From Deltaproteobacteria bacterium (lineage in GTDB: Bacteria; Desulfobacterota; Binatia; HRBIN30; JACQVA1), in NCBI GenBank assembly GCA_016178705.1, contig JACOST010000031.1, positions 310,001-374,000 of the forward strand: a stretch of DNA of 64,000 nucleotides. Reading direction: 5' to 3'. Positions 1-64,000 of the stretch are shown piece by piece (the first letter of the stretch is position 1; each line of letters begins with the position of its first letter). Made by a program: the position numbers and the translations under genes. The notes below the pieces were generated by a model. That model was not told where the DNA came from. It searched no databases and saw nothing but the letters and a program-made list of their open reading frames with translations.

Positions 1-1
1 G

Positions 2-1243
2 ATCCCCGAGTTGTTGCCCGAATTCGCGCGCCGCGGCATCGCGGTCGAGTATGGCGGCCACGTCATCCCACTTCTGCTGCCGCGCGAGCTGTTCAAGGAC
101 CATCCGGAGTTCTTTCCGCAACGGGCCGGCGGCGAGCGTACGGAGTTCGGCAACTTGTGTACGGCGAACGCCACAGCGATGCATCTCGCCAGCGCGAATG
201 CGGTGCGCTACGTGCGCGAGCATCCCGAGTTGAGCGTGCTGCACATCTGGGGTGCCGATCTGTGGGACGGTGGGTGGTGCCACTGCGCGCAGTGTGTCAG
301 CGCGACGGTACAGGATCAGAGCCTGCGCCTGTGCAATGCGGTCGCCGGGGCCCTCGCCGCCGAGGGTGTAACCCGCCCGGTCTGCTACATCGCGTACCAC
401 GACACCATCGATCCCGACCTGCACGTGCGACCCGCGCCGGGCGTGTGGGTGGAGTATGCGCCGCGCGAGCGCTGCTACGGACATGCACTCGATGATCTGA
501 CGTGTCGCACCAATCGGCACTACCGCGAATCGCTGGAGCGCTATGTCGAGCTGTTTGATGGCCGCGTGCGCATCTTCGAGTACTACGCCGACGCGATACT
601 GTTCTGTGGGTGCGCCGTACCATTGGCGGAGGTCATTGCGGCTGATCTCGACTACTTCCATCGCCTCGGCATTCGCGAGATTACCAATCTCCAGTTCGGC
701 GCCTTCAGTCTGTGGGCGTATCCGACGAACTTCCTCGCCTACGCCGCCGCCACGCAGGCCGGCGGATGCGATGTGGCCCAGCTCCGCACCGGTTACGCGC
801 AGCGATTCGGAACCCACGCTGCGCTGATGGCCGCCACGCTGGCTGAACTGGAAGCGATCATGCGCAACGTCGTCACGTTCGGCGACATCCGCCGACCGCC
901 GACCAAGGCGGATGCGGTGCAACGATTGCGGCCACGCGTCGAGACGGCCACAACGCACCTCGCGGCGCTCGCCGATCGCTTGAAGTCAGCCGGTGACAAT
1001 CCCGCGATCGCCGCACAACATGGTCTGCTGCGGTACACCAACGGGGTCTTACTCGGCGTCCTGCATCAGCTCGACAACCTACCGGCCGCCGCGGACTATG
1101 AGATGGCGATGGCGATCATGCGCGACATCGACCGCCGCTTCACCGGCTTGTGGGGTGCTGTCAATCTGCCCGTCATTCACGCGTATCACTCACACGCTTA
1201 TGACACGCGCGCCAATCACGCACGCGAACCGAACACGCCCTGA
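2..1243 (+). CDS. DUF4838 domain-containing protein, 5' end outside window
   Basis: The frame is open from the first bases of the window and a TTG at 11 is only an internal codon, so the N-terminus is probably missing. About 414 residues are visible. The stretch HIWGADLWDGGWCHCAQC, with closely spaced cysteines and tryptophans, and the following aromatic-rich segment resemble DUF4838 proteins. These often occur in carbohydrate-active or secreted-protein contexts, but the molecular role of the family is not established. The stop lies 8 nt before the sppA start, so the two genes may be cotranscribed. No catalytic assignment is made. Confidence 0.6.
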   Translation: MPELLPEFARRGIAVEYGGHVIPLLLPRELFKDHPEFFPQRAGGERTEFGNLCTANATAMHLASANAVRYVREHPELSVLHIWGADLWDGGWCHCAQCVSATVQDQSLRLCNAVAGALAAEGVTRPVCYIAYHDTIDPDLHVRPAPGVWVEYAPRERCYGHALDDLTCRTNRHYRESLERYVELFDGRVRIFEYYADAILFCGCAVPLAEVIAADLDYFHRLGIREITNLQFGAFSLWAYPTNFLAYAAATQAGGCDVAQLRTGYAQRFGTHAALMAATLAELEAIMRNVVTFGDIRRPPTKADAVQRLRPRVETATTHLAALADRLKSAGDNPAIAAQHGLLRYTNGVLLGVLHQLDNLPAAADYEMAMAIMRDIDRRFTGLWGAVNLPVIHAYHSHAYDTRANHAREPNTP

Positions 1244-1251
1244 GGTATCGT

Positions 1252-2964
1252 ATGAGCGGTCGCCGCATCCGGATTCTCCTGCTCCTTCTGCTGGTCGTGC
1301 TAGTGGGCACGCTGCTGGCCCGTAGCTACCTGCTGCCCGCACGCGTCCCGCCGCAAAGCGTGTTGCTCCTCGAATTGGCGGGTGCCTACGCCGAAGCTCC
1401 GCCACCCGACGCGCTCGCACGGATCTTTCGTCGACACGAGCAGACGCTGCTCGACCTCGTCAGCTTGCTGCGCCGCGCCACCAAGGACGATCGAATCAAA
1501 GGCGTGGTACTGCGCGTCGGCAAGCTCCAAATCGGCTGGGCGAAGGCGCAAGATCTCCGTGAAGCGCTGGTGAACTTCAAGGCCAGCGGCAAGCGATTGG
1601 TGGCCTACCTCGAACAGGAGGTCAGCCAGGGCAATCTCGAATATTACCTGGCGAGCGTGGCCAGCGAAGTCTATCTGCCGCCCGACGGCAGCGCGCCCCT
1701 GACGGGGTTGTCCTCGCAGTTCTTCTTCCTCGGTGGCGTGTGGGAGAAGCTCGACATCGAAATGCACGTCGAGAAAATCCGCGAGTACAAGACCTTTGGT
1801 GACATGCTTGCGAACAAGTCGATGACCGCCGCGCATCGCGAGATGGCGAACTCGCTGCTCGACAGCGTCAATCAGCAATTCGTCGGCGGCATCGCCTCCG
1901 CCCGCGGTCTCGACGACAGCGCGGTGCAAGCGGCGATCAACGACTGCCCGATTACTCCGGATGCGTTTGCGAAAGCACACCTCAGCGATGGGACCAGATT
2001 TCTCGATGAGATTCGCGAGGACCTGGTCGGCCCACACGGAAAATTCCTCGACGCCGCCGACTACGAGCCGCGTGAAAGTGGTTTCATGGGGTTCGGTGGG
2101 CGCCCGACGCTGGCGGTGATCTACGCCAGCGGCGCGATCCAGAGCGGCGATGCCGGCCGCGGGCTGTCCGGCGATGGGGTGGGCTCCGACAATCTGGTCG
2201 AGGCCTTCGAAAATGCGGCGGCCGATGACGCTGCGCGCGCGATCGTGTTTCGCATCGATAGTCCGGGCGGGTCCGCGCTCGCCTCCGATCTCATCTGGCG
2301 CGCCACGCAGATGGCGCGGGCCAAGAAGCCGGTGATCGTGTCGATGTCGGACGTCGCCGGTTCGGGCGGCTACTACATCGCGGCGGGCGCGACGCAGATC
2401 GTCGCCCAACCGGCGACGCTGACCGGCTCGATTGGCGTGGTGATGGCACGGCCTGACATCCGCGGATTGCTCGCCAAGCTGGGCGTGACAACGGAAACGA
2501 TCACGCGCGGGAAGTACGCGCGTCTCGAAGACATCGCTAGCGGTGTGACGCCCGACGAGCGTGCGAAGATGATCGGCGCGATGCAACACATCTACGATGT
2601 GTTTGTCGATCGCGTCGCCGCCGGGCGGAACTTGAGCCGCGAGCGCGTCAACGAGATCGGCCGCGGCCGCGTGTGGACCGGCGCGCAGGCGAAGGAGCGC
2701 GGCCTGGTCGACGAGCTCGGCGGCTTCACGCGAGCGATCGAGCTGGCGAAACAGGCGGCTGGCTTGCCGATCGATCAAGAAGTGCGGTTGGTATTCTACC
2801 CGCACCGCAAGAACGTGCTCGAACGACTGGCGAACTACGTCGAAACGCGGAGCACCATCGCACTACCGGAGTCATGGCAGCGCGCGCCGGCGGTGCTGGC
2901 CCCGCTCGATTTTCCCGACGGCACGATGCTGGCGTTGATGGCCGAGAATATCGCGATCCGGTGA
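1252..2964 (+). CDS. sppA: Signal peptide peptidase SppA, 67K-type
   Basis: Membrane-anchored serine protease that degrades signal peptides released after protein export. The 570-residue length fits the long tandem-domain (E. coli-like) form. An N-terminal hydrophobic helix (about residues 7-27) anchors it. The first half contributes the catalytic lysine, most likely Lys180 in REYKTFGDML. The second half carries the nucleophile Ser371 in DVAGSGGYYIAAG, after the conserved FRIDSPGGS. This Ser/Lys split between halves is the family hallmark. The ATG at 1252 is 8 nt after the preceding stop. The gene ends in a hairpin-rich region facing the convergent quinone oxidoreductase gene. Confidence 0.93.
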   Translation: MSGRRIRILLLLLLVVLVGTLLARSYLLPARVPPQSVLLLELAGAYAEAPPPDALARIFRRHEQTLLDLVSLLRRATKDDRIKGVVLRVGKLQIGWAKAQDLREALVNFKASGKRLVAYLEQEVSQGNLEYYLASVASEVYLPPDGSAPLTGLSSQFFFLGGVWEKLDIEMHVEKIREYKTFGDMLANKSMTAAHREMANSLLDSVNQQFVGGIASARGLDDSAVQAAINDCPITPDAFAKAHLSDGTRFLDEIREDLVGPHGKFLDAADYEPRESGFMGFGGRPTLAVIYASGAIQSGDAGRGLSGDGVGSDNLVEAFENAAADDAARAIVFRIDSPGGSALASDLIWRATQMARAKKPVIVSMSDVAGSGGYYIAAGATQIVAQPATLTGSIGVVMARPDIRGLLAKLGVTTETITRGKYARLEDIASGVTPDERAKMIGAMQHIYDVFVDRVAAGRNLSRERVNEIGRGRVWTGAQAKERGLVDELGGFTRAIELAKQAAGLPIDQEVRLVFYPHRKNVLERLANYVETRSTIALPESWQRAPAVLAPLDFPDGTMLALMAENIAIR

Positions 2965-2990
2965 ACGTTCGATCCGGCTTTGGCGAGATG

Positions 2991-3053
2991 CCCCTCGATA
3001 CACCGCGCCTCGATACGAAGTCTTCGACTTCTACTCGGCGCGGTTACTCGGGG
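2991..3053. repeat. Long imperfect hairpin downstream of sppA
   Basis: The outer arms pair through ACCGCGCC (3002-3009) and GGCGCGGT (3037-3044), extended by CCCC and GGGG at the ends. An inner hairpin GAAGTC-TTC-GACTTC sits at 3017-3031. The whole 63-bp block folds on itself between two convergent genes. It may act as a bidirectional terminator or be a REP-like mobile palindrome. There is no clear T-tract. Confidence 0.5.
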
Positions 3054-3108
3054 AAACGGTCGTCCGCTCGCATTATTTCAGCACCAGGTTGCGCACCGAG
3101 ATAGTCCC

Positions 3109-3193
3109 GTAGGGTGGGCATTGCCCACCATTCGTCGCAGGCATGCAGCCAGCCACCCGAATCGGACGGGGCGGTGGGCAATGCCCACCCTAC
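3109..3193. repeat. REP-like palindromic repeat, perfect 21-bp inverted arms
   Basis: The arms 3109-3129 and 3173-3193 are exact reverse complements. They begin GTAGGGTGGGCA and end TGCCCACCCTAC, and each arm is itself nearly palindromic (GGTGGGCA/TTGCCCACC). The 43-bp spacer is unrelated. Paired palindromes of this kind are typical of REP/REPIN-like dispersed repeats. The element lies 64 bp beyond the 3' end of the quinone oxidoreductase gene; a similarly built element sits at that gene's other end. Confidence 0.7.
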
Positions 3194-3257
3194 GCGATGT
3201 CTCCGGAGTCCAACGCGGGGAACTCCTCGCGACGAAGACACGCAGCCCAGATACCCG

Positions 3258-4232
3258 CTACGGAATGAGCAACACCTTCCCAGTACTGCGACGCGACGCG
3301 ATCTCGTCCAAGGCTGCCGCCGCTTCGGCGAGTGGCCGACTCGAGGAGATGACCGGCGTGACGGCGCCGCGCGCGTAGAGTTCAAACAGCGCATCCATCG
3401 CTTGCGGAATCCGCGCCGGATCGTGCTGACGGTACGCACCCCAGTGCAAGCCGACGATCGAGATGTTCTTCAGCAAAATTCGATTCGCCTGGATTGACGG
3501 GATGCGACCGGAAGCGAAACCAATCACCAACAGGCGGCCGCCGAAGGCGATGCACTTAGTCGACAGATCGAAGACATCACCACCGACCGGATCGTAGATG
3601 ACATCTGCGCCGCGGCTACCGGTCGCCGCCTTCACGCGTTCCACCCACTCTGGCGTGCTGTAGTCGTACGCCTCTTCGGCGCCGTGGGCCTTGGCCACCG
3701 CGAGCTTTGCAGGCGAACTGGCGGTGGCGAGGACGCGCGCGCCGAGCGCACGGCCAATCTGCACGGCGGCGAGTCCAACGCCGCCAGCACCGGCGTGCAC
3801 CAGCAAGGTCTCGCCCGGTTGTAGGTTGGCGCGGTACACCAAGCCGAAGTACGAGGTCTGATACACGACGCCGAAAGCGGCGCCGTGTTCGAACGTCATC
3901 GCGTCGGGCATGCGGACAACTGCGACCGCTGGTGCCAGCGCGACGCTCGCGTATCCACCCCAGCCGAGCATCGCGAAGACGCGATCACCGGGCTTCACGT
4001 TGTCGACACCCGCACCGACGGCGCGCACGACGCCGGCGACTTCACCGCCGGGCGAGAAGGGCAGGGGCGGGCGCACCTGATACTTCCCTTGCGCCATCAG
4101 GATGTCGAAGAAGTTACAGGCGCTCGCGCGCACGTCGATGCAAACCTGGCCGGGCCCGGGCTCGGGATCCGGCAATTCGACCAACTGCATGTCTCGCGGT
4201 TCGCACCAGTCGTTCACGATCATTGCGCGCAT
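3258..4232 (-). CDS. NADPH:quinone oxidoreductase, zinc-free MDR family
   Basis: Predicted cytosolic NAD(P)H-dependent quinone or enone reductase of 324 residues, the usual family length. Residues 1-110 form the GroES-like domain and the Rossmann domain follows, with the nucleotide-binding loop AGAGGVG at 147-153. The Cys/His ligands of zinc-dependent alcohol dehydrogenases are absent, which places it with the quinone-oxidoreductase branch of medium-chain dehydrogenases. The ATG at 4232 has GGGAGG about 9 nt upstream. It is a single gene bracketed by two palindromic repeats (3109-3193 and 4284-4360), probably its own transcription unit. The physiological substrate cannot be read from sequence. 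Confidence 0.85.
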   Translation of the reverse strand: MRAMIVNDWCEPRDMQLVELPDPEPGPGQVCIDVRASACNFFDILMAQGKYQVRPPLPFSPGGEVAGVVRAVGAGVDNVKPGDRVFAMLGWGGYASVALAPAVAVVRMPDAMTFEHGAAFGVVYQTSYFGLVYRANLQPGETLLVHAGAGGVGLAAVQIGRALGARVLATASSPAKLAVAKAHGAEEAYDYSTPEWVERVKAATGSRGADVIYDPVGGDVFDLSTKCIAFGGRLLVIGFASGRIPSIQANRILLKNISIVGLHWGAYRQHDPARIPQAMDALFELYARGAVTPVISSSRPLAEAAAALDEIASRRSTGKVLLIP

Positions 4233-4283
4233 TGTTCCGAACCTCCCTAGTATCGTTTCTCACAAACAGATGTCCGGTCCCCT

Positions 4284-4360
4284 GTAGGGGCGACGCATGC
4301 GTCGCCCTCCGATTGCTCCACTGCGCAGAAGGCGGAGGGCGATGCATGCATCGCCCCTAC
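4284..4360. repeat. REP-like palindromic repeat with GGGCGA(T/C)GCATGC core
   Basis: The arms 4284-4311 and 4333-4360 pair at 26 of 28 positions. The two mismatches are symmetric changes inside a GCATGC-centred palindrome (GCGACGCATGCGTCGC against GCGATGCATGCATCGC). The spacer is 21 bp. It lies between the start of the quinone oxidoreductase gene and the end of the small helical-protein gene, so it may also influence readthrough. Confidence 0.7.
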
Positions 4361-4362
4361 GC

Positions 4363-4863
4363 TCAGAGCGGACGGACCGATTCGCCAAGGATCGATTCAA
4401 GCACGAGCGCACTTGCCTCTTCGAGTTCCGCGCAGGCGCGGAACGTCTGCGCCGCGAGCGGGCTCTGCGCGTGCTGCGCGAAGGCTCGCCAGGTGGCGGC
4501 ACCGAGGCGCTCGCCCTGCGCTTGAATCTTGAATTGTTGATGCAGCGGCCGGTCCGCAAAGAGCGACCGGTTGATATCTTCCACGCCAGGATTGTTGGCA
4601 AGGATCTCACCTTGCGTGGCGGCGGCGTTCGGGAACAGCGCCTCAATACGGCGCGCGATCTCCTCTTCGCGATCAGCGCAGGCCATGAGCTGCGACCGCT
4701 GCGTGGGATCGGATAGAGCGCCCGCCCAGCCTCGATAGCGCGTGGCAGCCAAGCGCTCGGCGGCGGCGATCAGCAGCGGTTGCTGCGCCACCGGAACGTG
4801 CTGCAGCACGCGGCCGAGAATCTCGCCGACGTTGGGAAGATCGGATTCGTGGGAGGAAGACAT
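4363..4863 (-). CDS. Conserved-looking all-helical protein of unknown function
   Basis: A 166-residue soluble protein with no signal peptide or membrane segment. It appears almost wholly alpha-helical and rich in Ala, Glu, Gln and Arg. The start is well supported by AAAGGAG a few nt before the ATG at 4863. A four-helix or ferritin-like fold is possible from the spacing of acidic residues, but no clear metal-binding ExxH set is visible, so no function is proposed. It is transcribed away from the tRNA-Arg gene, and the palindromic repeat at 4284-4360 follows its stop closely. Confidence 0.6.
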   Translation of the reverse strand: MSSSHESDLPNVGEILGRVLQHVPVAQQPLLIAAAERLAATRYRGWAGALSDPTQRSQLMACADREEEIARRIEALFPNAAATQGEILANNPGVEDINRSLFADRPLHQQFKIQAQGERLGAATWRAFAQHAQSPLAAQTFRACAELEEASALVLESILGESVRPL

Positions 4864-4991
4864 CGGTAGCTCCTTTGGCGTAGTCGCACTGCGATTCGTG
4901 TACCCATAGCACGGTGGAAGCCGACCTCAACCGGAGCAACCGCGAGGATTTGACGCGTCGGCGGTGATCGGTTACTCGATGTGCGCTTTTC

Positions 4992-5065
4992 GCCCCCGTA
5001 GCTCAGGTGGATAGAGCACAGGATTCCTAATCCTGGGGTCGTGCGTTCGAATCGCGCCGGGGGCA
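4992..5065 (+). tRNA. tRNA-Arg (anticodon CCT)
   Basis: The 74-nt cloverleaf is complete. Acceptor GCCCCCG pairs with CGGGGGC, the D stem is GCTC/GAGC, and the anticodon stem is CAGGA/TCCTG around loop TTCCTAA. Anticodon CCT reads AGG. The T arm is GTGCG-TTCGAAT-CGCGC and the discriminator base is A. CCA is not encoded. A degraded copy of the 3' part occurs at 7091-7131, which suggests past use as an integration site. Confidence 0.95.
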
Positions 5066-5201
5066 CTCTTCTCTGCAAGCGACACCCCGGGCGCATCTCG
5101 GCCCGCGCGATTCAGGAATCCGCCACCCAAATCGGCCGGTATCGACCGTTTGCGTAGACCGGACGCCCTAGCCTACAAACGCGTCCGAGGGTGATGACCG
5201 A

Positions 5202-5714
5202 ATGGCGAAGCGATCACAGCAACTCGCGCCTATCGTTCTGCTCGGTGGGCTAATCCTGGCCGGCTGCACGGAGAGCGTGCGCGTGCGCGCCAATCCAGGC
5301 GCGATCATCTACGCGAACGGAGCTGAGATCGGTGCCACGGAAACGATCTACAGAGTGCCTTCCCTCAACGTGCCGAAGAGCGTCGGATTCGAGGCAAAGT
5401 CCCCTGACGGGACAACGCAGTACGAGGCCGCATTTGCTCAGCACTCGAGGGGCCGAGTTGCTGGGATGGTGTTCACGCTCGGAATACTACGACTGTTTCG
5501 CACAAGCGCAACGTTGCCGGATAGAGTGGACATGCGAACGGTCGCCGCGACCGACGCCTCGGATCGGGAGCAACGCTGCCGGCATGATTGCGAGTCCGAA
5601 CGCTTTACGTGTCTTGCTGGTACGAAGGATGAGACCGTTGCGCGAAGTTCGCTGCCGAGTGCCGCGGACTGTGCCGCAATCAGGAGCCGCAGTCCCCGAC
5701 TACATGGGGCGTGA
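5202..5714 (+). CDS. Putative lipoprotein of unknown function
   Basis: A 170-residue protein starting at ATG 5202. A hydrophobic stretch ends in lipobox LILAGC, with Cys22 as the predicted lipidated residue. The mature part has a short beta-rich segment with a PEGA-like flavour (ANPGAIIYANGAEIG), a hydrophobic stretch and a Cys-containing tail. The last third looks less protein-like and another frame continues past the stop, so a late frameshift is possible. It lies in the interval between the tRNA-Arg gene and its degraded copy. Confidence 0.55.
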   Translation: MAKRSQQLAPIVLLGGLILAGCTESVRVRANPGAIIYANGAEIGATETIYRVPSLNVPKSVGFEAKSPDGTTQYEAAFAQHSRGRVAGMVFTLGILRLFRTSATLPDRVDMRTVAATDASDREQRCRHDCESERFTCLAGTKDETVARSSLPSAADCAAIRSRSPRLHGA

Positions 5715-5783
5715 TCTGGACGACGCACTGAAGCGGATGAGCAGGGAAGGGGCAGCAGAAACACCTTTCGCGTTGCATGGCGA

Positions 5784-6998
5784 TCAGGGATGCGCCACCA
5801 AGTCATCCATCGCTTCGATCGGCACGCCTGGATTGTTCGTGTAGTAGCGGTGCAGCATCACGAACATCACCGCCGTTCCGATGAGCGAGAGCAGAATGGC
5901 GGTCTGCAGCGGCAGGCCGGACGCGATCAATCCCGCCGACGTGAAGCACCCGGCCACGTTGCCGATGTCCCAGCCGCCCTCAGTGGCGACGTGAAACCGC
6001 AACACGCAGGGCGAACGCTTGGCCTGTGTGTAGACGGATGTCATCAGCACAGGAACGTAGAGGCATGCGCCCAGAGGGCTCAACGCGTTGGCCGCAACCG
6101 CCAGCGCGGGACTGCCGGCGGCAATAGCTCTGAGCACGATCATCGCCGAGAAGATGCCCACCGCGATCCACACCATCCGCACGCCGTGGCCCGCATCGAT
6201 GTATCGCCCCAGGATCATGCCGCTGATCGAGCCCACGATCGCGGCAATGGCCAACGCGCCGCCATAGTTGAGCAGGTTCTCACCGAGCGATTCGAACAGC
6301 GCGATCTGCCAAACGAACTCGACTCCGGCCGCCACCCATCCGTCGGCGACGAACAGTGCCGTACCCTGCGGCGCGGCGCGGAAGCCGCCCGCCACGTGCC
6401 GCTCGACACTGACATTGGGCGTCCAGAGCAGCGGCAGCGCGCCGATCATGACGATGACGGCACTCGCGTCGAACGCCGCACGCGGCCCGAACGTCACCAA
6501 AAGCCAGCCGGTCACAAACGGGCTGAAGATGCCGACGATGGTCCCGGCCGCCATTCGCACGCCGACCTGCGAGCCGCGATGCTGGTCATCGCCGAGCGTA
6601 GCGAAATAGGCGTGATGACTCGACCAATAGAAGGTGTCGCCAATGGCGCTGGTGACGACGAGCGCGTACAGCACGGCCCCGATGCCGGTCACCTCGGCGA
6701 GCAGCGGATACTGGAGCGCGCTGAGCAGCGTGCCGGTGACGAGCGTCTGCCTGAGTCCCCAGCGGGCCGCGAACCCGATGACCACGGGACGGATGCAGAA
6801 ACGAGTCGCCTGAATGAGGCCGATGGCAACCAGCGCCGCCGGTACGGACATGCCCGCCTTCACCAGATAGACGGCGAAGAATGCCGCGCCGCCCGAAAGC
6901 GCGATGGAGTGAATGGCGTAATGGAAATTGAAAAGGTTGACGGCGTTGTTGCGAAAGAAAGCCATGGGGTGTCCGGCAGAAATGGATTGAATTGACAC
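5784..6998 (-). CDS. Major facilitator superfamily (MFS) transporter
   Basis: An integral inner-membrane protein of 404 residues with about 12 hydrophobic segments in two halves, typical of MFS secondary transporters. Short charged loops such as ARWGLRQT between helices 2 and 3 fit the usual MFS signature position. The N-terminus may instead be the internal Met of MAFFRNN, 11 codons in, which precedes the first helix more tightly. The substrate is unknown. Neighbours give no pathway clue. The gene occupies the segment between tRNA-Arg and the degenerate tRNA 3' copy, so it could be island cargo. Confidence 0.82.
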   Translation of the reverse strand: MSIQSISAGHPMAFFRNNAVNLFNFHYAIHSIALSGGAAFFAVYLVKAGMSVPAALVAIGLIQATRFCIRPVVIGFAARWGLRQTLVTGTLLSALQYPLLAEVTGIGAVLYALVVTSAIGDTFYWSSHHAYFATLGDDQHRGSQVGVRMAAGTIVGIFSPFVTGWLLVTFGPRAAFDASAVIVMIGALPLLWTPNVSVERHVAGGFRAAPQGTALFVADGWVAAGVEFVWQIALFESLGENLLNYGGALAIAAIVGSISGMILGRYIDAGHGVRMVWIAVGIFSAMIVLRAIAAGSPALAVAANALSPLGACLYVPVLMTSVYTQAKRSPCVLRFHVATEGGWDIGNVAGCFTSAGLIASGLPLQTAILLSLIGTAVMFVMLHRYYTNNPGVPIEAMDDLVAHP

Positions 6999-7090
6999 CC
7001 GTCGGCGCGGTCAATCCGCCGCCGCAAACGCCGGAGCGAATCGACGCAGTTGATCGCCACTCGATTCGGGACAAATCCTCACGCGTCGCC

Positions 7091-7131
7091 GGGGCTCGCG
7101 CGTTCGAATCGCACCGGGGGCAGTTTTCTCT
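7091..7131 (+). repeat. Degenerate copy of tRNA-Arg 3' end (att-like remnant)
   Basis: Bases 7100-7131 match 5043-5074 at about 29 of 32 positions, covering the TTCGAAT T-loop, the 3' acceptor strand and some downstream bases. The 5' half of a tRNA is absent and the T stem carries a C-A mismatch, so this is not a functional tRNA. Such 3'-end duplications usually mark the far end of an element integrated in a tRNA gene. Confidence 0.6.
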
Positions 7132-7155
7132 TCGAAACGATCTCGAACGCGCGCG

Positions 7156-7542
7156 CTACTGGCAAGAGCAGTTGTTGCCGTTGTCTGACCCGCTCGTTCC
7201 GCCACAGCCGCCGCATGAGCAGTTAGCCTTTTGCGGGGTCTGACAAGTGATCTGACATCCGGCGCTGCTGTAACCGCTATCGCGGCAATTCACCGGCGAA
7301 CAATTGCATGACGTGCTCGTGCTGTTACCGCCGCCGTCGTTGTTGTCGTTGCCATCGTTCAGGCGGCGATCACCCAGCCGTCCGCCCAATGGCCGCCCTT
7401 CAATCGCGACGGCAATGCTGCGACTATCGTGGGGAGTGGAAAATAGCCGCGCGCCGTCTCTAGCGGGCAGCAGCGAGGCCACGGCTGCGCGCTGGTACAT
7501 CACGGCCGCGAAGATCATCACGACGAGGATCGCTGGCTTCAT
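7156..7542 (-). CDS. Small secreted cysteine-rich protein
   Basis: A 128-residue protein with an N-terminal signal peptide (hydrophobic about residues 4-22). A middle part rich in Asp, Asn and Gly is followed by a C-terminal tail with about twelve cysteines in the last 50 residues (patterns CNCSPVNC, CQITC, CSCGGCGG, CSCQ). The ATG at 7542 has a strong ribosome site, AAGGAGAT, 5 nt upstream, so the gene is probably real despite no recognisable family. A disulfide-stabilised exported peptide or metal-binding protein are both possible. It follows the subtilisin-like protease gene on the same strand, 62 bp downstream. Confidence 0.6.
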   Translation of the reverse strand: MKPAILVVMIFAAVMYQRAAVASLLPARDGARLFSTPHDSRSIAVAIEGRPLGGRLGDRRLNDGNDNNDGGGNSTSTSCNCSPVNCRDSGYSSAGCQITCQTPQKANCSCGGCGGTSGSDNGNNCSCQ

Positions 7543-7576
7543 CGCCCATCTCCTTTGCTGTTTGCGGATATCACGG

Positions 7577-7596
7577 GGTCGACGGAGCTGTCGACC
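7577..7596. terminator. Hairpin after the subtilisin-like protease gene
   Basis: A perfect stem GGTCGAC / GTCGACC with a 6-nt loop lies just beyond the protease stop, in the gap before the Cys-rich gene. There is no T-tract on the transcribed strand, so it may be an attenuator, an RNA-stabilising stem or a weak terminator. Confidence 0.4.
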
Positions 7597-7604
7597 GTTT
7601 CCTA

Positions 7605-9497
7605 CTACGGCAGCATCAACCGACCGTGCACGTCGCGGAAGAGCACGGCTTGTGACAGCAAGTTCGAGCCGATGGCGATTTGCAGGTTCATCGTCGCTGC
7701 GACGTTCGTCAGGTTGAGGCCGCGTCCGGATACTGTGAAGGTGTAGCCGCTGCCACTGCGAGCTTTGGCGATGCGCACGCTGACGCCGCCGTTGGTCGGG
7801 ATGGCGGCGAGGCCGGTCACTCTCATGGCGCCGCTGCGATCGGGCGCGAGGGTAGCAGCGGCCACCGGCATCGAGAAGACCATCCCTTGGGGTCCGCTCA
7901 CGTCAATGGTGACGGCGTCGTTGGCAGGGTCGAGATCGAGTCCGGCGGGCAACTGGAAGATACCGCTGACAGAGAGATAGTCGGAACCCACGGTGCGCCC
8001 GAAGCGAACCATACCGCGCTTGACCAGGAGTCCGATACCCGGGGTCACATCGACGCGGATCTCGGTGCTGGTGGTGTGATTCCCCGCCGCATCGTACGCG
8101 GTCGCGCGCAATCGGTGTGAGCCGGCGGTGAATCCCGCCGTGTCCCACGCAAAACCAAACGGCGCTACGGTGGCGCTCGCGTAGAAATGGCGATCGACTT
8201 CCAGATCGACGCGAACCACGCTGGCGTTGTCACTGGCGCTCACATCGACTGGAACCAGGCCGGAGACCAAGCTGTCCTTCGCCGGGTTGAGAATGTCTGC
8301 GGTCGGCGGCGTGAGATCTGGTGCGTGGCGGATCACGGTACCGGGCACCAGTGCGGCATAGGCATCGACGCGGCCGAAGCCGGCGTAAGGATCCCAACCT
8401 GCCGTGGCGATGTCCACCGCGTTGGCTGTCATGCGGGCCACTGCAGCGGTAGCCGGCATGCTGGGGTTCGCGCCGAGCAAGAGCGCGAAGGCGCCGGAAG
8501 CGACTGCCGCAGCGGGCGAGGTGCCGGTGACGCCGGCGTAGCCGCCACCGGGCACGGTGGTGAGAATGCCGACACCGGGTGCGGCGAGCGAGACATCAGC
8601 TCCATAGTTCGAGAAGACCGCGCGCCGATCGCGCGCGTCAGAGGCGGAAACCGCGACGACGCCATCGCAGGCGGCGGGGTAGAGCGGATCGGCAGTACCG
8701 TAGTTGCCGGCGGCGGCGACAACGACAACGTCGTGCGCCCGCGCGTAGTCGACGGCGCTCTGCAACGCCGGCGATGCGTCGGATCCGCCGAGGCTCATGT
8801 TGATGACCCGCGCACCGTGATCAACTGCGTAGGCGATGCCTTGGGTGATTGCGCTGTATGACCCCGACCCGTCCGCGCCAAGCACCTTGACCGGCAGCAC
8901 CGGACTGTCGGGCGCGATGCCGGTCACGCCGATGCCGTTGTCCGGTTGCGCCGCGATGATCCCCGCCATCGCAGTGCCGTGTCCGTTGTCGTCGCTGGCA
9001 TCGGTATCGTCGTTGACGAGATCGTAGCCATTGAGCACGTGGCCGAGGAGATCCGGATGCGCGGCATCGACACCGGTATCCAGGACGGCCACGACCGACG
9101 CGATAGAACCCCGCGTGAGCGTCCACGATTCGAAGGTGTTGATCTGGATCGCACCCCATTGCGCATACGCCAGCGGATCAGTGGGCAGTGCGGTCGCATG
9201 CGCGACGTGGTCTTCCTCGACGCTGATGAAGGCGCCGGAGCGGCGGAGCGCAGCCAACGCGCTCCGCAGCGCAGGCTGTGGGATGTCGACGACGCTGGTA
9301 TCGAGTCCGACGATATGGCCGCGTATGCGGGCGCCGTAGTGCGCCAGCAGCCGCGCGCGACGGCTCGAAGACAAACCCGCGCGCGAGCGCAGCAGCACGC
9401 GTGTCGAGTCAGTGGCCGTTGCCGTGGCACTAGTCGCTGCGAGCAGCAGCGCCCCACCCACCAACACGCGCAATGAATGATTGTGCCCCCGTGCCAT
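7605..9497 (-). CDS. Secreted S8-family (subtilisin-like) serine protease
   Basis: About 630 residues from the ATG at 9497 (MARGHNHS). The order is signal peptide, an inhibitor-like prodomain (about 30-105) and the S8 catalytic domain. The triad is Asp140 in AVLDTGVD, His173 in NGHGTAMAG and Ser327 in GTSPAAAVASG, with oxyanion Asn265 in AAAGNYG. An Ig-like domain follows (about 400-485), then a beta-rich C-terminal region. The frame stays open 22 codons further upstream, but that extension lacks a signal-peptide start. A sigma-54 promoter match overlaps the start region (9513-9527). It is the last large gene downstream of the pseudopilin and response-regulator cluster. Confidence 0.9.
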   Translation of the reverse strand: MARGHNHSLRVLVGGALLLAATSATATATDSTRVLLRSRAGLSSSRRARLLAHYGARIRGHIVGLDTSVVDIPQPALRSALAALRRSGAFISVEEDHVAHATALPTDPLAYAQWGAIQINTFESWTLTRGSIASVVAVLDTGVDAAHPDLLGHVLNGYDLVNDDTDASDDNGHGTAMAGIIAAQPDNGIGVTGIAPDSPVLPVKVLGADGSGSYSAITQGIAYAVDHGARVINMSLGGSDASPALQSAVDYARAHDVVVVAAAGNYGTADPLYPAACDGVVAVSASDARDRRAVFSNYGADVSLAAPGVGILTTVPGGGYAGVTGTSPAAAVASGAFALLLGANPSMPATAAVARMTANAVDIATAGWDPYAGFGRVDAYAALVPGTVIRHAPDLTPPTADILNPAKDSLVSGLVPVDVSASDNASVVRVDLEVDRHFYASATVAPFGFAWDTAGFTAGSHRLRATAYDAAGNHTTSTEIRVDVTPGIGLLVKRGMVRFGRTVGSDYLSVSGIFQLPAGLDLDPANDAVTIDVSGPQGMVFSMPVAAATLAPDRSGAMRVTGLAAIPTNGGVSVRIAKARSGSGYTFTVSGRGLNLTNVAATMNLQIAIGSNLLSQAVLFRDVHGRLMLP

Positions 9498-9512
9498 CTC
9501 GCTGCACAGAGG

Positions 9513-9527
9513 GCAAGGCACATGCCA
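9513..9527 (-). promoter_or_regulatory. Candidate sigma-54 promoter before the protease gene
   Basis: The minus strand reads TGGCATGTGCCTTGC, a close match to TGGCAYRNNNNTTGC with GG and GC ten bases apart. Transcription would begin near 9501, leaving almost no leader for the ATG at 9497. If active, translation may instead begin at a downstream TTG or GTG before the signal peptide, so the assignment is tentative. Confidence 0.4.
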
Positions 9528-9617
9528 GTCGCTCGATTGGTTTGGGCGCGGGCGCGCAGCCATCGCGCGGCATGTGGCGCGTCGACTTCACAACTTAGCG
9601 TGAAATTTTTATCGCGT

Positions 9618-9634
9618 GTAGATGTTTGATCTAC
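9618..9634. other. Short hairpin between response regulator and protease genes
   Basis: A perfect GTAGAT / ATCTAC stem with a 5-nt loop sits about 70 nt beyond the response-regulator stop. It may end that transcript or bind a regulator upstream of the protease gene. Nothing else is seen in 9528-9700. Confidence 0.3.
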
Positions 9635-9700
9635 GTTGCGGCACAGAACGTAGCGCGGATATCAACATGGCGTCTGCAATGGACAACGCTCGGGCACCGT

Positions 9701-11080
9701 TCATTCTGATGTATCGCGAACGGTGATGCCGTACTTGTCGAGACGGTAGCGCAGCGCGCCGCGGCCCATGCCAAGCAGGCGCGCGGCGCGGCTGAGGTTG
9801 CGCCCGGTGCGTTCGAGCGCTTGCAGCAACAGGCTGCGTTCCACGTCGTCCATCTTGAGGCCGTCGGACGGAATCGAGATGCCCTCGGATTGCGGCGGGT
9901 GCGGACGCTGCAATTGGTCCTGCGGAAAATCGGCCTGCGTGATCAGGTTGCCGCGGCTGACGATGACCGCGCGCTCGATCGCGTTGGCGAGCTCGCGCAC
10001 GTTCCCGTCCCACGGTGCCTGCATCAGATAGTCGACGGCATCCTGCGAGAAGCCGGGGAGGTCCTTGCCGGTTTCGCGCGCCAGGCGGCCGAGGATGTGC
10101 ATGCCGAGCGGAAGAATGTCGTCGCGCCGTTCGCGCAGCGGCGGGATGTGAATGGCAAAGACGTTGAGGCGAAAGAAGAGGTCCTCGCGGAACTGCTTGG
10201 CTTGCGCGCGCTGGCGCAATTCGGCGTTGGTCGCTGCGATGAGGCGAGCGTTGACGCGGACGGGGCGCGTGCCGCCCACCGGCAGCATCTCGCGCGTCTC
10301 GATCACGCGCAGCAACTTGGCTTGCGCGGTGATCGGCATGTCGCCGATCTCATCGAGCAGGAGGGTACCGTGTGCTGCTTGCTCAAGGAGGCCGGATTTC
10401 CGGCGCTCGGCGCCGGTGAACGAGCCGCGCTCGTGGCCGAACAGCTCGCTCTCCATCAGGGTTTCGGTGATCGCCGCGCAGTTGAGCGCGAAAAATGGGC
10501 CGGAGCGGCGTGTGCTGTTGTAGTGAATCGCGCGCGCCAACACTTCTTTGCCGACGCCGCTCTCGCCGCTGATGAGAACGATGACGTCGCGCTGCGCCGC
10601 CTCGGCCGCGAGAGCCAGCACCTGCTGCATTTGCGGCGAGCGGCCGACAAGCTGGGAGAAGTCGTATTTCTCCACCACCTCGCTGCGTAGGCGGCGATTC
10701 TCGGCGACCATGTGACCAACGTCGATGCCCTTTTCAACCAGCGCGAGCAGCACTTCGCGTCGAACCGGACGGGTGAGGAAATCCATCGCGCCGGCTTTCA
10801 TCGCTTCCACCGCGCGCTCGACCGAACCGTATGCCGTCATCACGATGACCTGGGCGTTGGGTTCGAGCCGGCGCAGCTCTTTGAGAAGCGTGATGCCGTC
10901 CATGCCCGGCATCTGCAGATCGATGACGGAGAGGTCGATGGGGGTCTTGCGGAAGAGGTCAAGCGCTTCGGCGCCCGACTCGGCCACGTGGACGGTGTAG
11001 CCGACCTTGCCGAGGGAGAGGCGGAGCAGGCGGCGGTTGTCGAGGTTATCGTCGACGACGAGAATGGATCCTGTGCTCAT
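9701..11080 (-). CDS. Sigma-54-dependent response regulator, NtrC/PilR type
   Basis: Cytoplasmic enhancer-binding activator of 459 residues. The start is the ATG of MSTGSILVVDD; the frame is open further upstream but with unlikely sequence. The receiver domain (about 5-120) has acidic pair Asp10/Asp11 and phosphoacceptor Asp54. The usually invariant Lys before Pro is Arg104 (FLTRPV). The AAA+ domain has Walker A GESGVGKE (172-179), the sigma-54 loop GSFTGA (219-224, usually GAFTGA) and Walker B LLLDEIGD (240-247). A Fis-type helix-turn-helix ends the protein. No histidine kinase gene is adjacent. Position after the pseudopilin operon, with a sigma-54 promoter before that operon, suggests it controls pilus genes. 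Confidence 0.92.
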   Translation of the reverse strand: MSTGSILVVDDNLDNRRLLRLSLGKVGYTVHVAESGAEALDLFRKTPIDLSVIDLQMPGMDGITLLKELRRLEPNAQVIVMTAYGSVERAVEAMKAGAMDFLTRPVRREVLLALVEKGIDVGHMVAENRRLRSEVVEKYDFSQLVGRSPQMQQVLALAAEAAQRDVIVLISGESGVGKEVLARAIHYNSTRRSGPFFALNCAAITETLMESELFGHERGSFTGAERRKSGLLEQAAHGTLLLDEIGDMPITAQAKLLRVIETREMLPVGGTRPVRVNARLIAATNAELRQRAQAKQFREDLFFRLNVFAIHIPPLRERRDDILPLGMHILGRLARETGKDLPGFSQDAVDYLMQAPWDGNVRELANAIERAVIVSRGNLITQADFPQDQLQRPHPPQSEGISIPSDGLKMDDVERSLLLQALERTGRNLSRAARLLGMGRGALRYRLDKYGITVRDTSE

Positions 11081-11174
11081 GTGGGCCGCACTCACATGTA
11101 GCAATGAATTCGATCGCGAACAACGTGGTAATTTTTGCGCGACAACGCGCCGCGCGATTGCTGGGCGTGCCCGA

Positions 11175-13268
11175 CTACTTGAATTCTTCGGTGAAGAGCA
11201 CCTGCTGCACGTACACGAAGCGCGGTGAGAGCGGGGGCAGGTTCGCCGCATTGTTGAATTCTGCGTCGTAGTCCCAGTTGCGCAGCGGCGGTGAGTACAT
11301 TTGATTGTTCCACAAGCCGGTCACGTGCTGTGGATTGCCCAGGCTAACGAACGAGCCAAGGTAGTTGAAGTTGATGTTGCCCCAATTTTCGTTGAAGCGG
11401 GGATAGTTCTCCAGGCCGCCGTTGTACGTTGCCGTGCCGCCATTTGGCGTGGTCTCATCAACACCACCCAGGAAGGCGGTATTGATCGTTGTAGCGGTCG
11501 CGTTGCGGTTACCGCTACCATTGTCATCGATAGATTGCCGGTCGTTGGTGTGCACGCCGGCTCCCGGATTGGCCGCCGCTGCCCACCAGTTGTTTGAGAG
11601 CACGTTAATCGAATCACCCAAAATCGCGGCCGGCTGCTTGCCGGCGGCGATGGTGGCAAAACTATTGTAATCGCCTTGGACGTAGACCGCTTGATCGCTC
11701 ACGACCGTAATCCCGGTCGGATCCGAACCCATCGCTGGAAAGGGGAGGGTGTTCGAGCCGAAGATGCGCACCCCATAGCGATTTGAGGCGAGACCGGACT
11801 CGGGGCCCTGCACCGAAAGAAACAACACGATTCCGCCGTCAGTGCGATCGGCGGGGTCGAAGAAGCGGCCGTTCGAGGGTAACGTCTGGTTGTAGGCGAG
11901 TAGATCCCGTACGTCGAGATTGAGGAGGTACATCCACTTACGCTCGCGGAAGTTGTAGAAGCCCCCGCGACGGTAGTCGGTGGCGCCGGTGGCGACCATT
12001 GTGGTGCCGGTACCGTAGACTCGATTGTCGCTGGCGAACGCGGGACTGTAGCAGACCGCGGTCGCATTGAAACACCCGAAAGCTGCCACGTGACCGTCGT
12101 CACAATTGCATCCGGCAGCGCCACCGAGGATCGGGCGGTCGGTGTAAAACAGCGGGCGCGTGCTGTTCGCCGGTCCAAACGAGCTGTTCGTGGCCATGAA
12201 TGCTGTCAGGAGAGCCGTCTTCGCAACATCCTGTGTACCTGCGGCGTTCTGCACCTCGATGGTGAACTGATTTGGGGGAACGCTTCCAACTAGTGTGTTG
12301 TCCAAATTGAGGACTATCCGAAGATCAGCCTTTGTCCAGTACACGCCGCTGCCGCGCGCCGCGATATCGGGATCGGGAACCGAGATGCTCTCCAGCTGAC
12401 TGGCCATGCTTCCCTTCCATTGAGCGACTTCGGCGGTGGGAACCTTGCGGGTACCGCCGGCGCTGCTCACGCCAGCGGGCGTTGACGGCGCGCCGGTGCA
12501 GTTCAGGCCGAGTGGGTCGAGATAGCCCGCCGTCGGCTGGAACGGGGAGGCTAAGTCTTCGAGTTTATCGACCGTTACGGTGCCAGGGTTGTCGCACGAG
12601 TTGGCGCGTTTGCGGCCGCGGTACATGTCGCCCTTGGCGCTGACTTGCACGTTCGGATTGGTTGCGGTGTCGGAGATGGTGAGGCTCGCGTTGTCGGCGC
12701 TGAGATAGAGATCGCCGTTGGTATGGACACGACCGTGCAAGTTCATGTCGCGGCCAGGGGCGATTTCCAGGTCCTTCTTGTAGAACGCGACGAACTGGAA
12801 GATGGGAATGTACCCGACTTTGAACTCAGCGTTGACGCGCGCTTCGACGTCGCTACTCGATGACGCCGTAGAGTTCGCGATATAGTCGTACTCCTGCGAG
12901 TTGAGGCCGCCGAACAGTTGCCCCGGCGGAATGATGATCACGGGCGCGGCGCCGCTTACGTACGCTGTTACGTCGCTGATCTGATAGTTCACGTTGCGCG
13001 AGCCGATAGAAATCGAGTGCGCGGCGAAGTCAGACCCGGTCGGCACATTGAAATTGAGGAAGATGTTGCGATAGTCGCCCATGCCGCGATTGAGGCCGGA
13101 CTCGGCCGCGTAGAAGCCGGTAGTAGTGCGTTGGTACGCCCCGCGCAAAGCCGTATCCATGTTGGTCGAGGTGTTGAGCGCCACGGCCAAGCCCATCAGC
13201 ATGGCCAAGATCATCATGACGGCGACCAGGGCGACGCCGGATTCGCTTCGACGATGGAGCGAAGACAT
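11175..13268 (-). CDS. PilX-like type IV pilus assembly protein
   Basis: A 697-residue envelope protein with a PilX-type N-terminus: a short basic segment, then a hydrophobic helix (about residues 10-30, VALVAVMMILAMLMGLAVAL), then an AAESGLNRG stretch typical of PilX N-terminal domains. The rest is long, Asn/Gly/Ser-rich and probably extracellular beta structure, with a small Cys cluster CNCDD. Classical PilX minor pilins have about 200 residues, so this is a greatly enlarged form. It is the last of four same-strand pseudopilin genes, 10 nt after the PilW-like gene, with GGAG upstream of its start. Confidence 0.8.
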   Translation of the reverse strand: MSSLHRRSESGVALVAVMMILAMLMGLAVALNTSTNMDTALRGAYQRTTTGFYAAESGLNRGMGDYRNIFLNFNVPTGSDFAAHSISIGSRNVNYQISDVTAYVSGAAPVIIIPPGQLFGGLNSQEYDYIANSTASSSSDVEARVNAEFKVGYIPIFQFVAFYKKDLEIAPGRDMNLHGRVHTNGDLYLSADNASLTISDTATNPNVQVSAKGDMYRGRKRANSCDNPGTVTVDKLEDLASPFQPTAGYLDPLGLNCTGAPSTPAGVSSAGGTRKVPTAEVAQWKGSMASQLESISVPDPDIAARGSGVYWTKADLRIVLNLDNTLVGSVPPNQFTIEVQNAAGTQDVAKTALLTAFMATNSSFGPANSTRPLFYTDRPILGGAAGCNCDDGHVAAFGCFNATAVCYSPAFASDNRVYGTGTTMVATGATDYRRGGFYNFRERKWMYLLNLDVRDLLAYNQTLPSNGRFFDPADRTDGGIVLFLSVQGPESGLASNRYGVRIFGSNTLPFPAMGSDPTGITVVSDQAVYVQGDYNSFATIAAGKQPAAILGDSINVLSNNWWAAAANPGAGVHTNDRQSIDDNGSGNRNATATTINTAFLGGVDETTPNGGTATYNGGLENYPRFNENWGNINFNYLGSFVSLGNPQHVTGLWNNQMYSPPLRNWDYDAEFNNAANLPPLSPRFVYVQQVLFTEEFK

Positions 13269-13278
13269 CTGTAGCTCC

Positions 13279-14133
13279 TCAGCCGGGTAGCAAGTTGCGC
13301 GGTTTCGCGGAAACCGTGCGCGCTACCCGATAGTATTGGCCGGTGCTTAGCGTGCCGCGTGAACGGGCCGTGAGGGTGATAAAGATCTGGTTGACCAGAG
13401 CGAACTCCGTGTTGTTGGCCGGCACGTCGACTACGTCGCAACCGGCGGCCGAGGAGCAATTGCGCGCCAACTGGTACTGGAGCTGAAGATTCTCGATGCC
13501 GATGGCAAATGGTGTGGCGGTGGCACCATTGACCCCGAGCGCTAGCACCGGCAACGAGGGATTGCTGTTGTCAACCTTGTACTGCCGCTCATCAACAGCA
13601 TAGACACCAGCGCCAGCCGGGTAGGCCGACGAAAGCGTGGTGCCCTTTGTCAGGGTATTGCCCGCTGTGTCGACGCCGGTGAGGTTGAAGAGTTCCCCAG
13701 AGAGGCAATTGTTGTTGCAGATGTAGACGCGCATGGTGCTGGTGAAGCCGCTCGCGACCTGCACCGGGATTGTCGCGGTCGAGGTCGCGATGTCGGCTAT
13801 CGTCACGGTCCGCACGCAGGTTTCGTTGGGACGGACCAACCCAGTGCGAGTGACGATCTGATCCGTACCCGAATTGACGCTATCCAAGGTGACGAAGTCG
13901 CCGGTGACGGGTAAGCAAGCCCCACCCAAGCGGAGATCGCGGACCATCTCGTCCATCGAGGCGCGCAAGCCTTGCAGCGTCTCAGTACGAACGATCTGAT
14001 CAGTAATCGTGGTGCGCGCTGCGACGAAGAACGCGCCGGCCACTGCCATGGCCATCGAGATGATGACGGTGGCGACGAGCAACTCTACCAGCGAGAAGCC
14101 GCGGCTACCGTTTGATGGCTGTATAGATTGCAT
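13279..14133 (-). CDS. PilW-like minor pseudopilin
   Basis: A 284-residue prepilin-like protein. The leader ends at Gly12 and the class III motif is G-FSLVELLVA, with Glu17 at mature position +5, the prepilin peptidase and methylation site. The hydrophobic helix continues to about residue 38, followed by a C-terminal globular domain with several cysteines. Minor pseudopilins of this type form the priming complex at the tip of a type IV pilus or type II secretion pseudopilus. The start overlaps the preceding PilV-like gene by 29 nt, consistent with translational coupling. Confidence 0.85.
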   Translation of the reverse strand: MQSIQPSNGSRGFSLVELLVATVIISMAMAVAGAFFVAARTTITDQIVRTETLQGLRASMDEMVRDLRLGGACLPVTGDFVTLDSVNSGTDQIVTRTGLVRPNETCVRTVTIADIATSTATIPVQVASGFTSTMRVYICNNNCLSGELFNLTGVDTAGNTLTKGTTLSSAYPAGAGVYAVDERQYKVDNSNPSLPVLALGVNGATATPFAIGIENLQLQYQLARNCSSAAGCDVVDVPANNTEFALVNQIFITLTARSRGTLSTGQYYRVARTVSAKPRNLLPG

Positions 14134-14491
14134 TGATCGTATAGGTTTGGGCCCCGGCCGGCTCCGTCCAACTAACCTTGGTGGCGATGGCCTTCATGCC
14201 GTCGGCGGGAGAGTCGTCGGTGACCGTAGTGGCGATCGTGTAGGTCATGGCGGCAACAGTTTGGCTGGAAGTGCGATCGTCGATCTTGCTGTAATCCAGA
14301 CCACGCAGATCTTCGAGTTCGCGCTCGGCGAGGGCGATCGCGGTGGTCCTCGTCATGTTGGTGCCCTGCATCCGGATCTGCCGCATCAGCATGTCGCCAA
14401 CCGCACTCGCGGTGAGGCCGAACAGCGCCAGCGCGACCAGCGATTCGATGAGCGTCGATCCGCGGTGGTTGGTTCTCAGGCTAAAGTTCAT
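14105..14491 (-). CDS. PilV-like minor pseudopilin
   Basis: A 128-residue prepilin-like protein. It has a short basic leader, prepilin site HRG-STLIESLVAL (Gly11/Ser12, Glu16 at +5), then a single N-terminal helix. The segment AERELEDLRGLDY after the helix is typical of PilV/GspI-type minor pilins. It overlaps the FimT-like gene upstream by 11 nt and the PilW-like gene downstream by 29 nt, so the three are one transcription unit. The prepilin peptidase that would process it is not in this window. Confidence 0.85.
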   Translation of the reverse strand: MNFSLRTNHRGSTLIESLVALALFGLTASAVGDMLMRQIRMQGTNMTRTTAIALAERELEDLRGLDYSKIDDRTSSQTVAAMTYTIATTVTDDSPADGMKAIATKVSWTEPAGAQTYTINAIYTAIKR

Positions 14492-14981
14492 TGACTTGCC
14501 CTGATGGCCACACTTGCAGCGACTTGGTGACGCTGAAGCTGTCCTGCACGTCGAGTTGTTTCACCGCGCTCAAGCCCGTCGCCAGGCCGCGCGAGTTGAA
14601 CTCGATGGTGGTGCTGACCGACGTGGATTTGAACTGCGTCCCGACCGGGACCGTGATGGTCTGCGCTACAAAGGCGCTATCGGCGATCCACGTCCCAGAT
14701 CCTGCCGGGCTTTCGAGCATGCGCGTCATCTTGATGGTCGTCGTCGTCGGTATGCTGATTTGATAGTGAATGCTCTTGGTAATGGCGTTCGAGCGAGCGA
14801 TCCGCAGATTAGCGATTGCGATGCGCTGTGCGGTGACGACATCGACCCGGCGGGCATCGAAGTGCGGCATGGCGATCTTCGCGACTATGGCGAGGATCGT
14901 AAGGGCAGTCATCAACTCGATCAGCGAGTAGCCGCGCGCGTTGGCTGTCCAAAATCGCTGTCTCTGGTTGCGCGCGTGCAC
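14481..14981 (-). CDS. FimT/GspH-like pseudopilin
   Basis: About 166 residues from a GTG at 14981. This start is chosen because GAGGTGG lies 7 nt upstream and because it gives a leader ending at Gly17 with motif G-YSLIELMTALTILAI and Glu22 at +5. An open extension further upstream has no prepilin character. The C-terminal part is beta-rich, as in FimT/GspH minor pilins. It is the first gene of the operon FimT-PilV-PilW-PilX and lies about 30 nt downstream of a sigma-54 promoter match. Confidence 0.85.
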   Translation of the reverse strand: MHARNQRQRFWTANARGYSLIELMTALTILAIVAKIAMPHFDARRVDVVTAQRIAIANLRIARSNAITKSIHYQISIPTTTTIKMTRMLESPAGSGTWIADSAFVAQTITVPVGTQFKSTSVSTTIEFNSRGLATGLSAVKQLDVQDSFSVTKSLQVWPSGQVNEL

Positions 14982-15010
14982 TTTCGGCCACCTCTTGCGC
15001 GGCAAACGAC

Positions 15011-15026
15011 GCAACCTCTGTGCCCT
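15011..15026 (-). promoter_or_regulatory. Sigma-54 (-24/-12) promoter of the pseudopilin operon
   Basis: The minus strand reads GGGCACAGAGGTTGC, with GG and GC exactly ten bases apart and CAC/TTGC in consensus positions; only the first base differs from TGGCAC. The predicted start of transcription is near 14999, leaving an 18-nt leader with a good ribosome site before GTG 14981. A sigma-54 activator is encoded at the far end of the same cluster. Confidence 0.65.
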
Positions 15027-15227
15027 CAGCGTACACGCAATCTCTGCGGCTCGATGGCGAGGTCGGCCTCGCATCAATCAACGAGATCGGCGCCATGGCT
15101 TTGGCGATCGTTACGAAGATGCCGCCGGAGTGCCGCGCCTGGGCTTGGCCTTCACGCCCCGGGCGGTGTAAGACCGCCCATCGGCCGGCTTGGGGCCGAA
15201 GAGGTCGAGGCCAAAGAGGCTGTGGTT

Positions 15228-16322
15228 GTGGATAACGATTGGAGCAGACACTGGATTCGGGTCATCGCCCCCGCGTACTGTCTAGCGCTGGCAGCGCTCA
15301 GCGGAGCGGTTGCGCTCAGCCCGATCGTGTTGAACTGCGTTGCGCTCTCGCATGGCGAACGCCTTGCGATTGGCGGCCTGGCGGTACTGCAGCTTCTGAC
15401 CGCGGCCGCGGTGCAAGCGGAGCGCGGCGGCGCGAATGCGATCGTAACCCTCGCGTTGATTTCGACGACGGCGTTGAGCGCCGCCCTGGCACCGGTGTCG
15501 CGACTGGAACCGAGCGGCGTGCTCCTGCTGCTGACCGGGCTGTTTGCGGTGTCGGCGCTCGTCGGGCCGGCGGTCGGGATCACGGCGGTCTGCGGCAGCG
15601 CAATCGGCACCGCGATCGGCCTCATGTGGATGGCTCCGGTCCTCGACAGCACGACCTTCATGCTCAGCATCGAAGACAGCTACCGCGGGGTTGGCGTCGA
15701 ACCGAGCTGGCTCTCGTTCAACGCGGCCCTCGCGGTCACGTCGCTGACAATCTTGATTGCGGCGGTACCGGTGGCGCTGGCTGAGCGCCAGCGTCGACTG
15801 CGCGAGTTGATGCAACGCGAAAGTGCGCTTGATCGGATCGTTCGCGGTCAGGGTGGCCTGGGTGTGGATCAACGCGATACCGTGGTGGCGACGCTTGCTG
15901 ATCCGCGCTGGGCGCTGTTCGGTATGGGGACGGTGGAGTGGGGGACCATTCGCATCACTACCGTGCGCGCACCGAGCGATGCGCCACAGTGGCGCGGCAT
16001 CGCGCAGTCGTTGCGCGATGCGACCGCTTCGCTCACTGATGTCGGCAATCCGCTGGTGCAAGCCGCGCGGCAAGCGCAGCCAATAGCAATTGCCTCGTGG
16101 GTCGATCTGCTTCACGGCATATGGCGCGACATCGATCGATCGCAACTCAAGGGTGAGGCGGCCGCGCGCGGCGGCGGATGGGTCATTCCCTTTGGAGCGG
16201 GTGTGGAGCGTGGTGTGCTCTTCGCGCTGAGCGCGGGACCTGCAGCGGACTTTGGCTGGCTCGAGGAAATGGCGGGCGCGCTAACCATGTTGCATCGCCC
16301 GGTAACGGCGCCGGTGACATGA
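15228..16322 (+). CDS. Polytopic membrane protein with soluble C-terminal domain
   Basis: A 364-residue protein from GTG 15228, chosen because AAAGAGG lies 8 nt upstream and the first helix follows at once; the longer open frame upstream runs antisense to pilin genes. Five or six hydrophobic helices occupy residues 8-185, and a soluble domain of about 170 residues follows that could be GAF-like. No histidine kinase, GGDEF or phosphatase motif is visible. The architecture resembles a membrane sensor without an output domain. Its stop overlaps the start of the next gene (ATGA), so the two are coupled. It is divergent from the pseudopilin operon. Confidence 0.6.
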   Translation: MDNDWSRHWIRVIAPAYCLALAALSGAVALSPIVLNCVALSHGERLAIGGLAVLQLLTAAAVQAERGGANAIVTLALISTTALSAALAPVSRLEPSGVLLLLTGLFAVSALVGPAVGITAVCGSAIGTAIGLMWMAPVLDSTTFMLSIEDSYRGVGVEPSWLSFNAALAVTSLTILIAAVPVALAERQRRLRELMQRESALDRIVRGQGGLGVDQRDTVVATLADPRWALFGMGTVEWGTIRITTVRAPSDAPQWRGIAQSLRDATASLTDVGNPLVQAARQAQPIAIASWVDLLHGIWRDIDRSQLKGEAAARGGGWVIPFGAGVERGVLFALSAGPAADFGWLEEMAGALTMLHRPVTAPVT

Positions 16323-17587
16323 GAGTCAGCACGGCTGCGGTGTCGCTGTTCCTGATTTGTGCGGTGGTGGCGGGCGCGGAACCGCGCACCGACTTTGCGG
16401 CCGGCCTGGCGGCTCTGTCGCAGCGTGACTTCGGAGCCGCTGAGCAATACTTTCGCGCTGTGGTCACGACCGATCCCAGTGCCCACGAAGCGCACAACAA
16501 CCTCGCCGTCGCCTGCGCCGGACTCGGGCGCGACGACGAGGCGGCTGAGGAACTCCAGGCGGCAGTGCGATTGCGTCCCGACTACGAGCGCGCGCGCCGC
16601 AACTTGGCGGCGGTATATGTGCGACTGGCGGCGAAGCAGTTGCTGGCCGCGGCGGAACACACCGAGGGAACTCGGCGGCAAGCCCTCGCCGCCAACGCGC
16701 GGGATCTGTTGGCGGCAGGCGCGATCGCTGGCGCCAGCGATCTGGTTGCACGCGCTGACGGGCTGGCTGCATTCGTGCCCACTGCCACGGCGACTCCCGC
16801 GGACCCGACGGCAGTGCCCACGCTCACACCGATGATCTCACCGACGACGATCCGACCGAGCGCGACCACGACGCCGACGGAGACACCAACCTCACCGGCT
16901 ACGGTGACTCACGCGCCGCTGAACCCCACAACGGCGACGCCGGTAGTGGGCATCTCCGTACCGATAGTGATCGAACCCATCGGCGCGTACGCACTGGTGG
17001 TCGACCCCACCATGCGTCTCGCCACATTGTATCGGCGCGATACCAACAGCCTCGTCCTGGTCGGCAGCTGGCCAATCACGGTGCGGGGGCGAGTCGGCGT
17101 GGCTCCAATGCTTGCGATCACCCGTCGCAGCGAATGGAGCGTCCGACTTGCGGACATGCAAACGCAGCGCAGCACGGAGTGGACGATTGAATCCGCCAGC
17201 AAGGCAACCAAGGATTCCGATGCGGTGCATCTCGCAACCACCGACTTCCACGCCGCCACCGGCGGCTTGGTACCGGGCCGCGACGTCGTGCTCGTCCTGC
17301 TCGACAATGCGATCCCGTCACTCAACGTGGCGATGGGGACGACTCTGCGCGAACAAGTCGAGAGCTGGATCGATCGTCAACGTCCGAAGACTGCGGCCGG
17401 CGGCCGGGCGCAGATTGTGGTAACGGCGGTTGGCGATGTCGCAGCGACGGAGTTCGAGTGGGCGAGCGAACCCGTCGGACCACGCAAACGAACGCACTTA
17501 GTGTGGCGACGCCAGGTGGACGGAACGTGGGAAGCAGCAGCGGGAGACTCTAGTCGGCGAGATCCGCCAGCTCGACCGCTCGAATAA
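16319..17587 (+). CDS. Secreted TPR protein with Thr/Pro linker
   Basis: A 422-residue protein starting at the ATG that overlaps the upstream stop. A signal peptide (about 1-20) is followed by two or three tetratricopeptide-like repeats (about 22-105), including AHNNLAVACAGLGRDDEAAE. A Thr/Pro-rich linker (about 153-205) leads to a beta-rich C-terminal domain of about 200 residues with no recognised family. Such proteins usually scaffold envelope complexes. Coupling with the preceding membrane protein suggests a shared pathway. The last 38 nt overlap the convergent gene that ends at 17550. Confidence 0.65.
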   Translation: MRVSTAAVSLFLICAVVAGAEPRTDFAAGLAALSQRDFGAAEQYFRAVVTTDPSAHEAHNNLAVACAGLGRDDEAAEELQAAVRLRPDYERARRNLAAVYVRLAAKQLLAAAEHTEGTRRQALAANARDLLAAGAIAGASDLVARADGLAAFVPTATATPADPTAVPTLTPMISPTTIRPSATTTPTETPTSPATVTHAPLNPTTATPVVGISVPIVIEPIGAYALVVDPTMRLATLYRRDTNSLVLVGSWPITVRGRVGVAPMLAITRRSEWSVRLADMQTQRSTEWTIESASKATKDSDAVHLATTDFHAATGGLVPGRDVVLVLLDNAIPSLNVAMGTTLREQVESWIDRQRPKTAAGGRAQIVVTAVGDVAATEFEWASEPVGPRKRTHLVWRRQVDGTWEAAAGDSSRRDPPARPLE

Positions 17588-18053
17588 ACAGCGCCGCACC
17601 CCACAATGCGCCGCCCTGGTCGCGCAAGCCGACGCCGGCCAACTCGAGCACGGGGGTCGGCCGCGCGGCGGCGTGGACGCGGCGGCTGGCGACTAGCGAG
17701 TTGGCCGCGAGATCTTGCAAGAGCGCGGCGGCCTCCGCTTCTCCATTGTCGAACAGCGCGTGCAACATCTGCGACTGCCGGTCGGGGTGGATTCCGAGCA
17801 CGCTGCGTGCCCCATCGCTCATTGCAGCGCACTGCCCGTTGGCGGCGGTCACGATCCAGCCGGCGGCATAGTCGGGGCGATCCAACAAGGCGCGCAGCAC
17901 CGGTCCGCCGGCAAGCGGGAGCAGACTCGAGGCGGCCGCGCGCAAGTTGGCGCTGATGTGTGCGGCGCGGTAGAGGCGTACCCGCTCGCGTACGGCGAGC
18001 GCGGCCGCTGCACCCGCCAGCAGCGAGAGGATCACCAGGGCCCACGTTGTCAT
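17550..18053 (-). CDS. Membrane-anchored small protein, possibly PAS-like
   Basis: A 167-residue protein with one N-terminal transmembrane helix (about residues 4-21) and a cytoplasmic Ala/Leu-rich domain. The segment AGWIVTAANGQCAAMSDGA resembles the start of a PAS fold, but no kinase or other output follows. It overlaps the stop of the upstream gene at 18050-18053 by 4 nt, so the two are co-translated. The pair sits between an uncharacterised membrane/TPR pair and the dGTPase gene. A truncated or accessory sensor is possible but unproven. Confidence 0.5.
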   Translation of the reverse strand: MTTWALVILSLLAGAAAALAVRERVRLYRAAHISANLRAAASSLLPLAGGPVLRALLDRPDYAAGWIVTAANGQCAAMSDGARSVLGIHPDRQSQMLHALFDNGEAEAAALLQDLAANSLVASRRVHAAARPTPVLELAGVGLRDQGGALWGAALFIRAVELADLAD

Positions 18054-18553
18054 AGTCGGCGCGCCAACACGGACTCAGCAACGGTGTCGCTGATGGCAAG
18101 GCACTGTTCGCGCACCAGCGGTAGCCACGGCACCGCCGTCTGGCTGGAATCTCTTCCGATCGCGAGTAAGCAGCGCGTTGCGACCAGACGCGCCTTGACC
18201 GCGGCGCTCAACGGGCCGGCGACGCTGCCGATGGCTTCCCGAAGCCGTTCCGCATCGGTCGTCTCCCGCAGAGCGCGCACGATGCTGCGCCGCGCCGCGA
18301 CCGGGTCGAAGTGGGCGAGCAGATCGAGCCGGAGCACGCGCAGCCCGGGCCAGCGTTGCGGCAAGGCGTGCGTGCGGCCGCTGCGGCGCCCGCGCGCGTC
18401 AACGAGGAGAGCCGGACGGGGCAGGGCGGCTCGCTCATCCGCCAGGGTTGCGTGCGCGATGCGCCGATAGTCGCAATCGCGTTCGAGCAAAACCGCCAGC
18501 GTCTCGGCAACGCTGTCGCTGTCGCACAGGCCGTAGACGGGTGCGGCGAGCAT
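18050..18553 (-). CDS. Uncharacterised soluble protein, degenerate receiver-like
   Basis: A 167-residue protein from the ATG of MLAAPVYGLCDSDS; the frame is open 30 codons further up but reads into low-quality sequence. The first 90 residues alternate strand and helix (PALLVDARGRRS, then GLRVLRLDLL), as in a receiver-like Rossmann fold, but the acidic pocket and Lys of true receivers are not evident. The rest is helical. Its stop overlaps the start of the membrane-anchored partner at 18053. It is divergent from the dGTPase gene, with starts 80 bp apart. Confidence 0.5.
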   Translation of the reverse strand: MLAAPVYGLCDSDSVAETLAVLLERDCDYRRIAHATLADERAALPRPALLVDARGRRSGRTHALPQRWPGLRVLRLDLLAHFDPVAARRSIVRALRETTDAERLREAIGSVAGPLSAAVKARLVATRCLLAIGRDSSQTAVPWLPLVREQCLAISDTVAESVLARRL

Positions 18554-18633
18554 GGACCTTCTTTGACATCGCCGATTGCCGGACGCAAGCGCGCGTTGGC
18601 GTGTGCGGGCATGGGGTGTATAAGCCGGCGACC

Positions 18634-19785
18634 ATGACGGCATCGGACGTTGTAGCCGACCCCGAGGCGCACCTCGCCCCGTACGCGATGCGCAGCCGCG
18701 ATAGCCGCGGCCGCCAATATCCCGAACCTGAGCATCCGTTTCGGCAGGTCTTTCAGCGCGACCGCGATCGCATCATTCATTCCGTCGCGTTCCGGCGCCT
18801 CGAGTACAAGACCCAAGTGTTCGTCAACCACGAGGGTGACTACTATCGCACACGTCTGACGCACACGATGGAGACGGCGCAGATCGCGCGCACCATCGCG
18901 CGCGTGCTGAGTCTGAATGAGGAACTGGCTGAGGCCGCCGCGCTGGCGCACGATCTCGGTCACACGCCCTTTGGGCACGCCGGCGAGCGAGTGCTCGATG
19001 AACTGATGCAACCGTACGGCGGCTTCGAGCACAACGCACAAAGCCTGCGCATCGTCGACTGGCTCGAGGAGCGCTATCCGACGTTCCGCGGACTGAATCT
19101 CTCGTGGGAGTTGCGCGAAGGCATCGTGAAGCACTCGCCTCCATACGATCGGCCGCTGGCGCGCGACTTCACTCTGGGCACCGCGCCATGTTTGGAGATC
19201 CAGATCGTCGACTACGCCGATGAGATCGCCTACAACAGCCACGACATCGACGATGGATTGCAGTCGGGGCTGCTCGATTCCGAAGAGATAGAAGCGGTGG
19301 CGCTGTGGCGCGAAGCCATCAGCGAAGTGCGCGCGCGTTACCCGCAGGCCGATGAGCATGTGGTGCGCTACCAAGCGATCCGCCGGATGATTGATCGCTG
19401 CGTAACTGACCTCATTGAGGCGTCGCGGCAGCGCATTGATGTGCATGGCATTAACAGTGTCGAGCACGTGCGCCAGCATGGCCGGCCGCTGGTCGGGTTG
19501 TCGGAGGCGATGGAAGCGCGCCGGCTGGAGCTGAAGGCGTTCCTCATGCAGAAGCTGTATCGTCACCATCGCGTGGTGCGGATGATGATCAAAGTGCAGC
19601 GCGTCCTTGCCGATCTCTTCAACGCCTACATGAAGGCACCCGAGCAACTGCCGCCGCACATCCTGCGTCGCAGCACGCAGGGCGAAGCGATCGCACGGGT
19701 GGTCGCGGACTACATAGCCGGGATGACAGATCGCTTCGCCCTCGACGAGCACCGCAAGCTGTTCGATCCGCAGGAGCGCGTGTAG
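18634..19785 (+). CDS. dgt: dGTP triphosphohydrolase (dGTPase-like HD protein)
   Basis: Predicted cytosolic enzyme hydrolysing dGTP, or dNTPs generally, to deoxynucleoside and tripolyphosphate. Length is 383 residues from ATG 18634, as in the shorter dGTPase-like group. Metal-binding HD residues are visible: His77 in RLTHTME, His106-Asp107 in AHDLGHTPFGH and Asp193 in IVDYADEIAYNSHD. The N-terminal FRRLEYKTQVF and C-terminal helical region with HHRVVRMM also fit the family. Such enzymes set dNTP pools and in some cases limit phages. It lies immediately before the transposon insertion; only the last 40 bp separate it from the target duplication. Confidence 0.93.
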   Translation: MTASDVVADPEAHLAPYAMRSRDSRGRQYPEPEHPFRQVFQRDRDRIIHSVAFRRLEYKTQVFVNHEGDYYRTRLTHTMETAQIARTIARVLSLNEELAEAAALAHDLGHTPFGHAGERVLDELMQPYGGFEHNAQSLRIVDWLEERYPTFRGLNLSWELREGIVKHSPPYDRPLARDFTLGTAPCLEIQIVDYADEIAYNSHDIDDGLQSGLLDSEEIEAVALWREAISEVRARYPQADEHVVRYQAIRRMIDRCVTDLIEASRQRIDVHGINSVEHVRQHGRPLVGLSEAMEARRLELKAFLMQKLYRHHRVVRMMIKVQRVLADLFNAYMKAPEQLPPHILRRSTQGEAIARVVADYIAGMTDRFALDEHRKLFDPQERV

Positions 19786-19826
19786 TCGGGCCAGATCTCG
19801 AATGTCCGATAAGGTACGTTATGGAA

Positions 19827-19834
19827 CCTCGTGG
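19827..19834 (+). repeat. Target-site duplication, left copy (CCTCGTGG)
   Basis: The octamer CCTCGTGG directly abuts the left inverted end of the IS1595-type element and is repeated exactly at 21973-21980. Eight bases is the duplication length known for IS1595-family elements. Confidence 0.9.
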
Positions 19835-19859
19835 GGCGATTTTGTTGCAATCGACACCC
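19835..19859 (+). repeat. Left terminal inverted repeat
   Basis: 25 bp starting GGCGATTTTGTTG and ending GACACCC. It matches the reverse complement of 21948-21972 at 22 positions; the three mismatches are in the inner half. Confidence 0.88.
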
Positions 19860-19982
19860 GGTCGGTGTACCCTCCATAAATGCTGACGATTTGGATTTCT
19901 GCCCCTTCATGGCGGGTGCGCGATGATTCGCGGGCGGCTGCCGTTCGGTTCCATGCGTGGCTTGCCACGTTTGGGGGGTCTG

Positions 19983-20813
19983 ATGGAGCGAGTTGACGGA
20001 TTCCCGGTCTTTTACCTCGGCGAAAGTATTGCGGGACTTTTTTTGCAGCTCTGGCCGGACCGGAAAATCTCTGAGGTGGTGGCGGCTGCGAATGCGGCAA
20101 AGTATGCACTGGAGTTCTTCCTAAGCGAACAGTTCGTGAGGATGAAGCTCAGCAAGGATTCTGGCCGCGAACTGCTCGCTGCGGTCAATGTCATCTTGGA
20201 ACAGGCCAAGGAACCGGACCTGCTTTTTTCGGAAGCCCATGTCATGAGCTTCGGTGTGGCAGTGAACAATTTCCGGTCTGTGCTTTCCGTGGAGTTCCCT
20301 CGACTGAACGTGTTTTTCGTATCCAGCCGTCGTGCTTGGGATACAGATATTTTCCTGGATGAAGCCGAGAATATCCTCTCGGACAGGGCGCGCGCGACGC
20401 TGACCGCTACGTCACTTCGTGACGTTCGAGAAGCGGGTCGTTGCCTTCTATTTGGATTGCCGACGGCAGCGGGGTTTCACATTTTCAGAATGTTGGAGAC
20501 CTTCGTTCTGGAGTATTTTCCCGTCATTGATGTGTCGATTCCCGAAGAAAAGAAGCGCAGTCTCGGAAACTATCTCAACATTATATCTGAGCATGGCGCG
20601 GATAAGGACCTCGTTGCGGATCTTCGGACAGCGAAAGACGGACATCGAAACAGACTGATGCACCCGGAGAAGGTATTGAGCCAACCGGAGGCAGAGAATC
20701 TCATGGGTCTGGCCGAACAACTCGCGGACCGTATCGCAGCCGATATTACTCGATTGGAATTCGAGAAGCGGGCGCGCCTCAAAGAAACACAGACCAAGCC
20801 AGACAACGGCTAG
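19983..20813 (+). CDS. Transposon passenger gene, HEPN-like protein
   Basis: A 276-residue protein from ATG 19983, preferred because GGGGGG lies 7 nt upstream; ATG 19923 would add 20 residues with a poorer site. It appears soluble and mainly helical. Near the C-terminus KDGHRNRLMHPEK contains R-x4-H (Arg222, His227), the motif of HEPN ribonucleases and toxins, within a long helical context. The N-terminal 200 residues match no family I recognise. It is inside the IS1595-type ends, and its stop overlaps the convergent 47-codon gene by 3 nt. A defence, toxin or regulatory cargo is plausible; enzymatic activity is not shown. Confidence 0.65.
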   Translation: MERVDGFPVFYLGESIAGLFLQLWPDRKISEVVAAANAAKYALEFFLSEQFVRMKLSKDSGRELLAAVNVILEQAKEPDLLFSEAHVMSFGVAVNNFRSVLSVEFPRLNVFFVSSRRAWDTDIFLDEAENILSDRARATLTATSLRDVREAGRCLLFGLPTAAGFHIFRMLETFVLEYFPVIDVSIPEEKKRSLGNYLNIISEHGADKDLVADLRTAKDGHRNRLMHPEKVLSQPEAENLMGLAEQLADRIAADITRLEFEKRARLKETQTKPDNG

Positions 20814-20953
20814 GATGGTCGAATGGCCTTTGCCAGCGCCTTATCAAACTTCTTTAGGTCCGCGTTTCGAAGCGACTCGCGCAGCGCGTCGTCGCTGGCG
20901 CGCTGCTTTGCCGTGATCGGCTTTGCGTCTGGGCGCTTTCGGATTCTCGGCAT
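20810..20953 (-). CDS. 47-residue basic protein between cargo and transposase
   Basis: An intact small frame starting MPRIRKRPDAKPITAKQR and ending KAIRPS. It is rich in Lys and Arg, with a helical second half (LRNADLKKFDKALAKA). It starts 33 bp after the transposase stop on the same strand. A decayed homologous copy at 23066-23190 preserves much of the sequence at DNA level beside a different gene, which suggests it belongs to this transposon family. A DNA-binding or transposition accessory role is possible. Confidence 0.55.
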   Translation of the reverse strand: MPRIRKRPDAKPITAKQRASDDALRESLRNADLKKFDKALAKAIRPS

Positions 20954-20985
20954 GGTGGAACTTTAGCATGTCCACCGACTTCGGG

Positions 20986-21921
20986 CTATTGGCTGCACGT
21001 CGCAATCAGGTCGGCGAACACGTCCGGGTTGTTTCGGTTGTTGAAGCGATAGGAGAACTCGTTGAGGTACAACGGCAGGTAGTCCTTGCTGACGTGGTGG
21101 AAGCTCCCCATGATGCCGCGCTTGAGCAAGGACCAGAACGATTCGATGTTGTTGGTGTGGACGATGCCGCGCACGTATTCTTGCTGGCCGTGGTTCACGG
21201 TCTGGTGCGGCATGTCTTGGCGCACGTAGTTGTAAGCGTGGTTTTCGTCGGTGACGACCAACTCCACCTTCTCGCTCACCACGTCGTCAACGAAGCTGGC
21301 GAGAGTAGGCGCGTCGGTGTCGCCAATGACTCGGCAGACTACGTTTCCCTTGCGGGCAATCGCCCCGATCACGCCGACCTTCTTGTAGCCAATCGCTCTG
21401 CCGTATGGCCGTGGTCCGGCCGCTTGCCGAACCGCGCCGCTCTTCTTGTTCTTGTGGCGGTTCCGGTCCTTGCCACCGATGTAGGTCTCGTCGACTTCGA
21501 CCACGCCGTTGAGCCGGAACACGTCGCCCTGCATGGCCGCACGCCAGCGGTGGCACATGTACCAGCAGGTCCGCCAGTCGGTGCCGGAATCTTCACCAAA
21601 GATCACGCGGCGGACCTGCAACGAACTCAGACCCTTCTTGGCGGTCAACATCAGGTAGCCGACCTTGAACCACAGATTGAGCGGCACCTTGGTGTCCTGA
21701 AAGATGGTGCGGGTGATGACCGAGAAACGGTAGCCGCTGCGGCCACCACAATCGGTGTTCTTGCACGCCCAATGGAACGGTCTGGCCTTCAGGGCGTAGA
21801 CCTTTTCCTTGGCGTTGCAGCGCGGGCAGCGCACGCCGTCCGGCCACCGCTTCAAGGCCAGGTATTGCTTACACGCTTCGTCGGTCGGGAACTGCCTGTC
21901 GAACGCATCGAGCTTTTCCAT
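20986..21921 (-). CDS. IS1595-family (ISXO2-like) DDE transposase
   Basis: 311 residues, full length for the family. An N-terminal zinc ribbon CPRCNAKEKVYALKARPFHW continues through C..CGGRSG (about residues 34-60). The DDE/N-type catalytic region includes VEVDETYIGGKDRNRHKNKK (Asp near 144) and LVVTDENHAYNYV. The segment GIVHTNNIESFWSLLKRGIMGS contains the asparagine used as third acidic-position residue in this family. The reading frame is uninterrupted and lies 27 bp inside the right inverted end, so the element may be active. Confidence 0.93.
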   Translation of the reverse strand: MEKLDAFDRQFPTDEACKQYLALKRWPDGVRCPRCNAKEKVYALKARPFHWACKNTDCGGRSGYRFSVITRTIFQDTKVPLNLWFKVGYLMLTAKKGLSSLQVRRVIFGEDSGTDWRTCWYMCHRWRAAMQGDVFRLNGVVEVDETYIGGKDRNRHKNKKSGAVRQAAGPRPYGRAIGYKKVGVIGAIARKGNVVCRVIGDTDAPTLASFVDDVVSEKVELVVTDENHAYNYVRQDMPHQTVNHGQQEYVRGIVHTNNIESFWSLLKRGIMGSFHHVSKDYLPLYLNEFSYRFNNRNNPDVFADLIATCSQ

Positions 21922-21947
21922 GTCTGAAGTCTAGCAAAAAGGTGCAT

Positions 21948-21972
21948 GGGTGTCAATACCAACAAAATCGCC
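21948..21972 (-). repeat. Right terminal inverted repeat
   Basis: Reads GGCGATTTTGTTG from the outside on the minus strand and ends GACACCC inward. It is the partner of 19835-19859. Confidence 0.88.
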
Positions 21973-21980
21973 CCTCGTGG
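21973..21980 (+). repeat. Target-site duplication, right copy (CCTCGTGG)
   Basis: Exact copy of 19827-19834 directly after the right inverted end. Confidence 0.9.
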
Positions 21981-22209
21981 GCACCTATATCCAACTGGAC
22001 ACCAGCCCAGAACAGTCCAATGATTCCAACGCATGGCCCTTTCTCTAGCGAAGACTTCCTTCGCGAATATTGCCCTCCGAACACGACTGAAGCTGACGCC
22101 GAACCAGCATTGGTACCCTTCTCCGCCGAGGGAGCGCGATGAACGCGACCGAGCTGGGCGAGATACCCGGCGGCTTGCATGGCTGGCGCGGACGTAAGGA
22201 GGCAACTCC

Positions 22210-23048
22210 GTGTTCGTTGCCTACTTCGACGAGAGTGGGACGCATGATGCGAAATCAGGTGTGTTCACGCTCGCGTGCTACGTATCGAGTGCGGCACGCT
22301 GGGAGAAATTCACTGCGGACTGGAACGCTGCGCTTCGCGCTGAAGGCATCACCGAGTTTCACATGGCCGATTTTGAAAACCGCGTAAAGCAGTTCGCGGG
22401 ATGGGATGACACGAAGGCAGATCGGCTGATCGCGCGGCTGGCGCAGATCATCAATTTCCGGGTGGCACTTGGTATCAGCCTGTCGGTGTTCGTGGAGGAC
22501 TACTGCAACCTCATGGTCCCTGATGACGCTCCGCGAAATGGGACTTTCGGAAGCCCTATGTTCTCTGTTTGGAGGGCTGTTTGGAATCGATTTTCCTCAA
22601 TCGCAACACCCTAACCCTCGCGCCGGGCGAGAAAATCGTTTGCATCTGTGATCGCAACGCGGAAATCCAGGCACGGGCAATCCGTAACTATGATCGGCTT
22701 GTCCACACTCGTAGTTGGGGCGTCCACTTTGGAAATCTTTTGTTCGACACGAACGATGAATGCGTTCCCACTCAGGCTGCAGACATTCTCGCGTACGAGT
22801 GCTACCGAGCGATTCGGGAACAGGTGTTTAAGCGCGGGAGTGGATACGCTGAGCGCTCGCTGTTGTCTGGAGTTCTCTACTCAACAAGCCGCGTGCACAT
22901 TCACTACCATCGCGCGCACACGCTCCGCGAACTGCTCAGGTTGAAGTACGCGGGTTTGAAGATGGAAGAAGCGCGCACAGGGACAAGTCCTCGCTATCGG
23001 AGTGCATCGACCATGAAGTCGAATCACTGCGAGTTACCGGTGCCTTGA
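22210..23048 (+). pseudogene. Frameshifted DUF3800 gene
   Basis: The frame opens at GTG 22210 with ribosome site AAGGAGG 7 nt upstream and reads VAYFDESGTHD, the DUF3800 N-terminal acidic motif. It stays in frame to about residue 120 and ends at 22614. Homology continues in another frame from about 22570 to 23048 (LTLAPGEKIVCICDRN, then QAADILAYECYRA, the C-terminal family motif). One indel near 22550-22600 therefore splits an otherwise complete gene. DUF3800 proteins have an RNase H-like fold and are frequent in mobile and defence regions. A decayed copy of the neighbouring transposon's small gene follows directly. Confidence 0.75.
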
Positions 23049-23065
23049 TGCCTCTCGCAACGTCC

Positions 23066-23190
23066 TATCGAACGTCTTTTGGTCGACCTTGCAAAAACCT
23101 TCGCGTAGCGCGTCGTCGCCGGGGGCTGCCTTAGGGTGATCGGCTTTGGCTGCTATCTGGTTCTCGGCATCGTGGAACTTTAGTGTGTCC
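23066..23190 (-). repeat. Decayed copy of the IS1595-type small-ORF region
   Basis: The minus strand (CTAAAGTTCCACGATGCCGA onward) aligns over about 120 bp with the start region and body of the 47-residue gene at 20810-20953, including AAAGCCGATCAC and GCGACGACGCGCT. The copy has a stop at codon 6 and small indels, so it is non-coding. No transposase remains next to it; the TPR-gene stop lies just beyond. Confidence 0.7.
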
Positions 23191-23192
23191 CC

Positions 23193-23858
23193 TTACGGAT
23201 TGGCGGGCAGCTTGCCCTCGATCAGCTCGCGGCTCGCCACCTCCGGGAAGTCCTTGCGAATGCGCTCGTACAGCTCGTGCGCCTTGTCGCCCTGTCCCGT
23301 CGTTTGTAGACAGCGTGCTTGACTCAGCAGCGCCTGCGCTGCGTAAGGGCCGTCGATCGCAGCCGCAGCGGCATACTTCGCGATCGCTTGGTCGCACTGG
23401 TTCTTTTCCTCCAGCGCATAGCCGTCGCCGAGCACGGCTTGCTGGACCAAATACGGCGGCAAGCTACGGTCGTCGCCGAGTTCGTGGAGGCTAGTGAGTG
23501 CGCTATCGGCATTGTCACGCCGCAACTCTACACTGGCCGCGAGCAACTTGGCGAAAGCGCCGGCCGGCGCAGAACTCCACCGTCGCGCTACGTCGCTCAA
23601 TTGATTGGCGCCCCCTGCCCCTTTGGCGTCACGGTATGCGATCATCGCCCGCCCCAGGTCGGCGTTGGCTTCGCGGTTTGTGGTCCGGTGCTGACTGATC
23701 GCAGCCGAAATGCCGATGAGCAGCACCAGCGCCGCACCGCCTATGATGATGACGGTGCGTTGGTTGGCGCGCGCCCAGGTGAGGGCGTACCCGGTCAGAG
23801 TGAGAAATTCATCGGGACGCTTGAGGTCCTTGCGTCGAAGACGAGCCGTGTGTGCCAT
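23193..23858 (-). CDS. Single-pass membrane protein with TPR domain, YfgM-like
   Basis: A 221-residue protein. A cytoplasmic basic N-terminus (to about residue 33) is followed by one transmembrane helix (about 36-54) and a periplasmic tetratricopeptide-type domain. The repeats are visible in ALTSLHELGDDRSLPP and AYAAQALLSQARCLQTTGQG-like segments. The architecture resembles YfgM, an ancillary factor of the SecYEG translocon, but the partner BamB is not nearby. The protein ends next to the decayed small-ORF copy, so its last codons might have been altered by the insertion event. Confidence 0.65.
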   Translation of the reverse strand: MAHTARLRRKDLKRPDEFLTLTGYALTWARANQRTVIIIGGAALVLLIGISAAISQHRTTNREANADLGRAMIAYRDAKGAGGANQLSDVARRWSSAPAGAFAKLLAASVELRRDNADSALTSLHELGDDRSLPPYLVQQAVLGDGYALEEKNQCDQAIAKYAAAAAIDGPYAAQALLSQARCLQTTGQGDKAHELYERIRKDFPEVASRELIEGKLPANP

Positions 23859-23918
23859 GGTGTCGAGGGGAATACCGGAAGCGGAGGGACGAGTCGAGGC
23901 CGGCGGGCGCCCGGCGCG

Positions 23919-24434
23919 TTACATCTTGTACTTGAAGTCGTCGGGCGTCATCTTTTCGAGAATCTCGCCCCACTTGTCACGCGCGACGTTGGACAGATTG
24001 GTGTCGGCGGATTCGTCCATCTGCTGCACCACGCTTGAGGTTTCGAGCACGTGCTTGGCGACGTAGATCGGACTTTTGGTGCGCAGCGCGAGCGAAATCG
24101 CATCGCTCGGACGCGAGTCGATTTGGCGGCTGCCACCATCGACCAACAGATGAATCACCGCGAAGTAGGTGTTGTCCTTGAGATCAGTGATTTCGACTCG
24201 TTCGACGCTGCCGCCCAACTCGCCGATGACCGTGCGCAGCAGATCGTGCGTCATCGGCCGCGCCATCTTGATCCCTTCCAGCTCAGTGGCCATGGCCGTG
24301 GCTTCGAGCAGGCCGATCCAGATTGGAAGATTCAATTTGTTGTCGGGGTCCTTGAGGATGACGATCGGTGTTTTCGTAACCGGGTCGAGGGTCAGTCCGC
24401 CGACACTCATCAGCACTGCTTCGTCGCGCGCCAT
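23919..24434 (-). CDS. Bifunctional nuclease family protein (DUF151)
   Basis: 171 residues from the ATG of MARDEAVLMSVGG. An upstream TTG at 24488 is less likely. The conserved core includes PIWIGLLEATAMATELEG and GGSRQIDSRPSDAISLALR, both diagnostic of DUF151. Characterised members cleave DNA and RNA or act in stress signalling; the exact role in bacteria is uncertain. A short C-terminal tail follows the core. It lies in a same-strand run with the TPR membrane protein and the VWA/MoxR pair, without overlaps. Confidence 0.85.
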   Translation of the reverse strand: MARDEAVLMSVGGLTLDPVTKTPIVILKDPDNKLNLPIWIGLLEATAMATELEGIKMARPMTHDLLRTVIGELGGSVERVEITDLKDNTYFAVIHLLVDGGSRQIDSRPSDAISLALRTKSPIYVAKHVLETSSVVQQMDESADTNLSNVARDKWGEILEKMTPDDFKYKM

Positions 24435-24503
24435 GCACCTGCCCTCACCGATGTGGGCATTCTGCCCAGAAAGATTCGGTGAGGTCAATCCCTTTTTCCG
24501 CGA

Positions 24504-25913
24504 CTACGTGACCAGATGATCGATGACTTTGTAGAGTTGATTGAGGTTGCGGCACTCTTCGACCAAATCGCAGAACGGCAGGTAGCGATCCATCTCGCTG
24601 TCGCCGAATCCCCACGTCATCTTGTTCTCCGGATTGAGCCAGATGACTTGTTTGGCGCGCGCCTGCATTTCCTTCAGCACCCACTCGTGCGGGAGGTTGT
24701 AGTTGTTGCGCGCGTCGCCGAGGATCAGAACGGTGGTCTTGTTGTTGACCACGGCGAGATGATCGCGATGAAAACTCCGGAAGGCGCGACCGAAGTCCGA
24801 ATGCGCGAAGACATTGATGATGTTGCCGGTGAGCGCCTGATCGATGGCCTCGCTAATCTCCTGCTCCTCGAATAGGTGGGTGATCTCACCGATCTCGCTG
24901 ACGAAGATGAAGCTGCGTACCCGTGAGTACAGGTCCTGCAACGAGTACACGAATTGGAGCATGAAGCGGGACACATTGCGCACGGAGTCCGACACGTCGC
25001 ACAAGACGATGACCTGCGGCTTGTCGCGGACTTTGCGGTCGAGTTGAATTTTGAAGGGCACGCCACCGTACTGGAGATTCTTGCGCAGGGTGTCCTTGAC
25101 GTCGAACTTGCCGCGCTTGGCGCGCCGGCGGCGGATCGCAACGACGTTCTTGAGCCGCTGAGCAAGCTTGGCAACGGCTTCCTTCATGCGCCGGATCTCG
25201 TCTTCGGAAAGATAATAGAAACTCTTCTCCGCGAGACTGCGCATGCGCTCGTTTTCGCGCAGCGACTGGTCTCGCTTCGCCAGCTCGGCGCGCACGGTGC
25301 GCTTGATGATGTCGCCGAGATCTTGCTGCCGGCGCTCGAGGAAGCGTTGCAACTGCTCGGCGAGGTCAGGGTCGAGTCCGGCTTGTGCCAAGCGCTGGCG
25401 CAAGGCTTCGAGCTCTTGCGTGAGATCGCCGAGACCTAGCTGCTGGGCCAAACTGTGGGCGTAGCGCCCTTCTTGAAACGATCGCTCGATCTGGCCGATG
25501 CGCGCCTGGTCCGACGCCTCGCGCAGCATCTTCTCCAACTGGCCGGTGTTGTTCGAGAGCAGCGCTTGCGCCAGTTCCGACAGCTCGACGCCCATATCCT
25601 GCAGCAGTTGCGAGAGCTGATCCATTAACGCCTGCAACTGCGCGTCGCTCAGGCTCATCGCCCCTTGCGTCGCCTCGGTACTGGCCTTGATAATCTCGCC
25701 GAGTCCGGTGAAGTAGAGATCGAACAGCTCGTCGTACGGGGCGATGTCGACGTTGCGCTTGATCATGGTCGCGCGCAGCGCATCCTTGAATAGGACGCGA
25801 TTCTCGATGCCAATGAGCTGGAGCGCGTGGAAGGTATCCATGTGCTCGGCCATCGACACCCGCAATCCGTTTTGACGGAGCAGCGCGGTGAACTCGAGGA
25901 TCTTGTCGTCCAT
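24504..25913 (-). CDS. CoxE-like VWA domain protein
   Basis: 469 residues. The N-terminal half is helical and coiled-coil-like with many Gln and Glu residues (about 80-260). A von Willebrand A domain follows, with MIDAS motif DVSDS at 306-310 and the later Thr/Asp positions expected for metal binding. Proteins of this type work with a MoxR AAA+ ATPase to insert metals or activate enzymes, as CoxE does with CoxD. The partner MoxR gene lies directly upstream, 29 bp away on the same strand. No CO dehydrogenase genes are in the window, so the client is unknown. Confidence 0.87.
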   Translation of the reverse strand: MDDKILEFTALLRQNGLRVSMAEHMDTFHALQLIGIENRVLFKDALRATMIKRNVDIAPYDELFDLYFTGLGEIIKASTEATQGAMSLSDAQLQALMDQLSQLLQDMGVELSELAQALLSNNTGQLEKMLREASDQARIGQIERSFQEGRYAHSLAQQLGLGDLTQELEALRQRLAQAGLDPDLAEQLQRFLERRQQDLGDIIKRTVRAELAKRDQSLRENERMRSLAEKSFYYLSEDEIRRMKEAVAKLAQRLKNVVAIRRRRAKRGKFDVKDTLRKNLQYGGVPFKIQLDRKVRDKPQVIVLCDVSDSVRNVSRFMLQFVYSLQDLYSRVRSFIFVSEIGEITHLFEEQEISEAIDQALTGNIINVFAHSDFGRAFRSFHRDHLAVVNNKTTVLILGDARNNYNLPHEWVLKEMQARAKQVIWLNPENKMTWGFGDSEMDRYLPFCDLVEECRNLNQLYKVIDHLVT

Positions 25914-25942
25914 GGCGTGGGCGCGCTCAGGCCGCGCCGAAC

Positions 25943-26908
25943 TCAGTGTAAGAAGTCTTTGGCGGTACCAGCCGGCTCAGCCGCCGGCGTCTTCGCTTTC
26001 TGGCGTTGCAGATATTCCTTCAGTTCGTCCTGCGCCTTGCGAATATCACCTTCGTATTTGAGAATCGCGCTCAACGTATCATCGACCAGGGCGGCGTCGA
26101 GATGCGTGACGTTGAGCAGCGTCAGCGCCTTCGCCCAGTCGAGGGTCTCACTGATGCTCGGGATCTTCTTCAGATCGATTTGGCGGATGCGCTGGACCGC
26201 ACCGACCACCTGTTGCGCGAGAGACTCGCTAATGCCGGGGACCTTCAGACGCACGATTTCGAGTTCTTGCTCGATCGGCGGGAAGTCGATGTACAGATGC
26301 AGGCAGCGCCGCTTGAGTGCGTCGGACATCTCGCGCGCGTTGTTGCTGGTCAGGATCACGAACGGGATGTGCTTGGCGCGCAGCGTACCCAGCTCCGGAA
26401 CGCTGACCTGGAAGTCGCTCAGTATCTCGAGCAGAAACGCTTCGAACTCGGTGTCGGCCTTGTCGATCTCGTCGATCAACAACACCGTCGGATGCGGCGC
26501 GGAGATCGCCTTGAGCAGTGGGCGCGGCAGGATGAAGCGATCGGAGAAAAATACGTCGTCTTCCTTGGCGATGTTATCGACGGCGTCCTTGAGCGATTTG
26601 GCGGCGCCGACCACCTCACTGATCTTGTCCTTCAGTATCTGGGTGTACAGTAGCTGCTTGGCATACTCCCACTCGTACAGCGCCTTCGCCTCGTCCAGTC
26701 CTTCGTAACACTGCAATCGGATCAGTTCGTGATCCAGCGCAGCCGAGATCACCTTCGCCAGTTCGGTCTTTCCCACGCCGGCGGGACCTTCCACCAAGAT
26801 CGGTTTGCCGAGACGACTCGCCAGGTACACGACGGTTGCGATGCGCCGACTGCAAATGTACTTCTGCTGCCCGAAGCGCTCGATGACATCCTCAATGCTG
26901 GCGAACAT
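25943..26908 (-). CDS. MoxR-family AAA+ ATPase
   Basis: 321 residues from the ATG of MFASIEDVIE; the open frame continues upstream without a plausible start. Walker A is GPAGVGKT (41-48), Walker B LLIDEID (143-149), sensor 1 is in LTSNNAREMSD, and the arginine-finger region is DALKRRCLHLY. These ATPases act as chaperones remodelling a client with a VWA protein partner. The VWA gene follows directly on the same strand, which supports a two-gene functional unit. Length and motifs agree with the CoxD-like branch. Confidence 0.9.
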   Translation of the reverse strand: MFASIEDVIERFGQQKYICSRRIATVVYLASRLGKPILVEGPAGVGKTELAKVISAALDHELIRLQCYEGLDEAKALYEWEYAKQLLYTQILKDKISEVVGAAKSLKDAVDNIAKEDDVFFSDRFILPRPLLKAISAPHPTVLLIDEIDKADTEFEAFLLEILSDFQVSVPELGTLRAKHIPFVILTSNNAREMSDALKRRCLHLYIDFPPIEQELEIVRLKVPGISESLAQQVVGAVQRIRQIDLKKIPSISETLDWAKALTLLNVTHLDAALVDDTLSAILKYEGDIRKAQDELKEYLQRQKAKTPAAEPAGTAKDFLH

Positions 26909-27004
26909 GCCGTCTCCCGTCTGTTGAACAATCGGAGGCGGACGGTAACATACGGTCTTCCTCAACACAACGAATTGGGCGCGAGTGGACACGCCTTCCT
27001 GTTC

Positions 27005-28966
27005 CTACAGTCGTGCGCGCCCATGCGCAGCGAGCGAGTCGCTCTCCGCCTCGGGTCGGCCACTGTGGCAATCCGTCGCATAGAGTTGCAGCGCTCCGTC
27101 TGGGGTCTGATCGATGCGAGTGAACGCACGCTGTAACGCATCGGTATCGGTTGGGAAGACGGCAGCTGCTGCGAGATCCTCCGGTTTTCGCGCGATCAGA
27201 ATATAATCGAACCCCAGCGCGCACGCTTGATCTCGACTCGGTTGGAGCAAAAACTTACGGGCCTCCCTCAAGTGATCGACCGCGTGCTGGAGCAGTGCCG
27301 CAGCCTTATTGTACGCTGCGACCCCGCCGGCGAAGGGATTGCCTCCCGTAATCGTGGGGACGCTGCCTTCGGCGAATGCGTTTGTCAGCACGACGTCTGA
27401 CGCGGTGAAACGTGCGCGGCTGAGAAGCGCGTAGTCTTCCGGACGCAGACCGAAACGCGCCGACGGGATGAGAACACCACTCGCAAGCGACCCCATCAGA
27501 AGCAGTCCGCCACCTAGGGCGACGCCGCGCGGCGATGCACGTAGTCGCGGCCACAGGCGGGCCATCAGATCGCATGATTCGCCAAGAGCGATCGCTATGA
27601 CCAAGAACACCGGCATCGCGAGAAGCGGCCAGAGCCGCCCCGAGGCGATTCGCTGCGGGACGTAGGTATCCCAGAATGCCAGGAACGCGGCACCGCCGCA
27701 CCCGAGCGCGACAGCCCAGAGCACGAGCCACAGACTCGGCCCACGCGACCGCGACCTAAGGAGGCCAGCCGCGAGCGAGGCAACGCTCGCGATCAGCACC
27801 CAGGCGGGTTTGACGCGGTCGTTGATAGCAAACCGCGTAGGCAAAACCTTGGTCGTCAACCGTCGCAGCGCCGATGCTGCGGTTGTCTCCCCAGAGTCGT
27901 CGCAGAGCCGGTAGAACTCGAAGGTGAGATCGCCCGAGGGCAGGTTAACGCTCAGCGGTGCACTGGCATTCCCCATTTGGGTCAGCTCCCGATTGATTGC
28001 GAGATCGACCGCCGCATACAGTGAGAGACTCGTGACCATGATCGTCCCCGCACGGAGCACCGTTGAGCGAAGATGCCCGGTCACGACACCGGATACGAGC
28101 GCGAGCGGCGCGAGCGCCGCGACCGCGGCCGCGGCCACGATTCCGTGGCTTAGGAGACAGATCAGCAGAAAGATGATGGCCATGCCGCTCGCGGCGATTT
28201 CCCTACCCTTACGGTCTCCCGCATCCGACCGGAGCGGAAGCAGCCGCTCGCAGCACACCCACAACAACGCAAACAGCGGCGCATAGGCGAAGGCTTCCGG
28301 ACGGTACCCCGCAAGCTTGCCGGCGATGTGCACCGAGAACAGCAACGCGCCCGCGCCGAATACACATGCGATCCTGCGCGTCAGCGCATAGGTCGCTTCA
28401 GCCGCAGACCACGCGACGAGCAAGACGGCAAAAAGCCGAAACGCTTCCATCCGCTGGGGCAACGGCAGCGAGACACGAAGCAGACGCGTCGCCGCCGCGC
28501 CCAGAGAGGTGAAGTAGGGATAGTCGAGCAGGAAGCGAACGTCAGTTCCCCACTCGGGCGAACGCGCGGGATACCCACCGGCCGTTGCGGTTTGCTCGGC
28601 TAGGCCGCCGTAGTACCACGGGGTGGGCTGGCGCGGAATGAAGTCTGGGTACGTCAGCGCCACTTGCGCCGCAAAGGTGATGAGGGTGACACTGAGGATC
28701 GCTACCAATAACTCAACGGTGGGTCGTGGTGCCGTGTTCTCCGGCAACCAACGGCGCCCAGCCCAACTGCCGCACGCTAGGAGGAGGACCGCGGCCAATC
28801 GCCAATCTACGTGCCACGCATCGGCAAAGACGAGGGGGCACCACGTAGCAAAGGCGACCGCTAGTACTTCCATGCGAGATCGCCCGATCGACCTGAAGCC
28901 AACGGCGCACACCCCGGGCGACACGAACAGCGCGAAAAGCAGGAGCGAAGCCGCAATGACCAGCAT
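27005..28966 (-). CDS. Large polytopic membrane protein, possibly GT-C-type
   Basis: About 653 residues from the ATG of MLVIAASLLL, where the first helix begins; an open extension upstream overlaps the divergent NRDE gene. At least ten hydrophobic helices fill residues 1-500. A short soluble loop after the fourth helix contains YPDFIPRQPTPWYYGG, and the C-terminal 150 residues are soluble. This outline recalls GT-C glycosyltransferases that use polyprenyl-linked sugars, but no decisive motif is visible. It is divergent from the NRDE gene with a promoter region of about 100 bp. Confidence 0.6.
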   Translation of the reverse strand: MLVIAASLLLFALFVSPGVCAVGFRSIGRSRMEVLAVAFATWCPLVFADAWHVDWRLAAVLLLACGSWAGRRWLPENTAPRPTVELLVAILSVTLITFAAQVALTYPDFIPRQPTPWYYGGLAEQTATAGGYPARSPEWGTDVRFLLDYPYFTSLGAAATRLLRVSLPLPQRMEAFRLFAVLLVAWSAAEATYALTRRIACVFGAGALLFSVHIAGKLAGYRPEAFAYAPLFALLWVCCERLLPLRSDAGDRKGREIAASGMAIIFLLICLLSHGIVAAAAVAALAPLALVSGVVTGHLRSTVLRAGTIMVTSLSLYAAVDLAINRELTQMGNASAPLSVNLPSGDLTFEFYRLCDDSGETTAASALRRLTTKVLPTRFAINDRVKPAWVLIASVASLAAGLLRSRSRGPSLWLVLWAVALGCGGAAFLAFWDTYVPQRIASGRLWPLLAMPVFLVIAIALGESCDLMARLWPRLRASPRGVALGGGLLLMGSLASGVLIPSARFGLRPEDYALLSRARFTASDVVLTNAFAEGSVPTITGGNPFAGGVAAYNKAAALLQHAVDHLREARKFLLQPSRDQACALGFDYILIARKPEDLAAAAVFPTDTDALQRAFTRIDQTPDGALQLYATDCHSGRPEAESDSLAAHGRARL

Positions 28967-29067
28967 GATCAGCAGGTGAGAGTGGACCGCGCTAACACAC
29001 ACGAACGCCGCGGTGCAACCGGCGTCGCCGCTGGTCTCCGGACGACGCGGCCCATATAATCCGACGC

Positions 29068-29823
29068 GTGTGCACACTCGCGTTGTATCAGCAGCGGTTC
29101 GACAATTACCCACTCGTGGTGGCCGCCAATCGGGACGAACTCTATGAGCGCCCCGCGACGGCGCCGCAGGTCATTGCGCATAACCCGTGGGTCGTTGCCG
29201 GCCAGGACCTGGTTGCCGGCGGTACGTGGCTCGGTCTCAACCAGGCCGGGATGGTGGTCGGACTACTCAATCGCCGCACTCCGGCCGGTGCGGCTGGAGT
29301 CGATCCGTCCAAGCGGTCGCGTGGATTGCTCGCCCTGGAGGTGCTGCAGTGTCGCTCGCCACAGAGCGCACTCGCACGGCTTCGCACCGAACCGGCGGAG
29401 CGCTACAACGGTTTCAACTTGCTGCTGGCAACGCCGCGCGAAGCGTACGTCGCGCACAACGGTCACGAGGGCATCACCATCACGCCACTGGCCGCCGGCG
29501 TACATCTGCTCACCAACCTCGAATTGAACGATCCCACCTGCCCTCGCATCGCCAAGTCGGCGCGTCTCTTCGAGGCCGTGTCGGTCGATCAAACTGCGGA
29601 GCACCTGCGAGCTGCACTACAGCCGATCTTGGCCGACCATTCGACGCCGCTCGACCCACGCGGCGACGGCCTACCCAACAACCTGTGCGTGCACACGCCG
29701 CGCTTTGGAACCTGTTCTTCCAGCGTGCTCGTCTTCGACCGATCGAGAGCGTGCTATCGCTACTGGCACGCGGCTGGGGCGCCCTGCTCCACCGCGTTCG
29801 CTGAAGTCGCGTTACCAAATTGA
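29068..29823 (+). CDS. NRDE family protein (TANGO2-like)
   Basis: 251 residues from GTG 29068. The second residue is Cys, which is expected at the N-terminus of this Ntn-hydrolase-like family. The signature Asn-Arg-Asp-Glu is at 21-24 in VVAANRDELYERP. Further conserved pieces are VAGGTWLGLNQAGMVVGLLNR and HLLTNLELND. Eukaryotic TANGO2 is linked to membrane and heme handling, while bacterial members have no settled role. It stands alone between a divergent membrane protein and a same-strand coiled-coil lipoprotein 39 bp downstream. Confidence 0.87.
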   Translation: MCTLALYQQRFDNYPLVVAANRDELYERPATAPQVIAHNPWVVAGQDLVAGGTWLGLNQAGMVVGLLNRRTPAGAAGVDPSKRSRGLLALEVLQCRSPQSALARLRTEPAERYNGFNLLLATPREAYVAHNGHEGITITPLAAGVHLLTNLELNDPTCPRIAKSARLFEAVSVDQTAEHLRAALQPILADHSTPLDPRGDGLPNNLCVHTPRFGTCSSSVLVFDRSRACYRYWHAAGAPCSTAFAEVALPN

Positions 29824-29862
29824 GCTAGACAACCCCGCCCCGTTGTTTATAGTCTGCGCGCA

Positions 29863-31119
29863 ATGCGCGAACGACCTATGAGCCGTCCAATCCGCGTGCT
29901 GCTAGTGGCCACGCTGGCGAGCGCGAGCGGTTGTACCACCAGCGCGATCACGCAGCCGCCGAGCCCCACCGGCGCGGTCTCGGTACCCGCACCACCGGTG
30001 GCGGCGGCTGCTGGCGCCGAAGATCTCACTGCGGTCGCGCGACGCCAAGAAGAAGAGAGCGCGCTGCTGCGGGAGCGCTTGGCCGAACGCGACGAGCAGG
30101 TCGATGTGCTGCAGCGCGAGGTCGGCCGTTTGCAAACCCGCACGGGAGAGATGGAAAGCACCATCTCACGTCTCAGCGTAGCCAGCGGTGGCGCCCCTGC
30201 CCCAGCTCCGGCCGCGGCGGACACCACAGAGACCCGCGCGATGCTCGCCAAAGTCGAAGCCGACGCCAAGGTTGCCCGCGAACAGTTGGCAGCCGTCGAG
30301 GAGAATCTTGCGAGTGAGCGTCGGCGGCGAGAGAGCGTCGAGGAGGAGCTGACGAAGCTCAAAGCGGAGACCTCGAACGCACCCCTCGCCGTTGCGCCGG
30401 CCGCGGCTGCTCCACCCGCCGACAACGCGGGGTTGCAGCAAGCGCACAACGAGATCGATCAGCTTCGCGCTCGCCTGGCTGACGAGCGTGCCGAACGGGA
30501 GCGACTCGCTTCGCAACTCGCAACGCTGCAGCAGCAACCCGTCCCCGTCCCCGCCCCTGCCGCCGATGCTCCCGCGCTCGATGCGGAGATGCAAAAGCGA
30601 CTCGTGGAGCTGCAGGCGCATCAGGACGAGATCATCGCCAGCGCCAACCGTGACCTCGCCGCCAGCCGCGAACGCGAAGCGGCGTTGCAGACGGAACTCA
30701 AAGGCGCGCAAGAAGAGCTAACCCTGGCGAAGACGCGTGCGAGTCAGGTCGCAGTTCCGGTCGCCTCGCTGCAGGAGTCGCAAGCGGAGAACCAGGCGCT
30801 GCGCGCGCAGGTGACTGAAGTCCAGCGACGGAACGAAGAGCTTGGTGCCAAGCTCAAAACTGCGCAACGGGTCGCTGACCTGATTTTCAAGATGCGGGCC
30901 GGCCAAGTTGAGGCGGTGCCGACACCTCGGAAGGGCCGTCCGAAACCCAAACATCGTCGAGTCGCGCCGGCCGCAGCGGGTTCAATCGAAAGTTTTCCAC
31001 CCGCGGCAGCACCACTTGATATGCCACTGGGTGATACAACGGCACCCATGGCGCCTGCGCCAGGATCAGCCGCTCCGCCCGCTGCAGCAGCTCCAGCCGT
31101 TCCGCCGGTTCCACGGTAA
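29863..31119 (+). CDS. Coiled-coil lipoprotein with antisense-overlapping tail
   Basis: 418 residues. The signal peptide ends in lipobox SASGC, with Cys24 the predicted lipidated residue. Three long coiled-coil stretches (about 55-105, 120-165, 185-340) are separated by Ala/Pro-rich linkers. From residue 342 the sequence turns Pro/Ala/basic and lies exactly antisense to the well-conserved end of the binding-protein gene on the other strand. The true stop may therefore have been lost, with the last 77 residues a run-on. Such proteins commonly tether or space envelope structures. Confidence 0.7.
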   Translation: MRERPMSRPIRVLLVATLASASGCTTSAITQPPSPTGAVSVPAPPVAAAAGAEDLTAVARRQEEESALLRERLAERDEQVDVLQREVGRLQTRTGEMESTISRLSVASGGAPAPAPAAADTTETRAMLAKVEADAKVAREQLAAVEENLASERRRRESVEEELTKLKAETSNAPLAVAPAAAAPPADNAGLQQAHNEIDQLRARLADERAERERLASQLATLQQQPVPVPAPAADAPALDAEMQKRLVELQAHQDEIIASANRDLAASREREAALQTELKGAQEELTLAKTRASQVAVPVASLQESQAENQALRAQVTEVQRRNEELGAKLKTAQRVADLIFKMRAGQVEAVPTPRKGRPKPKHRRVAPAAAGSIESFPPAAAPLDMPLGDTTAPMAPAPGSAAPPAAAAPAVPPVPR

Positions 31120-32497
31120 GCGCCGCGCGATCGAGCAAGACGTCGACCTCGGCGTCGCTGAAGAACGCATCGTTGTTCGACCCACGGTTCTTCGAGTGGA
31201 ACAGCACTTCGAGAAAATTGCTCGGGTCAGGAAAATCCGCCTCCCAGCCGAGGAGAAACATCGGCACCAAGGACGGCGTCTTCACCGCCTGGAGGAACGG
31301 ACCCCAAGCGATGGGTTGAATCTCTGCGTGAACCCCGACATCGGCGAGATCTTGTTGGATTGATTGCGCGAGGCGCCGACTGTCTTCGTCGGAACGTACC
31401 CACAGCGTCGTCTCCACCCCGCTCGCGTAGCCCGCCTCGGTGAGCAGCGCGCGTGCTCGGACCGGATCGAAATCATATCCCGGCACATCGGGATCGTAGC
31501 CCGGCATGTTCGGCGGCAAGATGCGCGTCGCCGCGACGCCGCGATCGTTGATAAGGCGGAGCAGCTTGCGTTTATTGATCGCGTGATTCATCGCGCGGCG
31601 CACGCGTACGTCCGTGAACGGCGCGACCTCACAGTTGAGCCCAAGGTATTGCGTCCGCAGCGACGTCTCCTTGCGCAACAACGGCGTGTAACGTGGATCG
31701 CGGCTGACGCGCGGGAACTCCGGCGGTGGAATTGAAGTGACATCCAACTCCCCCGCTTCGTACTTGAACCACGCGAGCTGATCGTTGAGGCCGACGGCAC
31801 GCGCGACGCCCTCGAGTCGCGGCCATCCCGACATGAAGTACGTCGGGTTGCGCGCCAGCAGCAGACGCTGCCCGGTGGACCACTGTTGCAAGACGAACGG
31901 CCCGCTGCCGATCGGATGGCGCGTGAAGTCTTCGCCCCATTTGGTCACCGCCTCATGCGGTACGACAGCGGCAAACTGCAGGGCCAGCTTGTGCAAGAGC
32001 AACGGATCGAAGCGTTCGAGCTCGATCCGTAGCTGGTGTTCGCCGATCACACGGAGGCCCTTCACTTCGCCGGCGCGCCCAGCCACAAAGTCTGCGGCAC
32101 CGGCAATCGTGGTGAAGAACTCGATGCCTTGGGATCGCGTTCCCGGCGTCAGCACGCGTTCAACGGAGAACTTCACATCGGCGGCGAGCAAATCGCGGCC
32201 GTTGCTGAAGCGCACGTCGTCACGCAGATCGAAAGTGTAGACGAGGCCATCGGAGCTGCGGACCCACGAACGCGCCAACTCCGGGATCAGCGCGCCGTGG
32301 TCGTCGTAGTCCAGCAGTGTGTTGAACAGCATTTGTTCGAAGAACCACGACGTCGTGTCGTAGCCCAGCGCCGGGTCCAGAGTCGGAACCTCATCCACGC
32401 CGGCGAGTCGCAGAAAGCTCGCAGGCACTTCGGTGGACGCGCCCCGACTGCAGCCGAGCAGCAGAGTCAACAGGCAGAGCAGCGCGCGCACGCTCAC
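30887..32497 (-). CDS. Peptide/nickel-type ABC transporter substrate-binding lipoprotein
   Basis: Family 5 solute-binding protein of about 536 residues. The GTG start at 32497 overlaps the upstream stop (GTGA) and has GGAGGAG 5 nt upstream. Lipobox LLLGC gives lipidated Cys16. Family landmarks include VDEVPTLDPALGYDT near the mature N-terminus, the central DVRVRRAMNHAINKRKLL and the C-terminal ILAQAPWVPLYH with LDDVW. About 18 residues follow LDDVW where most members end. It is the last gene of the permease operon. The cargo could be peptides, nickel or another small solute. Confidence 0.9.
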   Translation of the reverse strand: MSVRALLCLLTLLLGCSRGASTEVPASFLRLAGVDEVPTLDPALGYDTTSWFFEQMLFNTLLDYDDHGALIPELARSWVRSSDGLVYTFDLRDDVRFSNGRDLLAADVKFSVERVLTPGTRSQGIEFFTTIAGAADFVAGRAGEVKGLRVIGEHQLRIELERFDPLLLHKLALQFAAVVPHEAVTKWGEDFTRHPIGSGPFVLQQWSTGQRLLLARNPTYFMSGWPRLEGVARAVGLNDQLAWFKYEAGELDVTSIPPPEFPRVSRDPRYTPLLRKETSLRTQYLGLNCEVAPFTDVRVRRAMNHAINKRKLLRLINDRGVAATRILPPNMPGYDPDVPGYDFDPVRARALLTEAGYASGVETTLWVRSDEDSRRLAQSIQQDLADVGVHAEIQPIAWGPFLQAVKTPSLVPMFLLGWEADFPDPSNFLEVLFHSKNRGSNNDAFFSDAEVDVLLDRAALTVEPAERLELLQRAERLILAQAPWVPLYHPVAYQVVLPRVENFRLNPLRPARLDDVWVSDGPSEVSAPPQLGRPAS

Positions 32498-33324
32498 GCG
32501 CTCCTCCGCTCGAAGCGTGCGAGTAGGCCGTAGCCGAGAAAGTTGAACCCGACCACCGCAAACACGATCGCGAGACCGGGAAAGAGCATGAGCCAGGGGG
32601 CCGTGCGGTAGAAGATCTGACTGTCGCTCAGCATGCGACCCCAGCTCGGTGTTGGCACCGGCACGCCGAGTCCGAGATAGCTCAGTCCCGCATCGAGCAC
32701 GATCGCCCCCGAGGTGGCCAGCGCCGCCATGACGATGATCGTCGGGAGCGCATTGGGCAACAGGTGCCGCACAATGATGCGAGTTGGATGCGCGCCGAGC
32801 GCACTGGCGGCCAGCATGAAGTCGCGCTCGCGCAGCGTGAGCACCTCCGCACGCACCGTCCGTGCGATACCGGACCAACTCACCAAACCGATGACGATCA
32901 GGATCGAGATCAGGCCCGGCCCGATGATAGCCACCAGAGCCAACGCGAGCAGCAGATCCGGCAACGCGAGGACCACGTCGGTCAACCGCATCAGCACCGT
33001 ATCGACATGTCGGCCGAAGTAGCCGGCGAGCAAGCCAACCGCCGTGCCCACGCTCATCGCAATGAGGGTGGCCGAACCGGCAATGATCAGGGAAACGCGC
33101 GCGCCGTAGATCAATCGACTCAGCACGTCACGACCCAACTCATCGGTGCCGAGCCAATGGCCGGGCTGGGGCGCGAACGGCTCGCCGAAGCTGTCCGCCA
33201 CCGCCCGCACGGGATCGTACGGCGAGAGCCACGGAGCACCGAGCGCGACCAGCGCGATGAGCAGCACCATCGCGCCGCCGATCCACGCCAGCCGTTGTTG
33301 CGCCTCGCTCTGGGGCTCGCTCAT
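32494..33324 (-). CDS. ABC transporter permease, DppC type
   Basis: 276 residues with six hydrophobic helices. An N-terminal OppC-type segment (WIGGAMVLLIALVALG) is followed by a periplasmic loop with GTDELGRDVLSRLIYGARVS, the signature of this permease class. The cytoplasmic EAA loop is present as ASALGAHPTRIIVRHLLPNA. It overlaps the upstream DppB-type gene by 4 nt and the downstream binding-protein gene by 4 nt, so translation is coupled. It forms a heterodimeric channel with the DppB-type permease. Confidence 0.93.
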   Translation of the reverse strand: MSEPQSEAQQRLAWIGGAMVLLIALVALGAPWLSPYDPVRAVADSFGEPFAPQPGHWLGTDELGRDVLSRLIYGARVSLIIAGSATLIAMSVGTAVGLLAGYFGRHVDTVLMRLTDVVLALPDLLLALALVAIIGPGLISILIVIGLVSWSGIARTVRAEVLTLRERDFMLAASALGAHPTRIIVRHLLPNALPTIIVMAALATSGAIVLDAGLSYLGLGVPVPTPSWGRMLSDSQIFYRTAPWLMLFPGLAIVFAVVGFNFLGYGLLARFERRSA

Positions 33325-34238
33325 GAGGACAACCGTATGCGTGGGTCGATCACCAAGTAGAGAAGATCGATCAGCATGTTGGCGACCACTACCAGCAACG
33401 CGCTGAACTGAACCGTGCCCATGATCATTGGGATGTCGAGATTGAAGACGGCGTCGACGGCCAAACGCCCGAGCCCCGGCCAGTTGAAGACGGTTTCTGT
33501 CAGCACGACGCCACCCATCAGGCCGGCGAAATCCAAACCGACCAGGGTCGTGACCGGAATGAGCGCGTTGCGCAACGCGTGTCGACCATACACCGCCACC
33601 GGTCCGAGTCCTTTCGCCCGCGCGCTGCGCACGTAGTCTTCGTTCACTACTTGCCGCATGTTGGTGTGAACGATTCGCCCGTAGTACGCCGCATACCGCA
33701 ATGCGAGGGCACTCGCGGGCAGCAGGACAAAGCGCAAACCGCCGAATCCACCCAGTGGCAACCAGCGGAGGCGATAGCCGATGACATCAAGCAGCAGAAT
33801 ACCGAGCCAGAAAACCGGGACTGAGAGAATAACAAGCGAGAGCACCAACACGCCGATATCCACGCCGCTGCCAACGCGCAGTGACGTGAGGGTTCCGCTG
33901 GCGATCCCAACGACTATGGCGAGGGCGAGGCTGCTGAGGGCGAGAAAGAGCGTCGCCGGCAGCCGCTCGATGATCGCATCGCGCACGTTCTCACGCGTGA
34001 CGTAGGAGCGACCCAGGTCGCCGCGGACTAGTCGCGCAAGGTAGCGCCCGAATTGCACGGGCACGGGCGCGTCCAACCCCATTTCGTGCCGAATCAACTC
34101 CAGCGTCTCGCGGTCGGCCTTCGGTCCGGCTACGGTGCGCGCGGGGTCGCTCGGCACCAGGAACGAAAGCGCGAAGGTGAGCGCACTGACGCCGAAGAGA
34201 ATGACGACGGCCCAGCCAAGGCGCTGGAGAAGCAGCAT
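33321..34238 (-). CDS. ABC transporter permease, DppB type
   Basis: 305 residues with six hydrophobic helices. The N-terminal FGVSALTFALSFLVPSDPA and GLDAPVPVQFGRYLARLVRG are typical of OppB/DppB proteins. The EAA loop appears as RSARAKGLGPVAVYGRHALRN. It starts 2 nt after the stop of a small membrane-protein gene and overlaps the DppC-type gene. No ATP-binding subunit is found next to it, so the energising ATPases must be encoded elsewhere if the transporter is functional. Confidence 0.93.
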   Translation of the reverse strand: MLLLQRLGWAVVILFGVSALTFALSFLVPSDPARTVAGPKADRETLELIRHEMGLDAPVPVQFGRYLARLVRGDLGRSYVTRENVRDAIIERLPATLFLALSSLALAIVVGIASGTLTSLRVGSGVDIGVLVLSLVILSVPVFWLGILLLDVIGYRLRWLPLGGFGGLRFVLLPASALALRYAAYYGRIVHTNMRQVVNEDYVRSARAKGLGPVAVYGRHALRNALIPVTTLVGLDFAGLMGGVVLTETVFNWPGLGRLAVDAVFNLDIPMIMGTVQFSALLVVVANMLIDLLYLVIDPRIRLSS

Positions 34239-34240
34239 CG

Positions 34241-34447
34241 CTACTCACCAGCCGACGGCGCTCGGGCGTCCAACCGCCAGGCGATCAGCGCGGCGGCGAA
34301 GCTCAGTCCCGCCAGCGCTGCCGACGCGAGAAACCACCGCCCGACCGCAGGCGTATCGAAAAGGAACATCAGCACCAGCAGCGCCAATAGCAACGACGCC
34401 GTGGCCGCAATGCCGAGGCGCAGACACGCGCGTACGACCGGACCCAC
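34241..34447 (-). CDS. Small two-helix membrane protein in transporter operon
   Basis: 68 residues with two hydrophobic helices (about 10-30 and 37-57) and a short charged tail. No family is recognised. It ends 2 nt before the DppB-type permease start and begins 15 nt after the preceding gene's stop, so it belongs to the same transcript. It might be a transporter accessory subunit. Confidence 0.5.
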   Translation of the reverse strand: MGPVVRACLRLGIAATASLLLALLVLMFLFDTPAVGRWFLASAALAGLSFAAALIAWRLDARAPSAGE

Positions 34448-34462
34448 GGCGCTGCAGGCTCT

Positions 34463-34915
34463 TCAGCGGTTGCGCTTGGGACTCGGCTCGCCGCCGAAGA
34501 TGCGCTCGTTCTCGCGCGCGTCCTCGGCGAGTTCCTTCGCCCAATTGCGATCACGCCGAGGGGCCTGGCGAAACTCTTGGTAGAGTTCGCGCGCCAACTC
34601 GACGCGACTGACGCCTTCGGGTGCGAGCATGATGTCGACCTGGGCGCTGGCGAGGTCGAACGAGCTGTGGACGATCGCGTCGGGATCCATACCGAGTTCG
34701 CTCAGAATCTGACGGATCACAGCGGCGTTGGTCTTGAAGCGCTTGGCGACCTGATGGATGTTTTGAAACGCATAGCCGTTTTCGGCAGTGATGCCGAGAT
34801 GGTAGGCGCAGAACAACTCGAATGCGTCGATGCCGTTGCGTTGCGCGAGGCCGGTGTTGACCACCTCGCGTCTGGCTTCCGGCCGCGCCGGCCGATTTCG
34901 CTGTCGCCAGTTCAT
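34463..34915 (-). CDS. Uncharacterised soluble protein, possible winged-helix
   Basis: 150 residues, first gene of the transporter operon. The middle region AYHLGITAENGYAFQNIHQV and the following AKRFKTNAAVIRQILSELGM read like a helix-turn-helix (helix, turn, recognition helix with Arg and Gln). The basic N-terminus and the Arg/Asp-rich C-terminus appear disordered. No signal peptide is present. A regulatory role is possible but the family is not known to me. The start is an ATG at 34915. Confidence 0.5.
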   Translation of the reverse strand: MNWRQRNRPARPEARREVVNTGLAQRNGIDAFELFCAYHLGITAENGYAFQNIHQVAKRFKTNAAVIRQILSELGMDPDAIVHSSFDLASAQVDIMLAPEGVSRVELARELYQEFRQAPRRDRNWAKELAEDARENERIFGGEPSPKRNR

Positions 34916-34974
34916 AGCGTCGCAGTGTAGTCGAACGCGGGTTCGGCGGAAAGAGTGCGATCCCCTAAAACACG

Positions 34975-35008
34975 AACCGGGCTGGCAGCGCGCGCTACCA
35001 GCCCGGTT
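34975..35008 (-). terminator. Rho-independent-like terminator
   Basis: An 11-bp stem AACCGGGCTGG / CCAGCCCGGTT with a 12-nt loop lies 24 bp beyond the stop of the Ig-like repeat protein. On the minus strand it is followed by CGTGTTTTAG, a short U-rich run. Confidence 0.7.
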
Positions 35009-35031
35009 TGGTTAGGGGTGGCGGGTCTCGC

Positions 35032-36966
35032 CTAGCCGCGTGGCTTCGGCGGGAGCACCAAGGTGTTGCATTCGATCGGGCCGGTGTTCACGGCCTCGCC
35101 GTTTGGTCCAGTGGCGGTCACGCCGACATGGATGAAGGCGCTACCTTTACCCGAGCCTTGGCCCTGCCAACGGAACCGTGTACGGCCACCATCGCGCAGA
35201 GTCGCGACCGAGTCTGGATTTGGGCCGTTGTTGATCGAGAGGCCCGCCGTCCCAGTCGTCTCTATGTCCGGGCCAAACGGAGTCACGTTGGTAAGATCGC
35301 CACCGGTCCCATTGATGAGCAACAAGCGGAACGAGGCGAGGATCTTCCCGTCTACGACGGTCGCTTCGCAGAGACCGATCAGCTTGCTGGCGTCGAACGG
35401 CGGCGGCGGTGGGGCCTCTTGGCCTACCGTGCCGCAGTCGACCTCACCCGTATCGAGTTCTTCACCGCCGGCGCCGCTCGCGGTCGCGCTTGCGGTGAGC
35501 GAGACGTTGCCGGCTCCGCTGAGTTGCCCACCCCACTTGAAGGAGGCCTTGGTCCGATCGGCGACCGAGGCGTAGACGCCTGGAGATGGTCCGTTGGTAA
35601 TGTTGAGCGAGGCTGTGTCGCTGGCGGTGATCGTCGGCCCGTGAGCTCGCACGTTGGTCACACCACCACCGGTTCCATTGTTTACGGTCAGGAAAATCCC
35701 GACGTTCGCGCCACTTTGCATCGAGTGACACGTTGCAGTGAAGCCGGCCGGATTGATTGGTGCCGTCGGCGCAGCGGTGCGGGTCGGGCCCGGTGGGACC
35801 GGCGTCTTGGTCGGTTCCGGTACGCGCGGTGTACGTGTCGCTTCTGCCGGCGCTGGGGTCTTGGTCGGTTCTGGGATGCGCGGCGTGCGCGTCGGTTGTG
35901 CCGGCACAGGAGTGTTTGTCGGCACCTCGGCGGTTGTGATCGGATCGCATTCGGCGTGCGTCTCAATTACCTGCCCATTGGCGGTCATTCGAGCGCCAAC
36001 GGTAACCCTGCTCTGACCGCTGCCACTCTGATCGCCCTGCCAGCGGAAGCGCGCGTTGTTACCCGAAGCGACCGAGGAGAAGCGACCCGGCACTGCAGAT
36101 CCGAGGTTCAATAGCGCAGAACCAGTCGAAGTGACCTGAGGATCGAGCGGCGTAACATCAGCAAGGTCAACGCCGGTCGTGTTGCTGATCAGCAGCGAAA
36201 TCGTCACGCTGTTCCCGTTCTGCGAGACGAAGCAAGCCGACGAGAGTTCGCCCACTGTTGGCGGCTCGGTCGGTGGCACTGGCGTGCGAGTCGCCTTTGG
36301 CGGAACCGGAGTGTGCGTCGCGTTGGGTTCCTTGGGTGGTCGCAGGCCTGCCGGCGTGCGTGTTGGCCGTATGTGGGGTGTCTGCGTCGGCGGTTTAGTC
36401 AACCGAGGACGAGGCGTGTTGGTCGGTGCTGGCGTCCGGGTCGGTTTGTCGGTAGCGCGCGCTCGCGGCGTCTTGGTCGATGCCGGCGTGCGTGTCGGTT
36501 CTGGAGTGGCCCGCAGACGCGGGGTATCTGTCGGGACGGCGCTGACGTTGATCGGCGCACACGTCACCGTCCCGGTTGTCACGGTTACTCCATTCGGCGT
36601 TTCAGCCGTCACGTCGGTTGACAGCGTAAGCGTCCCCGCGCCCGACAGTGAACCCTGCCATTTGAAGCTATGCGCATTGTTTCGGATCAGGACGCGTCGC
36701 ATCGTTGGAACGCTCACAATGTTGAACGCGGCGTTGCCAGTTGCGTCGACGCTTAGACTCGATGCCGTCAGCCCGGTCAGATCGACGCTCGATCCGTTGA
36801 AGGCCCGGACCTCCACGGTCACTTGATCCCCGCCCCGCAGGACGGTGCACGTCGCACTGAAACCATCGAGCGCGGCACCGTGAAGTTGCGCACTCACGCG
36901 ACTCCCGAATGCCAAGCTCCCAACAAGTACGGCAACGCTCGCCGAAACCCATGCTCTTCGCATCAT
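35032..36966 (-). CDS. Secreted protein with four Ig-like repeats and Thr/Pro linkers
   Basis: 644 residues. After a signal peptide (about 1-27) come four homologous beta-rich repeats of about 100 residues. Each holds a Cys pair, a NG(S/T)-type turn, an FRWQG or FKWQG strand and SG.G or SGAG turns. Thr/Pro/Arg-rich linkers separate repeats 1-2 and 2-3; repeats 3 and 4 are joined by a Pro-rich stretch. No catalytic residues are visible. The arrangement suits a cell-surface or matrix adhesin-like protein. The monocistronic unit ends in the hairpin at 34975-35008. Confidence 0.75.
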   Translation of the reverse strand: MMRRAWVSASVAVLVGSLAFGSRVSAQLHGAALDGFSATCTVLRGGDQVTVEVRAFNGSSVDLTGLTASSLSVDATGNAAFNIVSVPTMRRVLIRNNAHSFKWQGSLSGAGTLTLSTDVTAETPNGVTVTTGTVTCAPINVSAVPTDTPRLRATPEPTRTPASTKTPRARATDKPTRTPAPTNTPRPRLTKPPTQTPHIRPTRTPAGLRPPKEPNATHTPVPPKATRTPVPPTEPPTVGELSSACFVSQNGNSVTISLLISNTTGVDLADVTPLDPQVTSTGSALLNLGSAVPGRFSSVASGNNARFRWQGDQSGSGQSRVTVGARMTANGQVIETHAECDPITTAEVPTNTPVPAQPTRTPRIPEPTKTPAPAEATRTPRVPEPTKTPVPPGPTRTAAPTAPINPAGFTATCHSMQSGANVGIFLTVNNGTGGGVTNVRAHGPTITASDTASLNITNGPSPGVYASVADRTKASFKWGGQLSGAGNVSLTASATASGAGGEELDTGEVDCGTVGQEAPPPPPFDASKLIGLCEATVVDGKILASFRLLLINGTGGDLTNVTPFGPDIETTGTAGLSINNGPNPDSVATLRDGGRTRFRWQGQGSGKGSAFIHVGVTATGPNGEAVNTGPIECNTLVLPPKPRG

Positions 36967-37218
36967 AACTAATCCCCCCTACGCACAGGGCCCGCACATT
37001 GAGTTGGCAATACGCTCCAGCGGACCGATCCAAGCGACAGAATGACATTGCCCAAATGACTGGTCGTATGTCAAGTGTTTTTTGCGTTGTTGCCTCGCCC
37101 AACCCCCTGGAGGACGGCTGGCTGGCGTCCGCTGCCGGACCGAGGCGCCACATTATCCTTGACATGCGACGGTGTCTCCGCGAAGAATCGGCGAACTCTT
37201 AAGAGACGGGGTGCGCTG

Positions 37219-38061
37219 ATGAAGTGGTCGCGGCTGTTCGTTCTCACCTTCCCCCTCACGTTGATGCTCGCGAGCTCCGCGGTTCGTGCTGGAGAGCCGG
37301 TCACGCCGCACGGCGTCGACATCATCATCAGCAACACCACGGGCCATCCCAGTGGCACGGCCACCGTTACCGTTCGCTTCGTGCCCGGCATCGATGACGC
37401 GGCCGCGGGTGGTGCTGATGAGATCTCGGTGCTGCAATTCAGCGTGACGCACTCGGGGCTCGATGTAGACCCGACCGATGCCGACAACGACGGTATCCCC
37501 GATGCCGTGCACTTCAACCCAGACGGCAATTCGATCCTGACCGTATCGTTCTCGACGGGAGTATCGATCGATTCCCAACCCGGACAACTGGACGTGCTGA
37601 TTTCGAATGCACGCCGTGACGCAGTCCTCCCCAGTGCGACGTTGCTGGCGATCACCTTCCGCATTCCCGCTCAAAGCCCGCTCGGGGACATCGCGCTATC
37701 GCTCAGCAATGTCAGCACGAAAGACAAACTGAGTGTGAATCAACCGGTGGACGAAGCCGTACCCGGCGTGATCACCGTGATCGCCGGGCCTCCGACCGAA
37801 ACCCCAACGGCGACTGCCACGCCGACGAGGGCGACGGCAACGCCGACCGCGACTTCTACGCGCCTACAACCAACACCGCGCCCCACGCGCACTCCAGCAC
37901 CACCCACCCCGGGCAAGAACACGCCACCGGCAGGCGTCGATGTGACCGTGCACAGCGAAAACGGTGGCTGCGCGATTGGTGAAGCACGCGGCGGGTACGG
38001 CTTCGCCCTGATGTTCGCAGTCCTCCTCGTCGTAGCGCGACGGCGGCGCGAGGCACACTAA
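37219..38061 (+). CDS. Secreted cohesin-like protein with C-terminal sorting tail
   Basis: 280 residues from ATG 37219, where a signal peptide begins; the open frame upstream is not protein-like. Residues 30-190 form a beta-rich domain similar in outline to cohesin-type folds and contain DADNDGIPDAVH. A Thr/Pro linker (about 195-235) precedes the tail GGCAIGEARGGYG, a hydrophobic helix and RRRREAH. Gly-Cys, helix and basic end resemble MYXO-CTERM or related sorting tags that anchor proteins at the surface. The start is divergent from the Ig-like repeat gene. Confidence 0.7.
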   Translation: MKWSRLFVLTFPLTLMLASSAVRAGEPVTPHGVDIIISNTTGHPSGTATVTVRFVPGIDDAAAGGADEISVLQFSVTHSGLDVDPTDADNDGIPDAVHFNPDGNSILTVSFSTGVSIDSQPGQLDVLISNARRDAVLPSATLLAITFRIPAQSPLGDIALSLSNVSTKDKLSVNQPVDEAVPGVITVIAGPPTETPTATATPTRATATPTATSTRLQPTPRPTRTPAPPTPGKNTPPAGVDVTVHSENGGCAIGEARGGYGFALMFAVLLVVARRRREAH

Positions 38062-38175
38062 CGCGCAGGCTGCGACCATCTCGCTCGACGCCCCGCCCTC
38101 CCTGAGCAATTCACCCTTGCCACGGACGGTCGAACTGATGCAAAGTAGGCGAAATCTTCGGGAAGGAGGGTTCGT

Positions 38176-39447
38176 ATGAGGCAGCGAGAACTGACCGTGT
38201 TTGCGGCAGTGAGCGTGAGCTGGCTACTACTCTCAACACCGGCAGCCGCCGACGTCAAAGGGGGAGACGTCGTAACCGCCACCAACGTCGATCAGGCGAA
38301 GGACCTCATCTCGCCGGGTCTCGAATGGGTGGTGCGTCACGGCATGAAGATGAAGATCATCGAGCCGCGTAAGATCGAGTGGCCGCGCGCATACAAAGAG
38401 GCTACCGAGAAATACTCCAGCCAAGTGCGACTCTCCGCCGATGGCTTGCGGCTGGAGAACTACGTCGAAGGGCTCCCGTTCCCAAACATCGACGTCAACG
38501 ATCCCAAGGCCGCTCTGAAGATCATGTGGAACTACGACTACAAGCCGCTGACTACCGACGATGTCGATCTGCGTGAATTCGACGCCGACACCGGTCCGGT
38601 CGGCACGGGTGCGCAGGGCATGGGCATCGAGCGCCACTTCATCCTCGATCACTTCCGCCGCCTCTTCTACAACGGCCGCCTGTATGTGGATCCGAAACCC
38701 GAGCGACCCAACCCCGATGGCGTTCGCTATCGCGAGTCGTTGCACCCGTTTCTGGAACCCTTCGATCTCAAGGGTGTGGGCGCTACCAGCATTCGCTATC
38801 TCGATCCCGCCAAACAGGATGATAGCTGGCTCTATCTACCCAACTTGCGCCGAGTACGTCGCTTGTCGACATCGCAGCGTTCCGATGCGCTGTTCGGCCA
38901 AGATACCGATGTCGATAGCTACTACGGCTACAGCGGCCACATCGCGTGGATGGATTGGAAGCTGCTCGGCGAGAAGACCATCCTGGGATGCATGCACGCC
39001 GAGCACTACCCGGTGAAGTGGGGCGACGGCGCGGCCGACTTCATGTTCGATGACGTTTGGGAGAAGCGCCAAGTCTATGTGATCGAGGGCGTCTCCAAAC
39101 TGCCGCAGTACGCCTACTCCAAGCGCGTGATGTTCATCGACAAGGAAGCGTGGGTGGTGCCCTACTCCGACATCTACGACCGCGCCGGAGCGCTGTGGAA
39201 GATCTGGGTCAACGAGTTCAGCTACAAGAAGAAGCCGTTCGAGGGCGCCACATTGTCGGTCTATCAGGACGACATGGGATTTGTGCCCTCCATCGTGATG
39301 GTGGACATCCAGTTGCAACACGCCACGCGCGCGGCCCTGCCGAGCCAGAAGGTCACGTCCGAGGGTTGGTTTTTCAACCTGGGCGAGAAGTCCGGTGTGA
39401 CGGAGGACTGGTTTCAGATCGCGCACCTGATCGAGTCGGGACACTGA
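38176..39447 (+). CDS. DUF1329 domain-containing outer-membrane-associated protein
   Basis: 423 residues with a signal peptide (about 1-25). The body matches the DUF1329 outline: WNYDYKPLTTDD, a central DSWLYLPNLRRVRRL, ILGCMHAEHYPVKWGDG and the C-terminal WFQIAHL. These proteins share the LolB/LolA-like fold and often occur with RND exporters in lipid or sterol handling, but no exporter gene is close here. ATG 38176 is preceded by GGAAGGAGGG, a strong ribosome site. A perfect stem at 39463-39485 follows the stop. Confidence 0.85.
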   Translation: MRQRELTVFAAVSVSWLLLSTPAAADVKGGDVVTATNVDQAKDLISPGLEWVVRHGMKMKIIEPRKIEWPRAYKEATEKYSSQVRLSADGLRLENYVEGLPFPNIDVNDPKAALKIMWNYDYKPLTTDDVDLREFDADTGPVGTGAQGMGIERHFILDHFRRLFYNGRLYVDPKPERPNPDGVRYRESLHPFLEPFDLKGVGATSIRYLDPAKQDDSWLYLPNLRRVRRLSTSQRSDALFGQDTDVDSYYGYSGHIAWMDWKLLGEKTILGCMHAEHYPVKWGDGAADFMFDDVWEKRQVYVIEGVSKLPQYAYSKRVMFIDKEAWVVPYSDIYDRAGALWKIWVNEFSYKKKPFEGATLSVYQDDMGFVPSIVMVDIQLQHATRAALPSQKVTSEGWFFNLGEKSGVTEDWFQIAHLIESGH

Positions 39448-39462
39448 GTCATTGGCGACGAC

Positions 39463-39485
39463 GGTGGGGCGCGCCCTGCCCCACC
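39463..39485 (+). terminator. Hairpin after the DUF1329 gene
   Basis: A perfect 8-bp stem GGTGGGGC / GCCCCACC with a 7-nt loop lies 16 bp beyond the stop, without a T-tract. It may attenuate readthrough into the phosphoesterase gene. Confidence 0.45.
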
Positions 39486-39534
39486 GCCGCGTTGCCCGCC
39501 TCCGCTCGCCCCATCGCGCTTAGCAACCACCATC

Positions 39535-40656
39535 ATGGCCCGCTTCGCTCTGATCGCCGATCCGCACGTCACGGTGCCGAACCCCGACACCGGATGGCGG
39601 CCGCCCGTCATCGAAACCGAGCCCACGATGTACGTGGAGAGCGTCGAGCTACTGGAAGCCGCGCTCGACGCCATCAACGCCGATTCCGATCTCGACTTCA
39701 TTCTTGTTGCCGGCGATTTGACGAAGGACTCCGAGCCGTACAATCACGACAAGGCGCGCGAGCTGCTTTCCCGCTTTCGGCGACCGGTGTTCTGCGTCCC
39801 TGGCAATCATGACCAGCCGCGTCCCGCGAAGTTGCGGCCGCCGCACTACCTCGATCCCGCTGTTCGCGGCTTGACGGTGCACGACTTCCCGCGCTGCTAC
39901 GGCGATTTCGGTTTCGATTCGCCCACACGCCTCGCTTACAGCGCGAATCCGACACCCGACGTCCACCTCATCGGGCTCTGTTCCCCCGCGCCCGAGTATG
40001 ATTACGGCGAGATCCCGTCCGACGTGCTCGCGTGGCTCGACGACGACCTTGGTCGAGAGCGCGGCAGTGGTCGCGAGCCGATTGTGATGCTGCACCACAG
40101 CATCATTGATCATGTTCCGGGCGAATCGATGAGCGAGCTGTTCTCCTGGTTTCACGTTCGCAACGCGACCGCGCTCAAAACGATCCTGCATCGCCACGGT
40201 GTGCGGATTACGCTCTCCGGACACCTACACATTCAAGATGTCAAAGCCGAAACCGGCTTGCACAACATTGTCACCTCGTCTTTGGCCGGGTATCCGCACG
40301 CCTATCGCACGTTCGATCTGCGTCCCGGAGAGATCCGCATCGCTTCGCATCGCTTGCAGACGATTCCATCGCGACCCGATCTCCAGGCTGCCTCACGGGC
40401 CGAGTCCGCTGAGAGCTTCGTCGGCGTCCTTCGGTCTGTGTTCATGGCGCGCCCGTACGAATTCGCACCCGGACGCGCCGCCGAGGTGGCTGAGCGCCTG
40501 CGCGATTGGTGGCCGACGATTGCGGAGGGCAACGAGCAGTTCGCCTATACCGCGGAAGAACTCGGCGACGCGGCGCTCGCGGCCTACGTCAATAGCTTCA
40601 GCGATCGGCCGCCGCCCGACAACGATCTGACCATCGAGTTGCCGCGGCGCGCCTAA
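39535..40656 (+). CDS. Calcineurin-like metallophosphoesterase
   Basis: 373 residues, no signal peptide. Metal-binding motifs appear in order: IADPHVTV (Asp, His), VAGDLTKDSEP (Asp), GNHDQP (Asn, His), the histidine in MLHHSI and the final GHLH. This is the full set of a dinuclear calcineurin-like phosphoesterase. The closest outlines are cyclic-nucleotide phosphodiesterases of the CpdA/Icc group and related hydrolases, but specificity cannot be decided. The last 100 residues form an additional helical domain absent from CpdA. Confidence 0.9.
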   Translation: MARFALIADPHVTVPNPDTGWRPPVIETEPTMYVESVELLEAALDAINADSDLDFILVAGDLTKDSEPYNHDKARELLSRFRRPVFCVPGNHDQPRPAKLRPPHYLDPAVRGLTVHDFPRCYGDFGFDSPTRLAYSANPTPDVHLIGLCSPAPEYDYGEIPSDVLAWLDDDLGRERGSGREPIVMLHHSIIDHVPGESMSELFSWFHVRNATALKTILHRHGVRITLSGHLHIQDVKAETGLHNIVTSSLAGYPHAYRTFDLRPGEIRIASHRLQTIPSRPDLQAASRAESAESFVGVLRSVFMARPYEFAPGRAAEVAERLRDWWPTIAEGNEQFAYTAEELGDAALAAYVNSFSDRPPPDNDLTIELPRRA

Positions 40657-40668
40657 CCGCGACGGCCG

Positions 40669-41808
40669 TCAACGAAACCGAATCTCGTCGCCAGCGCCGC
40701 GGCGCCCCTGTTGATCGACGTTGACCATCGCGGATGCGACGTGTCCATCCTTCTTGGCTGTGTGGTGTTCACTGAGCACCGCGAGCAGGCCGTGCGTGGT
40801 CGGCCGTATGCGCATCTGGCCAACCAACGTTCCGCCCGTGCCGACGCTGAACGCGGAGCGTTGTGGCTGGGTGGTGTCGATCAGCGAGAGCTGCGACTCA
40901 AACAGGCAATCGACGACAACCGATGTAGAGAGGCGCTGCTCGAACTCGTTGTACACCAGGATCGTAGCGACGGTGGAACCGAACCGCGTATCACCGCTGA
41001 TGAGATCCTCGCTGCACGGCACCAAGGTCAACGCCGAAGTGATGTGGCTGTCGGGGTGAACCGGGTCGACGGCGAAATCGAAGAAATGATTCACGATCAG
41101 CGTGTTCGGGCAACCCTCGTATTCGGCGCCATCACCGCCGAGCCGCAACCTGCCGTCGCCATTGTTGGTCCCCGTGATCGCCTGTACCCCGATCGCGTTG
41201 TACACCTCAACGTCGAGGCCCCCGTCGGCCTCGATTCGGGTGATCGTCGCGCGTCCGACCAGCACGTTCTTCTCAGAGGGGCGGTCGTCGCGACCGACGA
41301 CGACACATTTGAGTTCGCCGGTGAAGGGTGTCCCGACGGCAGGCACCAGAGTTCCGGCATTGGTCTGCGGTTTGTGCGTAGAGTCGGTCGGATCAGGCGG
41401 ACCGTTACGATGCCGGCCATCGATCGGCACAGGATGCTGCATCGACCCGAGGCCGTCGGTGATGACCCACGCCAGCGGCTGGCGCGCAGTCAAGTGGACT
41501 TGAAAGTCGGTCTCGGTCCACCCCTGCACGCAGCTTCCACCGCCGCATTCCGCCGACCGCCGACACGGCGCGCCCGTCGTGGTGCAGTGAGAACCTGCAT
41601 CGAGATAGAAACAATGAGCCAGCGCAGGCTCTGTGCGGGAGGTGTTGCTCAACTCGATCAGCGTGTCGACCCGCGCGCTCGCGGATGTGGAGACCTGCAG
41701 TTTCGGGAAGACTACGATTGCAGCCGGCTTGTCCGACGCCACCTCTGCAGCGGCAATCCCTGCGCTCGCACACACGGCCAGCAGTAGGTATCCAATCGTC
41801 GTCCGCAC
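40669..41808 (-). CDS. Secreted protein of unknown function
   Basis: 379 residues with a signal peptide (about 1-21). Strand-rich sequence starts PAAIVVFPKLQVSTSASARV. A Cys-rich segment (HCFYLDAGSHCTTTGAPC) includes a CxxC-like set that recalls EGF or disulfide-stabilised loops. There is no lipobox, transmembrane helix or known catalytic motif. The end is convergent with the phosphoesterase gene, 12 bp away. The start is a GTG at 41808. Confidence 0.6.
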   Translation of the reverse strand: MRTTIGYLLLAVCASAGIAAAEVASDKPAAIVVFPKLQVSTSASARVDTLIELSNTSRTEPALAHCFYLDAGSHCTTTGAPCRRSAECGGGSCVQGWTETDFQVHLTARQPLAWVITDGLGSMQHPVPIDGRHRNGPPDPTDSTHKPQTNAGTLVPAVGTPFTGELKCVVVGRDDRPSEKNVLVGRATITRIEADGGLDVEVYNAIGVQAITGTNNGDGRLRLGGDGAEYEGCPNTLIVNHFFDFAVDPVHPDSHITSALTLVPCSEDLISGDTRFGSTVATILVYNEFEQRLSTSVVVDCLFESQLSLIDTTQPQRSAFSVGTGGTLVGQMRIRPTTHGLLAVLSEHHTAKKDGHVASAMVNVDQQGRRGAGDEIRFR

Positions 41809-41930
41809 CTGCCTCTCCTCTGCCCGCGAAGCGCAACTCGCGCATCCGGACTCTACCGGCCGCGTTTACCTTGTCAAGGCAAAGTCGGCTCCCGTTGCAA
41901 CCGGTACAGGTTTCCTGATAGCAGCGCGCG

Positions 41931-42431
41931 GTGATGCCGACTCATCCGAACGTTCGATCGGCGCGCAGCAGTCGCCAGCGTCGGCGGTGGTGGCGGGCCA
42001 TCGTTCTTGCTCTGCTCCTAGCAGGCGCACTGCGGCCGGCAGGCGCGGGTGAGACCGCCGGGTCTCTGAGTGAGGGCAAGCAGCTTTACCTGCAATCGTG
42101 TGCACCGTGTCACGGTGCCGATGGCCGCGGGCACGGGCCGGTCGCGGAGGCGCTGGTCAAAGCGCCGCCTGATCTCACCCAACTCGGTGCGCACCACGAC
42201 GGTTCATTTCCACGGGCGGAACTCGCCGCGGTGATGTCCGGCGACCGCGCGCTGCCCAGCCACGGTACTCGCGAAATGCCGGTGTGGCCGCAACGCTTCG
42301 GACAGCCCGGCGCACCGGCCGCCGGCATGGCTTCGATCTACGCCCGCCGGCGTCTGGAAATGCTCAGCGACTATCTCGAGTCGATTCAGCAAGCCACCGT
42401 CAGCCCGCTGCCCGGCAACACGCCGCAGTAG
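41931..42431 (+). CDS. Periplasmic mono-heme c-type cytochrome
   Basis: 166 residues starting at GTG 41931 or the adjacent ATG 41934. A twin-Arg-poor signal peptide with a hydrophobic run (about 22-38) leads to heme-binding Cys57-Ala-Pro-Cys60-His61 in QSCAPCHGADGRGHG. The likely distal ligand is Met116 in TREMPVWP. This matches class I cytochrome c with a short C-terminal extension. It probably carries electrons in the periplasm. The next gene starts 12 bp downstream on the same strand, so a small operon with the TM/coiled-coil and DsbA-like genes is possible. Confidence 0.87.
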   Translation: MMPTHPNVRSARSSRQRRRWWRAIVLALLLAGALRPAGAGETAGSLSEGKQLYLQSCAPCHGADGRGHGPVAEALVKAPPDLTQLGAHHDGSFPRAELAAVMSGDRALPSHGTREMPVWPQRFGQPGAPAAGMASIYARRRLEMLSDYLESIQQATVSPLPGNTPQ

Positions 42432-42443
42432 ACCCGCCGCATC

Positions 42444-42776
42444 ATGCTCCGACTGCGCTTCTTTCCCGGCCTCGTCGTGGGGATTCTGCTTGGCTTGCCG
42501 CTCGGCGTGATCGTTGCCGTGCTGCTATTCCCGTCGCATTCGGACACCGGCGCCACCACCGCCGAGATTGTAGAACTGTCGCGGCGCTTGGCCGACTCGC
42601 AGCGCGACAAGGAAGCTCTGAATCGCCAAATCGACGAGTTCAGTACGCTCGCCGAGCGCATGAAGGCCAGCTTCAGCGAACTCGAACGCCGATTCAAGAG
42701 CATGGAAGAAGAACTCGGGCACGGCGGACAGGTTCCACCCACGGCGACGATCGCTCCGAGCGCTCCAGCCAGATAG
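42444..42776 (+). CDS. Small membrane-anchored coiled-coil protein
   Basis: 110 residues. One N-terminal transmembrane helix (about 7-29) is followed by a coiled coil (about 40-92) with heptad-like Leu, Glu and Arg spacing, and a short Pro-rich tail. There is no known family. It lies between the cytochrome c and DsbA-like genes on the same strand and is probably co-expressed with them. Confidence 0.6.
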   Translation: MLRLRFFPGLVVGILLGLPLGVIVAVLLFPSHSDTGATTAEIVELSRRLADSQRDKEALNRQIDEFSTLAERMKASFSELERRFKSMEEELGHGGQVPPTATIAPSAPAR

Positions 42777-42882
42777 TCGCACACCTGCCGCGCCGCCATA
42801 GGCAGCTTGCGTCGCCCCGGTGCCTATGGCACCTGTGTTCGTCGGAAAAAGTATGATCCAAAACAAACGGAGAATGATTCGC

Positions 42883-43890
42883 ATGACACGAACCGTGCTC
42901 ACCGTCACTGCCGCATTGCTCGTCATCTCTGCGGCGTCAATTGCGCGGGCCGCTGATTCAGCCGTGCTCGCAACCCTCGATGGTGCACCCATCACCGAGG
43001 CGGAGGTCGCTAAGGTGATCCAGGGACGGCTGATTGGTCTGGAGTCGCAGATCTACGACGCCAAGAAGGAAGGCATCGACTCGATCGTCAGTCAGCGCTT
43101 GCTCGAGAAGGCCGCCAAGGCGCAGCATCTCACCGTCGACGCATTGCTGAAGAAGGAAGTCGCCGCGCGCGTATCGGACCCCAGCGCGGATGAGGTCGAG
43201 CAACTCTACGAGCAGAACAAAGAGAACATCGGCCGTCCACTGGAGGAAGTACGTCCGGCCCTCATCGAGCACTTGCGCAACGCACGCATCGAGGCCGCCC
43301 GCGAAGCGTACCTGCAACAGTTGCGGGCCGGCGCCAAGCTGTCGCTCAAAATCAGCCCACCAATCATCCAAGTGCCGGGAACCGGTCCGTCGCGTGGCCC
43401 GGCCAACGCCCCCGTTACGATCATCGAGTTCTCTGACTTTCAATGCCCGTACTGCGGGCGCGCGGAGCAAACAGTCGAGCAGGTTTTGAGCACTTACAAG
43501 GACAAGGTTCGGCTCGTCTATCGCGACTACCCGCTGTCGTTCCATGAGCACGCGCAGCGCGCCGCCGAGGCCGCTCACTGCGCCGGAGATCAGGGCAAGT
43601 ACTGGGAGTACCATGCCCTGTTGTTCAAGAATCAGACCGCCCTCGAGGACACGAACCTCGAACAATACGCAGCCGATCTGCAACTCGACAAGGACAAGTT
43701 CAAGCAGTGTCTCGACGACGGCAAGTACGCCGCCCAGGTCGCGAAAGAAGTCGAAGTCGGCAACTCCGTTGGCGTCTCCGGCACACCCGCGTTCTTCATC
43801 AACGGCCGATTCCTCTCCGGTGCGTTGCCGTTCGAGTCGTTCAAGGAGATCATCGACGAGATCCTGAAGAACAAGAGTAGTCGCTCATAG
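42883..43890 (+). CDS. DsbA-like thiol oxidoreductase with SurA-type N-terminus
   Basis: 335 residues from ATG 42883, placed 10 nt after GGAG and directly before a signal peptide; earlier in-frame ATGs are less well spaced. Residues 25-155 form a helical SurA/PpiC-type chaperone N-domain (ATLDGAPITEAEVAKVI). The thioredoxin domain follows, with redox motif Cys188-Pro-Tyr-Cys191 and cis-Pro loop VSGTPAFFING. It probably forms or isomerises disulfides in exported proteins, which suits the many Cys-rich secreted proteins encoded here. Confidence 0.87.
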   Translation: MTRTVLTVTAALLVISAASIARAADSAVLATLDGAPITEAEVAKVIQGRLIGLESQIYDAKKEGIDSIVSQRLLEKAAKAQHLTVDALLKKEVAARVSDPSADEVEQLYEQNKENIGRPLEEVRPALIEHLRNARIEAAREAYLQQLRAGAKLSLKISPPIIQVPGTGPSRGPANAPVTIIEFSDFQCPYCGRAEQTVEQVLSTYKDKVRLVYRDYPLSFHEHAQRAAEAAHCAGDQGKYWEYHALLFKNQTALEDTNLEQYAADLQLDKDKFKQCLDDGKYAAQVAKEVEVGNSVGVSGTPAFFINGRFLSGALPFESFKEIIDEILKNKSSRS

Positions 43891-44163
43891 CGCGCGGCGC
43901 GTACGATTGGGCGCCGGCGTCCCTGCCGAGACGCGATGGCGTGGGACCTTCGATGGCAAGCTGATTCACCGCGCGGTCGTCTCTGCAGAAACTTGCACCA
44001 AGTCGCCCCAGCGCCTGCAGTTCCTTGCGCAGCGTGAACGCAGCGGCGCGTACAACTCCATCGCGAACCTGCCCACGTTTCGCTGGCGAGTAGCTTGCTT
44101 CTGAGGTCACGAGAGTTCGCAATCGAGCGAGCTACGCTACGACCTTTGAAGGAGGTGGAGACG

Positions 44164-44742
44164 ATGAAGCGTTACCCAAAGACTCTGATGGTGGTCTTGC
44201 TGAGCGCGGGCGTGCTCTGCGGTATCAGCATGGTGGCCCCGGCCGCATCCGCCGGGCGTCGCGGTGCCCAAACCGATACCGATCACGACGGTCTGCCCGA
44301 CCGTGTCGAAAAACGCCTCGGCACCAATCCCAGCCAGGCGGATACCGACGGCGACGGCCTTAGCGACGGGATGGAAGTCCTGCGGCTGAAGACCAATCCG
44401 TTGAGCACCGACACAGACCACGACGGTGTGGGCGACGGTGTTGAAGTCCACGTGCTGGGAACTGATCCGCTCAACCCGGATACTGACGATGATGGGCTCG
44501 ATGATGGTGATGAGGTTGAACTCGGCACCGACCCACTCAACCCCGATACCGATGGTGACGGGCTTGACGATGGGACCGAGGTCGCCGAGGGGACCGATCC
44601 GACCAATCCCGATACGGACGGCGACGGGATCGAGGACGGGGCGGACGACAATCCGTTGGATGATGCCGCGGGCGACGGCAAGGTTGGTAGCCCCGAGGAC
44701 ACTGCCGGTCAGCCTGGTGGCGATTCGTCGCAGGACGACTAG
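44164..44742 (+). CDS. Secreted calcium-binding repeat protein (thrombospondin type 3-like)
   Basis: 192 residues with a strong ribosome site AAGGAGGTGG 7 nt upstream and a signal peptide (about 1-30). The mature protein is a chain of about seven Asp-rich repeats of the type DTDGDGLDDG.E...GTDP.NP, each an expected calcium loop. The acidic tail is probably disordered. Such proteins usually bind calcium and stiffen or cross-link surface structures. The 273 bp between the DsbA-like gene and this start hold no convincing feature besides the ribosome site. Confidence 0.85.
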   Translation: MKRYPKTLMVVLLSAGVLCGISMVAPAASAGRRGAQTDTDHDGLPDRVEKRLGTNPSQADTDGDGLSDGMEVLRLKTNPLSTDTDHDGVGDGVEVHVLGTDPLNPDTDDDGLDDGDEVELGTDPLNPDTDGDGLDDGTEVAEGTDPTNPDTDGDGIEDGADDNPLDDAAGDGKVGSPEDTAGQPGGDSSQDD

Positions 44743-44766
44743 GCGATAGCGTTCCTTGCCTGCGAG

Positions 44767-44802
44767 TGATGCGCGGACAACGCACAGGTTGCCCGCGCAT
44801 CA
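44767..44802. terminator. Bidirectional hairpin between convergent genes
   Basis: TGATGCGCGG pairs with CCGCGCATCA and, after one mismatch, CAAC with GTTG, around loop GCACAG. It lies between the convergent calcium-binding and anti-sigma genes. It has no T-tract. Confidence 0.55.
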
Positions 44803-44835
44803 GTGCGCATCGTGGCCCGACGGCATCCGCCGCGT

Positions 44836-45624
44836 TCACATATGTTTTGGAGCGGTGAGTCTCTCTACAAAATCCGCGCGGGCCATCGTGGTCGTCAGAC
44901 AGCAGATCACGTCGCCCAGGCGCATCAAGCACACCGTCACTCCATCGATGGTGAAGAACTGATTGTCTCCGATCCACTCACCGCCTTCGGGCAGGCGAAT
45001 CGATCCGGGGCGGAAGCGCCGACACACGACCCGGCCCGCCGCGCCTTCGTACACCGTTAACGTCGCATCGATATCGCCGAGCCGTGCGACCGTTCCGCCA
45101 ACCAACCGTAGCCCCCAGGCGCTGAGGTCATCCGCTGATCGCTCGAAGCCGATCTTTCCGGTACTCCGGTAGTAGCGACGCAGGTCGTCGACGTTGCCGG
45201 TGCGAATCGCCAATGCGATGTGATCGGCGGCGGCGGCATGCGTGTCGCGGGCCAAGGATGTGAGCAGATCTGGTTGCACCGGCTGCCACCAGATGTGCAC
45301 GGTGAGCATCGCCAACGCCGCGATGCCGCCGGCGAGCGTCAATCGAACCGGGCTGAGCCAACGTCGCCGGATCTTGGAGCCCGCACCTTCGCGCGCCAAG
45401 GCCTGCAGCACCCGTGCGCGCACACCCGCCGGCGTCGGGACGTGAGCGGCGCGCTCCCGGACAAGTTGCTTGATAGTCCGCTGCTGCTGCCGCACCGCCG
45501 CACAGTGCGCGCACGAGGACACGTGCGACTCGACGTCGCGTTCTTCGTCCACGGTCAGCCGGCCGTCAATATCTGCCGCCGCCATCGCGAGGTAATCAAC
45601 GCACTGCATCGCGCTATTGTTCAT
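44836..45624 (-). CDS. Membrane anti-sigma factor with zinc-finger (ZAS) domain
   Basis: 262 residues from the ATG of MNNSAMQCVDY, which overlaps the sigma-factor stop by 11 nt. The zinc-binding anti-sigma motif His34-x3-Cys38-x2-Cys41 (SHVSSCAHC) lies in the cytoplasmic N-domain. A transmembrane helix (about 93-111) follows, then an extracytoplasmic sensor domain of about 150 residues with its own Cys residues (VVCRRF, VCLMRL, VICCLT). It is expected to sequester the adjacent ECF sigma factor until an envelope or redox signal acts. Confidence 0.88.
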   Translation of the reverse strand: MNNSAMQCVDYLAMAAADIDGRLTVDEERDVESHVSSCAHCAAVRQQQRTIKQLVRERAAHVPTPAGVRARVLQALAREGAGSKIRRRWLSPVRLTLAGGIAALAMLTVHIWWQPVQPDLLTSLARDTHAAAADHIALAIRTGNVDDLRRYYRSTGKIGFERSADDLSAWGLRLVGGTVARLGDIDATLTVYEGAAGRVVCRRFRPGSIRLPEGGEWIGDNQFFTIDGVTVCLMRLGDVICCLTTTMARADFVERLTAPKHM

Positions 45625-46192
45625 CGGATGATCTCGGGATGATCCCGCGCGCTCGCGCATAGTCGCGCAGCGCTGCTTGCAACAATCGCCGTCCACGCGA
45701 CAACCGCGAGCGAATCGTTCCCACCGGACACGCCAGCGCGAGCGCCGCTTCTTCGTAGGTCAACTCATGCAAATCGACGAGCACCACCGCGGCACGAAAC
45801 TCCTCGGGCAACTCGCTCAACGCGGTGTCGATTTCGCCGGCCAATACCTGCGAGGCAACCAATGTCTCCGGATCCAGTAGTTGCCGAGAGGGAACGCTGT
45901 TCGGATCAGCGGCGGTCTCCGCCACCAACTCGACTGTCACCGGTTCTTTCCGTTTGGTTCGGTAGCGGTTGCGGAACGCGTTGTAGAGGATGGTGATTAG
46001 CCATGCTTTGCAATTGGTGCCGGGCGTAAACTGATCCCAGGAGCGGTACGCGCGTAAAAAGGTGTCTTGCAGCAGGTCTGCTGCGTCGTCGGGGTTGCGG
46101 GTCAGATGCAACCCGGCGCTGTATACGGCGTCCATGTGCGGCAGCGCGACGGCATCAAAATCCGCGCGCGGTGCGTTCCCTCCCTTCGCCAC
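45614..46192 (-). CDS. ECF-type RNA polymerase sigma factor
   Basis: 192 residues from GTG 46192. Sigma region 2 is in DAADLLQDTFLRAYRSWDQF with the following KAWLITILYNAFRNRYR. Region 4 is in LSELPEEFRAAVVLVDLHEL and TYEEAALALACPVGTIRSR with a helix-turn-helix. The short linker and absence of regions 1 and 3 are typical of ECF sigmas. It is translated together with the downstream anti-sigma gene. A GGGAACT element at about 46246-46252 on the minus strand could be a self-controlled ECF -35 box, but the -10 is unclear. Confidence 0.92.
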   Translation of the reverse strand: MAKGGNAPRADFDAVALPHMDAVYSAGLHLTRNPDDAADLLQDTFLRAYRSWDQFTPGTNCKAWLITILYNAFRNRYRTKRKEPVTVELVAETAADPNSVPSRQLLDPETLVASQVLAGEIDTALSELPEEFRAAVVLVDLHELTYEEAALALACPVGTIRSRLSRGRRLLQAALRDYARARGIIPRSSDEQ

Positions 46193-46262
46193 ACGGACCC
46201 TCTACGCGGCGCGGTCCGTATCCGCTACAACACCGTCACCCACCGGCGAGTTCCCGTGCCGC

Positions 46263-46520
46263 TCACGACGCTGCCAACAGTGGATCGAGTTGGCCGTCGG
46301 CATCCAGCGCTTTGAGTTCTTCGAACCCGCCAATAAAGCGATCGCCGACAAAAATCTGCGGCACGGTTCGCCAACCGGTTTCCCGCGTGATCTGCTCGCG
46401 CAGCGCATCGTCGTCGCCCACGTCGATCTCGTCGAACGCCACGCCCTTGCGAGTCAAGAGCTGCTTCGCCCGCACGCAAAAGGGGCAGGACGCGGTCGTG
46501 TACACTCGTACGTTCGCCAT
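46263..46520 (-). CDS. grxC: Glutaredoxin (GrxC type)
   Basis: 85 residues from the ATG of MANVRVYTT, with a GTG 4 codons earlier as an alternative. The dithiol motif CPFC lies in TTASCPFCVRAKQLL, the cis-Pro in GWRTVPQIFVGD and the C-terminal GGFEELKAL. This is the standard length and motif set of GrxC-like glutaredoxins, which reduce disulfides with glutathione in the cytosol. Its stop lies 70 bp from the ECF sigma start on the same strand. Confidence 0.92.
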   Translation of the reverse strand: MANVRVYTTASCPFCVRAKQLLTRKGVAFDEIDVGDDDALREQITRETGWRTVPQIFVGDRFIGGFEELKALDADGQLDPLLAAS

Positions 46521-46636
46521 CGGCTTCGTCACATCTTCCCGTGGCGTTGAAGCTACCGGCTACGCGTCGGTGCCGCAAGCGGAGTGGACCCCGGGTCGCG
46601 TTGACTCGCTGAATTCTGTCCGATACTGACCGGCGC

Positions 46637-47419
46637 ATGAGTGCTGCGGACGGCTTCACCAAGCTGGTCGAGATCATGGCACGCTTACGCGCACCCGGCG
46701 GCTGCCCATGGGATCGCGAGCAGACCCACGATTCGATCAAACCATATCTGATCGAAGAGGCCTATGAAGTGATCGAGGCGATCGACGCTCACGACGACGG
46801 TGAGCTGTGTACCGAATTGGGCGACGTGCTGCTGCAGATCGTCTTCCACGCCGAAATGGCGAGCGCGCGTGGGGCGTTCGCTATCGACGATGTAGTCCGC
46901 TCCATTTGCGACAAAATGATCCGCCGACACCCGCACGTGTTCGCCGACACCCAAGTCAAGGACGCCGCGGAGGTGCTGCGCAACTGGTCGAAGATCAAAG
47001 CCGAGGAGCGCCGCGACCATGCAGATCAATCAGCCATCGCTGGCGTTCCGCGCGCCATGCCGGCGCTCTTGCGCGCGCAGCGCCTGAGCGAAAAGGCCTC
47101 GCGCGTCGGCTTTGATTGGAGCCACCCCGAGCACGTGCTCGACAAACTGCAAGAGGAGCTCAACGAGTTGCGGGCCGCCTTCCATCTCGGCGACAAGGAA
47201 GCGGTCGAAGCCGAACTCGGTGACCTGATCGCCGCCGCGGCCAACTTCGGCCGTCACCTGGACCTCAACGCCGAAGACGCACTCACCAAAGCGAGCGACC
47301 GTTTCTCGCGCCGTTTTCGCTACATCGAGGAACGTCTGAGCGAAGCCGGAAAAGACATCCGCGACACCGCGCTGCCGGAGCAGGAAGCCCTCTGGCAAGA
47401 AGCGAAGCGGCGCGTCTAG
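46637..47419 (+). CDS. mazG: Nucleoside triphosphate pyrophosphohydrolase MazG
   Basis: 260 residues, full length for the two-domain MazG. The N-terminal MazG domain has CPWDREQTHDSIKPYLIEEA with acidic residues Glu40, Glu41, Glu44 and then Glu60 and Asp63 (ExxD). The second domain repeats the pattern (EELNELRAAF, EAELGDLIAA). The enzyme hydrolyses (d)NTPs to NMPs and pyrophosphate, removing abnormal nucleotides and modulating ppGpp-related stress. It is divergent from the glutaredoxin gene. Confidence 0.95.
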   Translation: MSAADGFTKLVEIMARLRAPGGCPWDREQTHDSIKPYLIEEAYEVIEAIDAHDDGELCTELGDVLLQIVFHAEMASARGAFAIDDVVRSICDKMIRRHPHVFADTQVKDAAEVLRNWSKIKAEERRDHADQSAIAGVPRAMPALLRAQRLSEKASRVGFDWSHPEHVLDKLQEELNELRAAFHLGDKEAVEAELGDLIAAAANFGRHLDLNAEDALTKASDRFSRRFRYIEERLSEAGKDIRDTALPEQEALWQEAKRRV

Positions 47420-47446
47420 CCTGCTGGCCGTAACGCCATGGTCACC

Positions 47447-47468
47447 GTCGCCGACCGGGCGCGGCGAC
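47447..47468. terminator. Hairpin between convergent mazG and SBBP-repeat gene
   Basis: A 7-bp stem GTCGCCG / CGGCGAC with an 8-nt loop lies 28 bp after the mazG stop. There is no T-tract, so termination is only suggested. Confidence 0.35.
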
Positions 47469-47551
47469 CCACGTGTGCGCTACCATCTCTCCATATGCAA
47501 TTGGTACCCGTTCCGAATTCGCGATGCGACGCCTCCGGTTGCTGATATCAC

Positions 47552-50500
47552 CTACGGCTTGCAGACCAGCGTGAGACCATCGAGGTCGCGCATGAACGGG
47601 ATCGGAGCCGTGTCTTGCGCCCGCGTGATCGTACGCACCAGTATGCGCCCGAGGAACTGACGCGTGCCGATCGTGCGGAGCGGCACACGGATCGCAAACG
47701 CGTCCGTGCACACGTTGGTTTCGGTCGATTCGATCGGCAGCGGCATCGTGGCACCCGTTTTCGGGTCGCGGAACTGCTGCAGCGCCTGGAATAGGCTGGT
47801 GTAGTTCGCTGGATCGCGGCTCGCGAACGGCAGCACGATGTCAATGCCACCGAAGGTCGTCTCGACCCCCGCTCGAACGCCCTGGGGTGTGCACATCGAG
47901 AGCTGGGGGTCGAGGTTGTTGACGCACACCGCGACGCGGAACTCGCAGGCAGCGGGATCGCTGCCATGATCGCACGTCGCATCGTTGTTCTTGCAAGACT
48001 GGGTGCTGTTCAGGCGCCCGCGCGGATCCAGGCGCGGCATATTGCCAGGGTTGACGACCGCCCACTCCAGCAGACAGGCCACCTTGTCGGTACTCGCAGC
48101 GGCATTGCCGGGGATCAGTTCATACGTGCAGGTGCTGCTGCAGCCGTCGCCATTCGTCAGATTCCCGTCGTCGCACTGCTCCATCACTTCGAGCACGCCG
48201 TTACCACAGGTATGTGGCAGCGGGGTTGCCGTCGGCGTGCGGGTCGGCCGTGGTGTGCGGGTGTTGGTCGGAACTCGTGTGGCCGTGCGCGTCGGGGTCG
48301 CCGTCGCGGTCGTAGCTGGCGTTGCGGTTGGGGTCTGCGTCGGCGTGCTGGTTGGTGTCACCGTCGGCGTCTGCGTTGCGGTCGCGGTCGGGGTCTGGGT
48401 CTGGGTCGGCGTGCTGGTTGGCGTCGCCGTCGCCGTGCTGGTTGGTGTCGCCGTTGGTGTCTGCGTTGCGGTCGCGGTCGAGGTCTGGGTCGGCGTGCTG
48501 GTTGGCGTCGCCGTCGCCGTGCTGGTTGGTGTCGCCGTTGGTGTCTGCGTTGCGGTCGCGGTCGGGGTCTGCGTCGGCGTGCTGGTTGGCGTCGCCGTCG
48601 CCGTGCTGGTTGGTGTCGCCGTTGGTGTCTGCGTTGCGGTCGCGGTCGGGGTCTGCGTCGGCGTGCTGGTTGGCGTTGCCGTCGCCGGGCCATACTTAGT
48701 CACGAAGGCATCGGTAAGACCGGCGCCATACGTTGTCTGGAAGACTCCTGCCGTACTCGGAAAGTTCGTCGACGCGGTCTTCCCCGTGACGTAGATGTTA
48801 CAGTTGGCGGAGCACCCGGGGTCCAGCGCGATGCGGCGCCCGTTGTCATCTGCCGAACCGCCCAGGTAGGTCCCAAACAGGAGGCCGCTCGTCCCGGTCG
48901 AGAGGTCCAGCTCAGCGACGAAGGTGTCGACGCCGCCCGCGTTCGTCGACTGGACGGCGGCGGCAGTGGGAAAGTTGGTCGAGTCGGTCACGCCGGTGAC
49001 GTAGACGCGGCCAGCCGAGTCGACGGCGATGCCCGTGCCGACATCCGAGCCGGTGCCGCCAAGATAGGAGGAGTAGGTGAGCGAAGCGGCGCCCGAGAGG
49101 GTCACGTCTAGCCGTGCGACGAAAGCGTCGTTGACGCCCCCGGCGTGGACGGGTTGGAAGGGGTTAAAGATAGGGAAGTTGGTGGCCGTGGTATACCCGA
49201 CGATGTAGGCCACCGTCCCGCTGACGGCGATATCCTGGCCGAGGCTCGCTCCGGTCGAGCCGCCGAGGTAGGTCGAGTACAGGACGACGGTGCCGATGGA
49301 GTTGAGCTCCGTCAGGTAGGCGGAGATTCCGAAGCCACAGCCGAAACCGCCGCCGCTGTTCGTGCTCTGGTACGCGCTTGCCGTCACCGGCCAGTTGCTC
49401 GAATCCGTCCTGCCGCTGACGTACGCGTTGCCAACGCTGTCCACGCTGAGGCCACCCGGCCGATCGAGGCAGTTTCCGCCGAGGTAGGTGGCGTAGACGC
49501 GGGAGGCCGCGCCCGACAGGGTCGTGTCGAACTTCGCCACGAAAGTATCCTCAACATCGGCCTGGTGGCTGGTCTGAAACGCGCCGGGGCTGAAAGGCAG
49601 ATCGGTGGACGTCGTTATACCATTGATGAACGCGCCCCCCGCGCCATCGATGGCGATCGTTATCGGGTTGTCGGCGCCACTGCCGCCGAAGTACGTGGAG
49701 TAGAGGAGGGTGCTGCCGGCGGGGTTGAGCTTTACAACGAACGCGTCATTGCTCCCGGACCAGGTCGAGCTGAAGGCACTGGCAGTTGTCGGGAAGTTCG
49801 ACGAGGCGGTGAGGCCGGTCACATAGGCGTTGTATGAAGCGTCGACACGGATGGCCGTTCCGAAGTCATTTCCGCTCCCGCCAAGATACGTAGAGTACAG
49901 GAGCACCGACCCGGTCGGGTTCAATTTCGTCACGAAGGCGTCCTGACCGCCAGCGTTAGACGTCTGAGGTACCCCCGCCGTGGTCGGAAAGTTGGTCGAG
50001 CTGGTTAGCCCCGCCACATAGGCATTGCCGAGCGAGTCGACTGCGATATCCCACCCTTCGTCCGCGGCGGTACCGCCCAGGAAGGTCGAATAGAGGAGCA
50101 CCGGGTCGATGACCAGCGGTTGCGAGCGGTCGTAGTTGCCGATGGCGAAGGCGACCTGGTCGCCGTCGCGCAGCACGTAACGGCCCACGACGCCGCGGTG
50201 GGCACCGTCGATCTCCTGATAGACCAGGGGAGGCGACATATGCACCTCGCCGCCGGAGAGGTGGAGGACGAGAGCCCCGTCGGCGCCGACCGCCATCTGG
50301 TCAGCACCGACGAAGGTGAGAATGATCGATCCGGGATCAGCCCCGGGCGCGACGACAAAGTCGTGCTCGACCTGGCGTTGATTGCCGTAGTAGATGAGAT
50401 CGATCCCCGGATACACCTCGTGGTAGCGCACCTTGGCATAAGAGGGAACGTTGCTGCGCCACTGTGCCGGATCGTTGCCCAGCAGGTAGTTCACCTTCCC

Positions 50501-50983
50501 GGGCAGCTCCGTCTGGCCCGCCACCTGCGGCTGGGGGTTGGCACCAACAAGCTGCATGCGCAGCACGTCCCCATCGGTGGTGTTGTATTCCCCTTCTGAG
50601 CCGCTCGTCACCCCGGTGGGCTTATGCAGGGCCAGCACCGCCTCGTTGGCGGTCAGAAAGAGTGCGTAGCCGCGGCCCCGCGCCAGGAAGCTGACTTGGG
50701 CATCGGTCTGGCCCTGGTTGGCCTCGAAGCTGAGCGGCAGTTTGCCGTAGGCTTCCATGACTGAGGTTCGGCCGCTCGGCTCGGCCTGGGTCATCGCCGC
50801 CGAGATCGCCGGCCCCCACAAAAGGAGAACGAGGGTGGCCAGGATGAGGGCTGTCGCCCTCGCGAAAGCGACCAGGGGCTTGCGCACGCAACAACGATCG
50901 CTCGTTGCGCGCGATCCGTACATCAAGACCCGCGGCTGCGCGACATTACGATGTCCGTTGTTTCCATGTTGGCCGTACGTCAT
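47552..50983 (-). CDS. Secreted SBBP-repeat protein with DUF4215 and shared C-terminal module
   Basis: About 1143 residues. A signal sequence (about 36-62) is followed by a domain common in SBBP proteins (about 80-300, [19 protein letters not shown]) and about nine SBBP beta-propeller-type repeats ([21 protein letters not shown]). A Thr/Pro linker of about 28-residue units (from 48406) leads to a DUF4215 Cys motif ([16 protein letters not shown]) and a C-terminal module of about 180 residues also found at the ends of the proteins encoded at 54387 and 57000. The function is unknown; a large surface or matrix protein is likely. The gene is divergent from the large regulator. Confidence 0.85.
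48406..48685. repeat. 84-bp tandem repeat encoding Thr/Pro linker
   Basis: Period 84 bp with copies starting at 48406, 48490 and 48574 and a partial copy at 48658. Neighbouring copies differ by a few bases. The unit encodes 28 residues and keeps the frame, so length changes would alter linker length without a frameshift. Confidence 0.85.
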
Positions 50984-51151
50984 GGCGCCCTCCGAATCCG
51001 TCTGCGCGCCGAAGCTGCTGGCCTGGCGCGAGTCGTATATGGCGCCAGTGATACGCTAACTCAACCGTCGCCGCTTGAGGGATTGCTGAGGATTTGGTGA
51101 GGAAAGCGTGGGCGTGTATGGTAAAAACTCAGAAGGGAGAGGGAGCGTTCG

Positions 51152-54100
51152 GTGATCCACGCCTTCGCGGACTTTGAATTGGACGCTGACCTGTATCAGC
51201 TCCGGCGCGGCGGCCAGCCGGTCAAGCTGGAACCCAAGGTCTTCAATGTCCTCGCTCACCTGATCACCTACCGCGACCGCCTGGTTACAAAGCAGGAGTT
51301 GTTCGAGCGACTGTGGCCCGGCGAATTCGTCAGCGATTCGGCGTTGACCTACTGCATCAAGGCCGCGCGCAAGGCGATTGGCGATGACGGTACCGAGCAG
51401 CGCGTGATCGCAACCGTTCACCGCCGCGGCTACCGCTTTATCGCACCCGTAATCGAGCGCACCTCGCCGACCTGCCCGTCAAACTCATCATCACCCAGCG
51501 AGCGCGGAGCAGCGGTCGCCGCGACAGACAGCCCGTTCATCGGCCGAGCGCAGGTGATGGCCACGTTGCAGCGCGCCCTCGCAACCGCTGCCGGCGGCCG
51601 CGGCCAACTCCTCATGCTGGCCGGCGAGCCGGGGATCGGAAAGACGCGTACGGCGGACGAGCTCGCTCATCTGGCCCGCACGCGCGGCATGCGCGTACTC
51701 GTCGGCCGCTGTTACGAGGGCGAGGGCGCACCGCCCTTCTGGCCATGGGCCCAGATTCTGCGCGCGCACCTCCTTCAGCTCCAGCCAGCAACGCTGCCGA
51801 CGGTCCTCGGTCACAGCGCCGAAGACCTCGCGCAACTCGTGCCGGAACTTGCCGAGCGCTTGCCTGGCCTTGCCCGCAAGTCGCCACGCGACGACTCAGC
51901 GCACGCCCGCTTTCAGTTATTCGAAAGTGTGAACAGCTTTCTTGCCGCCGCCAGTCGCGGCCAACCGCTGGCGCTCATCCTCGATGACCTCCATTGGGCC
52001 GACAAGCCGTCACTACTACTGCTGCAGTTCATCGCGCGAGCGATCTCTGACGCCCGCGTGCTGATTCTGGCCACCTATCGCGATACGGACGTGCGGCCGC
52101 AGCATCCGCTCGCCCATGCCTTGGGGGATCTGGTACGCGCGCCGAACAGTCAACGCATCCAACTCGACGGCTTGGAAGTCGACGACGTCGCGTCCTTCCT
52201 CGAGCAGGCGCTCGGTCACAAACCGCCGGTGTCGCTGATCACCGCTGTCCATCAAGAGACCGAAGGCAACCCGTTTTTCGTCACCGAGGTGGTCCGACTC
52301 CTGACCCGCAACGGACAGGTCGAGCGACTGGCGACCGACACGATCGTCCTCGCGGTGCCACCAACCGTCCGGGAAGCGATCACTCGCCGCCTGGCGCCAC
52401 TTTCGTCCGAGTGCAATCGCCTATTGATGGCGGCCTCGGTCATTGGCCGTCAGTTCGCAGTCGCCACATTGAGCCAAGCATTGCAGCCGCTGCGGTCGCG
52501 CATGAAGGAGTCAGCAGAACCGCGGACCGCGGTGCTGGATCTCCTCGATGAAGCGCGGGCGGCGCGCATCATCGATGCGGTCGGACAGTCGGCTGGCGGC
52601 TATCGCTTCGTGCACGCCCTCATTCGTGAGACGCTCTACGACACGCTGAGCACCGCCGACCGAGTCAGCCTGCACCGGCGTGTGGGTGAATCGTTGGAAC
52701 AGACCCACGACCGCGAACGCGGCGGCCACCTGACCGAGTTGGCGCACCACTTTGCGCAGGCCGCCATGGGCGGCGATGCGCGCAAAGGCGTGACCTACTC
52801 AATCCGTGCGGCTGAGTACGCGGCCAGTCAGTTGGCGTACGAGGAGGCGGCCACGCAATACGAACGCGCCTTGCAGCTCAGCGCGCTCGGTGACGAAGTC
52901 AGCGGCCAGCGCGGGGAGCTCTTGCTCGCGCTTGGTCACCACCAATGGCGCGCCGGCGACTTCGCCCGGGCTCGCGCAACTTTCTACGCAGCCGCCGTGG
53001 CGGCGCGCGCCGATCGCGCGCCTGAGCGCTTTGCGCGCGCCGCGCTCGGCTACGGTGGCGGCTTCCGCGGGTTCACGCTCGGCGTGGTCGATCCGGTCCT
53101 GAGCGACCTTTTGGCGGAGGCGCTAACGCTGTTGCCCGACTGCGACAGCGCCCTGCGCGCGCAAGTTACGGCGCGGCAGGCGGTGGCGCTGTACGACATC
53201 CCCAATTCCCTGCCACAACGCGATGCGCTCAGCCGGGCCGCGGTAGACATGGCCCAGCGGATGGGAGATACCGCGTCGCATCTGGGCGCGCTCAGCTGCC
53301 GCCATTGGGCAATCTGGGGACCGGACAATCTCGACGATCGCGACGCGGTAGCCAATGCGATGGTAACCCTCGCAGAAGAAGTCGGCGATCACGAGATGGC
53401 GCTGCAAGCCCATCGCTTCCGCCTCATCGACGCCCTCGAGATCGGTGACATCGACCGCGTACATGTCGATCTCGCCGCCTGCGAAGCCATTACGACCCGG
53501 CTCCGACAGCCGTACTACATGTGGTACGTTCTCGCCTTTCGTGCGCTGCAAGCCTTTCTGGCCGGACGCTTCAGTGACAGCGAGCGTTTTTCGCAAGAAG
53601 CCTTGGCCGCTGGTCAACGCGCGGAGAGCCGGAACGTCAGTCAGATGTATGGCGCACAAACTCTCGCGTTGCGGCGCGAGCAGGGGCGCATCGCCGAGGT
53701 CGAGCCGATGCTGCAGGGTCTCGTCGCCCAGTTTCCGACCGTACCCTCGTGGCGCTGCGGCCTGGCGTATGTGTTGGTCGAGCTGGGCCGACTGGACGAT
53801 GCTCGCATTCAGTTCGAAGTGGTCGCTGCCGACAACTTCGGCGTGATTCCACGCGATACGTTCTGGCTGGTGGCGATGAACGGGGTGAGCGATGTGTGCG
53901 TAGCGCTCGCCGACCGCGAGCGCGCAGACATCCTGTATCGCCTGCTGTTGCCCTACGAAGGACGCAACGCCGTCAACGTCGTCGGCACCTGCGTGAGTTC
54001 GATGGCGCGGAGTCTTGGGTGCCTCGCGGCCTTGGTTGGTCGGCTCGACGATGCGCGCCGGCATTTCGAGGCGGCGATAGCAATGGAAACACGGCTTGGT

Positions 54101-54337
54101 GCCGTACCGCTGCTTGCGCACACTCGCCACGACTACGGGAACGTATTGCTGCGCCAGGGCGCCGCCGCCGATCGCGACGAAGCGCGCCAGCTACTCGCCG
54201 CCGCCGTGCGCGACTTCGAGCAGCTCGGCATGCACAGCTTTGCGCGCCGCGCCGCTCAACTCTTGGCCCACGCTCAGCGGCCCACCGCGTCCGCCACCGC
54301 GAGCCGCAGCAAGGTCACCGCGCTGCGGCGCCGGTGA
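51152..54337 (+). CDS. Winged-helix/ATPase/TPR transcriptional regulator
   Basis: 1061 residues from GTG 51152 with AGGGAGAGGGAG upstream. Residues 1-100 are an OmpR/PhoB-type winged helix (FERLWPGEFVSDSALTYCIK, then HRRGYRF). Residues 128-480 are a MalT/LuxR-type ATPase domain with Walker A GEPGIGKT (158-165) and Walker B LALILDDLHWAD. TPR-like helices fill the remainder. No receiver domain is present, so the signal is probably a ligand or partner bound by the TPR part. It starts 168 bp from the divergent SBBP-repeat gene, which it may control. Confidence 0.87.
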   Translation: MIHAFADFELDADLYQLRRGGQPVKLEPKVFNVLAHLITYRDRLVTKQELFERLWPGEFVSDSALTYCIKAARKAIGDDGTEQRVIATVHRRGYRFIAPVIERTSPTCPSNSSSPSERGAAVAATDSPFIGRAQVMATLQRALATAAGGRGQLLMLAGEPGIGKTRTADELAHLARTRGMRVLVGRCYEGEGAPPFWPWAQILRAHLLQLQPATLPTVLGHSAEDLAQLVPELAERLPGLARKSPRDDSAHARFQLFESVNSFLAAASRGQPLALILDDLHWADKPSLLLLQFIARAISDARVLILATYRDTDVRPQHPLAHALGDLVRAPNSQRIQLDGLEVDDVASFLEQALGHKPPVSLITAVHQETEGNPFFVTEVVRLLTRNGQVERLATDTIVLAVPPTVREAITRRLAPLSSECNRLLMAASVIGRQFAVATLSQALQPLRSRMKESAEPRTAVLDLLDEARAARIIDAVGQSAGGYRFVHALIRETLYDTLSTADRVSLHRRVGESLEQTHDRERGGHLTELAHHFAQAAMGGDARKGVTYSIRAAEYAASQLAYEEAATQYERALQLSALGDEVSGQRGELLLALGHHQWRAGDFARARATFYAAAVAARADRAPERFARAALGYGGGFRGFTLGVVDPVLSDLLAEALTLLPDCDSALRAQVTARQAVALYDIPNSLPQRDALSRAAVDMAQRMGDTASHLGALSCRHWAIWGPDNLDDRDAVANAMVTLAEEVGDHEMALQAHRFRLIDALEIGDIDRVHVDLAACEAITTRLRQPYYMWYVLAFRALQAFLAGRFSDSERFSQEALAAGQRAESRNVSQMYGAQTLALRREQGRIAEVEPMLQGLVAQFPTVPSWRCGLAYVLVELGRLDDARIQFEVVAADNFGVIPRDTFWLVAMNGVSDVCVALADRERADILYRLLLPYEGRNAVNVVGTCVSSMARSLGCLAALVGRLDDARRHFEAAIAMETRLGAVPLLAHTRHDYGNVLLRQGAAADRDEARQLLAAAVRDFEQLGMHSFARRAAQLLAHAQRPTASATASRSKVTALRRR

Positions 54338-54386
54338 CGCTCGACGCCGCGTTCCCATCTCAGCGTCCTTGCCTCATGCGGGCGCT

Positions 54387-56822
54387 CTACGGCGTGCAGA
54401 CCAACGTGAGACCATCGAGATCGATCATAACGGGGATCGGGGACGTGTCCTGCGCCCGCGTGATCGTGCGCAACTGCACGCGCCCAAGGAACTGACGCGT
54501 CCCGACGGTGCGCAACGGCACCCGGATCGCGAACGCGTCCGTGCACACGTTGGTGCGGTTCGAGTCGATCGGCAGCGACATCGTGGCACCCGTGTTCGGG
54601 TCGCGGAACTGCTGCAGCGCTTGGTAGAGGCTCGTGTAGTTCATTGGGTCACGGCTCATGATCGGCAACACGATGTCGATGCCACCGAAGCGCACGTCGA
54701 CTCCAGCCCGCACGCCTTGCGGTGTACAACTCGAGAGCTGCGGGTCGAGGTTGTTCACGCAGACCGCAACGCGGAACTCGCAGGCCAACGGATCGCCGCC
54801 CAGATCACAGGTGGCATCGCCGTTGTGGCAGGTTTGAGTGTTGTTGAGCCGCCCGCGGCGATCGAGCCGCGGCGTGTTGTTCGGATTGACCACGGTCCAC
54901 TCCAACTGACAGGCGCGCTTGTCGGTACTGGCCGCGACGTTGCCGGGGATCAACTCGTAGCGGCAGTTCGCCGCGCAGCCATCACCGCTGACCGCATTGC
55001 CGTCGTCGCACTGCTCGCCCGGCACCAGTGTTCCGTTGCCGCACACGGTGCAGGCGTTGGTGCAACCATCGGAATCGTTGCGATTGCCGTCGTCGCACTG
55101 CTCGGGCGCCGTCACTACTCCGTTGCCGCAAGCGCGGCAATCGTTCGTGCAGCCGTCCGCTGGATTCGCGTTGCCGTCGTCGCACTCCTCGCCTGCGGTG
55201 ACCCGGCCGTTGCCGCAGCGGGTGATCGTGCAATTGAAGTCGCATCCGTCGCCATCAATGAGATTGCCGTCGTCGCATTCTTCACTTCCGTTCAGGACAC
55301 CGTTGCCGCAAAGCGGCGGGCGCGTAGATGTGGGCGTCGGCATCGTTGTGATGGTTGGCGTCGGCAATGCTGTGGTCATGGTTGGCGCCGGAGATTGCGA
55401 TGGCGTGCTGGTGGGCGCTGTGGCGGAGGGCGTGGGGGATGCACTGTCGCCACCTTGATACCGAACCAGGATGCAATGAGCATCAGGATTGCAGCCACCC
55501 ACGCAGGGACCGTTGCGATCCACGGATCCGACTTCGACAATCCGCCCATCGGGCTGTAACACCAGTGGCCCGACATTACTTGCGGCGAAATGATTCATCA
55601 CCACGCCGCCGGACCCAAAGCTTGGGTCGAGCGAGCCATCGGGATTGTAGCGAGCCAGCGCGACATCGCGTATCGGGGCGGCTCCCATATAGCCCACGAC
55701 GGCGTACCCAACGACGACCAATTTCCCATTGGGTTGTAGAGTGAGGTCCGCCGTACCCGCCTCGATTGCCGGCGGGCCAGCGATGACAACCCCACCTGCT
55801 CCGAATGTAGTATCCGGGCTGCCGTCGCCGTTATATCGGACGATGGCGAACTTCCCGTTCGCGCCAAACCCATTGACAACATCGAAGGTTGAACCCGCTA
55901 CAACGATCCTTCCGTCAGGTTGAACCACAACCGCCGATGGAAAGGTGTCATCGTGAACGCTGGTGGTCACAATGCCACCGGTGCCAAAGGCCGGATCAAG
56001 ATTCCCATCGGGCATGAAGCGCACTACCGCGATATGGCTACGGGCGGGAGCGTCGAACGGCCCCGCCGCAACGATCTTCCCGTCGCTTTGCACAGCGAGC
56101 GCTTCCACATGCGCCTCCCTGCCTGCGCTGGCCCCCGGGATGTTGATGGTCACGACACCTCCCATCCCGAACGTTGGGTCGAGGCTGCCGTTCGAGTCAT
56201 ACCGCATCACGAGAAATTGGTTGTGCCCTACCGGATCGATTGTTTTACCACCACCCACAACGATCTTCCCATCGGCTTGCAGAACCAAGTCCGTTGCGAT
56301 TGCCCCAGCGTCTGCAAAGCGGGTTGTGACAACCCCGTTGACCCCGAATGCAGAGTCGAGTGCTCCGTCCGTATCGTATCGAAGCAGCAGCACCCCGAAG
56401 CCACCTGGGTCAAGCTCGGAGGTGCCTACTCCAACGATCTTGCCTGCCGGCTCTACAGCCACCGCGTTTACACCGTCGGCGAAACCACCGACCGACGTGG
56501 TCACAACTCCAAGTGCTCCAAAACTTGGGTCTAGCGTTCCATCACTTCGGTATCGAACCATTGCGACATCACCCCGACTACCATTTGCCATCAACACTCT
56601 TGCAGATCCGGCCGTTACTAGTCGCCCGTCTGGGGCAAGGGCCACAGCTGCACAAGCCGCCAGTTCGTTGGTGGTCACCTCTATCGTCACCACACCCCCA
56701 GAGCCAAACGTCGGATCGAGGTCTCCTGGCGCAGCCCAAGTCGGCGCGGCAGGCACAAGCCCGCTCAGCAGCACCAAGCCGATTGAACCTGATAGGTTTC
56801 TCTTTAGTAGAGTTCGCGTCAT
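54387..56822 (-). CDS. Secreted delta-60-repeat protein with DUF4215 repeats and shared C-terminal module
   Basis: 811 residues from the ATG of MTRTLLKRN, with GGGAGG 6 nt upstream. After the signal peptide come about seven delta-60 repeats (GDLDPTFGSGGVV, LAPDGRLV or LQPDGKIV strands), a Thr/Pro linker and four DUF4215-type Cys repeats ([14 protein letters not shown]). The final module of about 180 residues closely resembles those of the 47552 and 57000 genes. It is convergent with the regulator gene, 49 bp away. It is probably a surface or secreted structural protein. Confidence 0.85.
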   Translation of the reverse strand: MTRTLLKRNLSGSIGLVLLSGLVPAAPTWAAPGDLDPTFGSGGVVTIEVTTNELAACAAVALAPDGRLVTAGSARVLMANGSRGDVAMVRYRSDGTLDPSFGALGVVTTSVGGFADGVNAVAVEPAGKIVGVGTSELDPGGFGVLLLRYDTDGALDSAFGVNGVVTTRFADAGAIATDLVLQADGKIVVGGGKTIDPVGHNQFLVMRYDSNGSLDPTFGMGGVVTINIPGASAGREAHVEALAVQSDGKIVAAGPFDAPARSHIAVVRFMPDGNLDPAFGTGGIVTTSVHDDTFPSAVVVQPDGRIVVAGSTFDVVNGFGANGKFAIVRYNGDGSPDTTFGAGGVVIAGPPAIEAGTADLTLQPNGKLVVVGYAVVGYMGAAPIRDVALARYNPDGSLDPSFGSGGVVMNHFAASNVGPLVLQPDGRIVEVGSVDRNGPCVGGCNPDAHCILVRYQGGDSASPTPSATAPTSTPSQSPAPTMTTALPTPTITTMPTPTSTRPPLCGNGVLNGSEECDDGNLIDGDGCDFNCTITRCGNGRVTAGEECDDGNANPADGCTNDCRACGNGVVTAPEQCDDGNRNDSDGCTNACTVCGNGTLVPGEQCDDGNAVSGDGCAANCRYELIPGNVAASTDKRACQLEWTVVNPNNTPRLDRRGRLNNTQTCHNGDATCDLGGDPLACEFRVAVCVNNLDPQLSSCTPQGVRAGVDVRFGGIDIVLPIMSRDPMNYTSLYQALQQFRDPNTGATMSLPIDSNRTNVCTDAFAIRVPLRTVGTRQFLGRVQLRTITRAQDTSPIPVMIDLDGLTLVCTP

Positions 56823-56999
56823 GATCGCCTCCCTTGCCTTCACGGCAACCCTACGAACCGGCGTAGCCCAGGCCTGCCGCATCACGCCGCGCGGATTTCG
56901 AATCGACGACCCGTCTCATTGCACTATTCCTCCATGCTCGATCGCCCGTCTCCGATACGAAGAACGCCACGAACCAGAGGAACATCTCCCAGCGGTGAC

Positions 57000-58613
57000 C
57001 TACGGGTTGCAGACCAGGGTCAACGTATCCACATCCGTTTGACTGATCGGAGAGGTAAACAGCGACCGGGACACCATCACCAGACGCAGTCGGCCAGCAA
57101 CGACTCGAGTCGTGCCGTGCATGGCGACCCGAATCGGAAACACATCAGTGCAGACTCCCACTTGGCTCGACTCGACTGGCAGCGCGACGCTCGCCCCATC
57201 GCTCGGATCGCGCAACCCCTGGAGCGCCTGCAACAGGCTATTGTAGTTGGCGTCGTGCGTGTTCGGCGCCACGATGTCGATCCCGCCCGCTCGTGTGTCC
57301 AGTCCACCCCGTACCCCTTGCTGCAAACAACTGGACAACTGTGTGTCCGCGTTGTTGACGCAGGCCGCCACGTGAAACTCACAGGTCTTGTTGCTTGTAC
57401 TCAGATCGAAGTCGCAGGTCGGGTCGTTGTTTCGACAGGTCTGCACGCGGTTGAGTCGGCCGCCGCTATCCAGCCGTGGTGAGTTGTTCGGATTCACCAC
57501 CGAGAACTCGAACAAACAGGCGCGCGCGTTCGTCACCGCCGAACCGGCGGCGTTTCCGGGAATCAATTCATAGCGGCAGCTCGCATTGCAGCCATCGCCG
57601 TTGATCGTGTTGCCATCGTCGCACTGCTCGCCGGGCTGGACAATGCCGTTGCCACACGGAGCGGGGGTAGCAGTGCTGATCGTCGGAGTGGGCGTTGCCG
57701 TGGCGACCCCATCTGTAGGTGTAGGCGTGCTTCCCTGAGTGGCTGTACGAGTCGAAGTATTGAACGTCGTGGGGGTCGTAGTGCTGATCGCAGGAGTGGA
57801 CGTCGGGGTGACGATCCCACCAGTAGGCGTACTTCCCTGAGTGACTGTACGAGTTGGCGTGTTGAAGAGAAGACTCTGCGAGGCAGCCTCTGTCGATAGA
57901 CCATACGGGGGTGAGTCGATTGTGAAACCTGCGGCCGCTACCCCATAGCTACTACCCATTTGGCTGGCCACGAACACGATCAGCTCGCACGTGGACGCGC
58001 TGGTGCAGTCGCCCCGCAGAGCGAAGCCACCCGGGTCCGCGCCAAAATGAACCGGGACGTCGATCGCACCGAAGAGCATCGTCGGCCCGGTAACCGAGCA
58101 GGCCGGCATCGAAATCGAGCGAGAGATCGTTGGAACATCAACATCGACTGGCACGCGTGCATCGGATGTGGCCACGTCCACGAGCGCCGCATAGTTGACT
58201 CCCGCAATGCTGCCGCCTGCCGGCAGAGCCGCGCTCACCCGTCTGCCATCAGGCAACGTCAGCTCACCGGCCCCACCTTGTGCGCTTGTGTTGAGAGCAG
58301 CGCAGTTCATGAAGTTGTCGCTGAAGCCCGTGAGCACGGTGGTTCGAATCCTATCGGGCAGGAGACCGCCGCTACCGACGGAAAGAGCCGTGAGCTCAAT
58401 CTCCCCGAACGACCCGAACTCTGCACAGTTGTAGGCGCCTCCCGAACTCATCGCGACACTCGTAACCTGCGTCAAGGCGCTGCTGGTGCTTATGATCATA
58501 TAGACGTGATTGTCGTTTGACCTGCAACTCTCCACCGTAAGCGCCTCGGCCGACCCGGCCACTAAGAAAGCCAGGCCGATAGTCAGGCCAAGTATCCGCA
58601 AACCACGCTGCAC
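57000..58613 (-). CDS. Secreted protein with shared Cys-rich C-terminal module
   Basis: About 537 residues from GTG 58613, which directly precedes a signal peptide ([19 protein letters not shown]). Upstream open sequence lacks protein character. Residues 30-270 form an unrecognised beta-rich domain with several cysteines. Two Thr/Pro stretches follow, then one DUF4215 motif ([16 protein letters not shown]) and the C-terminal module of about 180 residues shared with the genes at 47552 and 54387. The N-terminal parts of the three proteins differ, so the module is the common element. Confidence 0.75.
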
Positions 58614-59251
58614 CGTAGCCTGCGGCTGCTCGCCATGGTCCGAGAAGGAAGTCTGACCAACACCACTCGTGCTGCGCGATCCGAAACCGAAACGCGGCGA
58701 GCGGTGCCCCTCTCTCCGATTCCTAAGCTGGCCGGCGCAGTGCGCCGACCTCAATTGGGTTACGACCAGGTCGGCCGCTGCACCGCTTCAGCGGCGGACC
58801 GTTAGGAGTCCACCGATACCGGAACCGCGGTTAACGCCAGGACGTGCGTGCGTGCGTGCGTGGTGCGTGGTGCGTGCGTGGTGCGTGCGTGCGTGAAAGA
58901 TTCGAGCCAATCATCGAGCCCCTCCTACAACTGTCACGGACAGCAGACCGAACGAACCGGACGGACAGATCAAACGCGGACGCATGTCGGCTAACATGAT
59001 CTCTCACAGCAGGTCAAGAACAATCCCGCTGAGAGATGGCCACGCGACTCCGCTGCGGGACTCTCTGCCTGTGTCGCCGCAAGGGAGAACGTCCCGTGCA
59101 CGACAGCCCTCTGCGCAACGCGACGGGCGGAAGACCCGTCCGCTCGCGAACGACTCACGCTGCCCTGGCGCGCCCTCCACCCTATCGCGGCGCCGTCATG
59201 TTGCGCGACTCTCGATTGCCTCTCCTCGCAGCGCGCGCTAGCCTGTCCACG
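58614..59251. other. 638-bp intergenic region without a convincing gene
   Basis: Between the divergent starts of the Cys-rich secreted protein and the Uma2-like gene there is no credible frame. It contains a GCCGCTG / CAGCGGC hairpin near 58770-58795 and a GTGCG-rich simple repeat at 58842-58896. Promoters for both genes presumably lie here but no clear boxes are seen. Confidence 0.5.
58842..58896 (+). repeat. TGCG/GGTGCG simple-sequence repeat
   Basis: Irregular runs of GTGCGTGC interrupted by GGTGCG units over 55 bp, non-coding. Such tracts are prone to length variation. Confidence 0.8.
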
Positions 59252-59824
59252 ATGTCGCAGCACGCCCAGACCATCCCGTCACCGCATCGCTTTACGCGAG
59301 ACGAGTACCGTCGTATGGCGGAGGCGCTGCTCTTCCGGAACGAACGCGTCGAATTGCTCGATGGAGTGATCGTGACCATGAGCCCACAAGGAAGCCCTCA
59401 TGCCGCTACTGTCCATCGGCTCCTTCGTGTTCTCCAACTCGCGGTCGGATCAGCGGCGACGGTTCGCGTGCAAGCACCGATCGTCCTCAATGATTGGAGT
59501 GAGCCGGAACCCGACATTGCCGTCTGCGACGCCGACTCGAATGACTACGCGCGCGAACACCCGCGCGCGGATCAAGTTCACCTCGTCGTGGAAGTCGCGG
59601 ACACGTCACTCGCCTATGACCGTACGCAGAAAGCCGCGTCTTACGCCGCGAGCGGCATTCCCGAGTACTGGGTCGTCGACCTCGCTGCGCGACAGGTCGA
59701 TGTGTTCAACGCGCCAGACGCCATCGCCGGACGATACACCAGGCATACCGTCGTTGCCGAGGCTGGCAGCATTCCGCTGGCAACAGCCGCGCTCTGCGTC
59801 GCGGATATCCTCCCCCCGGCGTAG
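59252..59824 (+). CDS. Uma2-family (DUF820) protein, PD-(D/E)XK fold
   Basis: 190 residues from the ATG of MSQHAQTIPS; the upstream extension is not protein-like. The family core is visible as RNERVELLDGVIV, EPDIAVCD and LVVEVADTSLAYDR with GIPEYWVVDL. The Asp and Glu-x-x positions match a PD-(D/E)XK nuclease active site (Asp in EPDIAV, Glu in VVEVAD). Uma2 proteins are very common in cyanobacteria and other phyla but their function is largely undetermined. It is convergent with the hepT pseudogene, 32 bp away. Confidence 0.87.
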   Translation: MSQHAQTIPSPHRFTRDEYRRMAEALLFRNERVELLDGVIVTMSPQGSPHAATVHRLLRVLQLAVGSAATVRVQAPIVLNDWSEPEPDIAVCDADSNDYAREHPRADQVHLVVEVADTSLAYDRTQKAASYAASGIPEYWVVDLAARQVDVFNAPDAIAGRYTRHTVVAEAGSIPLATAALCVADILPPA

Positions 59825-59856
59825 CGATCGAGGCCCCGGGGATCGGAACAGCTCGC

Positions 59857-60297
59857 CTACTGCTTGCTCGACGGATCGCCGGCCGCAGCGGCCAGCCAGT
59901 TTCGAATGGCGCGCGTAAAGTCAGCGAAGTCACGCGGCGCCTTGGCGCGGAAGTCGGCGACGCACTCAGGATCGAGCCGCAGCTAGTCGTGCACGAGAAT
60001 GTTGCGGAAGCCGCCGAGCCCCTTGAGTCGTTGGTGCAGCGCCTCGGGGATCACACCGCGCGTGGCGAGCTGAGGCAGGATATCCTCGTAGTCCTGTGCG
60101 CTGGTTCCGAAGTAGGCACTCAAGATGTGATTGCCGATATCGAAAATGATCTCTGCGCCGAGCTGCAGCACACGCTCAGCCGCTCATTCGTCACGGAAGT
60201 CGAGACCGCCGGGCGGCAACTCGATCCGCTCCAAGCCGGAGATGATCTCCTTCAGCTTGAGCAACCGCTCGCGCAGGCTCTCAGGACGGAGCACCAT
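59857..60297 (-). pseudogene. hepT-like toxin gene with two in-frame stop codons
   Basis: The frame spans 147 codons from ATG 60297 with family sequence on both sides of each break: MVLRPESLRERLLKL, then LQLGAEIIFDIGNHILSA, then LRLDPECVADFRAK. A TGA stands at codon 38 (60184-60186), where Trp would be restored by one base. A TAG stands at codon 105 (59983-59985), directly after FRNILVHD, the site of Tyr in the R-x4-H-x-Y motif. HepT is the HEPN RNase toxin of HepT/MntA systems. No MntA gene is next to it. It is read as an inactivated remnant. Confidence 0.8.
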
Positions 60298-60363
60298 CGC
60301 CGCGCTCAATTTCCTCTGCGTGTCCGAACTCGGCGCCCTCCGTGCCTCTGCGGTGAACGACCT

Positions 60364-61779
60364 TCACCCGCGCTCGTCGGCGTCGAACAGGACGAGCTGG
60401 TGCGTGCGGCCTTCGTCGGTCACCGCGACCGGATAGCGGCCGGTGAAGCACGCGGCGCAGAAGCCGTTGCCGTCGCCCTCCTTGAGGAAGGCGTACATGC
60501 CGCGCTCGGTGAGGTAGCCGAGACTGTCGGCACCGACGAACTGGCGAATGCCTTCGATCGGATTGTTGTGCGCGATGAGTTCCTCCGTGCTCGGCGTGTC
60601 GACACCGTAGAAACACGAACCGGTCGTCGGCGGTGAGCTGATGCGCATGTGCACTTCCTTCGCGCCGGCGTGCCGAAGCATCGCCACTAGCTTGCGGCTG
60701 GTCGTGCCCCGCACGATCGAGTCGTCGACCACGACGACGCGTTTGCCCTTGAGCACCTCAGCCTGCGCGTTCAGCTTCACCTTCACGCCGAAGTGGCGGA
60801 TCGCATCTTGCGGCTCGATGAACGTGCGACCGACGTAGTGGTTGCGGATCAAACCCATGTCGAACGGCAGACCCGACTCCTCCGCGAACCCGAGCGCCGC
60901 CGGCACCCCGGAGTCGGGTACGGGAATTACCAAGTCCGCCTCGGCCGGCTGTTCGCGCGCGAGTTGCCGCCCCAACTCTTTGCGAACTTGGTACACGTTG
61001 CGGCCGTAGACGCGACTGTCGGGACGCGCGAAATAGATGTACTCGAACACGCAGCTGGTGCGCGGCGTCGCGGGAAACGGATGGTAGGTTTCGACGCCGC
61101 GGTCGGAGATCACGACGACTTCGCCGGGCTCGACCTCGCGATCGAAATCGGCGCCGACCAGATCCAGCGCGCAACTTTCGGAGGCGACGACCACCGAGTC
61201 TTTGATGCGACCGAGCACCAACGGCCGGAATCCGTTGGGATCGCGCGCCGCGATCATCTCGTTGGGCGTGAGAAACAGCAGCGAGTAAGCCCCGCGCACC
61301 TGGCTCAGCGCCGCTACCACGCGATCGACGACGCGACTGCCGCGCGCGGTCGCAATCAAGTGGACGATCACTTCGGTATCGACGGTAGATTGAAAAATCG
61401 AGCCACGCTCTTCGAGTTGCTCGCGCAATTCAATCGCGTTGACGAGATTGCCGTTGTGCGCCACCGCCAAGCCGCCGCGGCCATACTCGACCACGAACGG
61501 CTGCGTGTTCTTCAGCAGGGTCTTGCCGGCCGTGGAGTAGCGGTTGTGGCCGATCGCCGCGCTACCTTCGAGGCGACGAATGATGTCTTCGTTGAAGACG
61601 TCGGCCACCAGACCGAGGCCGCGATGTGAGATCAGTGTGCCGGCATTCGCCGACACGATGCCGGCGCCTTCTTGCCCGCGATGCTGTAGCGCGTAGAGCC
61701 CGAGATAGACGAGGTTCGCCGCCTCGGGATGGCCGAAGATGCCAACGACCCCACACTCCTCGCGGAACCGGTCGAACAT
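60364..61779 (-). CDS. purF: Amidophosphoribosyltransferase PurF
   Basis: First committed enzyme of purine synthesis: glutamine + PRPP to phosphoribosylamine. 471 residues. A short propeptide precedes the N-terminal nucleophile Cys9 in REECGVVGIFGH. The glutaminase domain is followed by the PRPP-binding phosphoribosyltransferase motif VVVVDDSIVRGTTSRK. It begins 15 nt after the purL stop, so purL-purF form an operon on the minus strand. Full length and all motifs are intact. Confidence 0.96.
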   Translation of the reverse strand: MFDRFREECGVVGIFGHPEAANLVYLGLYALQHRGQEGAGIVSANAGTLISHRGLGLVADVFNEDIIRRLEGSAAIGHNRYSTAGKTLLKNTQPFVVEYGRGGLAVAHNGNLVNAIELREQLEERGSIFQSTVDTEVIVHLIATARGSRVVDRVVAALSQVRGAYSLLFLTPNEMIAARDPNGFRPLVLGRIKDSVVVASESCALDLVGADFDREVEPGEVVVISDRGVETYHPFPATPRTSCVFEYIYFARPDSRVYGRNVYQVRKELGRQLAREQPAEADLVIPVPDSGVPAALGFAEESGLPFDMGLIRNHYVGRTFIEPQDAIRHFGVKVKLNAQAEVLKGKRVVVVDDSIVRGTTSRKLVAMLRHAGAKEVHMRISSPPTTGSCFYGVDTPSTEELIAHNNPIEGIRQFVGADSLGYLTERGMYAFLKEGDGNGFCAACFTGRYPVAVTDEGRTHQLVLFDADERG

Positions 61780-61794
61780 CGCGCCACTCCTCTG

Positions 61795-64000
61795 TTAGGC
61801 CGCACCGAGCCGGCGCGGCAGCGCCGTCTCCCACACCTGCCGCATCTCGTTCACTGTCACATCGATCAAGCTGCCGATGGTCAGACGATGCCCGCGCACC
61901 TCACCGAGCACCGTGAACGGGGTTTCGTGGCGGTCCGCCAGCTCGCGCAATCGCCCCAGATGCTGACGACGCAGCGACACAATGATGCGCGACTGACTCT
62001 CGCCAAACAGCAACGCGTCGGGACGAATTGCACCTTCCAACTCCACGACCGCCCCAAGTTCGCCACGCAGAGGACCGCTGAGGCAGCACTCCGCCAGCGC
62101 CACTGCCAAGCCGCCTTCGCTGCAATCGTGCGCCGAACGCACCAGCCCGTCCTGAATCGCGCGCGCGCACACCGCGTGCACGTGCGTCTCGACTTGCAAA
62201 TCGATCCACGGCGGCGTGCCCGTGAGGATGCCCTGCTGCGCGAGGTACTCACTGCCACCGAGTTCTTCGCGGGTGCGGCCGAGCAGCACGATCACATCGC
62301 CTTCACCCTTGAACCACTGCGTGGTGTGGCGCGTCACGTCGTCCATCAGACCCACCATGGCAATGGTCGGTGTCGGCGGAATCGCCCGGCCTTCCGTCTC
62401 GTTGTAAAAGCTCACGTTGCCGCTGACCACCGGTACGCCGAGCGCCTTGCAGGCGTCGCGAATGCCGTGAACGGCTTCGACGAACTGCCACATGATCGCC
62501 GGCTTCTCGGGGTTGCCGAAGTTCAGGCAGTCGCTGATGCCGAGCGGTACCGCCCCGGCACACACGACATTACGCGCGCTCTCGACCACGGCGATCATGG
62601 CCCCGACGTAGGGATCGAGCAGACAATAGCGGCTGTTGCAGTCGACGCTGAGCGCCAGCGCCTTGTGCGTGCCTTTCACCCGCACGACGGCGGCGTCAGA
62701 CCCGGGCTGCACCACCGTGTTGCCACGCACGAGATGATCGTACTGGCGATACACCCATTGACGCGAGGCGATGTTGGGGGAGTCGAGCAACCCCAGCAGC
62801 GTGCGATTGTAGTCACCAGGCAATGCCACGTGATCGAGGTTGAGAACTTGCCGCGCCTCGGCCTCCGCTGATGCCACCGCCGGCCGTTCGTACTTCGGCG
62901 CGCCGTCGGCGAGCGGTTCCAGCGGGAGACACGCCACTTCCTGTCCGCGGTGAATGATCCGAATCATGCGATCGTCGGTGACTTCGCCGATGATCGAAGC
63001 ATCGAGATCCCACTTGGCGAATACCTCGCGCACGACATCTTCCGATCCCGCTTTGGCGACGATCAGCATGCGCTCTTGCGATTCGGACAGCAGAATCTCG
63101 TACGGCGTCATGCCCTCTTCGCGCAGGGGGACACGATCCAGGTCCAGGCGGATGCCGGTCTCGCCACGCGCCGCCATTTCAACCGACGAACTCGTCAAGC
63201 CGGCGGCACCCATGTCTTGAATCGCAACGATCGCGTCGCGCTCCATCAATTCCAGACAGGCTTCGAGTAGCAACTTCTCGGTGAAGGGATCACCGACCTG
63301 GACCGTCGGCCGCTTGTGTTCAGTCTCGTCACCGAATTCAGCCGACGCTAGCAAGCTGGCGCCGTGGATACCGTCGCGCCCAGTCTTCGAGCCGACGTAG
63401 ATGACCGGATTGCCCACGCCGGTCGCCGAGGCGCGGAAGATACGATCGGCGCGCACGATACCGAGCGTGAACGCGTTGACCAAGATGTTTTCGTTATACC
63501 CGGCGTCGAAGTATATCTCGCCGCCGACCGTCGGCACGCCGATACAATTGCCATAGCCGCCGATGCCGCCCACGACGCCGTGGACGAGGTAGCCGGTGCG
63601 CGGATGATCGATCGCACCGAAGCGCAGCGAATCGAGATTGGCGATCGGACGCGCGCCCATCGTGAACACGTCGCGCATGATGCCGCCAACGCCGGTAGCG
63701 GCGCCCTGGTACGGCTCGACGTACGACGGATGGTTGTGACTCTCAATTTTGAAGACGGCCGCGAGGCCATCGCCGATGTCCATCGCACCGGCGTTCTCGC
63801 CGGGTCCCTGTAAGACGCGCGGCCCCGTCGTCGGCAATTCGCGCAACCAGCGCCGCGAACTCTTGTAACTGCAGTGCTCCGACCACATCACGGAGAAAAT
63901 CCCCAACTCGACGTAGGTCGGGGTACGACCAATCGCCGCGACGATGCGGCGATACTCGTCTTCGTTCAGGCCGTGTTCGGCGGCCAGCGCAGCAGTGACC
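61795..64000 (-). CDS. purL: Phosphoribosylformylglycinamidine synthase PurL, 5' end outside window
   Basis: The ATP-dependent FGAM synthase subunit converting FGAR to FGAM with ammonia from glutamine. About 735 residues are visible and the frame runs off the window end, so only a short N-terminal part is missing. The conserved [28 protein letters not shown] and [12 protein letters not shown] show the small-type PurL (needs PurS and PurQ). The C-terminal half has the second synthase-like domain. purF follows in the same transcript. Confidence 0.95.

Follow-up and report, generated by a model that had tools for sequence, protein, structure and literature searches.

Three genes in the window, the whole 64,000-nucleotide stretch of DNA that was analyzed, encode secreted-looking proteins that have unlike N-termini and share a C-terminal tail. 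The tail, approximately 180 residues long, is best explained as a secreted domain that is autonomous and belongs to an unnamed family, so far seen in one bacterial class; it probably serves in surface retention or adhesion. The carriers and their parts are located as follows.

47552..50983, minus strand: carrier 1, with a signal-peptide-like N-terminus, DUF7948 (aa 86-295), six SBBP stretches, a Thr/Pro-rich linker, one DUF4215 and the module
48128..48208, minus strand: DUF4215 / TIGR02232 repeat of carrier 1 (aa 926-952), before the module
47555..48124, minus strand: eight-cysteine module of carrier 1, 190 aa up to the stop
54387..56885, minus strand: carrier 2, with a signal-peptide-like N-terminus, delta-60/DUF5122 repeats, a Thr/Pro-rich linker, four DUF4215 and the module
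54960..55310, minus strand: array of four DUF4215 repeats of carrier 2, its outer limit set by the DNA match with paralogue L054
54390..54959, minus strand: eight-cysteine module of carrier 2
57000..58754, minus strand: carrier 3, with an N-terminal region without a convincing family, one DUF4215 and the module
57576..57656, minus strand: DUF4215 repeat of carrier 3 (aa 367-393), before the module
57003..57572, minus strand: eight-cysteine module of carrier 3

The initial annotation had described SBBP-repeat, delta-60-repeat and unassigned N-terminal regions, each followed by DUF4215 and a common tail, and searches with Pfam and NCBIfam profiles confirmed this arrangement. Carrier 1 matched DUF7948 and SBBP, carrier 2 matched delta-60/DUF5122, and DUF4215 was the sole convincing family found in carrier 3. 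DUF4215 lies directly N-terminal of the tail in all three (one, four and one stretches, respectively). The stretch in carrier 1 scored 25.8 bits, just missing the Pfam cut-off of 27, and 49.2 bits with TIGR02232 (cut-off 20.8). The start listed for carrier 3 is a TTG at 58754; an in-frame GTG at 58613, the limit given in the initial annotation and just ahead of the signal-peptide-like segment, is the likelier start.

From YELIPGN to the stop, the tail is exactly 190 aa long in each carrier, so the shared tail of the initial annotation stands at a length somewhat different from the 180 residues estimated there. The three tails are 54-82% identical by BLASTP, with an E value of 3.6e-117 between the SBBP and delta-60 carriers (82% identity) and of 1.1e-66 (54%) and 8.2e-68 (56%) for the remaining pairs; as judged by these alignments, the similarity is far beyond chance. 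All of the common blocks listed previously (YELIPGN, CVNN, VR.G, GGIDIV, SL.QALQ, VCTD.F.IRV and LTLVC.P) were seen in the alignment, and each tail contains exactly eight cysteines.

A profile search for other carriers found the module in at least 55 of the 118 sampled genomes from the window's class (Binatota), where genomes without a match are not proof of absence because only limited first-look candidates were scored in each (up to 29 per class genome, and up to 17 per genome in the phylum sample below). Positive genomes had from 1 to at least 29 matches, for at least 445 match rows in all. In a sample of 198 genomes of the phylum the module was found in five, all members of the window's class. 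The re-use noticed among the three proteins thus extends to many copies in their own genome and class, on unlike cargo. Fourteen tails of the window's family form one starred clade, and all come from C-terminal carriers with diverse N-termini. The conserved cysteines of the initial annotation were also a family trait: eight cysteines and one aspartate are invariant in 123 of 123 full-length copies (127 copies minus 4 that were not full length), all found with a profile that itself rewards cysteines. Three more acidic residues are near-invariant, and the conserved acidic set comprises E20, D48, D52 and D72. Because every full-length copy keeps the eight cysteines and the aspartate, the alignment indicates that the tail is a real domain.

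No convincing match in Pfam or NCBIfam was obtained with the three tails or with 53 copies of the family, in agreement with the earlier view of the module as unrecognized, and no named Pfam family accounted for it among 24736 Pfam-A models. At E<=10, the three tails returned one Pfam row only, PF25781 (E 0.2, 11 bits against 27). At E<=0.1, the 53 copies returned three Pfam families, the best being DUF3022 (E 0.0014); since each appeared in 1 of 53 copies and they were unlike one another, we read them as chance. With 18950 NCBIfam models, no family matched the three tails at E<=10, and five families, each in 1 of 53 copies, matched at E<=0.1 (best E 0.012). With the DUF4215 and TIGR02232 profiles the tail gave no match, whereas the stretch preceding it did. 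No match to the module was found among PDB sequences, where the DUF4215 array gave one chance match (E 0.1), or in plasmids, and none of 25 pattern stretches in viral contigs was a relative of it. Literature searches for DUF4215, TIGR02232 and the repeat names found nothing, and those on secreted or surface domains gave nothing on Binatota among the matches listed; these results do not imply that the module is missing from the literature. By these searches, the module is a family without a name in Pfam or NCBIfam.

AlphaFold2 (AF2) gave a low-quality model for the window's own tail (pLDDT 64.5, best VIA Z 5.1), and its model of a relative's module reached pLDDT 74.4 and pTM 0.75. Structure comparison by Foldseek gave no row with E below 1e-3 from either model. 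The best rows for the relative's model were the collagen-binding MSCRAMM proteins ACE19 and CNA (E 2.0e-3 and 5.4e-3, prob 0.96 and 0.89), with TM 0.30 and rmsd 10.8 for the best row and values near TM 0.3 and rmsd 11 across the best rows. The best VIA match was to integrin alpha-V residues 603-738 (Z 7.6, rmsd 3.8 over 124 residues), followed by Gram-positive pilins, and ClfB gave Z 6.3 (rmsd 3.9 over 133); VIA Z scores below 8 may reflect merely a common arrangement. The models suggest that the module is an Ig-like beta-sandwich without a significant structural match, and a new fold is not claimed. MSCRAMM adhesin domains have a DE-variant Ig fold. The module resembles the MSCRAMM domains (ACE19, CNA, ClfB and Sdr) and Gram-positive pilins in its probable extracellular location and its predicted Ig-like sandwich arrangement, but it differs from them in having four putative disulfides, and identity in the first Foldseek rows is only 7-9%, with E 2e-3 at best and TM about 0.3.

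Taken as a whole, the best explanation, to which we give about an even chance, is that the module is a surface-retention or adhesion plug-in on unlike cargo and not a C-terminal signal peptide. Carriers would leave the cytoplasm by Sec and fold in the periplasm, where the four disulfides would form, and type II secretion would perhaps take them across the outer membrane. The module, an Ig-like beta-sandwich perhaps calcium-stabilized via E20, D48, D52 and D72, would bind a ligand in the envelope or matrix. A Thr/Pro linker and a stalk of DUF4215 would connect the module to a propeller, protease or phosphatase, so that this cargo would be kept at the cell surface. In a search for the secretin alone, a gspD model matched nearly all sampled class genomes (116 of 118 at E<=1e-3, over its cut-off in 91). 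Because of this near-universal presence, the type II secretin explains nothing about where the module is present or absent, and it was rejected as a discriminating partner. A rather unlikely alternative to surface retention is that the module, like a CBM, binds an external ligand (glycan, matrix or other cells) on freely released proteins with no retention on the producing cell. Such a role would fit the predicted Ig-like sandwich with adhesin domains among its nearest structure rows, the hydrolases among the carriers, where binding modules are usual, and the occurrence of the module at either end or doubled, but the module is also found on propellers without a known enzyme and matched no carbohydrate-binding family in Pfam.

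Position was assessed in 114 carriers (127 copies) from the higher-scoring part of the match rows together with all 14 carriers found in the window's own genome and 9 of family relative G001, a set in which low-scoring copies are under-sampled. Five frames cut at the 3' end were left out, and in 79 of the 109 intact carriers the stop lies within 5 aa of the module. In twelve, up to 40 aa follow the module or an insertion splits it; the split modules are in two L119 frames, which were moved out of the next class because of the insertion. The remaining 18 continue for more than 40 aa beyond the module, although the far end of one, in L122 (2840-6013), is unsure because its closing letters look out of frame. 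Some copies lie directly behind a signal peptide, and 13 of the 114 carriers have two. In the own genome, the module is C-terminal in 12 of 14 carriers; in two it adjoins a signal-peptide-like start, is followed by 140 and 295 aa, and ends in an L.L.C.P-type motif as C-terminal modules do. C-terminal placement, called invariant in the initial annotation, holds for the three window carriers and is a habit, not a rule, in the family. A crude hydrophobicity rule, which may also pick up false positives, assigned a signal-peptide-like segment to 90 of the 108 carriers whose 5' frame was complete. Of 105 upstream regions that were 60 aa or longer, 101 were scanned for cargo families (the four excluded were two of L116 and those of L130 and L134). 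Among the matches listed, which in one scan covered 25 of 43 families, were Lactonase, SGL, NHL, FG-GAP, SBBP, Peptidase_S8, Peptidase_M10, the kumamolisin pro-domain, Metallophos, LamG_3, CBM96 and sortilin, so that beta-propellers, proteases, phosphatases and lectin-like domains are all represented.

The non-C-terminal and doubled copies argue against a C-terminal export signal; they favor an extracellular domain that is autonomous and independent of its cargo. It is accordingly unlikely that the tail is recognized by a dedicated translocon or sortase that transfers the protein over the outer membrane and perhaps cleaves it, even though cargo independence and the prevalence of C-terminal copies, both in the family and in the own genome, would suit such a signal. 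Of the anchoring, export or assembly roles proposed originally, an export or assembly signal that depends on a free C-terminus is therefore unlikely, whereas anchoring, like adhesion, stays plausible. T9SS C-terminal domains are known as small beta-sandwiches, strictly C-terminal and one per protein. The module is like them in occurring on unlike cargo, mostly at the C-terminus, as a predicted small beta-sandwich, but it lacks a Pfam or NCBIfam match, has eight cysteines and departs from their rule of position and copy number. SprA_N (PF14349) matched none of the 118 class genomes, but neither did it match any of 14 controls. Tails resembling MYXO-CTERM, IPTL-CTERM and PEP-CTERM end other DUF4215 proteins of the own genome (L168, L172 and L173), with L172 under the profile cut-offs, L168 giving no score and L173 alike by look alone. 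These tails are a short membrane helix plus Arg, whereas the module is predicted to be a soluble, folded domain. A loose rule for such tails flagged 5 of 109 carriers, but on visual inspection none of the five was convincing. A stricter rule, applied alike to both sets, flagged a membrane-plus-basic tail in 1 of 109 carriers (L107, a stretch inside the module) versus 5 of 38 module-less DUF4215 proteins (Fisher p 0.005), a small contrast that ignores kinship and draws the 38, counted after removal of three frames truncated at the 3' end, from places picked for DUF4215. The NCBIfam choice-of-anchor domains NF041518 and NF041766 are comparable accessory domains in the sister DUF4215 protein L172 (L168 fell below cut-off), but they are different families and the window's carriers did not match them.

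We consider it improbable that the module is a structural cap merely protecting the end of long repeat proteins. The four likely disulfides, the end position in most carriers and the adjoining Thr/Pro linkers are what a cap would predict, but the module is also fused to enzymes and placed at N-termini, and one invariant Asp, with three further acidic residues that hardly vary, points to a conserved site, although this may be a structural metal site.

DUF4215 / TIGR02232 myxo_disulf_rpt (PF13948) is likewise Cys-rich, adjoins the module in many carriers and tracks it across the class, but it is a separate short repeat with profiles of 47 and 38 positions. Among the 118 class genomes, 54 had both, 1 the module only, 2 DUF4215 only and 61 neither, in statistics that ignore kinship; by a home-made profile, 51 of 127 copies lacked DUF4215 within 15 aa. 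DNA matches between paralogues ran from a DUF4215 repeat to exactly the stop codon, at 80% over 631 nt for the SBBP and delta-60 genes and 82% over 932 nt for the delta-60 gene and L054, and upstream of DUF4215 the SBBP and delta-60 genes did not match. DUF4215 and the module are thus copied as one cassette within genomes. Passive spread, in which recombination among DUF4215-rich genes keeps the tails alike with no common function, would explain these boundaries but is very improbable, because the differences between the SBBP and delta-60 tails (26/21/61 at codon positions 1/2/3; dN 0.13, dS 0.59) indicate purifying selection and the eight cysteines persist in copies with identity to the carrier 2 tail down to 26%.

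As a more specific and tentative form of the surface-retention explanation, the module may be the address label of a class-confined surface-display system, a cargo-independent, four-disulfide sandwich domain read by a putative envelope receptor. If so, the bacteria would display enzymes and propellers of unlike kinds on their surface, with up to a dozen or more encoded in a genome. The module is small and could be expressed alone, which makes a direct binding test feasible. A name for the family would bring annotation to a good share of the secreted proteins of the class and would provide a handle on how these bacteria keep their extracellular enzymes.

Three proteins encoded in the window end in a common module of eight cysteines, the tail, in each case directly preceded by a DUF4215 (TIGR02232) repeat.

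47552-50983, minus strand: carrier 1, 1143 aa; DUF7948 and six SBBP stretches (Pfam, NCBIfam)
54387-56885, minus strand: carrier 2, 832 aa; DUF5122/delta-60 repeats (Pfam, NCBIfam)
57000-58754, minus strand: carrier 3, listed as an ORF of 584 aa, start more probably at GTG 58613

No convincing Pfam or NCBIfam family other than DUF4215 was found in carrier 3. All three carriers have a hydrophobic, signal-peptide-like segment near the N-terminus. The tails, each exactly 190 residues from YELIPGN to the stop and each with exactly eight cysteines, were 82%, 54% and 56% identical in pairwise comparison and did not themselves match DUF4215. The tails of carriers 1 and 2 differed at 26, 21 and 61 bases in codon positions 1, 2 and 3, with dN 0.13 and dS 0.59, which indicated that the tails are coding sequence and that purifying selection acts on them. 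The initial annotation of three unlike secreted proteins with one tail was thus borne out by these identities and the differing N-terminal families. Between carriers 1 and 2, in the opposite orientation (51152-54337, plus strand), lies a gene that by eye encodes a regulator of winged-helix type that also has ATPase and TPR-like parts.

The same annotation regarded the module as unrecognised, and the three tails indeed matched nothing in Pfam-A (one chance row, E 0.2), in NCBIfam (E ≤ 10) or among PDB sequences. When 53 family copies were scanned singly at E ≤ 0.1, three Pfam and five NCBIfam families, mutually unlike, were matched by one copy each (best, DUF3022, E 0.0014); these were read as chance, and the annotation's own refuting case, a named Pfam family, did not arise. 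A profile built from the three tails picked up seven strong copies of full length in the source genome, together with two that were divergent but clear and some weaker rows, and further carriers were found in relatives; the set of relatives, source genome included, had a module match in 37 of 58 genomes. A wider profile of 53 rows identified 14 carriers in the source genome and matched 55 of 118 class genomes, source genome included, with 1 to 29 matches per matching genome and 445 rows altogether. In an even phylum sample, 5 of 198 genomes matched, all from the window's class or closer; genomes marked only as same phylum were absent from the matches, most misses not being listed individually. 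When 84,980 species' genomes were scanned with a pattern, a search of limited sensitivity that leaves relatives elsewhere possible, six relatives emerged, which all appear to lie within class genomes (G040, G053, G013 twice, G073 and G088). One of these is titled UBP10_UBA1149; PMC8262859 treats UBP10 and Binatota as equivalent in its abstract, and on this basis the class is assigned to Candidatus Binatota. Plasmids gave no module match and IMG/VR viral contigs no module relative. These results indicated that the module is a real secreted domain family without a name, so far seen in one class.

Conservation was assessed in 123 full-length copies from a fetched set of 114 carriers and 127 copies, which were found and aligned by profile and are therefore biased toward such conserved columns. 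Cysteine occupied eight columns in all 123, extending to the family the conserved cysteines first noticed in the window, and aspartate occupied one, likewise in all 123 (D52, carrier 2 tail numbering). In the same numbering E20 was kept in 112, D48 in 112, D72 in 113 and W21 in 106 of the 123. Reversed frames gave no match to the same profile at E ≤ 10. By a crude rule, 90 of 108 carriers had a signal-peptide-like start; together with the invariant cysteines, this suggests four disulfides in the module.

AlphaFold2, given the carrier 2 tail and nine rows, produced a weak model (pLDDT 64.5, pTM 0.65), for which Foldseek gave nothing below E 1e-3 and the best VIA-align Z was 5.1. From a relative's module (L075), again with modules taken from those nine proteins, a fair model (pLDDT 74.4, pTM 0.75) was obtained, a beta-sandwich with one long helix. 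This model also had no Foldseek row below E 1e-3; its best rows were collagen-binding MSCRAMM domains, ACE19 (E 2.0e-3, prob 0.96, TM 0.30, rmsd 10.8) and CNA (E 5.4e-3). VIA-align placed integrin alpha-V first (Z 7.6, rmsd 3.8, 124 residues), with pilins at Z 6.5-7.2 and ClfB at Z 6.3, values below 8 that possibly reflect just a common arrangement. The predicted fold would be, at most, an Ig-like sandwich, and these comparisons point to no function.

A home-made profile placed DUF4215 within 15 residues before 52 of the 127 copies and after 36 (on either side in 76, on neither in 51). By class genome, and with kinship ignored, 54 had both module and DUF4215, 61 neither, one the module only (G008) and two DUF4215 only (G064, G074). 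Carriers 1 and 2 were 80% identical in DNA across 631 bases, from a DUF4215 repeat to the stop codon. L054, a paralogue at a distance of about 175 kb, was 82% identical to carrier 2 across 932 bases, covering four DUF4215 and the tail to the stop; L054 likewise has delta-60 repeats, so this pair is partly kin in cargo. Fourteen tails from the source genome and a family relative (G001) formed one starred clade (SH-aLRT 99), in which the N-termini were SBBP, delta-60, LamG, NHL, NosD-like, Big, discoidin-like, galactose-binding-like, lactonase-like or without known domain. Taken together, the paralogue matches and this diversity indicate that DUF4215 plus module is the unit that is copied and attached to new cargo. 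Class-wide, the 101 of 105 upstream regions scanned included subtilases, matrixin, kumamolisin pro-domain, purple acid phosphatase domains, FG-GAP/ASPIC proteins, sortilin-like propellers and CBM96.

An invariant C-terminal position had been proposed; that this did not hold across the family is the chief correction to the initial annotation. Among 109 carriers (5 of the 114 frames, cut at the 3' end, were left out), the frame stopped no more than 5 residues past the last module in 79, ran 6-40 residues past it in 10 (four with one further DUF4215) and more than 40 in 18. In the other 2, both at L119, the module was split by an insertion and the frame ended just past the last motif; the insertion, ahead of the last strand, is by eye dockerin-like (EF-hand type). 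Two module copies were present in 13 of the 114 carriers. Sixteen listed frames reach their first copy within 120 residues, a few of them (e.g. L061, L111, L139) short, broken or with DUF4215 ahead of the module; by eye, the module directly follows a signal-peptide-like start in L063 and L064 (source genome), L073 (G001), L103, L132, L136 and L155. On a quick tree at least 8 changes between C-terminal and internal position were required, with the first copy of any doubled carrier scored as internal. In the source genome, 12 of 14 carriers had the module at the C-terminus. The module thus tends to sit at the end of its carrier, a strong tendency in the lineage of the window but not a defining property, and a free C-terminus is unnecessary. 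By eye, L103, L141, L142, L144, L155 and L156 seem to share a further cysteine-containing domain (words like DG.G..DC.GG), placed downstream of a DUF4215 and of a module that is N-terminal or lies mid-protein. L063 and L073 share another region of about 290 aa downstream of the module.

For comparison, 38 DUF4215 frames without the module were assembled from 14 places in the source genome and 20 elsewhere, with 3 cut frames dropped. Five of the 38 ended in a membrane helix and basic residues, resembling MYXO-CTERM/IPTL-CTERM tails; only L172 was seen to score, below the cut-offs (16.1 against 20 and 14.1 against 20.5, respectively). Among the rest, some ends were dockerin-like and others unnamed. 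The same rule flagged 1 of 109 module carriers (L107, within the module itself), a difference of Fisher p 0.005 in a picked sample with kinship ignored. In L172, whose tail is of the membrane-plus-Arg type, NCBIfam models identified choice-of-anchor domains Q and U; its sister DUF4215 protein L168, with such a tail, matched choice-of-anchor U under the cut-off and none of the sorting-tail models. Possibly the class has a sorting-tail variant of its own. L163 (ELWxxDGT repeats) and L165 (delta-60) of the source genome, each with DUF4215 but lacking the module, share a C-terminal stretch ending ...IDV.D.NDF, as does, similarly, L179 (G013); this looks like a second C-terminal module without a name. 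A DUF4215-rich protein that recurs in the class (L174, L178, L180, L182-L185, L187, L191, L192; frames of 1160-1649 aa) also lacks the module and has a conserved FPLP.F.GL....EVS stretch at its end.

The suggested role in anchoring, export or assembly survived in part: the contrast in sorting-like tails fits, though it does not show, that the module fills the slot of an anchor, and the dispensable free C-terminus counts against a C-terminal export or assembly signal. Carriers would be exported by Sec, as the signal-peptide-like starts support; type II secretion as their route across the outer membrane is a guess, based on a near-universal secretin match. That the module instead binds an outside ligand is rather unlikely. 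A true C-terminal export signal is a less probable reading still, set against internal and N-terminal copies, and a structural cap is improbable. Passive spread of the tails is very hard to credit. Our preferred reading, which we hold at about even weight, takes the module to be an adhesive domain, folded, locked by disulfides and perhaps binding calcium, through which secreted cargo of unlike kinds is retained at the cell surface or within the matrix. In kind, the family belongs among accessory domains that are cargo-independent and already known from secreted proteins.
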